From Saprospiraceae bacterium (GTDB lineage Bacteria > Bacteroidota > Bacteroidia > Chitinophagales > Saprospiraceae), in the NCBI GenBank assembly GCA_019694295.1, contig JAIBCG010000023.1, positions 1 through 44,358 of the forward strand: a stretch of DNA of 44,358 bases, written 5' to 3'. The notes under the pieces were generated by a model. It was not told the DNA's origin. It saw only the letters and a program-made list of their open reading frames with translations, and did no database searches. Shown here in pieces: positions 1-44,358 of this stretch. The translations under genes were made by a program, and so were the position numbers. Each line of letters begins with the position of its first letter. The first letter of the stretch is position 1.

Positions 1-178
1 AATGTGATTTGGGAACGGTCAAGACCTGGTAAGCCATGCATTTTTGTATGATTTACACTATGCCTTGAAATTACGAAATGTTTTTGTATTTTTGGTAAAA
101 TTTTTGAAATATTTTTTTCACAGACTGCCGTTGGTAGAAACCTCACCTCAAAAAAATACATAAATTCATTAATTTTAT

Positions 179-193
179 TTCCCGTTATGGGAA
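179..193. promoter_or_regulatory. Candidate operator of higBA
   Basis: An inverted repeat TTCCC-GTTAT-GGGAA lies just upstream of the -7 box of the toxin-antitoxin promoter. HigA-type antitoxins usually repress their own promoter by binding a palindrome there, so this is the natural candidate. The arms are only 5 bp, so binding is inferred. Confidence 0.35.
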
Positions 194-201
194 CTTATTA
201 T

Positions 202-209
202 TATCTTTG
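202..209 (+). promoter_or_regulatory. higBA promoter -7 box
   Basis: TATCTTTG matches the Bacteroidota -7 consensus TAnnTTTG and ends 13 bases before the TTG start of the toxin gene, so the leader would be very short. No convincing -33 TTG was seen. Confidence 0.5.
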
Positions 210-222
210 TAAAAAATAATAA

Positions 223-516
223 TTGAGAGTAATAGCAAAAAAAATATTGCGTGAGTTTTGTGAAAAACACTCCAGTTGCGAACAACAATTAAAAGCGTGG
301 TATAAAGAGGCTGATAAAGGAACTTGGGAAAAATTAAATGAATTAAAAAATGAATATCCAAGTGTAAGTATTTTAGAAGACAACAGAGTCTGTTTTAACA
401 TAAAAGGAAATAATTATCGTCTAATTGTGAAAATAAATTTCGATTATCAAATGATGTGGATTCGATTTATCGGAACTCACGCTGAATATGACAAAATAGA
501 TGCAAATAAAATTTAA
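223..516 (+). CDS. higB: HigB-family mRNA-interferase toxin
   Basis: This 97-residue protein looks like the toxin of a type II toxin-antitoxin module, a RelE-fold RNase that cuts mRNA on the ribosome. The C-terminal stretch WIRFIGTHAEYDKID is the family hallmark, and the length fits. It starts with TTG at 223; no upstream in-frame ATG is available, and the -7 box sits just ahead. The next gene is an HTH antitoxin whose likely start is 1-4 nt after this stop, giving the toxin-first order typical of higBA. The HigB assignment rests on that tail and the partner gene. Activity is inferred. Confidence 0.88.
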   Translation: MRVIAKKILREFCEKHSSCEQQLKAWYKEADKGTWEKLNELKNEYPSVSILEDNRVCFNIKGNNYRLIVKINFDYQMMWIRFIGTHAEYDKIDANKI

Positions 517-517
517 A

Positions 518-877
518 ATGATGAAATTAAAACCAATAAAAACAGAAAGCGATTATAATCAAGCTTTGAAAAGGCTTGAGCAAATATTCGATGCAAAACC
601 AGAAACAAAAGAAGGTGATGAATTGGAAATCCTAGGTATCTTAATTGAGAATTATGAAAGCGAATTCTTCCCAATAGACCTCCCAGATCCAATCGAAGCA
701 ATTAAATTCAGAATGGAACAACTAAATTATTCACAAAATGATTTAGCCAAAGTTATTGAATCAAAAAGTAGAGCCAGTGAAATTCTAAGCAAAAAACGAA
801 AATTAACGATTGGAATGATTAGAAAATTAACTGATAAATTACATATACCAACAGAGGTTTTAATTCAAGCATATTGA
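518..877 (+). CDS. higA: HigA-family antitoxin (XRE HTH)
   Basis: This protein of about 119 residues neutralises HigB and probably represses the operon. An N-terminal region begins MMKLKPIKTESDYNQAL, as in other HigA proteins. It is followed by an acidic linker with FPIDLPDPIEAIKFRM and an XRE helix-turn-helix containing NYSQNDLAKVI and SRASEILSKKRKLT. Starts at 500, 518 or 521 are possible. The 518/521 ATG pair was preferred because family members begin near MKLKPI and this start follows the toxin stop directly; the 500 start would overlap higB by 17 nt. Confidence 0.88.
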   Translation: MMKLKPIKTESDYNQALKRLEQIFDAKPETKEGDELEILGILIENYESEFFPIDLPDPIEAIKFRMEQLNYSQNDLAKVIESKSRASEILSKKRKLTIGMIRKLTDKLHIPTEVLIQAY

Positions 878-892
878 GTAAAAAAGAAGGGC

Positions 893-995
893 TTCTGCTA
901 ACAAACAAAAAGGCAAGAGAGCGGGTGAACGGCTGCGTATCAACGGACATGCAAAATTCATCTTCTGTGCTTCGTATCAACAACATTGTTAGATA
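893..995. repeat. attC-like inverted repeat after higBA
   Basis: CTAACAA (898-904) and TTGTTAG (986-992) form a perfect 7-bp inverted repeat about 80 bases apart. The right arm reads GTTAGAT, fitting the integron R' box GTTRRRY, while the left arm TGCTAAC only partly fits RYYYAAC. A direct repeat CGTATCAAC lies inside (936-944 and 973-981). The interior does not fold as fully as a typical attC, so this is only a candidate. No integron integrase is in the window. Confidence 0.25.
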
Positions 996-1147
996 GCCCC
1001 ACCTTCGCCAAGCTGCAAAAGCGTTTTACATCATTTTTAGGAATGCCAAATGCATTTACCCGAACTGCATCTGGTCAACTTAGCCTTAGCGATCCAATTG
1101 GTTATCCCGAAATAATCACAAACGTAAAGCCTTATTGTAATAACTGT

Positions 1148-1522
1148 TCAGCATACAGCCTCCATCTCCACAAAGGTACTCTCAACATAGCCGTCCAAGG
1201 GCGGATGCATCTTCCTTACACGAACCAATACCTTTACAGGAGATAATCTGTCCTTTTTTTCAGATAACATCTGCGTTATTTCATCCAGGATGTATTGACC
1301 TACCTTCTCTATCAGCTCAAACTGGAATTCCATCGTCTCGGCACAGATACGATACACAACTTCGTAATTGACCGTATCACCAATTTTGTCCGACTTTCCT
1401 GCCCTTTCCAGATCCATGTCGAAATACACATCTACCACATAGTTGTTGCCAATGATATTTTCAGCTTCATAATGCCCATGGTAGGCATAGAATTTCATTC
1501 CCTCTATAGCGAGTTTTCCCAT
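1148..1522 (-). CDS. folB: Dihydroneopterin aldolase
   Basis: FolB converts 7,8-dihydroneopterin to 6-hydroxymethyl-dihydropterin and glycolaldehyde in cytosolic folate synthesis. The 124-residue protein shows AYHGHYEAEN near the N-terminus, the DTVNYEVVY block that shapes the pterin pocket, and the C-terminal RKMHPPLDGYV block, whose lysine is the usual catalytic one. The frame could extend to a GTG at 1543. The ATG at 1522 was chosen because it gives MGKLAIEGMKFYAYHG and the usual family length of about 120. It stands alone, facing the higBA side, with no other folate gene nearby. Confidence 0.9.
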   Translation of the reverse strand: MGKLAIEGMKFYAYHGHYEAENIIGNNYVVDVYFDMDLERAGKSDKIGDTVNYEVVYRICAETMEFQFELIEKVGQYILDEITQMLSEKKDRLSPVKVLVRVRKMHPPLDGYVESTFVEMEAVC

Positions 1523-1727
1523 TTTCAGTTGACTTAATGGCACAAAATACGTAGATTCTTATAATTTTTTGTCTGATTTTGGTTCGAGACATAATAATCA
1601 GATGAAATATATTTTGAAAATACCATGTATTGATAGTTGTCACAAAATTTTTAAAATGATTTTGATTGATTCGATATTAAATATTCTGATTATGATTTTT
1701 TAGTTAGCAACTGACAGTATTTTTTAT

Positions 1728-1735
1728 TAATTTTG
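1728..1735 (+). promoter_or_regulatory. gcdH promoter -7 box
   Basis: TAATTTTG fits TAnnTTTG and lies 17 bases before the ATG at 1753, implying a leader of about 10 nt. The 200 bases upstream are AT-rich and otherwise featureless. Confidence 0.45.
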
Positions 1736-1752
1736 CACACAAATTTGAAAAA

Positions 1753-2973
1753 ATGGATATGAAGACATCATCAGCTCGAGGAACCACAACATCTTCACGC
1801 GAAGACCGTTATCAGCATCATGATTATTACCTTATGGATGAACTCCTCACACAAGATCACCTCTTGGCAAGAGATGCTGTGCGATCATGGGTAAAACAAG
1901 AAGTGAGCCCGATTATCGAAGATTATGCCAACAAGGCCGAGTGTCCTAAACATTTATTCAAAGGTCTGGCAGAGATAGGTGCCTTTGGGCCGAGCCTTCC
2001 TGCCGAATATGGTTGTGGCGGCATGGACGAAATAGCGTATGGTGTAATCATGCAGGAACTTGAAAGAGGCGACTCGGGTATCCGTTCAATGGCATCCGTA
2101 CAAGGTTCGCTGGTGATGTATCCGATTTATAAATTTGGATCGGAAGAACAGAAGAGACATTACCTGCCAAAGTTAGCAAGCGGCGAATATATAGGCTGTT
2201 TCGGGCTTACAGAGCCAGATCATGGATCAAATCCGGAAGGTATGATCAGCAATATTGTTGATGACGGTGACGCTTACATACTCAACGGGGCCAAGATGTG
2301 GATAACCAATAGCCCTGTCGCTGATATTGCAGTAGTATGGGCAAAAGACGAACAAGGCATCATCAGAGGAATGATAGTTGAGAAAGGGATGAAAGGTTTC
2401 ACAGCTCCGGAAATTCACGGCAAATGGTCGCTTCGTGCTTCCATTACCGGTGAGCTCGTGTTCGAAGACGTGCGTGTGCCAAAGAAAAACATTCTTCCTA
2501 ATATTCAAGGGTTGAAAGGACCGCTCAGTTGTCTGTCAAAGGCGAGGTATGGTATTGCCTGGGGCGTTATAGGTGCTGCACTTGATTGCTACGATTCGGC
2601 ATTGAGATACTCGCAAGAACGCATACAGTTTGGCAAACCAATCGGTGGATTTCAGCTTACACAAAAAAAACTTGCAGAAATGATCACCGAGATCACCAAG
2701 GCACAGTTGCTTACCTGGAGGCTTGGTGTACTGGCCAATGAAGGCAGGGCAACACCGGCACAGATATCCATGGCCAAGCGCAATAACGTTAATATGGCAC
2801 TCGAAATAGCAAGAGAGGCAAGACAGATACACGGAGGCATGGGTATCACCAACGAGTATCCTGTAATGCGACACATGATGAATCTCGAGACAGTGCTTAC
2901 CTATGAAGGTACACACGATATTCATTTGCTTATTACAGGTATGGATGTTACAGGCTTCAATGCATTTAAATAA
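1753..2973 (+). CDS. gcdH: Glutaryl-CoA dehydrogenase
   Basis: This 406-residue acyl-CoA dehydrogenase family flavoenzyme oxidises and decarboxylates glutaryl-CoA to crotonyl-CoA in lysine and tryptophan breakdown, passing electrons to ETF. Residues around GLTEPDHGSNPEGM and KMWITNSPVADIAVVWAK form the FAD/substrate middle domain. ARYGIAWGVIGA, the RIQFGKPI region and GGMGITNEYPVMRHMMNLE belong to the C-terminal helical domain. The general base is predicted to be Glu385 in TYEGTHDIH. The ITNSP, SLRAS and TYEGTHDIH blocks closely match glutaryl-CoA dehydrogenases rather than short-chain acyl-CoA dehydrogenases. A thiolase two genes downstream could act in the same pathway. Confidence 0.9.
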   Translation: MDMKTSSARGTTTSSREDRYQHHDYYLMDELLTQDHLLARDAVRSWVKQEVSPIIEDYANKAECPKHLFKGLAEIGAFGPSLPAEYGCGGMDEIAYGVIMQELERGDSGIRSMASVQGSLVMYPIYKFGSEEQKRHYLPKLASGEYIGCFGLTEPDHGSNPEGMISNIVDDGDAYILNGAKMWITNSPVADIAVVWAKDEQGIIRGMIVEKGMKGFTAPEIHGKWSLRASITGELVFEDVRVPKKNILPNIQGLKGPLSCLSKARYGIAWGVIGAALDCYDSALRYSQERIQFGKPIGGFQLTQKKLAEMITEITKAQLLTWRLGVLANEGRATPAQISMAKRNNVNMALEIAREARQIHGGMGITNEYPVMRHMMNLETVLTYEGTHDIHLLITGMDVTGFNAFK

Positions 2974-3060
2974 TTGTTAAAGTGCTGTTGTACTGAAATA
3001 TCCGGTGCGATTTCTACATTACACTTGTGGTGCATTTTATTTAAAATATTTTGTCCTTAC

Positions 3061-4248
3061 ATGACGAAAAAACTGATTTTTGGAATATTATTATTGAACC
3101 TAATGTCCAACTTTGGATATTCGCAGCAACACAATACTACTTCAAAGCCTGCAGAAATATTTTTGGATAATCCGTCGTTTGAGGATTACCCACATGTAGG
3201 TATCCGTAATAGTTCTGTTGAAGGTTGGTATGATTGCGGGAGAAATTTTTTTCCTAGCGAATCGCCACCTGACATCCATCCTTCACCTGATCCCGGCCAA
3301 CCATATTTTAATGTTAGAACAACGCCTTATGACGGCAAAACATTTTTGGGGATGGTTGCACGTGAGAACAATACATGGGAATCGGTCTCACAAAGATTGT
3401 CTGAACCATTAAAACCGGGCAAGTGTTACAATTTTTCAATATATCTCTGCCGGTCGGATACATATACAAGTGCAGTCAGCAATAACAGGTTTGATTTGGT
3501 GCCTTTTACCCGCCGCATCCAACTCCGCATTTGGGGAGGAAATACCTATTGTGGCAAGCTAGAGCTTCTGGATGCTTCACCACTGGTGAACAATACAGCC
3601 TGGACCAGATTTGAGTTCCAGTTTAAGCCAAAAGCACAAGTGAGTTATATTATGTTGGAAGCATTTTACGAAACACCTATTTTGTTTCCATATAACGGAA
3701 ATATTTTGGTGGACAAAGCTTCCTCTATTGTAGAATTTAATTGCAATGAACCTATAGCTGCAGCAGTTAAGAAGCCCAGTCCAAAAGCACCGGCTAAACC
3801 AGCTCAGCCAAAACCTGCTACTCCGGTAGTCGCACAGACTCAACCTAAACAAGCTGAATCCAATTTATCTTCCATCAATTCAAAAGATTTAAAAGAGGGG
3901 CAGACTATCAGGATAGACAAGTTGTACTTTGCTGCAGATTCTGCAAATTTCAGCAAAGAATCGCTTCCAGCATTGAATGATCTTGCAGGCTTTATGGAAG
4001 ATAATCCGAAATTGATAGTTGAAATCGGAGGTCATACAAATGGTATTCCTGATGACGAATTCTGTGACAGACTATCCACTGCTCGCGCTAAGTCTATTTA
4101 TGATTTTCTGATAAATGTTGGAGTACAACCTGCCCGGTTGAGGTATAAAGGCTATGGAAAACGATTGCCATTGGCAACTAACAAGACCGTTGATGGCAGA
4201 AAGAAAAACCAACGGGTCGAAATCAAAATACTTAGCCTGAATGGATAA
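3061..4248 (+). CDS. OmpA-family envelope protein
   Basis: This 395-residue exported protein probably anchors the outer membrane to peptidoglycan. It starts MTKKLIFGILLLN, a clear signal peptide ending near SNFGYSQ. A carbohydrate-binding-like beta-sandwich follows (LDNPSFEDYP, cysteine-containing), then a Pro/Ala/Lys linker of about 40 residues. The OmpA C-terminal domain begins at RIDKLYFAADSANF and contains GGHTNGIPDDEFCDRLSTARA and GYGKRLPLATN with a final RRKNQRVEI-like block. The open frame reaches back to TTG 2974, but the ATG at 3061 places the signal peptide at the N-terminus and was preferred. The N-terminal domain function is not known. Confidence 0.82.
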   Translation: MTKKLIFGILLLNLMSNFGYSQQHNTTSKPAEIFLDNPSFEDYPHVGIRNSSVEGWYDCGRNFFPSESPPDIHPSPDPGQPYFNVRTTPYDGKTFLGMVARENNTWESVSQRLSEPLKPGKCYNFSIYLCRSDTYTSAVSNNRFDLVPFTRRIQLRIWGGNTYCGKLELLDASPLVNNTAWTRFEFQFKPKAQVSYIMLEAFYETPILFPYNGNILVDKASSIVEFNCNEPIAAAVKKPSPKAPAKPAQPKPATPVVAQTQPKQAESNLSSINSKDLKEGQTIRIDKLYFAADSANFSKESLPALNDLAGFMEDNPKLIVEIGGHTNGIPDDEFCDRLSTARAKSIYDFLINVGVQPARLRYKGYGKRLPLATNKTVDGRKKNQRVEIKILSLNG

Positions 4249-4291
4249 TTTTCGAAAAATTCGTACCTTCCGTTCTTGAATTATTAAATTT

Positions 4292-5503
4292 ATGAAACAA
4301 GCGTTCATTATTGATGGCGTACGTACTGCAGTTGGCTCTTTTGGAGGAAGCCTGGCACATACCCGTGCAGACGATATGGCAGCACATGTAATAAGAGAAC
4401 TAGTAAAGAAACTTCCGGGTATCGATCCGGGAGAGATTTCTGATGTGATAATGGGTTGTGCCAATCAGGCTGGTGAAGACAATAGAAATGTAGCACGAAT
4501 GGCACTCCTGCTCGCAGGTATTCCATATACAGTACCTGGCGAAACGGTCAATCGACTTTGTGCTTCCGGTATGTCGGCAGTTATTCATGCATGTCGTGCC
4601 ATCAGGTCTGATGAAGGAGAGGCTTTTATAGCAGGTGGAGTAGAGAATATGACTCGCGGCCCGTGGGTTATATCCAAAGCATCTACACCATTCGGCAGGG
4701 ATGCAGAAATGCACGACACTAGCTTCGGCTGGAGGTTTATTAATAAAGAAATGCAACGTATGTATGGCACCGACAGCATGGGCAATACTGCGGAAAATCT
4801 GGCACAAAAATTCGGAATCTCAAGGGATGATCAGGATGCTTTTGCACTCTGGTCACAAGAAAAGGCAGCTGCAGCACGACACTCCGGCAGGTTGGGCATT
4901 GAAATTGTACCCATAGAAGTTAAGAAAGCTAAAGAAACCATTCTCTTTGATGCCGATGAGTTCATTAAACCGTCAACTACAGCAGAAATACTCTCCAGAC
5001 TAAACCCAGCATTTAGAAAAGCAGAAGCAGGTGGCAGTGTCACAGCCGGTAATTCTTCAGGATTAAATGATGGAGCTGCTGCATTACTTACAGCATCTGA
5101 AGATTTTATCAAAAAGAATAATTTGAAACCTTTGTCTAGGATAGTATCAAGTGGAGTTGCAGGAGTGGAACCATTTATTATGGGAATCGGGCCTGTAGAA
5201 GCATCCAGGCTGGCACTCAGCAGAGCGGGTTTGAGCTTGGCTCAGATGGATATTATCGAAATTAATGAAGCGTTTGCAGCACAGGTTCTGGCTTGTACCA
5301 GGAGCCTCGGCTTGGAGGATAAAGATGAACGAATAAATCCTAACGGAGGTGCAATAGCTATTGGTCATCCACTTGGAATGTCTGGTACCCGGATACTCCA
5401 CTCAGCTTCTATTGAACTATCCAGGCGCAATGCCAGATATGCACTTGTAACTATGTGTATAGGTGTGGGGCAGGGTTATGCGGTAATATTAGAAAAGGCC
5501 TGA
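4292..5503 (+). CDS. Acetyl-CoA acyltransferase (PcaF/PaaJ-like thiolase)
   Basis: This 403-residue thiolase cleaves a 3-oxoacyl-CoA with CoA to release acetyl-CoA. The nucleophile is Cys90 in NRLCASGMSA, with His359 in GGAIAIGHPLGMSG and Cys389 in TMCIGVGQG completing the catalytic set. The ENMTRGPWV and YGTDSMGNTAEN blocks resemble beta-ketoadipyl-CoA thiolases (PcaF/PaaJ), but acetoacetyl-CoA thiolase activity is equally compatible. It is preceded by the OmpA-like gene with a 43-nt gap and lies near the glutaryl-CoA dehydrogenase, so a role in acyl-CoA breakdown is likely. The exact substrate is inferred. Confidence 0.85.
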   Translation: MKQAFIIDGVRTAVGSFGGSLAHTRADDMAAHVIRELVKKLPGIDPGEISDVIMGCANQAGEDNRNVARMALLLAGIPYTVPGETVNRLCASGMSAVIHACRAIRSDEGEAFIAGGVENMTRGPWVISKASTPFGRDAEMHDTSFGWRFINKEMQRMYGTDSMGNTAENLAQKFGISRDDQDAFALWSQEKAAAARHSGRLGIEIVPIEVKKAKETILFDADEFIKPSTTAEILSRLNPAFRKAEAGGSVTAGNSSGLNDGAAALLTASEDFIKKNNLKPLSRIVSSGVAGVEPFIMGIGPVEASRLALSRAGLSLAQMDIIEINEAFAAQVLACTRSLGLEDKDERINPNGGAIAIGHPLGMSGTRILHSASIELSRRNARYALVTMCIGVGQGYAVILEKA

Positions 5504-5538
5504 AGAAATTCATTAAGAAGAAAAATATTAAGGCACAC

Positions 5539-5724
5539 TTATATCTTACCGTGTTTCTCCAATATTTCTGTAACCTCAGCTTCGCTTAAATGCGTTATTG
5601 TGCTCAAAAATGCAATATTGGCACCATTGTCAAAGCCGGTCAGGATTACTTCAATCTTCCCTTTCTGAATACCTTTCTGAATGCCTTCTTGAATCCCTTC
5701 TTCTTTGCCATTTTGCAAATCTAC
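5539..5724 (-). pseudogene. C-terminal remnant of an Rpn-type PD-(D/E)XK nuclease
   Basis: On the minus strand an open frame of about 60 codons follows a stop at 5725-5727. It reads NGKEEGIQEGIQKGIQKGK, then about 40 residues ending LSEAEVTEILEKHGKI. Such EGIQKG repeats and the short LSxAEVxxIL tail are typical C-termini of Rpn/YhgA-like transposase-related nucleases, which are common in Bacteroidota. No start codon, nuclease domain or promoter is present, so only the tail survives. Most of the 373-nt gap 5504-5876 is this remnant; a 14-bp palindrome CTAATCATGATTAG lies at 5859-5872. Confidence 0.6.
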
Positions 5725-5876
5725 CTAAAATCAGGTACAAGATTTGAAATAAATGTAGATTAAATCTTATACAAATTGGCTTTTCTTGATATCACTTGCG
5801 TATGCAACTTGGTTTGATTACTCCACAAAATAACATGGGTGTATATGTTCATATATTGCTAATCATGATTAGATGA

Positions 5877-8393
5877 TTATTTGGTTGCTTTTGTCCAAGT
5901 CATTACTTGAAAGGCTTTTTCAGGATTTTTAGAAGGCTCGTCGGTCTTGAATGTAACTGTTTTGGTTCCTGGTAGCATGTTGAAATAATTATCACTAAAT
6001 GTTCCTCTGAGATCGGTGGTAAGAAATACACCCGGATTAACTACAGTTGATGTTATTTCTATTAAATACCCTTCGGGTATTTCCTTAACTGTAAATGTCA
6101 GCTTATCTTTTGACAGATTCAAATCTTTGGGCAACACTGCGAAATCACAATCTTCGGAGATAATTGTTTTTGATCGGTTATAAAGTCTGCTTACATAGCA
6201 CAGATTGGCGGCACCAAATTTTTTTGTTTCTTCTGAAATATTATTCTCGAAAACCTGAACTGAACCGGCGGAAGTAATGTTTATGTCCTGCGGGATTTTA
6301 TTAACCAGTGTGCCATCAGTTGTATAAACCAATATCTCAAGGTCAAGACTAAGTGTACTATCGATGTCAGAAACGATGTTGGTCGTAATTTTATCATTTT
6401 GCACCCGAGTATTGACTATGACCGGCTTGAACAGTTCTTTGGCTTTGTATTGCAATGGTTTCCATTTACCAAAATAATCAATACTGCTCCAGGAGATTGC
6501 TGGCCAACAATCGTTCAATTGCCAGTAAAGGCTGCCCATACAAAAAGGCATTGCAGTACGCTGAGCGGCTATACCACGACCTACTCCTTCGGCTTGTATT
6601 ACTTGCGACAGATAGACAAATGATTCAAAATCATCTGCCGGATTGAATGTTCTTCTGATGTATTGGTCAATAAGCTGGTTGCCACGTGGATGTTTCTGGT
6701 GGGCCAGCATACTTGGCTCATCTTGTTTTAGCTCCATACCGGAAAAATATCGAATGGTGCTCATTTCAGGATATGACTGGAATCCGAACTCCGACATAAA
6801 TCTTGGTACCTTTTCTTCATATTTACTGAAATCTTCACCGTCATGCCAAACACCCCAATAGTGTGCATCACCTTCAAACCGGTGTCGGATGTCACCTCGC
6901 CCGAATTTTGGTGATGATTCCCAGTAGGGTATTTTTTTTCCGTATTGCCTTACAGTCTGAGGCAGAATTTCGTCAAATACCTTGCTGTAGGCTGTTTCAA
7001 GGTATTTTTTTTGCTCGGTAGAGAGCTTGTCTTGCCAACCCCAACGTGCCCATCCTTCGGCATTTTCATTGTTACCGCACCAAAGTACAACACAAGGGTG
7101 TCGGGCTATTCTTTCTACATTTTCTTCAGCCTCTTTCCTAATATTCTCCAGAAAAAACTCCTCTCCCGGGTACATAGCACACGCAAACATAAAGTCCTGC
7201 CAGATCATGAGTCCAAGTGAATCACACAATTCATAGAACCGATTACTTTCATAGATGCCACCTCCCCAAACACGTAGCATGTTGAAATTTGATTTTTTTG
7301 CATCAGACAACAAAGCTGTCAATCGTGTGTCTGTAATTTGTTCAGGGAAAGCATCTGCAGGTACATAGTTGGCTCCTTTTGCAAAGACAGGTCTATTATT
7401 AATTTTAAAATAGAAACTTTCACCTGCTTTGTCAGCAATGGTTATTAGTTCTACTTTCCTGAACCCTGTTTTTCCATTCACAACTTGTTCGCCTACTTTT
7501 TTCTTGCCAATGGCCACTTGGTAATGGTACATCTTCTGCTCGCCCATGCCGTTTGGCCACCAGAGTTCAACATTTTCTATCTTAAAACTGAAATTGACTT
7601 TGTTCAAGCCTTCTTTAAGTTCAATCGCTTTTTTCTGGCTTTGTCCCGCAATCTGAGCTTCGGTATGGTAATGTATTTTTGAGAAACTCATAATATCAGC
7701 AGAAATTTCAATATCAGCAGTCGTACCTTCGATGCGGTAATTGATGTCTGTTGCAGTTATATAAGGCTGATATGCAAACTTAACGTACACCGGCCGCCAG
7801 ATACCCATGGTCAAATATGTCGGTGCCCAGTCCCAGCCAAACTGATATTGCGCTTTGCGCGCCCAGACACGCGGACCACCCGGAAAATCGATGTTTAATG
7901 ATTCCTGATATTTCTCTGAAAAAACCAGAGGGGCATGAAATATTAGCTTGATCTCATTATCGCCGGTGTGTATGAATGATTTTATGTCGAACTGCCATGT
8001 CCTGAACATATTATCCGTTGTAAATGTTTTTTTGTTATTGATGTAAATGTCTGAATAAGTATCCAATCCTTTAAATTCGAGAAGTATTTGGGCTGCTTTT
8101 AGCTGTTGTTCAGTTATGTGAAGCGTAGTCTGGTATGTCCAATCGCTTTGCCCTATAAATTGCAATCTCTCTTCTATATCTCCTTTGAATGGATCGGGAA
8201 TTCGTTTTGCTTCATACATAGCTGTATGTACAGAAGCAGGTACCTTTGCAGGAAACCACATGTCGCGGTTGGTTTTAGAAACCATCCAATCATCCAGTCT
8301 AATCTCTTTAAACGTTTCTTGGGCATCTGCGAAATGATGGAAACTAATGAGTCCAATAAAGCTTAGCAGAATGGTAATGAATTTTAACTTCAT
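5877..8393 (-). CDS. Beta-mannosidase, glycoside hydrolase family 2
   Basis: This 838-residue secreted or periplasmic enzyme removes terminal beta-mannose from oligosaccharides. A signal peptide ends near HHFADAQ. The sugar-binding jelly-roll domain (WFPAKVPASVHTAM, GLDTYSDIYINN) is followed by Ig-like domains and the catalytic barrel. The acid/base is Glu443 in CGNNENAEGW and the nucleophile is Glu535 in FMSEFGFQSYP. RVWGGGIYE and WQDFMFACAMYP are also typical of the beta-mannosidase branch of GH2. The ATG at 8393 overlaps the stop of lhgO as ATGA, so translation is probably coupled. No SusC/D pair or other glycan-utilisation gene is present. Confidence 0.9.
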   Translation of the reverse strand: MKLKFITILLSFIGLISFHHFADAQETFKEIRLDDWMVSKTNRDMWFPAKVPASVHTAMYEAKRIPDPFKGDIEERLQFIGQSDWTYQTTLHITEQQLKAAQILLEFKGLDTYSDIYINNKKTFTTDNMFRTWQFDIKSFIHTGDNEIKLIFHAPLVFSEKYQESLNIDFPGGPRVWARKAQYQFGWDWAPTYLTMGIWRPVYVKFAYQPYITATDINYRIEGTTADIEISADIMSFSKIHYHTEAQIAGQSQKKAIELKEGLNKVNFSFKIENVELWWPNGMGEQKMYHYQVAIGKKKVGEQVVNGKTGFRKVELITIADKAGESFYFKINNRPVFAKGANYVPADAFPEQITDTRLTALLSDAKKSNFNMLRVWGGGIYESNRFYELCDSLGLMIWQDFMFACAMYPGEEFFLENIRKEAEENVERIARHPCVVLWCGNNENAEGWARWGWQDKLSTEQKKYLETAYSKVFDEILPQTVRQYGKKIPYWESSPKFGRGDIRHRFEGDAHYWGVWHDGEDFSKYEEKVPRFMSEFGFQSYPEMSTIRYFSGMELKQDEPSMLAHQKHPRGNQLIDQYIRRTFNPADDFESFVYLSQVIQAEGVGRGIAAQRTAMPFCMGSLYWQLNDCWPAISWSSIDYFGKWKPLQYKAKELFKPVIVNTRVQNDKITTNIVSDIDSTLSLDLEILVYTTDGTLVNKIPQDINITSAGSVQVFENNISEETKKFGAANLCYVSRLYNRSKTIISEDCDFAVLPKDLNLSKDKLTFTVKEIPEGYLIEITSTVVNPGVFLTTDLRGTFSDNYFNMLPGTKTVTFKTDEPSKNPEKAFQVMTWTKATK

Positions 8394-9592
8394 CTTTTTT
8401 TGTTTTTAAAATAACTGTTGGCAATGGTACTGCCTATTGAAAGTGAAGACGTAGCTGCCGGCGATGGCGCATTACAGACATTCAGCACACCGGGTTGGTC
8501 AAATATTACAAAATCGTCTGAAAGATTCCCTTCGATATCAACTGTTTGTGCTCTTACTCCTGAACCACCCCGGACAAGGTCTTCTTTCTGTATGTCGGGA
8601 ATGAGTTTTTGCAGTGCTTTTGTAAATGCGGTTTTTGACCACGATCTGTACATTTCACCCAAACCCTCTCTCCAGTATTTTTTCATGATTTTATGAAAAC
8701 CGGGAAAGCGCAGGATGTCAAAAAGCTCCCTGAAATGAATATCTGATTTGTTGTAACCTTCTCTTCTGAATGCAAGAACGGCATTGGGTCCGGCCTCTCG
8801 TCCGCCATGGATCAACCTTGTAAAATGTACGCCAAGGAAAGGAAAATTCGGATCGGGTACGGGATAAATCAGGTTGTTAACCAGATATTCTTTTTCGGGT
8901 TTAAGCATAAAATATTCTCCCCTGAATGGTATAATCTGAAGGTCCTGAGCCTGTCCGGTCATCTGAGCTATGTGGTCGGAGTATAGTCCGGCACAGTTGA
9001 TGACGAACGATGTTATGTATACGGCACGGGACGTTGTAATCTTAAAACTTGATTGATCGTTTTCGATTTTTTCTACCTTATTATTCAGAAAAATTTCACC
9101 ACCTTGGTGCTGGATAAGTTGCAAAAGTCTGGCAGAAAATTCTTTATAGTCAATAATGCCTGTCTGTGGTACCCAAATAGCCGCTTCAGCCTTTACGTGT
9201 GGTTCGCGTTCCTTTACTTCGTCGGGATTCATTTTGTATATGCCTTTGAGGTCGTTGGCCAGACCTCTGTGGTATATATTATCTAATGCCTGGAGTTCTG
9301 ATTTATTGGTAGCAACTATTATTTTTCCGCAAATATCATGTGGTATGCTATGTTCTGCTGCAAACTGCAGCAGTTGGCTGTAACCTGTTTTACAATTGAT
9401 TGCTTTCAAACTACCGGGCTTGTAATATATACCGCTGTGTATGACACCACTGTTATTTCCGGTCTGATGTAGTGCTATTGCCGCTTCTTTTTCCAGTATG
9501 CACAGTTTGGTACCCGGCTGTTGTACGAGAATGCGGTAGGCGGATGCAAGACCCACCACACCTCCTCCTATTACTATTACATTGTATTTCAT
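8390..9592 (-). CDS. lhgO: L-2-hydroxyglutarate oxidase
   Basis: This 400-residue FAD-dependent oxidoreductase of the DAO family converts L-2-hydroxyglutarate to 2-oxoglutarate. The Rossmann motif VIGGGVVGLASAY opens the protein, and HQTGNNSGVIHSGIYYKPGSLKA is the LhgO signature. The C-terminal GGSGVRAQTVD and NAPSPAATSSLSIG blocks are also family features. A TTG at 9613 could extend the frame by 7 residues. ATG 9592 was chosen because it starts MKYNVIVIGGG and lies 18 nt below a TAnnTTTG box. It is the first gene of a two-gene unit with the beta-mannosidase, although no metabolic link is evident. Confidence 0.9.
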   Translation of the reverse strand: MKYNVIVIGGGVVGLASAYRILVQQPGTKLCILEKEAAIALHQTGNNSGVIHSGIYYKPGSLKAINCKTGYSQLLQFAAEHSIPHDICGKIIVATNKSELQALDNIYHRGLANDLKGIYKMNPDEVKEREPHVKAEAAIWVPQTGIIDYKEFSARLLQLIQHQGGEIFLNNKVEKIENDQSSFKITTSRAVYITSFVINCAGLYSDHIAQMTGQAQDLQIIPFRGEYFMLKPEKEYLVNNLIYPVPDPNFPFLGVHFTRLIHGGREAGPNAVLAFRREGYNKSDIHFRELFDILRFPGFHKIMKKYWREGLGEMYRSWSKTAFTKALQKLIPDIQKEDLVRGGSGVRAQTVDIEGNLSDDFVIFDQPGVLNVCNAPSPAATSSLSIGSTIANSYFKNKKR

Positions 9593-9610
9593 TTCTCTGA
9601 CATTAAATAC

Positions 9611-9618
9611 CAAAGATA
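9611..9618 (-). promoter_or_regulatory. lhgO promoter -7 box
   Basis: On the minus strand TATCTTTG matches TAnnTTTG, 18 nt before the ATG at 9592. This supports the shorter start of lhgO and a promoter for the lhgO-mannosidase pair. Confidence 0.5.
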
Positions 9619-9664
9619 TAAAATGACTGCCTGAATCGAGTATAAACAGCAGATTTCAACACAG

Positions 9665-9703
9665 AAAAAAAATCCCGAAACTTGTAAGCCAGAGGTTTCG
9701 GGA
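9665..9703 (-). terminator. Rho-independent terminator of the M16 protease gene
   Basis: A perfect 9-bp stem TCCCGAAAC / GTTTCGGGA with a 13-base loop is followed, on the minus strand, by eight Ts. It lies 57 bases past the M16 stop and separates that gene from lhgO. Confidence 0.85.
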
Positions 9704-9759
9704 AATGTATTTATATTTTAAACCATGAAAACTATCAATAAATCAGTTGCCTGAGATAG

Positions 9760-12726
9760 TTAAGGTTTGACGGTTGATTCTACATCATAGCCAAAGATGT
9801 CTTTCATACTCAACTCTACTACTTTTCCGTATTTTTTCAATTCTTCGAGCTTGATTTTATCTTTAGAGCCAATGAGCTTGATGTTCCATTTTTTGTTTTT
9901 CAGGTTTTCTTCTTCAAATTTTTTAATATCAGCCAGGCTTATTTGATCTATCTGGTTGTAGATGAGCTTTCTTGAGTCGGTGTTCATGCCTAGTTTGAGG
10001 GCATTCTGGTAATTGAACAGAATACCTGTTTTGGTAATACGTTTGGTCTCTATTCCTTGTTTGATAGATTGTTTGGATATCTCCCACAATTTCTCAGATT
10101 CGGGCATGTTTTGCAGTAAGTCGTTCATAGCTGTGATGGCTTGATGAAGCTTGTCAGATTGTGTACCTACATAAAATGTGGCACTGAACGGATCTTCTTT
10201 TTTTGAAGGTGTGCCATAGCTGGCGTATGAAGAGTAAGCAAGGGCCTTTGACTCGCGGATGTCCTGAAACACAACGGAGCCCATACCACCACCATAATAT
10301 TCGTTGAATGCCCTTACCTTCGGTAGCAGGTTTTGGTCAAATGCCTGGCCCCATCTATTCATGCCTATTTCTGCCTGTACCATATCGTAATTAACGAAGT
10401 AAATGGTATTTTCCTGCGGTTGTACTTTTGGATACACCTTTGCCGCCGGATAGTTTTTAAGTATTTTTGGTGTTTTGTGGTTGGCAGTAAGGCTACTAGT
10501 AAGGCTGTTAAATGGTTTTGGACCATAATAAAATACCTTATGCTTATAGCTTGTCAGGCTTTTTATGATAGCAGTAAGTTCTTCGGCTTTTATTTTTTTC
10601 AGATCAGCATTCGAAATGACATCATTGAAAGGATTTTTACTTCCGTAGTCTGCATAATTTTCAAGTCCGCCCCAGAAAATGGCTCCTTTGTTAAGTGTTG
10701 CATCATTTCTGCTTTTGATGGTGGCATCTATGAGTTTGTTGAGTGCTTCCTGATTGGCTTTTGGGTCGTTGAGTAGAGTTTCTACGAGTTTTATTGCTTT
10801 TTCAAAATTTTCATTAAGCCCGCTGAAGCTTATATATACCTGATCGTCTCCTGCAAATACACTAAAGTCAACAGCGAGTTTGAACAATTCTTTGTTGAAC
10901 TGTTCGTTTGTCATTTTTGATGTACCGATGTATTTCAGATATTCGACAGCAAGGGGAAGTTTCGCCATATTTTCCTTGCCCATATCAAGCACATAATAAG
11001 CGCTGAACAAATCATTCAACTCGTTTTTTACGTACCATAGTGGCAAATCTTTCTTTAGTTCCGTTTTCTGAATGTCTTTGTCATAATCAAGGAATACCGG
11101 GGCAATTGGTTTGGATGGTGATTCGATAATCTGTTTCAGGAAGGCCGACTGCGACTCACGGTTGACAGGTACCGGTGTTATTTCAGGTTTATCGACCTTG
11201 ATTACATTTTTGTCGATACCGGTATGTTTATAAACAACAGTATAATTATCACCAAACCATTTTTTTGCAAAATTGACGACATCCTGTTTTGTTATCTTAC
11301 TCATGTCGTCAACGCTTTGTAGATACTTTTCCCATGGCTTGCCGGTTACGAAGATGTCATTGAGTATGAATGCCATATTCATCGGGCTTTCGCGTTCTTT
11401 TATCTTTGATACTTTTTCGTTGTTTATAATGCCGGTTATGAGTTCTTCGTCAAATTTTCCGTTTTTAAGGTCATTTATCTGTGCTATTATCAATTCTTCA
11501 ACCTGCTTTAGGCTTTGTCCGTCGAGTGGTCTTCCGCCAAGATAAAATATACCATAGTCCTTGAGTGATTCGTTGAAACCAAATGCTTCAAGTACTTTTT
11601 GTTGAAGTACCAGGTTTTTGTCGATGAGTCCGGTTTTGCCATTGTACAATATATTACTTACCAAATTTGCAATAACAGATTCCTTGTCATTTGTATTGGG
11701 CATGATAAATCCTATAGCTACTCCTTCTTCATCCGGGCTTGTCACATCGATTCTTTCTATCTGGGTACGTGGTTTTTCGGGTGTAAATGTAAATTCGGGA
11801 ACTTGTTTTGGCTGCCATTGACCGAAGTGTCTGTCCACTTGTCGTATTACTTCATCCGAGTTGAAGTCGCCTGTGAGAATAATGGCCATATTATTCGGCA
11901 CATAATAATTGTAAAAATATTTCCGGATCTCTGTAAGCGAAGGGTTTTTGAGGTGTTCGATGGTACCGATGGTGGTCTGTGTGCCATAGGTATGGTTTTT
12001 GAATAGGCTGGCAAACATTGCCTCGTACACTTTTGAGTTGCCATCATCAAGACTAATATTTTTCTCTTCATACACAGCCTCTAGCTCGGTATGGAACAAT
12101 CTAAGCACAGGATGTCTGAATCTTTCCGCTTGTACAGCAAGAAATTTGTCAAGATTGTTCGAAGGAATATTCTCCATGTATGTAGTATTCTCGAATGAAG
12201 TAAAAGCATTGGTCATATTGGAGCCAAGGCTTGACATCATTTTGTCGTATTCGTTTGCAATGGCATATTTGGCTGCTTCACCGGACACCGAGTCTATCTG
12301 GTGATAGATGGCCTTACGTACTGCTGCATCCGTCTGCTTATTATACTGGTCATAAAGAGCGTCTATACGGTCCAGTTGTATCTTTTCTTTTTCATAATCA
12401 AGTGTGCCGAAGCGGTCAGTACCTTTGAACAGCATGTGTTCGAGATAGTGTGCAAGTCCGGTGTGGTCGTGAGGGTCATTTTTACTGCCTGCTTTGGTAG
12501 TAATAAGTGACATGATCCTTGGTTCGAGATGATTTTCTGAAAGTATGACGGTAAGGCCGTTATTGAGTGTATAAAAACGTGACTTGGTCAGGTCTCCTTC
12601 TACCTCGACCCATTGGTATTTGCCGTCAGCAGATGTCTTGGTAGTCGGACGAAGTGTGTTTTGGGCGATAGCTCCTACAGAAAATATCAATAATCCGATG
12701 GCGATCAGGTATATTTTTTTAAGCAT
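9760..12726 (-). CDS. M16-family zinc metalloprotease (insulinase-like)
   Basis: This 988-residue exported peptidase carries a signal peptide ending near VGAIAQN. The inverted zinc motif HYLEH is at residues 93-97 in GLAHYLEHMLFKGT, with the third ligand probably Glu220 in LEAVYEEKN. A second, inactive M16 repeat follows, with RAFNEYYGGGMGSVVFQDIRE typical of its substrate-binding lobe. The length fits a two-domain-pair M16 protease rather than the separate-subunit type. It is probably periplasmic and degrades peptides. It stands as its own transcription unit with a -7 box at 12768-12775 and a terminator at 9665-9703. Confidence 0.9.
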   Translation of the reverse strand: MLKKIYLIAIGLLIFSVGAIAQNTLRPTTKTSADGKYQWVEVEGDLTKSRFYTLNNGLTVILSENHLEPRIMSLITTKAGSKNDPHDHTGLAHYLEHMLFKGTDRFGTLDYEKEKIQLDRIDALYDQYNKQTDAAVRKAIYHQIDSVSGEAAKYAIANEYDKMMSSLGSNMTNAFTSFENTTYMENIPSNNLDKFLAVQAERFRHPVLRLFHTELEAVYEEKNISLDDGNSKVYEAMFASLFKNHTYGTQTTIGTIEHLKNPSLTEIRKYFYNYYVPNNMAIILTGDFNSDEVIRQVDRHFGQWQPKQVPEFTFTPEKPRTQIERIDVTSPDEEGVAIGFIMPNTNDKESVIANLVSNILYNGKTGLIDKNLVLQQKVLEAFGFNESLKDYGIFYLGGRPLDGQSLKQVEELIIAQINDLKNGKFDEELITGIINNEKVSKIKERESPMNMAFILNDIFVTGKPWEKYLQSVDDMSKITKQDVVNFAKKWFGDNYTVVYKHTGIDKNVIKVDKPEITPVPVNRESQSAFLKQIIESPSKPIAPVFLDYDKDIQKTELKKDLPLWYVKNELNDLFSAYYVLDMGKENMAKLPLAVEYLKYIGTSKMTNEQFNKELFKLAVDFSVFAGDDQVYISFSGLNENFEKAIKLVETLLNDPKANQEALNKLIDATIKSRNDATLNKGAIFWGGLENYADYGSKNPFNDVISNADLKKIKAEELTAIIKSLTSYKHKVFYYGPKPFNSLTSSLTANHKTPKILKNYPAAKVYPKVQPQENTIYFVNYDMVQAEIGMNRWGQAFDQNLLPKVRAFNEYYGGGMGSVVFQDIRESKALAYSSYASYGTPSKKEDPFSATFYVGTQSDKLHQAITAMNDLLQNMPESEKLWEISKQSIKQGIETKRITKTGILFNYQNALKLGMNTDSRKLIYNQIDQISLADIKKFEEENLKNKKWNIKLIGSKDKIKLEELKKYGKVVELSMKDIFGYDVESTVKP

Positions 12727-12767
12727 TTGGTGAAAAATTTTATTAAAAATAATGTAAGAAAGCTTTA

Positions 12768-12775
12768 CAAAAGTA
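12768..12775 (-). promoter_or_regulatory. M16 protease promoter -7 box
   Basis: TACTTTTG on the minus strand matches TAnnTTTG and gives a leader of roughly 35 nt to the ATG at 12726. Confidence 0.45.
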
Positions 12776-12809
12776 TGAAAATTAATGAGATGCTTTATGA
12801 AAATTTTTC

Positions 12810-13910
12810 TTAAACATCATAATCTACCTCTACGCTTGATGATGTGGCAAGAGATTGACAGGTAAGTATATAGCCTTCTTCAATCTCCTCATCGGTGAGG
12901 GCATGGCATACCTTCATTTCTACTGTACCGCTGATGACCTTAGCCATACATGTAGAACACGAACCAGCCCTACAAGAATACGGCGGATCTTTCTTCATAT
13001 CAATCAACTTATCGAGAATGGTTTTACCGGCAGGCAGACTGGTTTCGGTTACATTTCCGTTTAGTTTGGCTACAAGCGTTGCTTCTACAGATGACTTGTC
13101 AGAAATATGGTCAGGAGTATTATCTGTGGTGAAGTACTCTGCGTGAATGTGTTTTTTGTCAATGCCTAGATGTTTAATATAGGATGTGACGTCATCTATC
13201 ATCTGACCGGGCCCGCAAAGCACATATTCCGACACTTTATGGCGTGGTGGGTATTCACTCATAAATTCTTCGAGCATTTTGGCATTTATTCTACCGGTTT
13301 TACCTTGCCATGATATGGTCCCTTTAGAGAAAAATCCTCCAAGTCCGGATGGTTTTTCACGTTTTGGTTGGCTTAGTACATACTCAATGTGTAGCTGCCC
13401 ACTATAGTACTTCTGTAGCGAATCGAGTTGTTGTCTGAAAATGATGGATTGTTCATTTCTGTTGCCATAGAGCAGAAACAGGCTGCTTTGTGGCTCTTCT
13501 TCCAGAAGCGTTTTGATATGCGATATTACCGGAGTGATACCACTGCCGGCTGCTACGAAATAATAGCTTTTGCCAATATTATAATCGGAGTTCAGTGCAA
13601 ATTTGCCTTCAGGTGCCATCACTTCAATCGTGTCTCCTGCTTTTAGGTTTTCAACAATATATGTGCTTACCAGGCCGCCCATTACTCTCTTTACGGTTAT
13701 GCTTAATTTGTTTTCGAATGCGGCTGTACAGATGGAATACGACCTGCGTTCTTCCTTGCCTTTAAGCATAAACCGTAGGGTAAGAAACTGCCCGCTGCGA
13801 AATCTGAATTTTTCTTCAAGTGACTCAGGTACGTTAAGATGGAGTGTTACAGTATCAGGCGTCTCCTTAGAAATATTGCCAATGGTAAGTACATGAAATT
13901 CGTGGCTCAT
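12810..13910 (-). CDS. PaaE-like ferredoxin/flavin reductase (FNR + 2Fe-2S)
   Basis: This 366-residue soluble electron-transfer protein joins a ferredoxin-NADP reductase module to a plant-type 2Fe-2S domain. FAD binding is shown by RRSYSIC near residue 56, and NAD(P)H binding by GSGITPVISHI and VLCGPGQMIDD. The cluster cysteines are Cys313, Cys318, Cys321 and Cys351. This domain order is that of PaaE, the reductase of phenylacetyl-CoA epoxidase, but no paaABCD genes are near. A stand-alone reductase for another oxygenase or desaturase is as likely. The stop is followed by an 83-nt gap before the M16 gene. Confidence 0.82.
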   Translation of the reverse strand: MSHEFHVLTIGNISKETPDTVTLHLNVPESLEEKFRFRSGQFLTLRFMLKGKEERRSYSICTAAFENKLSITVKRVMGGLVSTYIVENLKAGDTIEVMAPEGKFALNSDYNIGKSYYFVAAGSGITPVISHIKTLLEEEPQSSLFLLYGNRNEQSIIFRQQLDSLQKYYSGQLHIEYVLSQPKREKPSGLGGFFSKGTISWQGKTGRINAKMLEEFMSEYPPRHKVSEYVLCGPGQMIDDVTSYIKHLGIDKKHIHAEYFTTDNTPDHISDKSSVEATLVAKLNGNVTETSLPAGKTILDKLIDMKKDPPYSCRAGSCSTCMAKVISGTVEMKVCHALTDEEIEEGYILTCQSLATSSSVEVDYDV

Positions 13911-13972
13911 AAATCGAAATTAATGATGTGTTTTTTGATACCTGAGTACAGGCATTTTGTTAAATGAGGGAG

Positions 13973-13980
13973 CAAAGTTA
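13973..13980 (-). promoter_or_regulatory. Promoter -7 box of the PaaE-like reductase gene
   Basis: TAACTTTG on the minus strand matches TAnnTTTG, about 60 nt above the start at 13910. It is arranged divergently from the GT2 promoter. Confidence 0.45.
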
Positions 13981-14064
13981 GGTATATTCGGGCTGGTCGG
14001 ATAATATTATTCCCCAAAAACTATGATAAAATAGTTTCAGATTAATTATTAAGGATAAATCTCA

Positions 14065-14072
14065 TATTTTTG
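14065..14072 (+). promoter_or_regulatory. GT2 gene promoter -7 box
   Basis: TATTTTTG matches TAnnTTTG. The resulting leader of about 90 nt contains a small hairpin TAGCC/GGCTA shortly before the ATG at 14166. Confidence 0.4.
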
Positions 14073-14165
14073 CAGTCGGCCATTTAGCCCGAACGTTTGT
14101 TTTAAAATTTTTTTCACCCTAAAAAATACAATCATAGCCACGCAAAAGGCTAGAATCTAATAGTT

Positions 14166-14882
14166 ATGCCACAAAAACTTTCAATAGTCATTCCTGCATA
14201 TAATGAAGAAAAAACCATCCACCACATATTGGATAAAGTGAAGGCTGTGGTATTAATTGAGAATATCGAAAAAGAGATTTTGATCATCAATGATTGTTCT
14301 AAAGATGATACCGAAGGCGCCATTCAAAGGTATATGACACAAAACCCCGGCATACCGATACAGTATTTCAAACATGATGTTAATCGTGGAAAAGGCGCTG
14401 CTCTGCATACCGGCATAGAAAAAGCTACCGGAGACTACATCATTATACAGGATGCCGACTTAGAGTATGATCCGGAAGAATACAATATTCTGCTCAAACC
14501 TATTCTGAGTGGATTTGCCGACATTGTTTACGGATCGAGGTTTATGGGTGGTAAGCCTCATCGGATTCTGTTTTTCTGGCACTCGATTGGCAATAAATTT
14601 CTGACTTTCCTGTCTAATATGTTTACCAACCTCAACCTGACAGACATGGAAACCTGCTACAAACTCTTCAAGGCAGATATTGTTAAAAATATAAAACTCA
14701 ATGAAAACCGATTTGGTTTTGAACCCGAAGTAACTTCCAAAATAGCCAAATTAAAAGGTATCAGGATATATGAAGTAGGTATTTCTTATTATGGACGTTC
14801 GTATGAAGAAGGCAAGAAAATAGGATGGAAAGATGGTTTTCGTGCCATATACTGCATACTCAAATACGGTTTGTTTGGTTAA
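14166..14882 (+). CDS. Family 2 glycosyltransferase (DPM1-like)
   Basis: This 238-residue inverting glycosyltransferase probably moves a sugar from a nucleotide donor to a polyprenyl phosphate or other acceptor. The GT-A fold is shown by [23 protein letters not shown] and the metal-binding DAD at residues 96-98 in [11 protein letters not shown]. The SRFMGG and [10 protein letters not shown] blocks match the DPM1/polyprenyl-phosphate mannosyltransferase-like branch. There is no C-terminal membrane segment, so it is cytosolic and membrane-associated at most. It is convergent with the DUF6089 gene, 3 nt away. Donor and acceptor are unknown. Confidence 0.85.
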
Positions 14883-14885
14883 AAC

Positions 14886-15707
14886 TTAATAGTAATTTGA
14901 AATAGACGGACAGCGGATGGTACCGAAATAGTAGGAAAGACCTACCGTAAGCATCTGATAGCTGTCGTTGTCCTTACTGTTGCCGCGTTGTCTTCCCTTT
15001 TGCCCGATGGGTGGTTCTATGCCCAGTTCGCCAGACCTGTCAACTAGGGCCGCTGCAATATCGCCATGCAGACGCTGAACATCTTTTGCATCGGGATAAA
15101 TGGTACTGACATCATCAAGATAGTCTGTAAATAGATAACGAGACGCCAGCTCAACATTGATGCTCCAGTCGTAGTTGATGTCCCATTTAAGGCCCAGACC
15201 GTATGCAAAACCCAATTGGAGTAATGAATATTCCTGACCGAGGAACTGACCTTCGGTACCAAGCGGCTGTAGCTCGTACCATTTATCTTCATATTTTGTT
15301 TTTGGGTTAAATTTGAAGGCGGCAAGCCCTAGAAAGCCGTAAGGTGTAAAATTATTGTATGCGCTACCATGCACATAAGGCATGAAGTTAAATTCGAATT
15401 CTGCTGCCCCATCAAAGATGTTGCTTGCAAAGCTCAAATTGCGCTGTTTTTCGAATGTGTTGTCAGAATCGGAGTCATAACCAGCTACACGAGCATAGGA
15501 TGCCGCAAATTTCAGGCAAAGTCTTGTGTTGAAATTATATCTGGCAAACAACCTGGCAGAAGGACCAATGTGGTTGAGACCGTAATTTGAGTTTAGGTCG
15601 CCAAAATAATTGCTTACACCTGCCATTCCCCCTAGTTCCCAGCCCCGCTGGGCAGAAAGATAGCCGGAGCCTGCTAATAATAAGATGATTACAAGGAAAT
15701 TCTTCAA
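14886..15707 (-). CDS. DUF6089-family outer-membrane beta-barrel protein
   Basis: This 273-residue exported protein has a signal peptide (MKNFLVIILLLAGSGYLSAQ) and then alternating amphipathic strands with many aromatic residues, as in small outer-membrane barrels. RGWELGGMAGVSNYFGDLN and GLAAFKFNPKTKYEDKWYEL are blocks seen in the Bacteroidota DUF6089 family. It ends YYFGTIRCPSISNYY. The start is TTG; no ATG precedes the signal peptide. Family members are conserved in this phylum but their role is not established. Confidence 0.75.
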   Translation of the reverse strand: MKNFLVIILLLAGSGYLSAQRGWELGGMAGVSNYFGDLNSNYGLNHIGPSARLFARYNFNTRLCLKFAASYARVAGYDSDSDNTFEKQRNLSFASNIFDGAAEFEFNFMPYVHGSAYNNFTPYGFLGLAAFKFNPKTKYEDKWYELQPLGTEGQFLGQEYSLLQLGFAYGLGLKWDINYDWSINVELASRYLFTDYLDDVSTIYPDAKDVQRLHGDIAAALVDRSGELGIEPPIGQKGRQRGNSKDNDSYQMLTVGLSYYFGTIRCPSISNYY

Positions 15708-15775
15708 TGTGATAAGGTTGTTTAATGCTTATAAACGTTTTTACAATATTTTATTGTTTACGTCATCCATTGAAT

Positions 15776-17056
15776 TTAGTTCAGAATTTTGAATCCGGTA
15801 TAAGGCACAAGGATATCTGGTATGCGTATGCCTTCAGGTGTCTGGTTGTTTTCAAGCAGGGCGGCTACTATCCTTGCTAGTGCGAGTGCACTACCATTGA
15901 GAGTATGTGCCAACTGGGTTTTCTTCGAACCATCTCTGAAGCGCAGTTTGAGTCGATTGGCCTGAAAGCTTTCAAAATTTGAAACAGAACTGACCTCAAG
16001 CCATCTTTTCTGTGCAGCTGAATACACTTCGAAGTCGTAGGTGGATGCTGATGCAAAACCCATGTCGCCACCGCACAAGTGCAGTATCCTGTAAGGCAGT
16101 TCGAGTTTTTCCATAAGGCCAGATACGTGGGCAATCATCTGTTGTAGCATCTGGTACGACCTGTCTGGATGCTCTAAGACTACAATCTCAACCTTATCGA
16201 ACTGATGAACACGGTTAAGGCCACGTACATGCGCCCCGTACGAACCCGCCTCACGTCTAAAGCAAGGAGTATATCCGGTCATTTTTACAGGAAATTGGTC
16301 TTCATTGAGGATGACATCTCTATAAATATTGGTGACTGGTACTTCGGCAGTCGGTATCATGTAGAGGTCATCACGTTCTATGTAGTACATCTGGGCTTCT
16401 TTGTCCGGAATCTGACCTGTACCGCGTGCCGATGCTTCATTTACCATTAATGGGGGAATGATTTCTTCAAAACCCTCATTAGTGGCTTGGTCGAGGAAAA
16501 AATTTATTAGAGCACGTTGTAGTCTTGCTCCTTTTTTTCTGTAAACAGGAAAGCCGGCACCTGTTATCTTAGTGCCGAGCTCCAGGTCAAATATATCATA
16601 CTTTTTGGCAAGATCCCAGTGAGGTAGGGCAGTATCGGGCAACTCCGGCAATGCTTGCGGCCAGTCTTGGAAGACAAAATTATCATCAGCACTTTTGCCC
16701 GGAGGTACCGAATCGTGCGGTACATTGGGCAGATTGAGCAGATGTGTTTCGAGTTGTGTGCTTACAGTACGCATCTTTTCCTCTTCTTGCTGAATATCTT
16801 TTTTCAGACTTGCTACTTCCGATTTCGCTGCTTCTGCAGCACCCTTTTCACCATTCTTGATGAGCTGGCCTATTTTTGCAGCTACCTGATTTGAGATGTT
16901 TAGTTTGTCATCGAGTGATTTTTGAATCAATTTGCGTTCGTCATCAAGAACGATGATGGTATCAATTATTACAAGATCCTGATCAGAGAAATTTCTTTTC
17001 TTCAAACCCTGGATCACTTTTTCTTTATTTTCTCTTAAAACACTGACTTGTAACAT
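15776..17056 (-). CDS. serS: Seryl-tRNA synthetase
   Basis: This 426-residue class II synthetase charges tRNA-Ser (and tRNA-Sec where present) with serine. The N-terminal coiled-coil arm covers roughly residues 30-110 (rich in K/E/A). The catalytic core shows TAEVPVTNIYRD, motif 2 FRREAGSYG with RGLNRVHQFDKVE, and motif 3 NGSALALARIVAALLENNQ. The length is normal. It is divergent from rho across a 289-nt AT-rich gap. No clear -7 box for serS was found. Confidence 0.96.
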   Translation of the reverse strand: MLQVSVLRENKEKVIQGLKKRNFSDQDLVIIDTIIVLDDERKLIQKSLDDKLNISNQVAAKIGQLIKNGEKGAAEAAKSEVASLKKDIQQEEEKMRTVSTQLETHLLNLPNVPHDSVPPGKSADDNFVFQDWPQALPELPDTALPHWDLAKKYDIFDLELGTKITGAGFPVYRKKGARLQRALINFFLDQATNEGFEEIIPPLMVNEASARGTGQIPDKEAQMYYIERDDLYMIPTAEVPVTNIYRDVILNEDQFPVKMTGYTPCFRREAGSYGAHVRGLNRVHQFDKVEIVVLEHPDRSYQMLQQMIAHVSGLMEKLELPYRILHLCGGDMGFASASTYDFEVYSAAQKRWLEVSSVSNFESFQANRLKLRFRDGSKKTQLAHTLNGSALALARIVAALLENNQTPEGIRIPDILVPYTGFKILN

Positions 17057-17174
17057 ATTAATGAATTAGTATTAGATGTAAAAATATATTTAACCATTAA
17101 GGTAGAACAAAAAAAATGTGAATTCGTATAAAATTTTGTACGCTCAAAGATACTATTAGATTCAAAATATTTTG

Positions 17175-17182
17175 TAATTTTG
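17175..17182 (+). promoter_or_regulatory. Possible rho promoter -7 box
   Basis: TAATTTTG matches TAnnTTTG and would give a leader of about 160 nt before the rho ATG. A long leader is common for rho, which often controls its own transcription. The rest of the gap 17057-17345 is AT-rich, with nothing else recognised. Confidence 0.35.
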
Positions 17183-17345
17183 TGGCGTGCTGTTTGAAGT
17201 CTTCCTTTAAGCATTTTCATTTCACACTATTTTATCATTATTCAAACCGTTTTCGGAAACAATATTTGACTATATAATATTATAGTGTGTTCAAAAAACA
17301 TTCTTTCAATTTCTCAACCTTACAATTCTTAATTTTATACCTTTT

Positions 17346-19271
17346 ATGTACGACATACTTCAGTTAAATGAGATGCTGATGCCTGAATTAAGGGACATAG
17401 CTGAAAAACTTAACATTGAAAATTTTAAGAGATTAGCTAAGCAGGATATCATATATAAGATACTTGACGAACAGGCTCTTTCTCAGAATCCCAAAACAGC
17501 AACAAGCTCCAAAAAATCGGAACCGGTTGTTGTTGAAGCAAAGCAACAGAGTACTAAACCTAAGAGTGTAGCCGGGCACAAAAACAAAAATGATAACCCA
17601 CCACAGGTCAAGCCTGCAATGAGCGCACAAGAAGAAAATGCGATATCAAGTGAAGAGTCGGAACTAAAAACCAAAAGGACAAGGAAAATAACTACCAAAC
17701 CTGCCGCCGATAAAGTTATACCTGCCACCAAAGAAAGAGTGACACCGATAACACCGCCGGTAGCTGTCAACACAAATGACCAGACAGAGTCAAAGCAAGC
17801 CGAACCAAAGCAGGATTATTCTTATGATAATCGCCATGACAAAAGAGATAAATCGCAACAACGAACGGAACGGCAGGACAGACCTGAGCGCAATGGACGA
17901 CAGGAAAGGCCGGAAAGAGCAGAAAGGCAAGACCGACCACAACGTACAGACCGGGACGAAAGAATAGAACGCACGGACAGATCCGAAAGAAAGGAAGATT
18001 CCAGACCAAGATATAAAGAAGAGCCAAAACATCCTGTTCAACCAGAACTTGAACAAGTGGATGAACTCGAAACCATCATTGCCTCCAAGGAGGCAGAAGA
18101 AGCTGAAGCTAGAGAAGCTGTAACCGATGCATCAAAATTTAACGTGGAGCTTGATGGAATCATTGAAGGCGAAGGTGTACTCGAAATGATGCCTGATGGC
18201 TATGGATTCCTCCGCTCATCAGACTATAATTACCTCTCTTCACCTGATGATATTTATGTTTCACCTTCACAGATCAAACTCTTCGGACTCAAGACCGGTG
18301 ATACTGTAGTAGGCGCTATAAGACCACCCAAGGAAGGTGAAAAGTATTTTGCATTATTAAAAGTATCGCACATCAATGGCTATGATCCTAAAGATGTTAG
18401 AGACCGTGTACCTTTTGATTATCTGACACCACTTTTCCCAAATGAAAAGTTTAGGCTGACATCACCCTCACATGCCAAAGACTATGGCGTACGAATGATT
18501 GATCTGTTCACACCTATAGGAAAAGGGCAGCGGGGTCTTATCGTTGCGCAACCAAAAACCGGTAAGACATTCCTCCTAAAAGATCTGGCTAATGCCATCT
18601 CCAGAAATCATCCTGAATGCTACATGATTGTATTGCTTGTAGATGAAAGACCTGAAGAGGTGACAGACATGAAGCGAAGTGTAAATGCCGAAGTGGTTGC
18701 ATCTACCTTTGACGAACCTGCCGAAAATCACGTACGTGTAGCTAATATTATCCTCGAGAAAGCAAAACGGCTGGTAGAATGTGGTCATGATGTTGTCATC
18801 TTGCTCGATTCTATTACACGACTGGCAAGGGCCTACAATACAGTAGCACCTGCCAGCGGCAAAGTACTGTCGGGTGGCGTAGAAGCGAATGCCCTTCAAA
18901 AACCAAAAAAATTCTTCGGTGCAGCCAGAAATATTGAACGTGGTGGTTCACTGACCATCCTTGCGACAGCCCTCATAGATACTGGATCGAAAATGGATGG
19001 TGTTATCTTTGAAGAATTCAAAGGAACAGGTAATATGGAGCTTCAATTAGACCGATCTCTGGCCAATAAGCGGATGTTCCCTTCTGTTGACCTTACCAAA
19101 TCAAGCACACGACGGGATGACCTCTTGCTCGAAAAAGATACCCTCCAAAGAATGTTCATACTCAGAAATCACCTGGCTGATATGAAGCCAGAAGAAGCTT
19201 TTGAGTTTTTGATGAAACACATGTCGGGTACATCTACGAATGAAGAATTTCTCATTTCTATGAACGGATAA
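17346..19271 (+). CDS. rho: Transcription termination factor Rho
   Basis: Rho is a hexameric RNA-dependent ATPase that terminates transcription. The N-terminal helical domain ([21 protein letters not shown]) is followed by an insertion of about 200 residues, roughly 55-255. It is rich in Lys, Glu, Pro and then Arg/Asp/Glu repeats such as RQDRPER. The cold-shock RNA-binding domain contains [16 protein letters not shown] (about residues 280-300). The ATPase core has the P-loop PKTGKT near residue 405, [11 protein letters not shown], and [13 protein letters not shown]. The 641-residue length exceeds the 420 of E. coli Rho because of this disordered insertion, a known feature of Bacteroidota Rho. 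Confidence 0.96.
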
Positions 19272-19313
19272 AATAAAAATCCAAAATTATTTGTATTTTC
19301 TTTAATAAAAGCA

Positions 19314-19321
19314 TACCTTTG
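19314..19321 (+). promoter_or_regulatory. rpmH-rnpA promoter
   Basis: TACCTTTG matches the -7 box and TTG at 19291-19293 is a -33 element with a 20-base spacer. This is a full Bacteroidota promoter, placing transcription start near 19327, about 40 nt above rpmH. Confidence 0.65.
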
Positions 19322-19364
19322 CACTTCTAAAAAATTACCCGAAAGGGTTTAGATATAATTTGTT

Positions 19365-19520
19365 ATGAAAAGGACTTACCAACCATCTAAAAGAAAGCGT
19401 GCCAACAAGCATGGTTTTCGTGAAAGAATGAGTACCAAAAACGGTAGAAAAGTATTGGCGAGAAGACGTGCTGCCGGCAGATACAAGCTTACTGTTTCTG
19501 ACGAAAGAGGTGCTAAGTAA
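19365..19520 (+). CDS. rpmH: 50S ribosomal protein L34
   Basis: This short gene encodes a 51-residue, very basic ribosomal protein beginning [18 protein letters not shown] and containing [19 protein letters not shown], the nearly invariant L34 sequence. L34 lies at the base of the large subunit. A full promoter lies just upstream and rnpA follows 65 nt later, the conserved rpmH-rnpA order. Confidence 0.98.
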
Positions 19521-19585
19521 TCATACTTTTTGCTTAACTTTACTTTAATTGCACAATCATACTGTGCAATTAAAGTATTTGGTAT

Positions 19586-20005
19586 ATGTCCGGTTTTTTA
19601 TTTCCAAAAGAAGAAAGACTTAAATCATCCAAAACTATCGCACGGCTGTTTCGCGAGGGCAATAGTGAATTTTCCTATCCTGTCAAATTTGTGTTCGTTA
19701 TACAGGGCTCATCCATAGCACCAGGTATAAAGGTAGCTGTAAGTGTTTCCGGAAAAAAATTTAAAAGAGCAGTTGACCGTAATATTATTAAAAGACGGCT
19801 CCGTGAAGCATTCAGGCTGCAAAAATCTGAACTGTTGGATGAACTGTTGTCCAGACAGATATTGATGGAGGGTATGTTTATATATGTGGCAAATGATATC
19901 GTTGATTACCAGATCATCGCCGTAGCTATGAAAAAAATCCTCACCGGATTGTCAAAGGAAACCATACAGTATCAATCACATAGTGGCGATAGCACTGACT
20001 GCTAA
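19586..20005 (+). CDS. rnpA: Ribonuclease P protein component
   Basis: This 139-residue basic protein binds the RNase P RNA and helps mature tRNA 5' ends. FPKEERLKSSKTIARLF at the N-terminus and the RNR motif region RAVDRNIIKRRLREAFRL are diagnostic. It follows rpmH as usual, but yidC does not follow. Its last 30 nt overlap the 3' end of aroQ on the opposite strand, so the C-terminal tail (about ETIQYQSHSGDSTDC) is shared sequence. Confidence 0.95.
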   Translation: MSGFLFPKEERLKSSKTIARLFREGNSEFSYPVKFVFVIQGSSIAPGIKVAVSVSGKKFKRAVDRNIIKRRLREAFRLQKSELLDELLSRQILMEGMFIYVANDIVDYQIIAVAMKKILTGLSKETIQYQSHSGDSTDC

Positions 20006-20395
20006 GCGGTAGCCATCCAGTCCAAGACCAACAATTACTCCTTTACAGTGTAATGAGATTACTGAATGGTGTCGGAATGTTTCGCGTGCAAAAATGTTGG
20101 ATATATGTACTTCGATAATAGGTTTGCTTATACAAGCCAGGCTTTCTGCAATGGCTAAAGATGTGTGTGAATAAGCTGCTGCATTTAGTATAATTCCATC
20201 GTATTCGACCTCTGCTCTTTGGATACAATCAATCAATTCGCCTTCATGGTTACTTTGAAAATAATCAAGACTTAGGTCAGGAAATATTCCGGTAAGTTTT
20301 TGAAAATATTCTTCGAAGGATTGATTCCCGTATATATCCGGTTCTCTCCTGCCCAACATATTCAGGTTTGGGCCATTGATAATGATGATTTTCAT
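19976..20395 (-). CDS. aroQ: 3-dehydroquinate dehydratase, type II
   Basis: AroQ dehydrates 3-dehydroquinate to 3-dehydroshikimate in aromatic amino-acid synthesis as a dodecamer. INGPNLNMLGRREPDIYG holds the catalytic Tyr and Arg, and LNAAAYSHTS and EVHISN form the active site with its catalytic His; GLGLDGYRLA ends the protein. The open frame extends to 20446, but ATG 20395 gives MKIIIINGPNLN and the normal length of about 139. It starts 1 nt after the recQ stop, so the two are probably coupled. Confidence 0.95.
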   Translation of the reverse strand: MKIIIINGPNLNMLGRREPDIYGNQSFEEYFQKLTGIFPDLSLDYFQSNHEGELIDCIQRAEVEYDGIILNAAAYSHTSLAIAESLACISKPIIEVHISNIFARETFRHHSVISLHCKGVIVGLGLDGYRLAVSAIATM

Positions 20396-20396
20396 A

Positions 20397-22595
20397 TCAG
20401 TTGGCCATTTCAGACAAAAACTTGATGCGCATGAGGCGTATCTCATCTATTGTAATGTCATCATCTTTTAGTACCTTGTAGGCATCTCTGATAGAATCAG
20501 TTTCAGCATCCATGAAGTAATTGTAGATTTCTTCTTTACTGTATTCATCAACATTCGTCTTAACGTAATAATTAATGTCGAGTTTAATACCTGAGGCTAC
20601 AATGGCATCCAGTTCTTCGTAGAGTTCGTCCATGGTAAGGTTGTTGGTAGAAGCGATGTCCACAAAAGACAATTTGCGGTCAATGCCCTGAATGATAGCC
20701 ACCTTGGTTTTCGACTTATTGGCAACCTGCTTTACAAGGAAATCTGTCGGGCGGTCTATTTCATTTTCTTCTACATGTTTCTTGATGGCCTCAATAAATT
20801 CGTGCCCGTATTTTTCTGCCTTACCCCGGCTTACACCGGTTATCATCGTCATATCGTCTATCGTTATCGGATATTGGGTACACATATCTTGTAGTGAAGG
20901 ATCCTGGAAGATGACATAAGGTGGCAGTGATTTTTGTTTTGAAATCTTTAGGCGTATAGCTGTAAGTATCTTTAGCAGTTCCTCGTCAAGGGTAGCTGTT
21001 TTGTCAAAAGAATCTTCGGGGTCAAAATCTCCGCCCTCGAACTTTTGGTTGATGGCCATAGTAAAAGACACAGGGTGTTTGATATAGTTTTTGCCCTGTT
21101 CTGTGAATTTGAGAAGGCCATATTGTTCAATATCTTTGTAAATAAGGTTTGATAACAAAGCTTGCCTTAATATCGATGACCAAAAGTTTTCATCTTTTTC
21201 TTTACCGAACCCAAAATTCTTTGCTTCGGTATATTTGTAATCGCGCATTTCTTTTGTCTCGATGCCCATGATAAAATCGACCACGCTTTTGTGTACAAAT
21301 TTTTCACCCATAAAATTGATTAGGTTGAGTGCCTGTTGCATTTCTTTTTGTACCTCGATTTTTTCTTTTGGGTGGAGGCAGTTATCACACATTTTTCCGC
21401 AACGTTCTTCCTGATATTCTTCGCCAAAGTAATGAAGGAGGAATTTTCTTCTACAGGCTGAAGTCTCAGAGTATGCCATTACTTCCTGCAGGAGTTGTGC
21501 GCCCATTTCGCGTTCAGCGACAGGTTTGTCTCTAAGAAACTTTTCAAGTTTTGTAATGTCTTTGTCTGAGTAAAAAGCTACACATTTTCCATCAAGTCCG
21601 TCTCGGCCGGCCCGACCAGTCTCCTGATAATAGTTTTCGATGCTTTTAGGTATATCATAATGTATCACAAAACGGACATCCGGTTTGTCGATACCCATAC
21701 CGAATGCTATGGTAGCCACGATGACGTCAATATCCTGCATAAGGAAAGCATCTTGGGTGTTGCTCCTTGTCTTGGGGTCGAGGCCTGCATGGTAAGGTAG
21801 GGCTTTCACACCATTGACACTCAGTACCTGAGCAAGTTCTTCGGCCGATTTGCGGCTTTGTACATAGATAATGCCTGACTGGTTACGTGCTTCATTGATG
21901 ACACTGAGTATGGCTTTTATGGTTTGGTCTTTTTTGAGCTTTGGCTTTATTTCATAGAATAGATTTTCACGGTTAAATGAAGAAACGAAACTATTGACAT
22001 TCTCCATATTCAGAATCTTCAGAATATCTGACTGCACCTTAGGCGTAGCTGTTGCTGTCAAAGCCACGATGGGTATTTCTTTATTGATAATGTCAATCAT
22101 GGTGCGGATGCGGCGATATTCTGGCCTGAAATCATGCCCCCACTCCGATATGCAGTGTGCTTCATCAACTGCCACAAATGAGATATCTATTCTTTTAAGA
22201 AAATCGAGTGTTTCTTCCTTGGTTAGTGTCTCTGGTGCTACAAAAAGCATTTTTGTCTTGAGATCTGAAATATCTGCCTTTACTTGCTTGGTCTGTGTTC
22301 GTGATAATGAAGAATTGAGAAAATGTGCCACTTCATCCTCTGAGGAATAGCCGCGTATGGAGTCAACCTGATTTTTCATCAAAGCTATGAGTGGCGAAAT
22401 AATGATGGCTGTGCCTTCCATAAGCAGAGCAGGCAATTGATAACACAATGACTTACCACCACCTGTAGGCATAATTACAAATGTATTCTGCCTGTCAAGC
22501 ACGCTTTTAATGATGGCTTCCTGATTTCCTTTGAATGAATCAAACCCAAAGAAATGTTGGAGTTGCTTTGTGAGATTATCGTGTACTTCTACCAT
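20397..22595 (-). CDS. recQ: ATP-dependent DNA helicase RecQ
   Basis: This 732-residue superfamily 2 helicase unwinds DNA 3'-to-5' in recombinational repair. The P-loop TGGGKSLCYQLPAL, the DEAH box in VDEAHCISEWGHDFRPEY and motif VI YYQETGRAGRDG are all visible. The zinc-binding module has CRRKFLLHYFGE with C..MCDNC, followed by the RQC winged helix. The C-terminal part (ITGVSRGKAEKYG) resembles an HRDC domain with an extra tail, giving a protein longer than E. coli RecQ. It precedes aroQ with only a 1-nt gap. Confidence 0.95.
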   Translation of the reverse strand: MVEVHDNLTKQLQHFFGFDSFKGNQEAIIKSVLDRQNTFVIMPTGGGKSLCYQLPALLMEGTAIIISPLIALMKNQVDSIRGYSSEDEVAHFLNSSLSRTQTKQVKADISDLKTKMLFVAPETLTKEETLDFLKRIDISFVAVDEAHCISEWGHDFRPEYRRIRTMIDIINKEIPIVALTATATPKVQSDILKILNMENVNSFVSSFNRENLFYEIKPKLKKDQTIKAILSVINEARNQSGIIYVQSRKSAEELAQVLSVNGVKALPYHAGLDPKTRSNTQDAFLMQDIDVIVATIAFGMGIDKPDVRFVIHYDIPKSIENYYQETGRAGRDGLDGKCVAFYSDKDITKLEKFLRDKPVAEREMGAQLLQEVMAYSETSACRRKFLLHYFGEEYQEERCGKMCDNCLHPKEKIEVQKEMQQALNLINFMGEKFVHKSVVDFIMGIETKEMRDYKYTEAKNFGFGKEKDENFWSSILRQALLSNLIYKDIEQYGLLKFTEQGKNYIKHPVSFTMAINQKFEGGDFDPEDSFDKTATLDEELLKILTAIRLKISKQKSLPPYVIFQDPSLQDMCTQYPITIDDMTMITGVSRGKAEKYGHEFIEAIKKHVEENEIDRPTDFLVKQVANKSKTKVAIIQGIDRKLSFVDIASTNNLTMDELYEELDAIVASGIKLDINYYVKTNVDEYSKEEIYNYFMDAETDSIRDAYKVLKDDDITIDEIRLMRIKFLSEMAN

Positions 22596-23146
22596 GAAAC
22601 ATGTTGATTTATCAAGTAATTTTTTTTTAAAAAAAACACCCTAAACTACTTTTCCAATTTGTCACTAAAATTAATGTATATTTTTCACAATCTTACAATA
22701 TTTCATAAAAAAAAATTCATTTACTTTAATTTGGATGTTTTTATATCATTTTTTAAAAAGCCTGCGAAATTACAAAATACCGATTCTATTGTCAAGTGTT
22801 GAGCTAAAGAATCTTCGTATATTTGAGAAATATAAATCAATATGGCATGAACTAAGGTACTTGATGCAAGCGGAATGAAGAATAGTGCAAGTGCAAGATA
22901 AAAAATGAAACAGCTTGCAAAAAACATATAATTTCTGCTAAAAAGTGTTATTTTTTGTCTCAATTGGTTAACGAAGTGTTAAAATTTTTAATCAAACTGG
23001 ATTTTAATCCAAAATCAATATATTTTTATCCCATCAAACGAAACGAAATCATTTTTCAATCTATTTTTTAACTCTTTTAAAACTGAATCTATAAGCTACA
23101 CTTCGACACTGAACTAAATATTTTTTTACTATTTAAACATTCAGTC
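22596..23146. other. AT-rich intergenic region, recQ/ECF sigma
   Basis: About 550 bases between divergent recQ and the sigma gene, with no supported gene. An inverted repeat TGGATT-TT-AATCCA at 22998-23011 could be a regulator site for the sigma gene. TTTTTCACA at 22681-22689 fits the DnaA-box consensus, but this is expected by chance in such AT-rich DNA. No clear TAnnTTTG box was found. An 80-codon hydrophobic minus-strand frame here starts with TTG and looks like chance. Confidence 0.5.
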
Positions 23147-23725
23147 ATGCAAGTAAGTATGCTTCAGGATCAGGATTTGATAAAGCTGTATTTAACAGGT
23201 AATCAAAAAGCGTTTGAGACTCTTTTAGAGAGACATAAGGACAAAATTTATACTTCCATCTATTTGTTTGTGAAAGATACAGCTGTGGCTGAAGACATTT
23301 TTCAGGAAGTTTTTATAAAAATCATTAATACTCTACGCGAAGAAAAATACAACCACGAAGGCAAGTTTATCCAATGGGCTATGCGTATAGCTTATAATAT
23401 GTGCGTAGATTATTTCAGAAGAAACAAGCGCCGGGCAAATATTTCTCCGACAGACTCATTCGATATATTTGATATCTTGCCTCAGAACGACCTCAATGCT
23501 GAACAAGACATCATCCGCAATGAAATGCATGATAAACTCCGAAGCATAATAGACAAACTGCCGGCCGAACAACGTGAAGTGGTCATACTCAGACATTATG
23601 CCGATATGAGCTTTAAGGAAATTTCACAACTTACTCGCGTAAGTATCAATACTTCTCTGGGTAGAATGCGTTATGCGCTGATTAATATCAGGAAGAAGCT
23701 CGAAGAGAAGGAAATCGCAGCATGA
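23147..23725 (+). CDS. ECF-type RNA polymerase sigma factor
   Basis: This 192-residue sigma-70 family protein directs RNA polymerase to a specific promoter set. Region 2 spans about residues 20-95 (NQKAFETLLERH, EDIFQEVFIKI, FIQWAMRIAYNMCVDYFRRNKRR). Region 4 spans about 130-185 (LPAEQREVVILRHYADMSFKEISQLTRVSIN). Regions 1 and 3 are absent, as expected for extracytoplasmic-function sigmas. No anti-sigma or membrane gene is adjacent, so its signal is unknown. It is monocistronic, with a hairpin terminator just past the stop. Confidence 0.9.
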   Translation: MQVSMLQDQDLIKLYLTGNQKAFETLLERHKDKIYTSIYLFVKDTAVAEDIFQEVFIKIINTLREEKYNHEGKFIQWAMRIAYNMCVDYFRRNKRRANISPTDSFDIFDILPQNDLNAEQDIIRNEMHDKLRSIIDKLPAEQREVVILRHYADMSFKEISQLTRVSINTSLGRMRYALINIRKKLEEKEIAA

Positions 23726-23754
23726 GATATTATTAAAAATAATTAACTGTTATT

Positions 23755-23787
23755 GCCGGATATTTACCCAATGTCCGGCTTTTTTAT
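23755..23787 (+). terminator. Rho-independent terminator of the sigma gene
   Basis: GCCGGATAT pairs with ATGTCCGGC (one G-U pair) around a 7-base loop and is followed by a run of Ts. It lies 29 bases past the sigma stop and reaches the stop of the convergent WbqC-family gene. Confidence 0.8.
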
Positions 23788-24515
23788 TTGTCATCAGGCA
23801 TGATATATTCTCTCGCTCCATCTACACCAATTGTAAACAAGATATCAAAAATACCGGATCTGCCGGCAGCCGGGTATCTTGAATATGGCTTGGAATGGAG
23901 TAACCCGAGGTATTCAGAATGTCTAACATCTATACCTGCATTCTTGAATATTAAAACATCCTGGTAGTTTTTTACCGCACCTTCGCCACTCATGTAAGTA
24001 CGGCCACCCAATAAATGAACGATCTGTGCATTCATTTCGTTTTTGTGCGTGGTAATCGGCATATTAGAAGACAGATGCCATCTAGACCTGATACCGAGTA
24101 ATGTGCAGATTTCCTTTATCAGGTAAATGTTGAGCTCGCTGAGTTTTTCGTACTGAATTGAATAGTTGAGCCATTTTTCGAACAAATTGTAATAGGCTTC
24201 AAAGTAGGGGAATCTTTGGTAATAGTCTCTAATTTTGTTAAGATGTTGAGTTTGCCAATTCTTTGTATGGTCGATAAATAGCGCATTGATAGGTGTACTG
24301 TCTGAAAATTTTCGAAGAGGAACAGTCAGAAAAATTGTTTGTCCGGGATGATTCCTGTCGGGCAATTGTGTACGGCGGGTCAATCCTCTTTTGTTGATTT
24401 GCACGTGGTCAAGGAACACAAACTCATCACATCTGCTGATTTTATAGAAATACCCCGGCCAGGGCAAGTAGTTGGGCTGATGAATGGCTATAGTTTTGTT
24501 TGTCAGATGATCCAT
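23784..24515 (-). CDS. WbqC-family protein
   Basis: This 243-residue protein belongs to the WbqC family, found in surface-polysaccharide clusters but with no firmly established reaction. The opening IAIHQPNYLPWPGYFYKI, with CDEFVFLDHVQINKRG and the end block containing GLLHSKPYSRYP, is characteristic. The frame extends upstream to 24686, but ATG 24515 gives MDHLTNKTIAIHQPNYLPW. The upstream part lies inside the PIG-L gene in another frame. It overlaps the PIG-L deacetylase by 13 nt, so it is probably coupled. With wecB upstream, a role in glycan assembly is inferred. Confidence 0.8.
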   Translation of the reverse strand: MDHLTNKTIAIHQPNYLPWPGYFYKISRCDEFVFLDHVQINKRGLTRRTQLPDRNHPGQTIFLTVPLRKFSDSTPINALFIDHTKNWQTQHLNKIRDYYQRFPYFEAYYNLFEKWLNYSIQYEKLSELNIYLIKEICTLLGIRSRWHLSSNMPITTHKNEMNAQIVHLLGGRTYMSGEGAVKNYQDVLIFKNAGIDVRHSEYLGLLHSKPYSRYPAAGRSGIFDILFTIGVDGAREYIMPDDK

Positions 24516-25147
24516 CGGATGACTTCGAATGTTTCTGCAAAGGCTACACCTATCTGTGTGCCCCTGACTACAGCAAGCGATCGGATAAATTCGGGCGACA
24601 TATAGGTTTTTTTTGCCTGCGTCCTGTAAGCGGATAAAGCAGTTATCTTGCGATGTAGGTGCTCTTCTTTGATTTTTATAAAACAATCGGTACTGAATGA
24701 TCTGTTGTTCCAGATGAGTTCGTAACCCAGAATAGTACTGAACTTGAATGCCCGAAGACCTTCCTGGGTGACAGTCTGATGGTCCTGGTGAAAATCGGCC
24801 GAAGAAGGTAGAAATACAATATCCGGTTTGAGATCTTCCCGGAGTTCGATGAGTTTTTCCAGTATTTCTTGTCTTACGTAATTCAGTTTTCTAACTTGAT
24901 ATTGGAATACAAACAGATGATTATCTGCTATGCCCAGTATTTTAGTAGCCTCCTTCACTTCGATTGCCAGCTGGTCTTTTGGGAATTCAGAGGGGACAGA
25001 CTCGTCAGCTGTAGAAAATGCTGCATAATAGACATCGGCTCCTTCTTCCATAAACCTGACTATAGATGCGCCGCAGCCAAGCTCGCCGTCATCCGTATGT
25101 GGTGCCAACACCAGTATTCTTTTATTGGCCGGATTGAAGATATTCAT
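24503..25147 (-). CDS. PIG-L (LmbE-like) zinc deacetylase
   Basis: This 214-residue enzyme probably removes an N-acetyl group from a sugar-containing substrate, as LmbE/PIG-L proteins do. The zinc motif is PHTDDGELGCG (His17, Asp19/Asp20) and the second site SSADFHQDHQ (His120, His123). The fold continues with YELIWNNRSFS. It lies between wecB (26-nt overlap) and the WbqC gene (13-nt overlap), so an N-acetylhexosamine derivative made by WecB is a plausible substrate. This is inference only. Confidence 0.85.
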   Translation of the reverse strand: MNIFNPANKRILVLAPHTDDGELGCGASIVRFMEEGADVYYAAFSTADESVPSEFPKDQLAIEVKEATKILGIADNHLFVFQYQVRKLNYVRQEILEKLIELREDLKPDIVFLPSSADFHQDHQTVTQEGLRAFKFSTILGYELIWNNRSFSTDCFIKIKEEHLHRKITALSAYRTQAKKTYMSPEFIRSLAVVRGTQIGVAFAETFEVIRWII

Positions 25148-26210
25148 AGATCAGTTGTGCGATTTTTTCTGAGGCTTTTCCGTCACCAAGGCTCATGCCG
25201 TGGTGTTCCGGAATTTCAAAATTATGCAAATATCTTGAAATATTTTCAAAAGATGGTCCTGCAATCACTGACCAGCCTTCTTCTAGTATTTCAAGCCATT
25301 CGGTTTGCTTGTCGATGATGATGGAAGGCACTTGGTGAAAATATGCCTCTTTGATGACACCACCGCTGTCTGTGAGTACCATTGCTGCGTTTTTTATCAG
25401 TATTTGGGTATCTGTAAAGCCAAAAGGATCTGTAAGTATTAGCTTGCATTGTGGAATAGCATCCAACAGATTGTACTGTACCATTACCTTATAAGTACGA
25501 GGATGCACAGGAAACACTACCGGCCGGGGTGCTGCTGCAAATGCTCGGAGTATCTCAGTGAGGTTTTCGATATTGTCTGTATTGGCAGCTCGGTGGCAAG
25601 TGGCGAATATGTAATTGCCGGCCGAAATACCCATTCGGTCAAGCAAATCTTTACTTGCTTCAAATTCTTGACCTAAGTTGAACAAGAGATCCATGCCGAC
25701 ATCACCTGTGTGGTACACATGCTCTGTGATACCGGCCTTTAGTAGATTCTGCACGCCTGTATTGGTCGGGCAAAAATATAGTGTACTGACAGAATCGGTT
25801 ACCAGTTTATTGATTTCTTCAGGGATGTTTTTGTCAAATTCTCTCAGACCTGCTTCTATGTGCGTTACAGGGATTTTGTGGATGGCAGCACAAAGCGCGG
25901 CAGCTGCTGTACTGTTGGTATCACCGAATACAATGAGCAAATCGGGGTTTTCGGCCTGAATGATAGGAGAGAGTTTAAGTAGTATCTCGGCTATCTGTAC
26001 AGCTTGCGATGCAGAACCAACACCGAGATTATAGTCAGGATCGGGAATATTGAGTTCGCTGAAGAATATTCCTGACAACAGATGATCATAGTGTTGTCCG
26101 GTATGTACTATCTTGATTAAGAAATGTCCTGAAGCATTCAATGCTTTGAATACCGGGGCTAGTTTTACAAACTGAGGTCTGGCACCTGCTACCATCATTA
26201 TTTTTTTCAT
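25122..26210 (-). CDS. wecB: UDP-N-acetylglucosamine 2-epimerase (non-hydrolysing)
   Basis: This 362-residue GT-B-like enzyme interconverts UDP-GlcNAc and UDP-ManNAc for surface polysaccharides. The N-terminal VAGARPQFVKLAPVFKAL, GDTNSTAAAALCA and HIEAGLREFDKNIPEEINK blocks, and the C-terminal VHPRTY, TDPFGF and LTDSGGVIKEA blocks, are typical. It follows rluB after 21 nt and overlaps the PIG-L gene, making a dnaB-rluB-wecB-pigL-wbqC series on one strand. Confidence 0.92.
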   Translation of the reverse strand: MKKIMMVAGARPQFVKLAPVFKALNASGHFLIKIVHTGQHYDHLLSGIFFSELNIPDPDYNLGVGSASQAVQIAEILLKLSPIIQAENPDLLIVFGDTNSTAAAALCAAIHKIPVTHIEAGLREFDKNIPEEINKLVTDSVSTLYFCPTNTGVQNLLKAGITEHVYHTGDVGMDLLFNLGQEFEASKDLLDRMGISAGNYIFATCHRAANTDNIENLTEILRAFAAAPRPVVFPVHPRTYKVMVQYNLLDAIPQCKLILTDPFGFTDTQILIKNAAMVLTDSGGVIKEAYFHQVPSIIIDKQTEWLEILEEGWSVIAGPSFENISRYLHNFEIPEHHGMSLGDGKASEKIAQLIYEYLQSGQ

Positions 26211-26231
26211 GTAATAGAAGGCGAGAAGGTG

Positions 26232-27032
26232 TTAGGTGAAATGTTTCAGCATGATAATTTCACGTTCAGTGAGTGTACGGTAGAAGCCTCTTGGCAAATC
26301 TTTTTTGGTAAGGCCGGCGTAATAGGTACGATCCAGACGTTCAACCGAATAACCGAGATGTTCGAATATGCGCCTGACGATGCGGTTCTTACCGACGTGA
26401 ATTTCGATACCAACTTCATTTCTTGGGCTTTCTTCGATGTAGTCAACACCTTCTACTGCTACTTCACCGTCCTCTAAAGTTACCCCTTTCTTGATAGCAT
26501 CAAGGTCACTCGGCATCAATGGCCGGTCGAGTGTTACGTGATAAAATTTCTTAACTTTAAAGCTTGGGTGTGAAAGTTTTTGAGCAAGGTCGCCATCGTT
26601 TGTTAACAACAGCAGGCCTGTGGTTTCGCGGTCAAGTCTACCTACCGGGAATATTCTTTCCTTGATGGTTCTGCCTACTATATCCATCACAGTTTTTCTG
26701 TCTTTTTCGTCAGATACAGTTGTAATGGTATTTTTTGGCTTATTGAGTAGAATGTAGATTTTGTTGTTATCGGGCTTTATGACCTTGCCATTGTACATAA
26801 CCTTGTCCTCTGGCTTTACTACGAATCCGGGTTCGAGGATGACTTCGCCGTTTACACTAACTTTACCTTCTTTTACCAGATCCACGGCTTTGCGTCTGGA
26901 GCAAATACCCGACTGGGCTACATACCGATTGAGCCTCATTTCCTCCGGGAATGCTTCAATTTGTGGTGGCTTGTTAGTCCTTGGAGCTTTCTTTTTGAAG
27001 CCCGGTGTTGATTTTATTGGTTTCTTTTGCAT
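26232..27032 (-). CDS. rluB: Pseudouridine synthase, RsuA/RluB family
   Basis: This 266-residue enzyme turns a specific rRNA uridine into pseudouridine; the RluB position in 23S rRNA is the most likely target. A basic, lysine-rich N-terminus of about 30 residues precedes an S4 RNA-binding domain (EMRLNRYVAQSGICSRRKAVDLVKEGKVSVNG). The catalytic Asp lies in PVGRLDRETTGLLLLTNDG. The RsuA/RluE/RluF subfamilies cannot be excluded. It starts 7 nt after dnaB ends, so it is probably cotranscribed. Confidence 0.85.
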   Translation of the reverse strand: MQKKPIKSTPGFKKKAPRTNKPPQIEAFPEEMRLNRYVAQSGICSRRKAVDLVKEGKVSVNGEVILEPGFVVKPEDKVMYNGKVIKPDNNKIYILLNKPKNTITTVSDEKDRKTVMDIVGRTIKERIFPVGRLDRETTGLLLLTNDGDLAQKLSHPSFKVKKFYHVTLDRPLMPSDLDAIKKGVTLEDGEVAVEGVDYIEESPRNEVGIEIHVGKNRIVRRIFEHLGYSVERLDRTYYAGLTKKDLPRGFYRTLTEREIIMLKHFT

Positions 27033-27039
27033 AATTCAA

Positions 27040-28572
27040 TTAAAAAGGATCTTCATTATCATCATTCATTCGGGAGTTGAAACGCATAGAGTCTGATTGT
27101 GCATTTGATTGGAAGTCATTATAATATCCAACATCTGCGAAGCCATTTCCTGTCCAGTCGGCAAATTTTGCAAATTCACTTTTGAACGCTAGCTTTACTG
27201 TTTCGAGCGCTCCGTTTCTGTGTTTTGCAATGATTATTTCTGCAAGCCCACGTGTGTCGTTACCTTCTTCGTCTTCAGTTATTTTGTAGTATTCGGGTCT
27301 ATAAATGAATGAAACAATATCAGCATCCTGTTCGATGGCACCCGATTCGCGCAAGTCTGAGAGCTGCGGTCTTTTGGATGTAGCACTTTTTTCGACAGAA
27401 CGGTTTAGCTGTGACAAAGCTATTACCGGAATGTTCAGTTCTTTTGCCATTCCTTTTAATGCCCTTGAAATACCGGATATTTCTTGTTCGCGGTTGCCGT
27501 TTTTGTTGTTATCAGTACCACCGGAGATGAGTTGAAGGTAGTCGATGATTACCATCTGTATATCGTGCTGCGATTTCAGACGTCGGCATTTGGCACGGAG
27601 CTCAAAGATATTGATGCCCGGCGTATCATCAATGAACAAAGGCACATCAGCCAGTCGTTCTATGGTGCGGTGTAAGAGGTTCCATTCCGAATCCTCGAGC
27701 CTTCCGGTACGCAACTTACTTCCTTCTATTTCGGCTTCACCCGATATCAGACGTTGTACCAGCTGCATATTTGACATTTCTAGAGAAAAGAATGCAACCG
27801 GTTTGTTAAAATCCATTGCAGCATTGCGTGCAAGTGCCATGGTAAAGGCCGTTTTTCCCATACCGGGTCTTGCTGCTATGATGATCAGGTCAGAAGATTG
27901 CCATCCGGCGGTCACCTTGTCGAGTTCTATAAACCCTGACGGTACACCTGTAGTTCCTGTTGCAGACTCCGGTATCGATTCGAGTTTTTTTAGCGTTTCG
28001 CTGGCTATTGAACCTACACGCTCCGAGCCACGGCTCATATTGTGTTGTGCTATTTCGAATAGGTTTTTCTCTGCCGAATCAAGCAAATCAAACACGTCAA
28101 TTGTTTCGTCATAGGCATTTTTAATTACATCATTCGATGTGCGGATGAGCTCCCGAAGTATATGTTTCTGTGCAATTATCCTGGAGTGGTATTCGATGTT
28201 CGCAGATGAAGTGATCTTATTGGTCAGTTCGACAAGATAAACCGGGCCACCGATTTTCTCCAGATTGCCTTCATTGCGGAGTTCTTCAGTAACTGTTAGC
28301 AAATCTATTGGCTGCAGTTTATCAAACAGTCTTAACATTGCCCTATAGATGTGCTGGTGAGCATTCAGATAGAAGCTTTGTTCTTTTAGAATGTCTAGTA
28401 CCACCGCGAATGCATCTTTGTCAATCATTGCTGCACCCAGGACTGCCTCTTCGAAAGGAACTGCCTGTGGTGTGAGCTTGCTGTACAATAATTCCGACAG
28501 GTCGGTATTCTTATTCGACTTTCTGGTCTTAGTAAAACCACCCGAAGGATTAAATGGTGAATCGTTACTCAT
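27040..28572 (-). CDS. dnaB: Replicative DNA helicase DnaB
   Basis: DnaB is the hexameric 5'-3' helicase that opens the replication fork. The 510-residue protein has the N-terminal domain (AVPFEEAVLGAAMIDKDAF). The RecA-like C-terminal domain carries the P-loop ARPGMGKTAFTMALA, Walker B VIIDYLQLI, and SRALKGMAKELNIPVIALSQLNRSVE. No intein is present. The last 40 residues are an acidic, asparagine-rich tail. It heads the minus-strand series and has a -7 box just upstream. Confidence 0.96.
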   Translation of the reverse strand: MSNDSPFNPSGGFTKTRKSNKNTDLSELLYSKLTPQAVPFEEAVLGAAMIDKDAFAVVLDILKEQSFYLNAHQHIYRAMLRLFDKLQPIDLLTVTEELRNEGNLEKIGGPVYLVELTNKITSSANIEYHSRIIAQKHILRELIRTSNDVIKNAYDETIDVFDLLDSAEKNLFEIAQHNMSRGSERVGSIASETLKKLESIPESATGTTGVPSGFIELDKVTAGWQSSDLIIIAARPGMGKTAFTMALARNAAMDFNKPVAFFSLEMSNMQLVQRLISGEAEIEGSKLRTGRLEDSEWNLLHRTIERLADVPLFIDDTPGINIFELRAKCRRLKSQHDIQMVIIDYLQLISGGTDNNKNGNREQEISGISRALKGMAKELNIPVIALSQLNRSVEKSATSKRPQLSDLRESGAIEQDADIVSFIYRPEYYKITEDEEGNDTRGLAEIIIAKHRNGALETVKLAFKSEFAKFADWTGNGFADVGYYNDFQSNAQSDSMRFNSRMNDDNEDPF

Positions 28573-28604
28573 TGGGTTTGATAAATTTGTTGTTAAAAAG
28601 TGTA

Positions 28605-28612
28605 CAAATATA
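28605..28612 (-). promoter_or_regulatory. dnaB promoter -7 box
   Basis: TATATTTG on the minus strand matches TAnnTTTG, 33 nt before the ATG at 28572. Confidence 0.45.
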
Positions 28613-28992
28613 CTTTAAAAAACTAGTCAATTAAAACTACATACCGGTAACACCAATGTTGATAATGCAATAAAAAATGTTAGTAACTCTAAAGACATGT
28701 TGATAACTCAATATTAGTATAACATCATTAACGCAGTTAAAGTATTAATAAAAATCGAAATATTTGTTTTTTTATGAAAATTATTTGGTAAGATATAATC
28801 TTGCGTTAGGGCTTTTCCGTTTTTTTAATACGCATAGTATGCACATTTATAAAAGTCATATTGAATAAAATTATATATAAAAGGATGAAAATTTGTTGAA
28901 TTAAGTTTAAATTTTTATTTTATAAATATAAATATTTTCTCATAATATAAATGTGAATAAATCTGATTCAGCAAGCAATAAAAAAATAATTG

Positions 28993-29000
28993 TAGCTTTG
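28993..29000 (+). promoter_or_regulatory. mnmE promoter -7 box
   Basis: TAGCTTTG matches TAnnTTTG, 20 nt before the ATG at 29021. Confidence 0.5.
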
Positions 29001-29020
29001 TACAAACCAAAATACAGATA

Positions 29021-30409
29021 ATGTTATATAGCTTCGACGATACGATTATAGCCATTTCTACCGCTCCGGGTGTAGGTGCCATTGCTGTCATACGGCTTAG
29101 CGGTTCTCGTGCCATCGAACTTGCTGACAAATACTTCAAAGGTAAAAACCTCCAGAAAGCTGCATCCCACACATTGCATTTTGGCCAACTGATGACCAAG
29201 ACAGATGAAATACTTGACGAAGTAGTTGTTGGATTATTTAAAGCACCGAACTCTTATACAAGAGAAGATGTGGTTGAAATTTCATGTCATGGTTCGCCAT
29301 ATATTCAGCAACAGATCATCGGATTGTTTCTTGCAGATGGTGTCAGGCTGGCAACTCCGGGTGAGTACACCATGCGTGCATTCCTCAACGGGAGGATGGA
29401 CTTATCGCAGGCAGAAGCTGTAGCCGACCTGATAGCAGCTGAGAGTGCCACCGGTCATCAGATAGCCATGAGGCAGATGCGTGGCGGATTTTCGGATGAG
29501 TTGTCCGGGCTACGTGAAGAATTGGTTAATTTTGCCAGCCTTATAGAGTTGGAGCTTGACTTTGGGGAGGAAGATGTAGAATTTGCCAATCGATCTCAGC
29601 TCGTCGAATTGCTCGAAAAAATCATTCACACAATAGACGGAATGATATACTCATTTGAGTTGGGCAACGCCATCAAAAACGGTGTCAATACGGTCATTGC
29701 CGGACGGCCGAATGCCGGTAAATCGACTTTGCTCAATGCTTTGCTCAATGAAGAAAGAGCTATTGTGTCTGAGATAGCAGGTACCACCCGCGACACCATC
29801 GAAGAGGTGCTCATCCTTGAAGGCATACGGTTTAGGCTGATAGATACTGCCGGCATACGCGAAGCCCAGGATCAGATAGAAGCCATAGGTGTCAGAAAGA
29901 CATTTGAACAGGCAAGTAAAGCCTCAATCCTAATATACGTATTTGACGTAACAGAATGCAGCCCTGAGCAAGTACATGAAGACCTTGAAAAACTGAACCA
30001 TCCGAACGAAAAGACTCTTGTAATAGCGAATAAGATGGATCTGAATCCATACGCTAAGCCAGAAAATTATGCAATTGGGTCGGTCTCAGTTGATAACATC
30101 ATAACAGCATCTGCCATCCACAAGATGAATATTCCTTATCTGATGAGCCGTATCACTTCCTTGGTTAAGTCAGGAGAAGTAACAGCGGGTTCGACGATCA
30201 TTAGCAACAGCCGTCATTTGGAGTCACTGACTGCGGCACGTGAGAGTCTGCACAAGGCCAAAGAGAACATACAAGCAGGTGTAACAGGTGATTTCATAGC
30301 AATGGATATCAGAAATGCCCTTTATCATATTGGCAGCATTACAGGAAAGATAGATGTTGACCAAGATATACTAGGCACCATTTTTGGCCGGTTTTGTATC
30401 GGAAAGTAG
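29021..30409 (+). CDS. mnmE: tRNA modification GTPase MnmE
   Basis: MnmE, with MnmG, modifies the wobble uridine of several tRNAs (cmnm5U). The 462-residue protein has the N-terminal formyl-THF-binding domain (TAPGVGAIAVIRLSG). An internal G domain follows with GRPNAGKSTLLNALL, the GTTRDT switch, DTAGIRE and NKMD. The C-terminus RFCIGK carries the conserved cysteine. The frame is intact to the last codon although an integrated island starts exactly there; the final 18 bases resemble an integration core site. Confidence 0.97.
   Translation: MLYSFDDTIIAISTAPGVGAIAVIRLSGSRAIELADKYFKGKNLQKAASHTLHFGQLMTKTDEILDEVVVGLFKAPNSYTREDVVEISCHGSPYIQQQIIGLFLADGVRLATPGEYTMRAFLNGRMDLSQAEAVADLIAAESATGHQIAMRQMRGGFSDELSGLREELVNFASLIELELDFGEEDVEFANRSQLVELLEKIIHTIDGMIYSFELGNAIKNGVNTVIAGRPNAGKSTLLNALLNEERAIVSEIAGTTRDTIEEVLILEGIRFRLIDTAGIREAQDQIEAIGVRKTFEQASKASILIYVFDVTECSPEQVHEDLEKLNHPNEKTLVIANKMDLNPYAKPENYAIGSVSVDNIITASAIHKMNIPYLMSRITSLVKSGEVTAGSTIISNSRHLESLTAARESLHKAKENIQAGVTGDFIAMDIRNALYHIGSITGKIDVDQDILGTIFGRFCIGK
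30392..30409 (+). other. Candidate attL core at the end of mnmE
   Basis: TTTTGTATCGGAAAGTAG encodes the conserved FCIGK-stop end of MnmE. From memory, Salmonella genomic island 1 integrates at the equivalent trmE/mnmE 3' end (TTCTGTATTGGGAAGTAA), matching at 14 of 18 positions. The integrase gene lies about 630 bases downstream. Confidence 0.5.
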
Positions 30410-30474
30410 TTATCCTTCTCTTATTTGCTAACTACCTACTATTGTTAGGTTTATAGGTTTACTTTCTTCTCTTT

Positions 30475-30547
30475 TTTGTTGCCCAATTGCACTTTGTTGC
30501 TTATATTTGTTGCCCAGTTGTTGCTCAAACAACAAATTTGTTGCCCA
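30475..30547 (+). repeat. Three TTTGTTGCCCA repeats, 31-bp period
   Basis: TTTGTTGCCCA occurs at 30475-30485, 30506-30516 and 30537-30547, exactly 31 bp apart (about three helical turns). A shorter TTTGTTGC lies at 30493-30500, and a fourth full copy inside the next gene at 30679-30689. An inverted TTGTTG-CTCAAA-CAACAA is embedded. The array overlaps the promoter of the first island gene, so repressor binding is the simplest reading. Confidence 0.75.
30479..30509 (+). promoter_or_regulatory. Island leftmost promoter
   Basis: TTG (30479-30481), a 20-base spacer and TATATTTG (30502-30509) make a full Bacteroidota promoter. The -33 element falls in the first TTTGTTGCCCA copy and the -7 box overlaps the second. 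It would drive the zinc-finger/HTH protein and the integrase. Confidence 0.6.
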
Positions 30548-30563
30548 AAGGCACAAATTGAAA

Positions 30564-30627
30564 GGCACTGGTGAAATGATGCACCAATCAGCACCAACGA
30601 GCAACATCAGGCACTAATAAGCACCAA
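30564..30627 (+). repeat. GGCACT / GCACCAA short repeats before the first island gene
   Basis: GGCACT occurs at 30564-30569 and 30610-30615, and GCACCAA at 30581-30587, 30591-30597 and 30621-30627, directly before the ATG at 30628. They could be arm-type integrase sites or a second operator set. Confidence 0.5.
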
Positions 30628-31029
30628 ATGAGTAGTAATATTAAAATTCCAAAATTCTGTCAATATTGTGGTCAGGCATTTGTTGCCCAAAAAACTACAA
30701 CTCGCTTTTGTAGTCACAAATGTGCAAGTAGAGCATACAAACAAAGAAAGCGAGAAGAGAAAGTAGGTTCTACTCTAAAAGAGCAAATCAAATCCGTTAC
30801 TTCTGCAAATTCCGAAAACCTGCAAAGTCTGCAAAGCCTGCCAATTAAAACAGGCAATTTTATCAATCTTAGAGATAAGGAGTTTTTAAGCGTTCAAGAA
30901 GCTGCCATTTTATTAGGTGCAAGCAGATGGACAATTCAACGAATGATTCAAAGAGATGAATTAAAAGCAGGTAAGTTGGGCAGAAGAACCATTATACCAC
31001 GTTCCGAAATTGATAATCTTTTTAACTGA
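30628..31029 (+). CDS. Zinc-finger plus excisionase-like HTH protein
   Basis: This 133-residue protein likely binds DNA at the element's end, as regulator or excision factor. An N-terminal zinc-binding knuckle has Cys11, Cys14, Cys28 and Cys32 (CQYCG...FCSHKC), followed by a basic stretch. From about residue 85 a MerR/excisionase-type HTH (FLSVQEAAILLGASRWTIQRMIQ, GRRTIIPRSEIDNLF) ends the protein. It directly precedes the integrase, 6 nt away. The coding sequence itself contains a fourth TTTGTTGCCCA repeat. Confidence 0.75.
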   Translation: MSSNIKIPKFCQYCGQAFVAQKTTTRFCSHKCASRAYKQRKREEKVGSTLKEQIKSVTSANSENLQSLQSLPIKTGNFINLRDKEFLSVQEAAILLGASRWTIQRMIQRDELKAGKLGRRTIIPRSEIDNLFN

Positions 31030-31035
31030 TGAGCA

Positions 31036-32142
31036 ATGAAAATAACATTAAGACAACGCAAAAAGGGGAATAAAATAACCCTCTACCTTGACTACTACGA
31101 CCAAGGCAAGCGAGAGTATGAGCATTTAGGTTTATACCTCACACCCGAACCCGAAAAAGGAAGTTTAACCAAAGCCCAAAAGGACGAGAACAAAAAAATC
31201 CTTGAATTAGCTGAAAGCATCCGAAGTAAAAGACATTTAGAAGTTCAAAACAGTATTTACGGTTTCCGAGATAAAGAGAAATTGAAAGGCAGTATCTATG
31301 AGTTTTTTGATGCCCTTACAGAAAAGAAAAAAGCCAGTTTAGGTAATTATGGCAATTGGAATGCAGTCCGCATTCTGATAAAAGCCTACAACCCTAAAGA
31401 TGTAACCTTTGAGCGATTAGATAAAGAATGGGTTGAAGGTTTTAAAGATTACCTGGACTATGAAGCCAAAACCAAAACAGGTGACGGAATTTCACTCAAT
31501 ACAAAATACAGCTATTTCAACAAATTGAGAGCTGCACTTAAACAGGCATTAAAGGAAGGCTTAATCAAATTCAATCCTGCTGAGCAAGTAGAACCCTTTC
31601 CGCAGGATGATGTAGAACGTGAATTTTTAACCCTTGAAGAATTACAGAAATTAGCCAACACCCATTGCCGAAATGAAACGCTAAAGCGTATGTTCATTTT
31701 TTCTTGTCTAACTGGTTTAAGATGGTCAGATATTGAGAAACTAAAATGGTCAGAAATTCAGCACTCTGATAATTTAGGCTACTTCATTCGTTTTCGTCAA
31801 CAAAAAACCAACGGAGCAGAAACTTTACCCATTGCCGAAGAAGCAAGAGAATTGTTAGGCGAACAAAAAGACCCAAAAGAAAAGGTATTTACAGGGCTTA
31901 AATATGGCAACTGGAACAAAACCTATTTAAAGGATTGGTTAATTGATGCAGGCATCAATAAGCACATCACGTTTCACTGTGCTCGTCATACTTACGCTAC
32001 GCTTCAGTTGACTTTAGGCACAGACATTTACACCGTTTCAAAATTATTAGGGCATAAAAACCTCTCTACTACCGAGATATACGCAAAGGTTATCAACGAG
32101 AAAAAGGTAGAAGCTGCCAACAAAATCAAAATCAAATTATAA
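31036..32142 (+). CDS. Tyrosine recombinase (site-specific integrase)
   Basis: This 368-residue integrase catalyses strand exchange at attachment sites. An N-terminal arm-binding domain (about 1-85) and a SAM-like core-binding domain (about 85-190) lead to the catalytic domain. There Arg229 (TGLRWSDI), Lys257 (QQKTNG), His314-x-x-Arg317 (FHCARHTYA), His340 (LLGHKNLS) and Tyr349 (TEIYAKV) complete the set. All catalytic residues are present, so it should be active. It lies about 630 bases from the mnmE end, its likely target. Confidence 0.95.
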   Translation: MKITLRQRKKGNKITLYLDYYDQGKREYEHLGLYLTPEPEKGSLTKAQKDENKKILELAESIRSKRHLEVQNSIYGFRDKEKLKGSIYEFFDALTEKKKASLGNYGNWNAVRILIKAYNPKDVTFERLDKEWVEGFKDYLDYEAKTKTGDGISLNTKYSYFNKLRAALKQALKEGLIKFNPAEQVEPFPQDDVEREFLTLEELQKLANTHCRNETLKRMFIFSCLTGLRWSDIEKLKWSEIQHSDNLGYFIRFRQQKTNGAETLPIAEEARELLGEQKDPKEKVFTGLKYGNWNKTYLKDWLIDAGINKHITFHCARHTYATLQLTLGTDIYTVSKLLGHKNLSTTEIYAKVINEKKVEAANKIKIKL

Positions 32143-32144
32143 GG

Positions 32145-32903
32145 ATGGAAGCACCGCAAATATTTTTAGTAGAAGAACTGGAATTGAGAATTTCAATTGA
32201 AGCAGTTGAGTACAAACATAAGTTTGACAACCTTTGGGAAGAGTACAAATTCGACCCTGAATATTTCAACCGATTTATGGAAGGTCCTTTATTGAGTGAA
32301 TTTGTTCAAACCATTTACAAAAAAACTCAACACCTCAACAATCAAGAAATCAATAAATACCTTACGGTATCATTAAGCCAGTTTAAAACCCATAGCCCAA
32401 AGCTACGCTTTGAAGCTATGAAAGAACAGTATTGGAAAGATTATTGGTTTCCAAATGCAGAGCCAAATCATTATTCCTCAATGTCCGAATATGATCAAAA
32501 GTATTTCGGTCACGTTTTCAAATGGTATGAGAAGCATTTCCACCTCTTCCAAGAAGCTACAGAACAAGCCCTACAAGACTTCAAAAAAGGCTATTTAGGT
32601 TCTTTTGCTGACTTCTCTATTCAAGCCCAACAAGAGCCGAAAAACAAGCTAAAAACTAATCTTACAGTCAAAGAAATAGCCTATTTATTCAGAGCATTAT
32701 ATGATGAAGGTATCATTGATGCCAAACACAAAACCGATATTTTTAATTTCATTGCAGAGAGTTTTTCATCTAAGCAAAAAGAAGATGTTAGTGCCAACTC
32801 TATCAAGAACGCTTTTGATGTTCCAGACTTCAATGCAGTTGATTTTTGGCAAGGAAAATTCACTCATTTAATGCAGGAAGCAAAAAAAGATAAAGAAAAA
32901 TAA
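32145..32903 (+). CDS. RteC-like element protein (unknown role)
   Basis: This 252-residue protein begins 2 nt after the integrase stop, so it is probably in the same operon. The N-terminal half has no recognised motif but is rich in aromatic and charged residues. The C-terminal half (TVKEIAYLFRALYDEGIID, IFNFIAESFSS, FWQGKFTHLMQEAKKD) resembles the helical C-terminus of RteC-type regulators of Bacteroidota conjugative elements. A regulatory role in excision or transfer is inferred; no catalytic residues are visible. Confidence 0.55.
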   Translation: MEAPQIFLVEELELRISIEAVEYKHKFDNLWEEYKFDPEYFNRFMEGPLLSEFVQTIYKKTQHLNNQEINKYLTVSLSQFKTHSPKLRFEAMKEQYWKDYWFPNAEPNHYSSMSEYDQKYFGHVFKWYEKHFHLFQEATEQALQDFKKGYLGSFADFSIQAQQEPKNKLKTNLTVKEIAYLFRALYDEGIIDAKHKTDIFNFIAESFSSKQKEDVSANSIKNAFDVPDFNAVDFWQGKFTHLMQEAKKDKEK

Positions 32904-32941
32904 ACAACATAACCAACTGATAATAAACACAATAACATAGG

Positions 32942-32992
32942 GTTGCACAATCCTATGCAACTACCCCAGCACTCATAAAGTGCCTTGTTTTG
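32942..32992 (+). terminator. Hairpins in the gap after the RteC-like gene
   Basis: GTTGCA/TGCAAC (32942-32947, 32956-32961) and GCACT-CATAA-AGTGC (32969-32983) followed by CTTGTTTTG form two small hairpins. The second could be a weak terminator ending the integrase unit. Confidence 0.35.
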
Positions 32993-33016
32993 CTTCCATA
33001 ATCATAAAAATATTAA

Positions 33017-33319
33017 ATGATGGAAGTAAATCAAATTCTCGAAAAGCTAAGTCAATTAGAACTAAAAATTGACGAGCAAAACCTACTTCAAAAAGAAGTA
33101 CTCAATTTTAATGATGCCTGCAAGTATCTTGACATCAGTGCATCACATCTCTACAAGCTAACCTCTCAAAAGCAAATCCCACATTTTTGCCCACAGGGAA
33201 AAAAGCTCTATTTCAACCGCCAAGAAATAGACGAATGGTTAATGCGTAATAAGCAGGAAACTTCGGAAGACATCGAAACGGCAGCAGCTAATTATTTAAT
33301 CAGAAACAAACGTAAATAA
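33017..33319 (+). CDS. Excisionase-family HTH protein
   Basis: This 100-residue protein has a short N-terminal coiled stretch (ILEKLSQLELKIDEQN). A helix-turn-helix of the excisionase type follows (NDACKYLDISASHLYKLTSQKQIPHFCPQGKKLYFNRQEIDEWL). Such proteins bind DNA at element ends or promoters. It is followed 2 nt later by another HTH gene and then a primase-like gene, the usual order in Bacteroidota mobilisable elements. Confidence 0.8.
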   Translation: MMEVNQILEKLSQLELKIDEQNLLQKEVLNFNDACKYLDISASHLYKLTSQKQIPHFCPQGKKLYFNRQEIDEWLMRNKQETSEDIETAAANYLIRNKRK

Positions 33320-33321
33320 TT

Positions 33322-33642
33322 ATGGGCTTTTATAGATTTTCCGAAGAAGAGGTACAAGAAATCAAACAGCGTTTAGATGCCTTGACCATAGAAGTACGCA
33401 AGAAGCAAAGAACAGAACCCGACCAAGTTTGGTACGACAATCAGGAGTTCCTCCAGATTATGAACATAAGCAAGCGTACCGCAGCTTATTGGCGTACCGA
33501 AAAGGTAATTGCCTACTCTCAGGTAGGTAATAAAATCTACTACCGCCTTTCCGACATTATGGATCTACTCGAAAAGAGTACCATACCTGCAAAATTCACT
33601 AACCTAAATTTTTCTACTGATGACGACAATAACGACTTATAA
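33322..33642 (+). CDS. Second small HTH protein
   Basis: This 106-residue protein has an N-terminal helical segment (FSEEEVQEIKQRLDALTIEV) and an HTH (NQEFLQIMNISKRTAAYWRTEKVIAYSQVGNKIYYRLSDIMDLL). It resembles the DNA-binding partner often found before primase genes on Bacteroidota islands. Its last 23 nt overlap the next gene, suggesting translational coupling. Confidence 0.75.
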   Translation: MGFYRFSEEEVQEIKQRLDALTIEVRKKQRTEPDQVWYDNQEFLQIMNISKRTAAYWRTEKVIAYSQVGNKIYYRLSDIMDLLEKSTIPAKFTNLNFSTDDDNNDL

Positions 33643-35842
33643 GAATTTCAATATACCTATTGAGGACGTTTCACTTTCCTCAATCATTTATAATATCAAA
33701 TCCGGCACTTACCACGATAGCATAAATGCTATTCGTATGGCCAAAGGTATGGGTAAACCCGAAAGAGCAGACCAACTCAAAAAAGAGCTTTTGGCGTTCA
33801 CTCCTTCAGCTACTTTTAAAGAAGGCAGAAAAAAAGAATTACTCACCGCTTACAGCGGTTGCGTTCATCTTGATTTTGATAAACTTACACCCGAAGAATT
33901 ACAACAGGCTTTTGACCTTACGGTCAAAATACCTTTCACTTATGCTTGTTTCACAAGCCCAAGTGGTGACGGATTGAAAGTATTTATCAAAGTAAATACA
34001 GACCAAGAAATCCACGAACAAGCATATAAGCAAGTACAAGCCTTTTATGAAAAGGAAATAGGTATTGAAGCCGACCCAAAATGTAAGGACATTACAAGGC
34101 TTTGTTTTGTGTCTAACGACCCAAACGCCTTTTTAAATGAAAGTGCAAGCATTTTTGAAATTGCTTTGCAGGAGCAAGCTCCTTTAAGCGAACCTCTTTT
34201 TGAGCAAGCTCAAAATTCGTTCAATACCATTTTTGATGAATGTGTTAGTTTCACTAACAACATTATGACCTACAATAATGGCAACCGCAACAATTATTTA
34301 TATCAATTGGCTTGTAATTGCAATCGCAGAGGTATTCCACACCAAGAAACAGAACATTTGATTACATCAAATTTCTACCACGAAGACCAAACCGAGATAC
34401 GCAAGTCAATTGAAAGTGCCTATCAAAATAATGCAGCAGAGTTTGGCAAGTTTGCAAACCTTGCAGGTTCGCAGAAAAAAGAAATCACAAACGACACCAC
34501 AAAAGACTATCTCAAAACAACGCCTACCATTCCAATAGAAGCCATCAACTTGATGCCCGATTTATTCCGAGAAGGTGCAAGAGCATTTGAAAACGACCCA
34601 AGAAAAAGAGATGTTTTCCTAACCAGTGCTTTATGTATCATTAGTGGTTGCTTGCCTGATGTTCAAGGCGTATATCATCAAGAAAGAGTGTATCCGCATT
34701 TATTTTCGTTCATTATTGCTCCAGCTGCAAGTGGAAAGGGCGTTTTAAAAAATGCCAAAAGGTTAGGCGATAAAATCCACGAAAGATTGGTTGAAAGCAG
34801 TAAGCAAGCCAAAGACCAACACGAAAATGAAATGATTGAATACAAAGCCCAATTAAGCAAGCGTAAGAAAGACGACCCAATTCCAGAAAAACCAAAAGAG
34901 CCAGTTTTCAAATTATTATTCATTCCTGCCGATTGCAGTCAAGCAATGATGATGCAAATTCTTCAAGACAATGACGGCAAAGGTATTATTTGCGAAACAG
35001 AAGCAGACGCAATGAGTGGAGCAAACAAGCAAGATTGGGGCAATTATTCACACATAATGAGAGCAGCTTTTCATCACGAAAAAATATCAGCAGCAAGAAA
35101 AACAAACAGAGAGCTTTTAGAAATAAAACACCCACAATTGGCGGTGGCCTTGTCAGGCACACCTGCCCAAGTACCAAAGCTAATAGCTTCGGCAGAAGAT
35201 GGATTGTTTAGCCGATTTCTTTTCTATGCTTTCAAAAATGAAATTGTTTGGCAAGACCCATCACCAAGACCAGGCGGAATTGTTTATAACGACCATTTTG
35301 AAGCATTATCAAATGAAGTGCTAAAGATTGTTGATTTCCTAAACCAGTACCCGACAGAAGTATTTTTAACCCAAGAGCAATGGGATAAATTCAATCAAAT
35401 TTTTTTCGACAAGCTCAAAAACGTAGTGATTTTTACTGGTGAAGATGCGGCAAGTGTAGTTTTTCGTTTGGGCTTAATTCTGTACCGTTTTTGTATGATT
35501 TTCACTTCCTTACGGAAGTTTGAAAATGGAGATTGCTCAAAAGATGTTACCTGTACTGATGATGACTTTCAAGCATCTTTGATGCTTTCAGATGTGTATT
35601 TGCAACACAGTCTTTTAATGTTCAACAATCTTGAAGAAAACAAAGACCCTATTCTTTATAAAATGCCAAACAACAAAAAACAGCTTTTAGACCAGCTCCC
35701 ACAAGAGTTCCAACGCAAGGAAGCAGTTGCACTTGGCAAAAAGTTAGGCTTATCCGAAAGGTCAGTTGATGATTTTCTAAATAACTCTGTACCAATGCTT
35801 TTGGAGAAACCAAAGACAGGGTATTATCGAAAAGTACTATAA
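33620..35842 (+). CDS. VirE-N / DUF3987 primase-like protein
   Basis: This 740-residue protein probably helps replicate the element. The N-terminal BT4734/VirE-N-like domain (about 1-200) shows HLDFDK (Asp85, Asp87) and SPSGDGLKVFIKV, as in archaeo-eukaryotic-type primases. The DUF3987 domain (about 330-700) has an NTP-binding loop APAASGKG near residue 380 and ETEADAMSGANKQDWG. It overlaps the upstream HTH gene by 23 nt. The domain naming is by recognition; catalytic function is inferred. No relaxase gene follows. Confidence 0.75.
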   Translation: MTTITTYKNFNIPIEDVSLSSIIYNIKSGTYHDSINAIRMAKGMGKPERADQLKKELLAFTPSATFKEGRKKELLTAYSGCVHLDFDKLTPEELQQAFDLTVKIPFTYACFTSPSGDGLKVFIKVNTDQEIHEQAYKQVQAFYEKEIGIEADPKCKDITRLCFVSNDPNAFLNESASIFEIALQEQAPLSEPLFEQAQNSFNTIFDECVSFTNNIMTYNNGNRNNYLYQLACNCNRRGIPHQETEHLITSNFYHEDQTEIRKSIESAYQNNAAEFGKFANLAGSQKKEITNDTTKDYLKTTPTIPIEAINLMPDLFREGARAFENDPRKRDVFLTSALCIISGCLPDVQGVYHQERVYPHLFSFIIAPAASGKGVLKNAKRLGDKIHERLVESSKQAKDQHENEMIEYKAQLSKRKKDDPIPEKPKEPVFKLLFIPADCSQAMMMQILQDNDGKGIICETEADAMSGANKQDWGNYSHIMRAAFHHEKISAARKTNRELLEIKHPQLAVALSGTPAQVPKLIASAEDGLFSRFLFYAFKNEIVWQDPSPRPGGIVYNDHFEALSNEVLKIVDFLNQYPTEVFLTQEQWDKFNQIFFDKLKNVVIFTGEDAASVVFRLGLILYRFCMIFTSLRKFENGDCSKDVTCTDDDFQASLMLSDVYLQHSLLMFNNLEENKDPILYKMPNNKKQLLDQLPQEFQRKEAVALGKKLGLSERSVDDFLNNSVPMLLEKPKTGYYRKVL

Positions 35843-35858
35843 TCTCAAAATTAATTTG

Positions 35859-35866
35859 TAATTTTG
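35859..35866 (+). promoter_or_regulatory. Promoter -7 box of the R-M locus
   Basis: TAATTTTG matches TAnnTTTG, 20 bases before the ATG of the broken regulator. It marks the start of a transcription unit distinct from the primase gene. Confidence 0.45.
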
Positions 35867-35883
35867 CCAAAACTGTCCAAAAC
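35867..35883 (+). promoter_or_regulatory. CCAAAAC direct repeat, candidate regulator site
   Basis: CCAAAAC-TGT-CCAAAAC, one helical turn apart, sits between the -7 box and the start codon of the XRE gene. It is a plausible self-repression site, as in controller proteins of R-M systems. Confidence 0.4.
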
Positions 35884-35886
35884 ATT

Positions 35887-36192
35887 ATGTCAGACAATTG
35901 GAGTAAAAAATTAGGTTCTATTATTTAAGAGTATCGAGAGGCAAACAATCTCCCTTTAAGGAAAATTGCAGCCAACTTAGACCTTGACCAATCTACTTTA
36001 AGTAAAATTGAAAAAGGCGACCGTAAAGGAAGTATCGAAATGATTCCTGTAGTTGCTAAACTTTTCAATTTAGATTATCAAGGTTTACAGGTGGATATTC
36101 TTAGTGATAAATTACTTGAAGAGAATAAAGACTATCCTCTTCTTAATGAAGCCCTAAAAGAGGCATTAAACAAATTAAAGAGAGCAAAATAA
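35887..36192 (+). pseudogene. XRE-family regulator with an early stop codon
   Basis: From ATG 35887 the frame reads MSDNWSKKLGSII, then TAA at 35926-35928. It continues in frame EYREANNLPLRKIAANLDLDQSTLSKIEKGDRK and on to a stop at 36190-36192, about 101 codons in all. The continuous downstream similarity to an XRE helix-turn-helix shows this was a controller-type regulator; AAA or GAA to TAA would be a single-base change. No ATG, GTG or TTG follows until after the HTH, so no shorter active form is likely. hsdM starts 1 nt after the end. Confidence 0.75.
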
Positions 36193-36193
36193 T

Positions 36194-38388
36194 ATGATAA
36201 CAAAACAACAATTAGGCAATTTCTTATGGGGTATGGCAGACATACTCTACGGTAAAGTAGAAGACTACAAATCATATATTTTGACCTTACTTTTTTACAA
36301 ACGCCTTTCAGACAACTACCCTTGGGAAGAAGAACAATCGGTTCGAGAACTAAAGGAAACCTATGGTTCTGTAAATGAAAAGCAGAAAGAAAAGGCAATA
36401 AAAAATGCCCATAAATTTCAAATCCCTGAAGGTCAGTTTTGGAAAGACATCGCAAAAGCTCCACTGGATGAGAAAAACGAAAAAATAGATATTGCACTAA
36501 ATGCCATTGCAGATGCTAACCCTAAATTAAAAGGGATTATCAATACCGTAAATGGAATGAAGCAGCTCCAGACGGCTCAGGTGGCAAACGATTAGATCCA
36601 AAAATTTTACAGGAATTAATCAACCACCTCGACCCAATGGACCTTTCAAATGCCAATGTTCCATTGGACATTTTGGGTCACGCCTATGAGTATCTTATCA
36701 AACGCTTTGCGGATGAAAATAAAGGTGGCACAGTAGCAGGGCAATTTTATACTCCACCAGAAGTGGTAGAATTAATGGTGCGTTACATTTCGCCTACCAA
36801 TGGTATGCGAGTATATGACCCTACCTGCGGTTCAGGTGGTTTTTTAATCAAAGCAGCCGATTATGTTAAAGAAACCCAAGGCGAGCTAAAAGGCTTACGC
36901 CTTTATGGCCAAGAAACCATTTGGAATACGTGGGCTATTGCCACTATGAACTTGCTTTTACACGGTTTAGAAGGTGAAATAAAACAAGGAGACACTATTC
37001 AAAATCCAAAATTTAAAAATCCTGATGATACCATTGAAACCTTTGATGTGGTATTAGCCAATTTCCCTTTCTCAGTAGAAAACTGGGCAGGAAACGGTAC
37101 GCCTAAAAAGGATAAAAAAGGTAAGGCAGTCCTCAATAATGATGGCTCTCCAAAATACGATTATCCAGCAAAAGACACTTATGTTGACCCATACAACCGT
37201 TTGATTTATGGTACACCCAATTTCACCAATGGGGATTTTGCTTTTTTACAGCACATCATTGCTTCTTTAGAACCCAATGGAATGGCAGGCGTAGTTTGCC
37301 CAAATGGTGTTTTGTTTAAAGGGCAACCCGAAAAAACAGAAGAAGAAGATGGTCAGAACCGTAAAGCAGATGATGATTATTTAATCCGTAGAGGATTTAT
37401 TGAAGGAATTGGCGAAGACAAAAAGAACATTATTGATGCTATTGTAGCCTTGCCCGAAAATGTATTTTATGGCAATACAATTCCTGGTGCAATTGTTTTT
37501 TTCAATAAGAACAAACCCGAAGAACGAAAAGACAAAATTCTAATGGTTTGGGGTGCAAAAGAAGGTTGGTACAAGTCTGAGCCAGACCAAAATGTACTTC
37601 GTCCACAAGATGTAATGAGGTTATTGGTACAGCTTTTAAGCTATGGAGATATTGAAAAAGCCAAAGCCATTATCCCATCACAAGAGCAGCGTTTGTTTGC
37701 TTTGGTAGATGATAATTTAGATTTTAAATTATTAGAAATTGAAGAGAAATACCACGAAGAAGAAGCCGAATTATCAGGTTTACACTCTGATTTACTGCAA
37801 GCAAATGCCTATTTTGAAGCAGAAAATGCAAGTGCAGAACTTAAACTAATAGACGGTACAATAGTAACAGCCACCATACACAAAGGTAAGTTTGAGTTAG
37901 CACTAAAAGACCAACGCAAAACAACCATTCCTGTAAACGAAAAGGGAGAAATAGAAATCCTTTTTGGAGCAGAACAACTATTTAAACTCAAACTAAAAGC
38001 AGGCAACAAAGCATCTATTACCAAGGGCGATATTACGAAACGTGAAAACCGCATTGCCAAGTTAGAAGAACTCTTACTAAAAAAAGAAACGGAAATAGCA
38101 GATGCCAAAGCCGAAGCAGAACGAGAAAAAATAGCCATACAAGTAGTGAGCCAAGAAATGTTAGGTGTATTTGCAGACCCAGTTTTACGCAGAAAGTATT
38201 TTGCAATGGTAGATATGGACGAGCTGATAGAAAACGAATTTAACCTAAACCTACCACGCTATATTGATACCGTAGAACCCGAAAGAGAAATACCCATAGC
38301 AGAAGCCAAAGAAGAACTAACCTCCGCTTTAGAGGCCGAAAAAGAAGCCGAAAAGGAGTTAAACAATTTACTTGAAATTTTGAACTAA
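36194..38388 (+). pseudogene. hsdM: Type I methyltransferase subunit HsdM, frameshifted
   Basis: HsdM is the N6-adenine methyltransferase subunit. The first frame (36194-36595) encodes the N-terminal HsdM domain and ends INTVNGMKQLQTAQVAND. Shifting frame at about 36550 restores WNEAAPDGSGGKRLDP and the rest (to 38388). One missing base (expected GTAGAATGG, seen GTAAATGG) explains it, and the total of 2195 nt is one short of 732 codons. The methylase part has GQFYTPPEVVELM, DPTCGSGGFLI and ANFPFS (a variant of NPPF). The C-terminus is coiled-coil. Reinitiation at ATG 36637 could make a fragment lacking the N-terminal domain. Confidence 0.88.
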
Positions 38389-39713
38389 TGGAAATGAAAG
38401 AAACTAAAATAGGCTTTTGTATTCCTGAATTTGACCCGATTAGGTTGAAAGATTTCTTGTCAAGTAATGATGATGGGAAATGGGGTTCTGACCATAATGG
38501 GGAAAATGATATTGCGGTAGTTAGGAGTACTAATTTCAATGATACAGGTTATTTAGACCTTTCTGATGTGGCTTTACGTACACTTTCGGATGATGACTAC
38601 CAAAAAACGAAGCTATTAGAAAATGATATTGTTATTGAACGTTCTGGTGGTAGTGCCAATCAACCTGTTGGCAGGGTAAGTTTCGTAACCAAGGAAATTG
38701 AAGATACAGGTTTCGGATTTTCTAATTTCATTCAGCGAATTAGAGTTTCAGATGAATACAATGCCAAATACGTTTTCTACTGTTTGTATCACTTGCATAG
38801 TGCTGGTATTACCCAAACAATGCAAACTCAAACCAATGGTATTAGGAATTTAGAATACAGATATTACCTTAATCAAAAACTGCCTAAGCCATCACCAATT
38901 GAACAAACCCAAATAGCCAACTTCCTCAGTGCAGTTGACAAAACCATACAAGCCACTAAAAACAGCATAGCCAAATTAGAGAAGCTCAAAACTTCGCTAA
39001 TGCAAAACCTGCTTACAGGCAAAATGAAACCCGATGGCTCTTGGCGTAAAGAGGATGAGTTTTGGATAGATGATAAATTTGGTAAAGTGCCTAAGGGGTG
39101 GAAAATAAGCTATTTAAAAGACGTTCAAGACATAAATAAGGAATCCCTACCTGCATCAACAGACCCAAACTACACATTAAAATACATCACTATTGAGGCT
39201 GTATTTACAGATAGAATAGATTTTGATAAAGTGCCTGAATATAAATTCTCTGAAGCACCGGGGAGAGCAAGAAGAATCATAAAAAAGGGAGATTTTATTG
39301 TTTCAACAGTTAGACCAAATCTTAAAGGTTTTGCAAGACTTCAAGAAGAAGGAGATAACTGGATATGTTCCACTGGGTTTGCAACCGTTAGTCCAATTGA
39401 AAAACAAGTCAGTAATTTCTATTTTTTTCAAATATTAAGTTTCATCGGAGAAAAACAGTTTGCAAGTTTTATTTCTGGTTCAAATTATCCAGCGGTTACA
39501 GATAGAGATTTTAAGCAGTTAAAGGTATATGAAGCCCCATTTGAGGAGCAAATCGAAATTGCCAATAAAATCGAAAGTGTTGTAACAATTATTAATAAAA
39601 AGCAGAATTCAATTAATCAGTTAGATAAGTTGAAAAAATCCCTAATGCAAAACCTATTAACGGGCAAAGTAAGAATACCCCAAGAAGCATTAAAAAATGA
39701 AAGCAATGGATAA
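38388..39713 (+). CDS. hsdS: Type I specificity subunit HsdS
   Basis: HsdS selects the DNA target for the methylation/restriction complex. The 441-residue protein has two target-recognition domains, at about 15-180 and 230-400. Each is followed by a conserved helix ending KLKTSLMQNLLTGK or KLKKSLMQNLLTGK, giving the usual two-fold repeat. EQTQIANFLSAVDKTI and EQIEIANKIESVVTII also match. The ATG overlaps the hsdM stop by 1 nt. The target sequence cannot be read from the protein. The duplicated helices could allow domain shuffling, although no partner hsdS is present. Confidence 0.92.
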   Translation: MEMKETKIGFCIPEFDPIRLKDFLSSNDDGKWGSDHNGENDIAVVRSTNFNDTGYLDLSDVALRTLSDDDYQKTKLLENDIVIERSGGSANQPVGRVSFVTKEIEDTGFGFSNFIQRIRVSDEYNAKYVFYCLYHLHSAGITQTMQTQTNGIRNLEYRYYLNQKLPKPSPIEQTQIANFLSAVDKTIQATKNSIAKLEKLKTSLMQNLLTGKMKPDGSWRKEDEFWIDDKFGKVPKGWKISYLKDVQDINKESLPASTDPNYTLKYITIEAVFTDRIDFDKVPEYKFSEAPGRARRIIKKGDFIVSTVRPNLKGFARLQEEGDNWICSTGFATVSPIEKQVSNFYFFQILSFIGEKQFASFISGSNYPAVTDRDFKQLKVYEAPFEEQIEIANKIESVVTIINKKQNSINQLDKLKKSLMQNLLTGKVRIPQEALKNESNG

Positions 39714-39742
39714 AGAAAAAGCTATAGCAGTAGCACAAAATG

Positions 39743-39767
39743 AAACCGTGACAAGTCTTCACGGTTT
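39743..39767 (+). repeat. 9-bp inverted repeat after hsdS
   Basis: AAACCGTGA (39743-39751) and TCACGGTTT (39759-39767) form a perfect stem with a 7-base loop, 30 bases past the hsdS stop. No T-run follows, so it may be an mRNA stabiliser rather than a terminator. Confidence 0.5.
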
Positions 39768-39849
39768 GAAAATGCTTCCAATATACTCACAAAGTAACCT
39801 TTTTGTCGTTTCATCTTTGTTAATAAGTTGCACAAAATTGTTAAGAAAG

Positions 39850-39881
39850 TTGGCGGTATGTTTTAAAGTTTTGTATCTTTG
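39850..39881 (+). promoter_or_regulatory. Promoter for the RNA leader and Abi_2 gene
   Basis: TTG (39850-39852), a 21-base spacer and TATCTTTG (39874-39881) make a full Bacteroidota promoter. Start would be near 39887, about 140 nt above the Abi gene. This is one of the best promoters in the window. Confidence 0.65.
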
Positions 39882-39886
39882 CATCG

Positions 39887-40010
39887 GATTTGCCGTTAAA
39901 GCAATTTCGAAAAGCTGTATTTCAGCCTACATTTCAGACAGTAATTTAACTAAAGATAATACACCCTCCAGGCTTACTTCGGTAGCACACTTGGGGGGTC
40001 TTCTCTTTTA
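39887..40010 (+). ncRNA. Candidate small RNA upstream of the Abi_2 gene
   Basis: From the predicted start at about 39887, roughly 120 nt ends in a strong hairpin and a U-rich tract. A small hairpin GCTG-TATTT-CAGC (39914-39926) and a direct repeat ATTTCAG (39919-39925, 39931-39937) lie inside. The order promoter, RNA, terminator, HEPN gene resembles type III toxin-antitoxin loci, where the RNA is the antitoxin. AbiF-family toxins have been reported with such RNAs (from memory). The boundaries and function are inferred. A 110-codon frame across the region shows no protein-like features. Confidence 0.45.
39963..40010 (+). terminator. UUCG-capped hairpin with U-rich tail
   Basis: ACCCTCCAG (39963-39971) pairs with TTGGGGGGT (39991-39999), including two G-U pairs. 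An inner stem GCT(T)AC/GTAGC is capped by TTCG in the very stable C(UUCG)G form. TCTTCTCTTTT follows, about 16 bases before the Abi ATG. It fits an imperfect intrinsic terminator or attenuator. Confidence 0.65.
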
Positions 40011-40025
40011 TAACCCTTTGGCATT

Positions 40026-40973
40026 ATGAGTAAAAGAATTTACCATAAACCGCCAAAGTCTTTCGCAGACCAACTGCAACAGCTCAAAGACCGCAACCTC
40101 ACAGTTGAAGATGATGCTAAGGCATTGTCTATATTAGCCAATATTAGTTATTACAGGCTAAGTGCTTACTTCCTGCCTTATCAATCAAAAAAAGACTGGT
40201 TTGATGATGGCACTACATTCAAACAAATTATTGATACCTATTCCTTTGATAGAGAATTAAGACTTTTAGTTTTTGATTGTATAGAACGCATAGAAGTAGC
40301 CATAAGAACACAGTTTATTTATGGTATGGCTACGCACTATAATGACAGCCACTGGCAAGATAAAAAGCATTATTTCATATCACCTTATTATAACAGCATA
40401 GGAAATTTAGTAGATCCTTATAACGATTTTCAAAATATTATTTCAAGAGCTAAAACAGCAAGAACTCCAGAAGTATTTATTCAACACTATATGGATGAAT
40501 ACTATAAACCGTCCAATCCACCATCTTGGATGTGCTTTGAGTTATTAACTATTGGAGAGATGTCACACCTTTACAGAGGTTTAAGAAACAAAGAAGATAA
40601 AAAAAGAATCGCAAAACCTTTTGATGTTCACTTCAATGTTTTTCTTTCTTGGCTTCACTCGCTTACTTATGTTAGGAATATTTGTGCCCATCATTCTCGC
40701 TTTTGGAACAAAGATTTAGCTGTAGAACCTTCTATTTTACAAAAGCCTGTTGGCCATTGGGTAGGAGCTTCTTACAATAACAATAAACGAGTATTTTATT
40801 TTCTATGCATTTTAAAATACTTGCTAACACGAGTAAACCCGAATAACAGTTTAAAAGAAAAGTTAGTAGCACTATTCAATAAATACCCGAATGTTCCTAT
40901 AAAATATATAGGCATACCTTCAGATGGAAAGGGTAATCTTTTAGACTGGCAAAATGAACCTTTATGGAAATAA
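40026..40973 (+). CDS. Abi_2 (AbiD/AbiF-like) HEPN abortive-infection protein
   Basis: This 315-residue protein belongs to the Abi_2 family, HEPN-fold proteins that act as RNases to halt growth during phage infection. The N-terminal ISYYRLSAYFLPY and FDRELRLLVFDCIERIEVAIR blocks are diagnostic. The HEPN active-site motif Rx4-6H is seen as RNICAH (Arg217-His222) within YVRNICAHHSRFWN. It is intact and lies between hsdS and hsdR. Only 34 nt separate it from hsdR, so they are probably cotranscribed. Its own promoter and RNA leader lie upstream. A single-chain RNase toxin held by the leader RNA is the favoured hypothesis. Confidence 0.88.
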   Translation: MSKRIYHKPPKSFADQLQQLKDRNLTVEDDAKALSILANISYYRLSAYFLPYQSKKDWFDDGTTFKQIIDTYSFDRELRLLVFDCIERIEVAIRTQFIYGMATHYNDSHWQDKKHYFISPYYNSIGNLVDPYNDFQNIISRAKTARTPEVFIQHYMDEYYKPSNPPSWMCFELLTIGEMSHLYRGLRNKEDKKRIAKPFDVHFNVFLSWLHSLTYVRNICAHHSRFWNKDLAVEPSILQKPVGHWVGASYNNNKRVFYFLCILKYLLTRVNPNNSLKEKLVALFNKYPNVPIKYIGIPSDGKGNLLDWQNEPLWK

Positions 40974-41007
40974 TAAGAACAATATTTAAAAAAAACAGTA
41001 TAACAAT

Positions 41008-44000
41008 ATGGCAGGCTTTTCCGAAATACCAGCAGTAGAAGTTCCAATGTCTAAATGGATAAGTGATTTAGGTTGGAGCTATAAAGACAACGAAGATTTA
41101 AAACGCTTCAAACGTCCATTGGCAAACCCAATCATTGATGAAATTCTACTTGATAAAATTGCTTCTATCAATAGTATTTCAAAAGAAGATGCCAAAAGAG
41201 TATTACCTATTCTCACACAGTACTTTAATAATCCAAACAGCTTAGAAGCGAATGAATTGTTTTTGGAGCGAGTGGTAAAAGGCGTAAATATCAAAATTGG
41301 AGAAGAAGATAAAACCATCCGTATAATAGATTTTCGCAACCCTTGGAACAATGATTTTGTGGTCACTCGTCAATATTGGGTACAAGGATTTGAATTGGTA
41401 AAACCAGACATTGCATTACTTATTAATGGCATACCGCTTATTTGTGTGGAAGCCAAACAAAGAGCCAAATCCAATTCCAACTATTTTAAAGGCATACAAG
41501 ATTTAAGCCTTTATGAAAGTAAAGTACCCAAGCTATTCATTAGTAACTTTTTCGGTATAGCTGCCAATGGCAAATTTTCTAAATATGGCGTTTTAGGAGC
41601 TTCCGCCTCTTACTATTATGAATGGAAAGATTTAAGCGTAGAATCACCCGAGAGAAATCCAGCCATAAAGAGCAAAGCCATAGGCACTGTACTCAATGAA
41701 GATACAGGATTATTGGATATGGACATACCAGCCTATAAGCAAATGAGAAGGTCGGTTTGTAGCTTACTCCAACCTGAACGTATTTTGGATATGCTTCAAA
41801 ACTTTATGGTATTTGAGCGTTCGCCAGAAGCAGGTTTGATTAAAAAAATTGCAAGATACCAACAGTTTAGAGCAGCCAATAAAATTGTAAGAAGGGCAGA
41901 AAAAGGAGATTACAAACAAGGTGTTATTTGGCATACACAAGGTTCGGGTAAATCGCTTACTATATTGTTTACAGCCTATAAGTTGAGACATCATAAAGAT
42001 TTAGGCGACCCAATGGTTTATATCATTGTAGATAGAAAAGATTTAAGAGAACAAATAGGCGATACATTTGAAGAATCTGATTTTCCAAACACCTTCAAAC
42101 CAAACAATGCAGGTCAGTTAAAGTATAAAATCAAAGCTCAAACCAGTGAGGTAATTATTACCAACATTCAGAAGTTTAGAGAATTAGACGGAGTAACAGA
42201 CCCACGAGAAAATGTATTTGTATTAATTGATGAAGCCCACAGAACCCAATACGGAGATTTTCATTCAGAGCTAAAAGCATCTTTGCCTAATGCTGGTAGA
42301 TATGCGTTTACAGGAACACCCATACCAAAAACAATCAAAGAGTTTGGTAAAATTAGCACAACCGAAGTAGAAAAATACTTGGATAGATATAGCATACAAG
42401 ATGCTATTGATGACGGTGCAACAAGAGAAATCATTTACACTTACGGTCCTACGGATTTACAAGTTGATAAAGAAACGCTAAAGAAAGGTTGGGATGAACT
42501 AACAGATAGTTTAGAAGAAGATGAAAAGCAAGAAGTTCAACGCAGAGTAAGACCTTGGAAAACCATCATTAAAAAACCTGAAAGAATAGCAGAAATAGCC
42601 AAAGACATAGCTAAAGATTTCAGAGAAAAAGTAGAACCAAATGGTTTTAAGGCACAAGTAGTCGGTATAGATAAAGAAGCGTGTGTATTGTATTATAATG
42701 AACTACTCAATAATGGTTTCGACCCATCAGAAATTCAAGTGGTATTTTCAAAAACAGCCAAAGAAAGTGAAGAAAGGTATAATCTTTTTAAAGACCATTA
42801 TTTGAATGAGGGTGATTTAAAGAAAATCATCAAAAGATTTAAAAAGAGAATCACACCCGAAGAACAAAGAAACGGCAACAACCTAAAAATACTAATCGTT
42901 TGCAATATGCTTTTAACAGGTTTTGATGCACCCATTGAGCAAACAATGTATTTAGACAGTCCACTAAAAGAGCATACGCTATTGCAAGCAATAGCTCGTA
43001 CCAATAGACCTTATGATGATAAAGTTTCTGGCGTAACCAAAAACAACGGTAGAATTGTAGATTATATAGGCATAGACCTTAATCAAGCATTAAGTTACGA
43101 CCCAACAGATATTGGCACATTTAAAGATGAAGAAGCCTTATTTAAAGACTTTCCAGAAGCAATTAATAAGGCAATGAGTCATTTTGATGATATTACATTA
43201 CAAGATACTTATGAGTGTTCTATTGCCATTGTAAGACGCTTATCCGAATTAGACCATACAGAGTTTGAAAAAGAATTTAGAGCAGTATATCAACTGTATG
43301 AGGCTATTTCACCAAGTGCTTTATTAGTACCGTACAGAGACCAATACAGATGGCTTATAGCTATTTATCAGGTTTATTTATCAGAGTACAAACGACTTGA
43401 TTTTGATGCAGAATTTTATGCAGCAAAAACAAGGCAGTTACTCAATGAAGCAACAGAGATTTTAGGGTTTAAAGGACATTTACCCGAAGTAAAAATCGAT
43501 AGTAGTTACATTGATGTTTTAAATGGTTCAAAGCTAAGTCCAGACGATAAAGCGGAGAAAATCATACGAGATATTGAAACCGTAATACGCCAAAGCGAAA
43601 TAGCCAACCCAGTTTATGTAGATTTCCTTAAACGATTAGAGGAAATCATTAAGCAGAAGCGTAATAAGTCAAAGAAAATAGAAGATACGCTAAATGAGTT
43701 AGAGCAGTTGTTCACAGAAGTAGAAGAAACAGATAGCCTTCCTCAAAAAATGGGCTTTGCAGATATGGGAGAGTTTTATTTCTATCAAGAAATGAAAAAC
43801 AAGTTTGGTGAAACTTTAGACGAAGAAACAGCTAAGGCATTGGCAATGAAGTTGGGCAATGTAATTAGAGAAAAAAGATATGTAGGTTGGGCAGATAGCG
43901 AGAGAGAAAAAAAATCAATACTCAATCATATAGAGTTTTGGTTGTGTTCAGACGAATTTGATTCCCTTGCTTTATGTGATGATGATGAACTTGCACAGCA

Positions 44001-44037
44001 ATTTTTAGATCATATGGTAAACCAGTATAAGCTATAA
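41008..44037 (+). CDS. hsdR: Type I restriction subunit HsdR
   Basis: HsdR translocates DNA and cuts it when joined to HsdM and HsdS. The nuclease domain has PD at 133-134 and the ExK motif Glu148-Ala-Lys150 (ICVEAK). The superfamily 2 motor has the P-loop HTQGSGKSLT (GSGKS at 312-316), LIDEAHRTQYG, TGTPIPKT and AIARTNRPYDD. The 1009-residue length is normal and no lesion was seen. Because HsdR works only in the complex, the hsdM frameshift should leave it idle. Its stop overlaps the start of the next gene by 1 nt. Confidence 0.95.
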   Translation: MAGFSEIPAVEVPMSKWISDLGWSYKDNEDLKRFKRPLANPIIDEILLDKIASINSISKEDAKRVLPILTQYFNNPNSLEANELFLERVVKGVNIKIGEEDKTIRIIDFRNPWNNDFVVTRQYWVQGFELVKPDIALLINGIPLICVEAKQRAKSNSNYFKGIQDLSLYESKVPKLFISNFFGIAANGKFSKYGVLGASASYYYEWKDLSVESPERNPAIKSKAIGTVLNEDTGLLDMDIPAYKQMRRSVCSLLQPERILDMLQNFMVFERSPEAGLIKKIARYQQFRAANKIVRRAEKGDYKQGVIWHTQGSGKSLTILFTAYKLRHHKDLGDPMVYIIVDRKDLREQIGDTFEESDFPNTFKPNNAGQLKYKIKAQTSEVIITNIQKFRELDGVTDPRENVFVLIDEAHRTQYGDFHSELKASLPNAGRYAFTGTPIPKTIKEFGKISTTEVEKYLDRYSIQDAIDDGATREIIYTYGPTDLQVDKETLKKGWDELTDSLEEDEKQEVQRRVRPWKTIIKKPERIAEIAKDIAKDFREKVEPNGFKAQVVGIDKEACVLYYNELLNNGFDPSEIQVVFSKTAKESEERYNLFKDHYLNEGDLKKIIKRFKKRITPEEQRNGNNLKILIVCNMLLTGFDAPIEQTMYLDSPLKEHTLLQAIARTNRPYDDKVSGVTKNNGRIVDYIGIDLNQALSYDPTDIGTFKDEEALFKDFPEAINKAMSHFDDITLQDTYECSIAIVRRLSELDHTEFEKEFRAVYQLYEAISPSALLVPYRDQYRWLIAIYQVYLSEYKRLDFDAEFYAAKTRQLLNEATEILGFKGHLPEVKIDSSYIDVLNGSKLSPDDKAEKIIRDIETVIRQSEIANPVYVDFLKRLEEIIKQKRNKSKKIEDTLNELEQLFTEVEETDSLPQKMGFADMGEFYFYQEMKNKFGETLDEETAKALAMKLGNVIREKRYVGWADSEREKKSILNHIEFWLCSDEFDSLALCDDDELAQQFLDHMVNQYKL

Positions 44038-44276
44038 TGGAAATACCTCAAGAATATATAATTGAAAGGAAACCTATTCGTCACGCAAGAATTAATGTAA
44101 ACGAAAAGCAAGAGGTGCGTTTGATAATTCCTAAAACTTTCTCGGAGGATGAAATACAAAGATTAGTTTCTCAAAAATCAGAGTGGATAAAAGAGAAGTT
44201 GGCAGTTTTTCAAAATGAAGAAATACTAAGCATTGATTTACCAAAAGCAAATATTTTATCCCAAAAAATCCAATAG
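44037..44276 (+). pseudogene. Truncated YgjP-like (M48-related) metallopeptidase
   Basis: This 79-codon frame starts inside the hsdR stop (TAATG), an arrangement often seen with YgjP/DUF45 metallopeptidases next to hsdR. RKPIRHARINVNEKQEVRLIIP and LVSQKSEWIKEKL match the N-terminal part of that family, normally about 230 residues. It stops before the zinc motif HExxH, and no continuation was found in other frames up to the window end. It is probably a remnant. Confidence 0.6.
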
Positions 44277-44285
44277 AGCATCTAG

Positions 44286-44304
44286 TCTAATGAATGTCAT
44301 TAGA
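44286..44304. repeat. 8-bp inverted repeat after the truncated gene
   Basis: TCTAATGA-ATG-TCATTAGA is a perfect 8-bp inverted repeat 10 bases past the stop, with no T-run. It may be a protein-binding site or an end structure. A second small one, GCCAG-TTGT-CTGGC, lies at 44334-44347. Confidence 0.5.
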
Positions 44305-44358
44305 GATATACTCAAATAAGCTAAAGAAAATCAGCCAGTTGTCTGGCATATTTATTCG

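Follow-up and report, generated by a model that had tools for sequence, protein, structure and literature searches.

A conserved abiF-type hairpin as the predicted RNA antitoxin of an AbiF-family HEPN protein in a type I restriction operon of a Saprospiraceae bacterium

The leader in front of the abi_2 gene of Saprospiraceae bacterium GCA_019694295.1 is very probably an abiF-type RNA, whose 37-nt hairpin is predicted to serve as the RNA antitoxin of the adjacent AbiF-family HEPN protein, in a type III manner. The stretch of DNA analysed, hereafter the window, covers positions 1-44,358 (44,358 nt) of contig JAIBCG010000023.1. The module is a variant of an AbiF/abiF-RNA kind already described (PMC12373285). 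Its new aspects are a loop variant that marks one clade, the location of hsdR 0-34 nt behind abi_2, and copies of the hairpin without toxin in phages. An RNA antitoxin for AbiF is the best-supported mechanism, and phage decoys are the boldest lead.

Results

The window encodes an AbiF-family protein behind a non-coding leader

According to Pfam and PADLOC, HsdM_N, hsdM, hsdS, the leader, abi_2 and hsdR follow each other on the + strand. The abi_2 gene (40026..40973, +) encodes a 315-aa HEPN protein with no internal stop and, as the first-pass annotation had stated, is intact and carries the RNICAH motif. The protein belongs to the AbiF family. It matches PF07751 (Abi_2) with 190.4 bits against a curated cut-off of 25.6 and is called AbiD by PADLOC with 251.9 bits; a search of NCBIfam with this protein gave no match. 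The PDB entry 8vz6 is found by phmmer at an E value of 1.7e-50, with the HEPN motif kept in the alignment, and it is also the sole Foldseek match in the PDB at E ≤0.001 for the AlphaFold2 model of the protein (pLDDT 89.6), with an E value of 2e-20, TM scores of 0.85/0.90 and 33% identity. The RNICAH sequence, an RNxxxH HEPN RNase motif, is located at 40674-40691. Its residues R217, N218 and H222 are invariant in 17 aligned proteins, a set that leaves out the frameshifted L015 and the longer protein of L011.

The promoter, the leader of about 120 nt, the UUCG-capped GC hairpin and the U-rich tail that had been noticed at first pass are all present in the sequence. The predicted promoter (39850..39881, +) is composed of TTG at 39850-39852, a 21-nt spacer and TATCTTTG at 39874-39881, and is of the Bacteroidota type. 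The + strand of the whole window contains 36 copies of TAnnTTTG; read by eye, this box precedes the hairpin in 14 of the 15 clade leaders (the window and L002-L015), the exception being L006, which has TACATTTA instead. Transcription is expected to start near 39888, and the predicted leader RNA of ~120 nt (39888..40010, +) is delimited by the promoter box and the U-rich tail, both of its ends being predictions. The non-coding stretch ahead of abi_2 runs to 40025. In the gap between hsdS and the leader, a perfect 9-bp inverted repeat, AAACCGTGA/TCACGGTTT (39743-39767), looks like a terminator on the minus strand.

The first half of the leader (39888..39945, +) corresponds to the position of a first, abiF-like hairpin in several relatives, namely L004, L005, L010, L012 and L015, where the leader start folds in this way. 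Folding of the 15 leaders resolved no first hairpin in that of the window: its z score is -0.76, the best of the 15 being L011 (-3.27), L014 (-1.93), L005 (-1.79) and L004 (-1.62), while four are above 0. The ~75 nt ahead of the GC hairpin are poorly conserved even within the window's own clade, and the likely antitoxin core is the hairpin at 39963-39999 rather than these ~75 nt. An antitoxin made of tandem repeats is typical of type III systems of the ToxI-like kind; such repeats are absent here, since a repeat search around the leader gave short two-copy repeats only. A plasmid search with the leader as query returned zero matches.

The hairpin in front of abi_2 is conserved in relatives and corresponds to abiF RNA

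The hairpin (39963..39999, +; 37 nt) comprises an outer stem (39963-39969 / 39993-39999) and an inner GC/GC (39972-39973 / 39985-39986), both made of conserved pairs, a UUCG-capped variant apical part, UUACUUCGGUA, and the 3' bulge ACACUU. The following U-rich tail (40000..40010, +), CTTCTCTTTTA in DNA and CUUCUCUUUUA in RNA, is the predicted leaky terminator end; it is present in all 15 aligned clade rows and is broken by a C in the window. A simple terminator scan of the window did not list the hairpin at 39963-39999. When the leader of the window is folded alone, its z score is -1.30 and 21 of 200 shuffles are equally stable, so that the hairpin of the window taken by itself is not clearly beyond chance. 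It is the relatives that decide in favour of a real structure, with a hairpin in 15 of 15 loci, a promoter box in 14 of 15 and a covarying stem.

These relatives were obtained by scanning genome contigs with the Abi_2 protein, which yielded 19 loci, among them L002-L015 (14 loci) at 68-90% identity. In each of the 15 loci formed by the window and L002-L015, the hairpin lies immediately ahead of the gene. In the clade alignment of 15 gap-free hairpins, nine pairs form in every sequence (100% of cells paired). Two-sided changes affect 3 of these 9 pairs, a value matched by 79 of 500 shuffles, and they fill 11 cells, a value reached by 0 of 500. Conserved structure in homologous leaders, a check that had been set beforehand, was thus found.

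A broader alignment holds 69 matches from 67 loci and spans the clade, other Bacteroidota loci and virus copies. Here 99.7% of paired cells hold, two-sided changes occur in 8 of 9 pairs and occupy 102 cells, which 0 of 500 shuffles reach, and slid partners give 43-53%. Since these matches were picked and aligned by a covariance model, which favours structure, the 99.7% rests on chosen matches, whereas the 100% for the 15 clade loci is free of such selection. The input to this search included a single virus locus for each distinct motif, 41 of 80 in all (L066, with an outer stem of 2 pairs, was left out), and 13 of 30 loci of the order, all previously matched at E up to 1 and making up part of the matches at that threshold. 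L030 and L049 remained unmatched, and the matches on the minus strand of L025 and at L015:12039 are probably false. Pairing and covariation in the 15-row and 69-match alignments rule out a chance hairpin.

In the leader slot of L006, L007, L008 and L013 (4 of the 13 loci searched), of which L008 is from Flavobacterium fontis DSM 25660, RF03085 scores above its gathering threshold; a separate Rfam search of L015-L020 gave RF03085 in 0 of 6 loci. For L006, the RF03085 alignment matches pair for pair, including the outer stem, the inner stem and the 3' bulge. Since RF03085 recognises the equivalent hairpin in relatives, the supposed terminator corresponds to the abiF RNA itself. The window gave no Rfam match at gathering (37 bits for RF03085), and relaxing the threshold to E 10 added only three snoRNA matches, all well below their cut-offs. 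The hairpin of the window therefore shares with abiF RNA the outer stem, the inner GC stem, the 3' bulge and the slot before abi_2, and lacks the gathering score and the consensus apical loop (CUCUCAACGAU). The order proposed at first pass for a type III locus, with promoter, RNA, terminator-like hairpin and toxin gene in succession, is found here, promoter and terminator being recognised by sequence alone. This proposal holds as regards an RNA leader before an AbiF-family HEPN gene, but the hairpin is the likely antitoxin core and not a separate terminator behind the antitoxin.

Outside the clade, Bacteroidota Abi_2 leaders also display the succession of promoter box, hairpin and gene. At E ≤0.01, the covariance model matched 10 of 35 loci, all 10 immediately ahead of the gene, L109 and L110 being training sequences; at E ≤1, 19 of 35 were matched ahead of the gene and two more on the opposite strand. 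In 396 genomes of the order, the model gave 11 matches. Since only 5 of these 11 adjoin an Abi_2 gene, the hairpin is not exclusively linked to the toxin; of the six matches without detected Abi_2, G158:C22 precedes a weak Abi_2-like start and that of G046 resembles a plain terminator. Two further loci deserve mention. L141, from bacterial genome G182, has a promoter box and a tandem abiF leader, with Abi_2 unmatched within the 3 kb examined, and at L015:5995-6941 Abi_2 is split by a frameshift over two overlapping frames, with the abiF hairpin retained.

A loop variant coincides with one protein clade

Two versions of the apical part occur among the 15 clade loci. Nine carry GCCUCUCnnnGAUGC, like the RF03085 consensus; the window, L002, L003, L004, L011 and L014 carry GCUUACUnnGGUAGC, in which pairing can continue up to a loop of four bases. 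In the protein tree, from which the frameshifted Abi_2 of L015 was excluded, a single change separates the 6 variant from the 8 canonical loop rows, with a support of 95/95; the loop variant coincides with one protein clade. Between 5 variant-loop and 8 canonical-loop proteins, the only fixed residue differences are K11, R141 and K189. With the replaced loop, RNA-protein binding might differ from that of the RF03085 type. Elsewhere in the order, the loop diverges further, and just one of 20 other Abi_2 leaders is recognised by Rfam, so an altered loop is not unique to the clade of the window. In IMG/VR, the variant loop pattern occurs in 0 virus contigs versus 88 for the canonical pattern. Since the variant is the less common form in bacteria too (2 of the 11 model matches in the 396 genomes, one being the window), its absence from IMG/VR may reflect rarity.

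The module recurs in front of hsdR

The module is surrounded by hsdM, hsdS and hsdR on the same strand, that is, by a type I restriction-modification system. Two open frames make up hsdM (36194..38388, +), with HsdM_N at 36194-36595 and N6_Mtase at 36637-38388; the separation of the hsdM_N frame from the methylase-domain frame is either a natural split or a break. The upstream neighbour of the module is hsdS (38388..39713, +; PF01420), and hsdR (41008..44037, +) begins 34 nt past the abi_2 stop. Ahead of the restriction operon, between 29021 and 36000, mnmE comes first, and behind it lie genes for a tyrosine integrase, HTH_17 proteins and a DUF3987 protein, which suggests that the module is probably carried by an integrative element.

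Since no TAnnTTTG box is present on the + strand between 39882 and 41008, hsdR probably needs transcripts that pass the hairpin. It is therefore plausible that the same hairpin acts as a shared attenuator of abi_2 and hsdR; alternatively, hsdR could be served by a promoter of another consensus located within abi_2.

In 6 of the 15 clade loci (the window, L004, L005, L008, L010 and L012), hsdR directly follows abi_2. It comes after one intervening gene in L007 and in L011, where the gene is HsdR-like without an HSDR_N match, and L009 keeps a 20-residue hsdR remnant. With the HsdR of the window as query, tblastn found no match in L002, L003, L006, L013, L014 and L015, the downstream search covering only ~1-2 kb past the gene in L002 and L014; L014 has an MmeI-like gene downstream of abi_2. 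The distance from the abi_2 stop to the first hsdR ATG is 34 nt in the window, 25 in L004, 3 in L005, L008 and L010, 2 in L012, 0 in L117 (G088) and 1 in L131 (G106). This spacing of 0-34 nt, with the same order and strand, is thus observed in 8 loci and with three unrelated HsdR families; pairwise HsdR identity is 22-29% among the window, L004, L011 and the EcoR124-type group. The AbiF proteins of L117 and L131 are 37-41% identical to that of the window, and the first ~500 residues of their EcoR124-type HsdR are 66-89% identical to those of L005, L007, L008, L010 and L012.

The 396 genomes sampled in the order include 39 with Abi_2 at E 1e-20 or better. After removal of G168, G180 and G381, whose matches were partial, neighbours were counted at 39 Abi_2 places in 36 genomes. 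An HsdR N-terminus lies ≤2 kb downstream on the same strand at 5 of these 39 places (G000, G088, G230, G340 and G106) and ~3.5 kb past Abi_2 in G210. The 33 other places have no hsdR so placed, with a weak match at 1.1 kb on the other strand in G277 and one at 6.7 kb in G272. The chance expectation is ~0.02 places, a rough value from ~95 matches, 36 genomes and ~4.7 Mb that ignores defence-gene clustering. Collectively, these data show that the lodging of the module in restriction operons is recurrent, and the loci with adjacent hsdR in relatives and in the order sample rule out that it is peculiar to the source genome. In G230 (L142:1501-1566), the stretch between abi_2 and hsdR holds another abiF hairpin, which has a promoter-like box of its own.

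The first-pass suggestion that a version inside a restriction operon could be new needs amending: besides this recurrence, the kind of module has been shown experimentally in C. difficile (PMC12373285) and solved as 8vz6. We found no literature report of abi_2-hsdR pairs with abiF RNA.

Phages carry the hairpin without the toxin gene

Of the 88 IMG/VR matches to the canonical loop pattern, 80 were fetched (L021-L100), and Abi_2 was found at E 0.01 in 0 of these 80 records. A Bacteroidota-type loop pattern gave 30 further virus contigs (L154-L183), several with the motif behind a TAnnTTTG box, of which 28 are without Abi_2; all virus records combined, Abi_2 is missing in 108 of 110. Since L156 and L159 do carry Abi_2, the search was able to detect the gene. 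The absence is weak evidence by itself, because no virus record counts as at least 90% complete; 68 of the 80 records extend at least 1 kb past the motif, into the region that would hold the start of the gene in a normal module. The stem is maintained in these copies, as 40 of 42 distinct motifs, representing 79 of the 80 loci (L084 was too near a contig end), have six or more pairs in their outer stem, compared with 9% of shuffles. The Rfam gathering score is reached in 3 of the 12 virus loci that were run out of the 80. A phage search with a single virus hairpin gave zero matches.

By their flanking DNA, the virus contigs fall into 21 groups, and in 12 of the 21 representatives a same-strand open frame terminates 15-85 nt ahead of the motif. 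In several groups, neighbouring genes have matches to phage families, for example head, tail and single-strand binding proteins; among those scanned, 8 of 20 have any family match and 12 of 20 none. At L041:2590-2720, in one of a group of 5 virus contigs, a promoter box precedes two tandem abiF-like hairpins without Abi_2, a layout that is also that of many relatives of the window.

Among named phages, abiF RNA scores above gathering in Aeromonas phages PZL-Ah8 and vB_AhaP_PT2, Salicola phage CGphi29 and Synechococcus phage S-SRM01 (L150:3007-3043, L151:3000-3036, L152:2994-3030 and L153:3001-3037); the RNA is unannotated there, and no Abi_2 was found across the whole records of the four phages. 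In the two Aeromonas phages, the RNA is flanked by the connector and capsid assembly genes and preceded by ACTATAGGGA, which resembles a T7-type promoter.

These copies without toxin suggest that the hairpin functions in trans, and it is possible that phage abiF RNAs are decoys against AbiF. One case of a cyanophage abiF RNA has been reported, and the accessible part of that paper contains no decoy reading (PMC9964418); nor did we find a literature report of phage abiF RNAs as decoys.

Discussion

A predicted mechanism for the module

In C. difficile, according to PMC12373285, AbiF is a toxic Abi_2 protein, and a short upstream RNA, which starts 168 nt ahead of the gene, results from premature termination; this RNA binds and neutralises AbiF in cis and in trans, and its stem is required. 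Given the homology of both AbiF and the hairpin, we propose a similar mechanism here. Transcription would begin near 39888 and end, in most cases, at the hairpin and the U-tail, yielding a short RNA, while the minority that pass the hairpin would allow AbiF to be made. The HEPN active site around RNICAH would be assembled from two AbiF subunits, and binding of the RNA to this dimer would keep it from cleaving RNA non-specifically, which is what has been reported for the relatives from C. difficile and Prevotellaceae. If the RNA were lost, for instance upon phage shut-off of host transcription, the RNase would be set free and growth would stop. Since hsdR starts 34 nt past abi_2 with no recognisable promoter box between them, the hairpin may attenuate hsdR too, in which case restriction would lag behind methylation.

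Could the leader be something other than an RNA antitoxin? A 110-aa frame (39697-40029) overlaps the abi_2 start by 4 nt, and its last 150 nt are open in L002 and L004 too, as if a small protein gene overlapped abi_2. Among 12 loci checked, however, 9, including L003, have at least one stop in this stretch, which rules out a coding leader as a candidate; in addition, the frame has no family in Pfam or NCBIfam and conservation tracks base pairs, making this explanation extremely improbable. The hairpin could also do no more than limit abi_2 and hsdR expression as an attenuator or terminator, with an RNA that does not bind the protein. Its GC stem and U-rich tail would suit such a role, as would the motif position 15-85 nt past a frame end in 12 of 21 virus representatives, and PMC12373285 also reports a cis effect via premature termination. 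Against it, the inner GC/GC, the 3' bulge and the loop classes are conserved beyond the needs of a terminator, the fold is shared with an RNA that binds and neutralises C. difficile AbiF, and phages retain the hairpin without the gene, with promoter-like sequence ahead of it in two Aeromonas phages. We therefore regard a pure attenuator as unlikely and favour the RNA antitoxin.

The proximity of hsdR raises a separate question. PrrC/EcoprrI is the model for a guard-type toxin held by a restriction enzyme, and AbiF might similarly guard its enzyme: HsdR or the whole enzyme would silence AbiF, phage anti-restriction would free it, and the RNA would be secondary. The 0-34 nt adjacency in three HsdR families agrees with this idea, as does the finding that the distant AbiF of L117 and L131 (37-41% identity) precede hsdR closely resembling those of the clade (66-89% over the first ~500 residues), but 34 of the 39 Abi_2 places in the order sample have no hsdR ≤2 kb downstream on the same strand, and we consider a guard function rather doubtful. 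Plain defence-island clustering without regulatory meaning is a serious rival to the shared attenuator, with a likelihood only somewhat short of even. Defence genes cluster, and defence functions are enriched beside abiF genes (PMC12373285); mere clustering accounts less readily for an order, strand and 0-34 nt spacing that are constant in 8 loci with three HsdR families. A more daring combination, to which we give little credence, is that one hairpin locks AbiF and hsdR, which are released together, that phage decoys disarm AbiF, and that the clade of the window has re-keyed the loop together with the toxin, thus escaping canonical decoys.

Should the abi_2-hsdR arrangement prove functional, it would tie an RNA-held RNase to restriction control. 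The abiF RNAs without toxin in Aeromonas, Salicola and Synechococcus phages make phage RNA counter-defence against AbiF directly testable. Furthermore, AbiF with its RNA has been proposed as an ancestor of Cas13, according to two reports (PMC12737573, PMC12165695), so the loop-replaced RNAs tied to one protein clade offer test pieces for antitoxin-RNA recognition.

Comparison with known systems

The RF03085 family and the hairpin of the window have in common the length of 37 nt, the outer stem, the inner GC-containing stem, the 3' bulge and, in the nearest relatives, the slot before abi_2. They differ in the loop, CUCUCAACGAU in the family versus UUACUUCGGUA in the window, which the Rfam model does not recognise. 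On the protein side, the full-length fold is common to the window protein and PbAbiF of Prevotellaceae, a dimer with its ncRNA in PDB 8vz6 (TM 0.85/0.90); the study behind this entry, by Zilberzwige-Tal et al., reportedly describes AbiF bound to RNA.

ToxIN differs from the module in that ToxI is derived from repeats and adopts a pseudoknot fold, and ToxN is not known to be a HEPN protein. The module shares with ToxIN the opposition of an RNA antitoxin to an RNase toxin, and the phage-borne ToxI mimics (pseudo-ToxI) described in PMC3475682 provide a precedent for the phage copies.

The closest described system is RCd22 of the C. difficile prophage phi027, which, according to PMC12373285, has the same succession of promoter, structured short abiF-motif RNA, terminator-like end and Abi_2 with RNxCAH. 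Its RNA is mostly made as a short transcript, as is predicted here. RCd22 has two abiF motifs and a separate terminator, whereas the window has one clear hairpin, predicted to do both jobs. Moreover, RCd22 sits in a prophage lysis module, while the module of the window, with its UUCG-capped loop variant, sits in a type I restriction operon.
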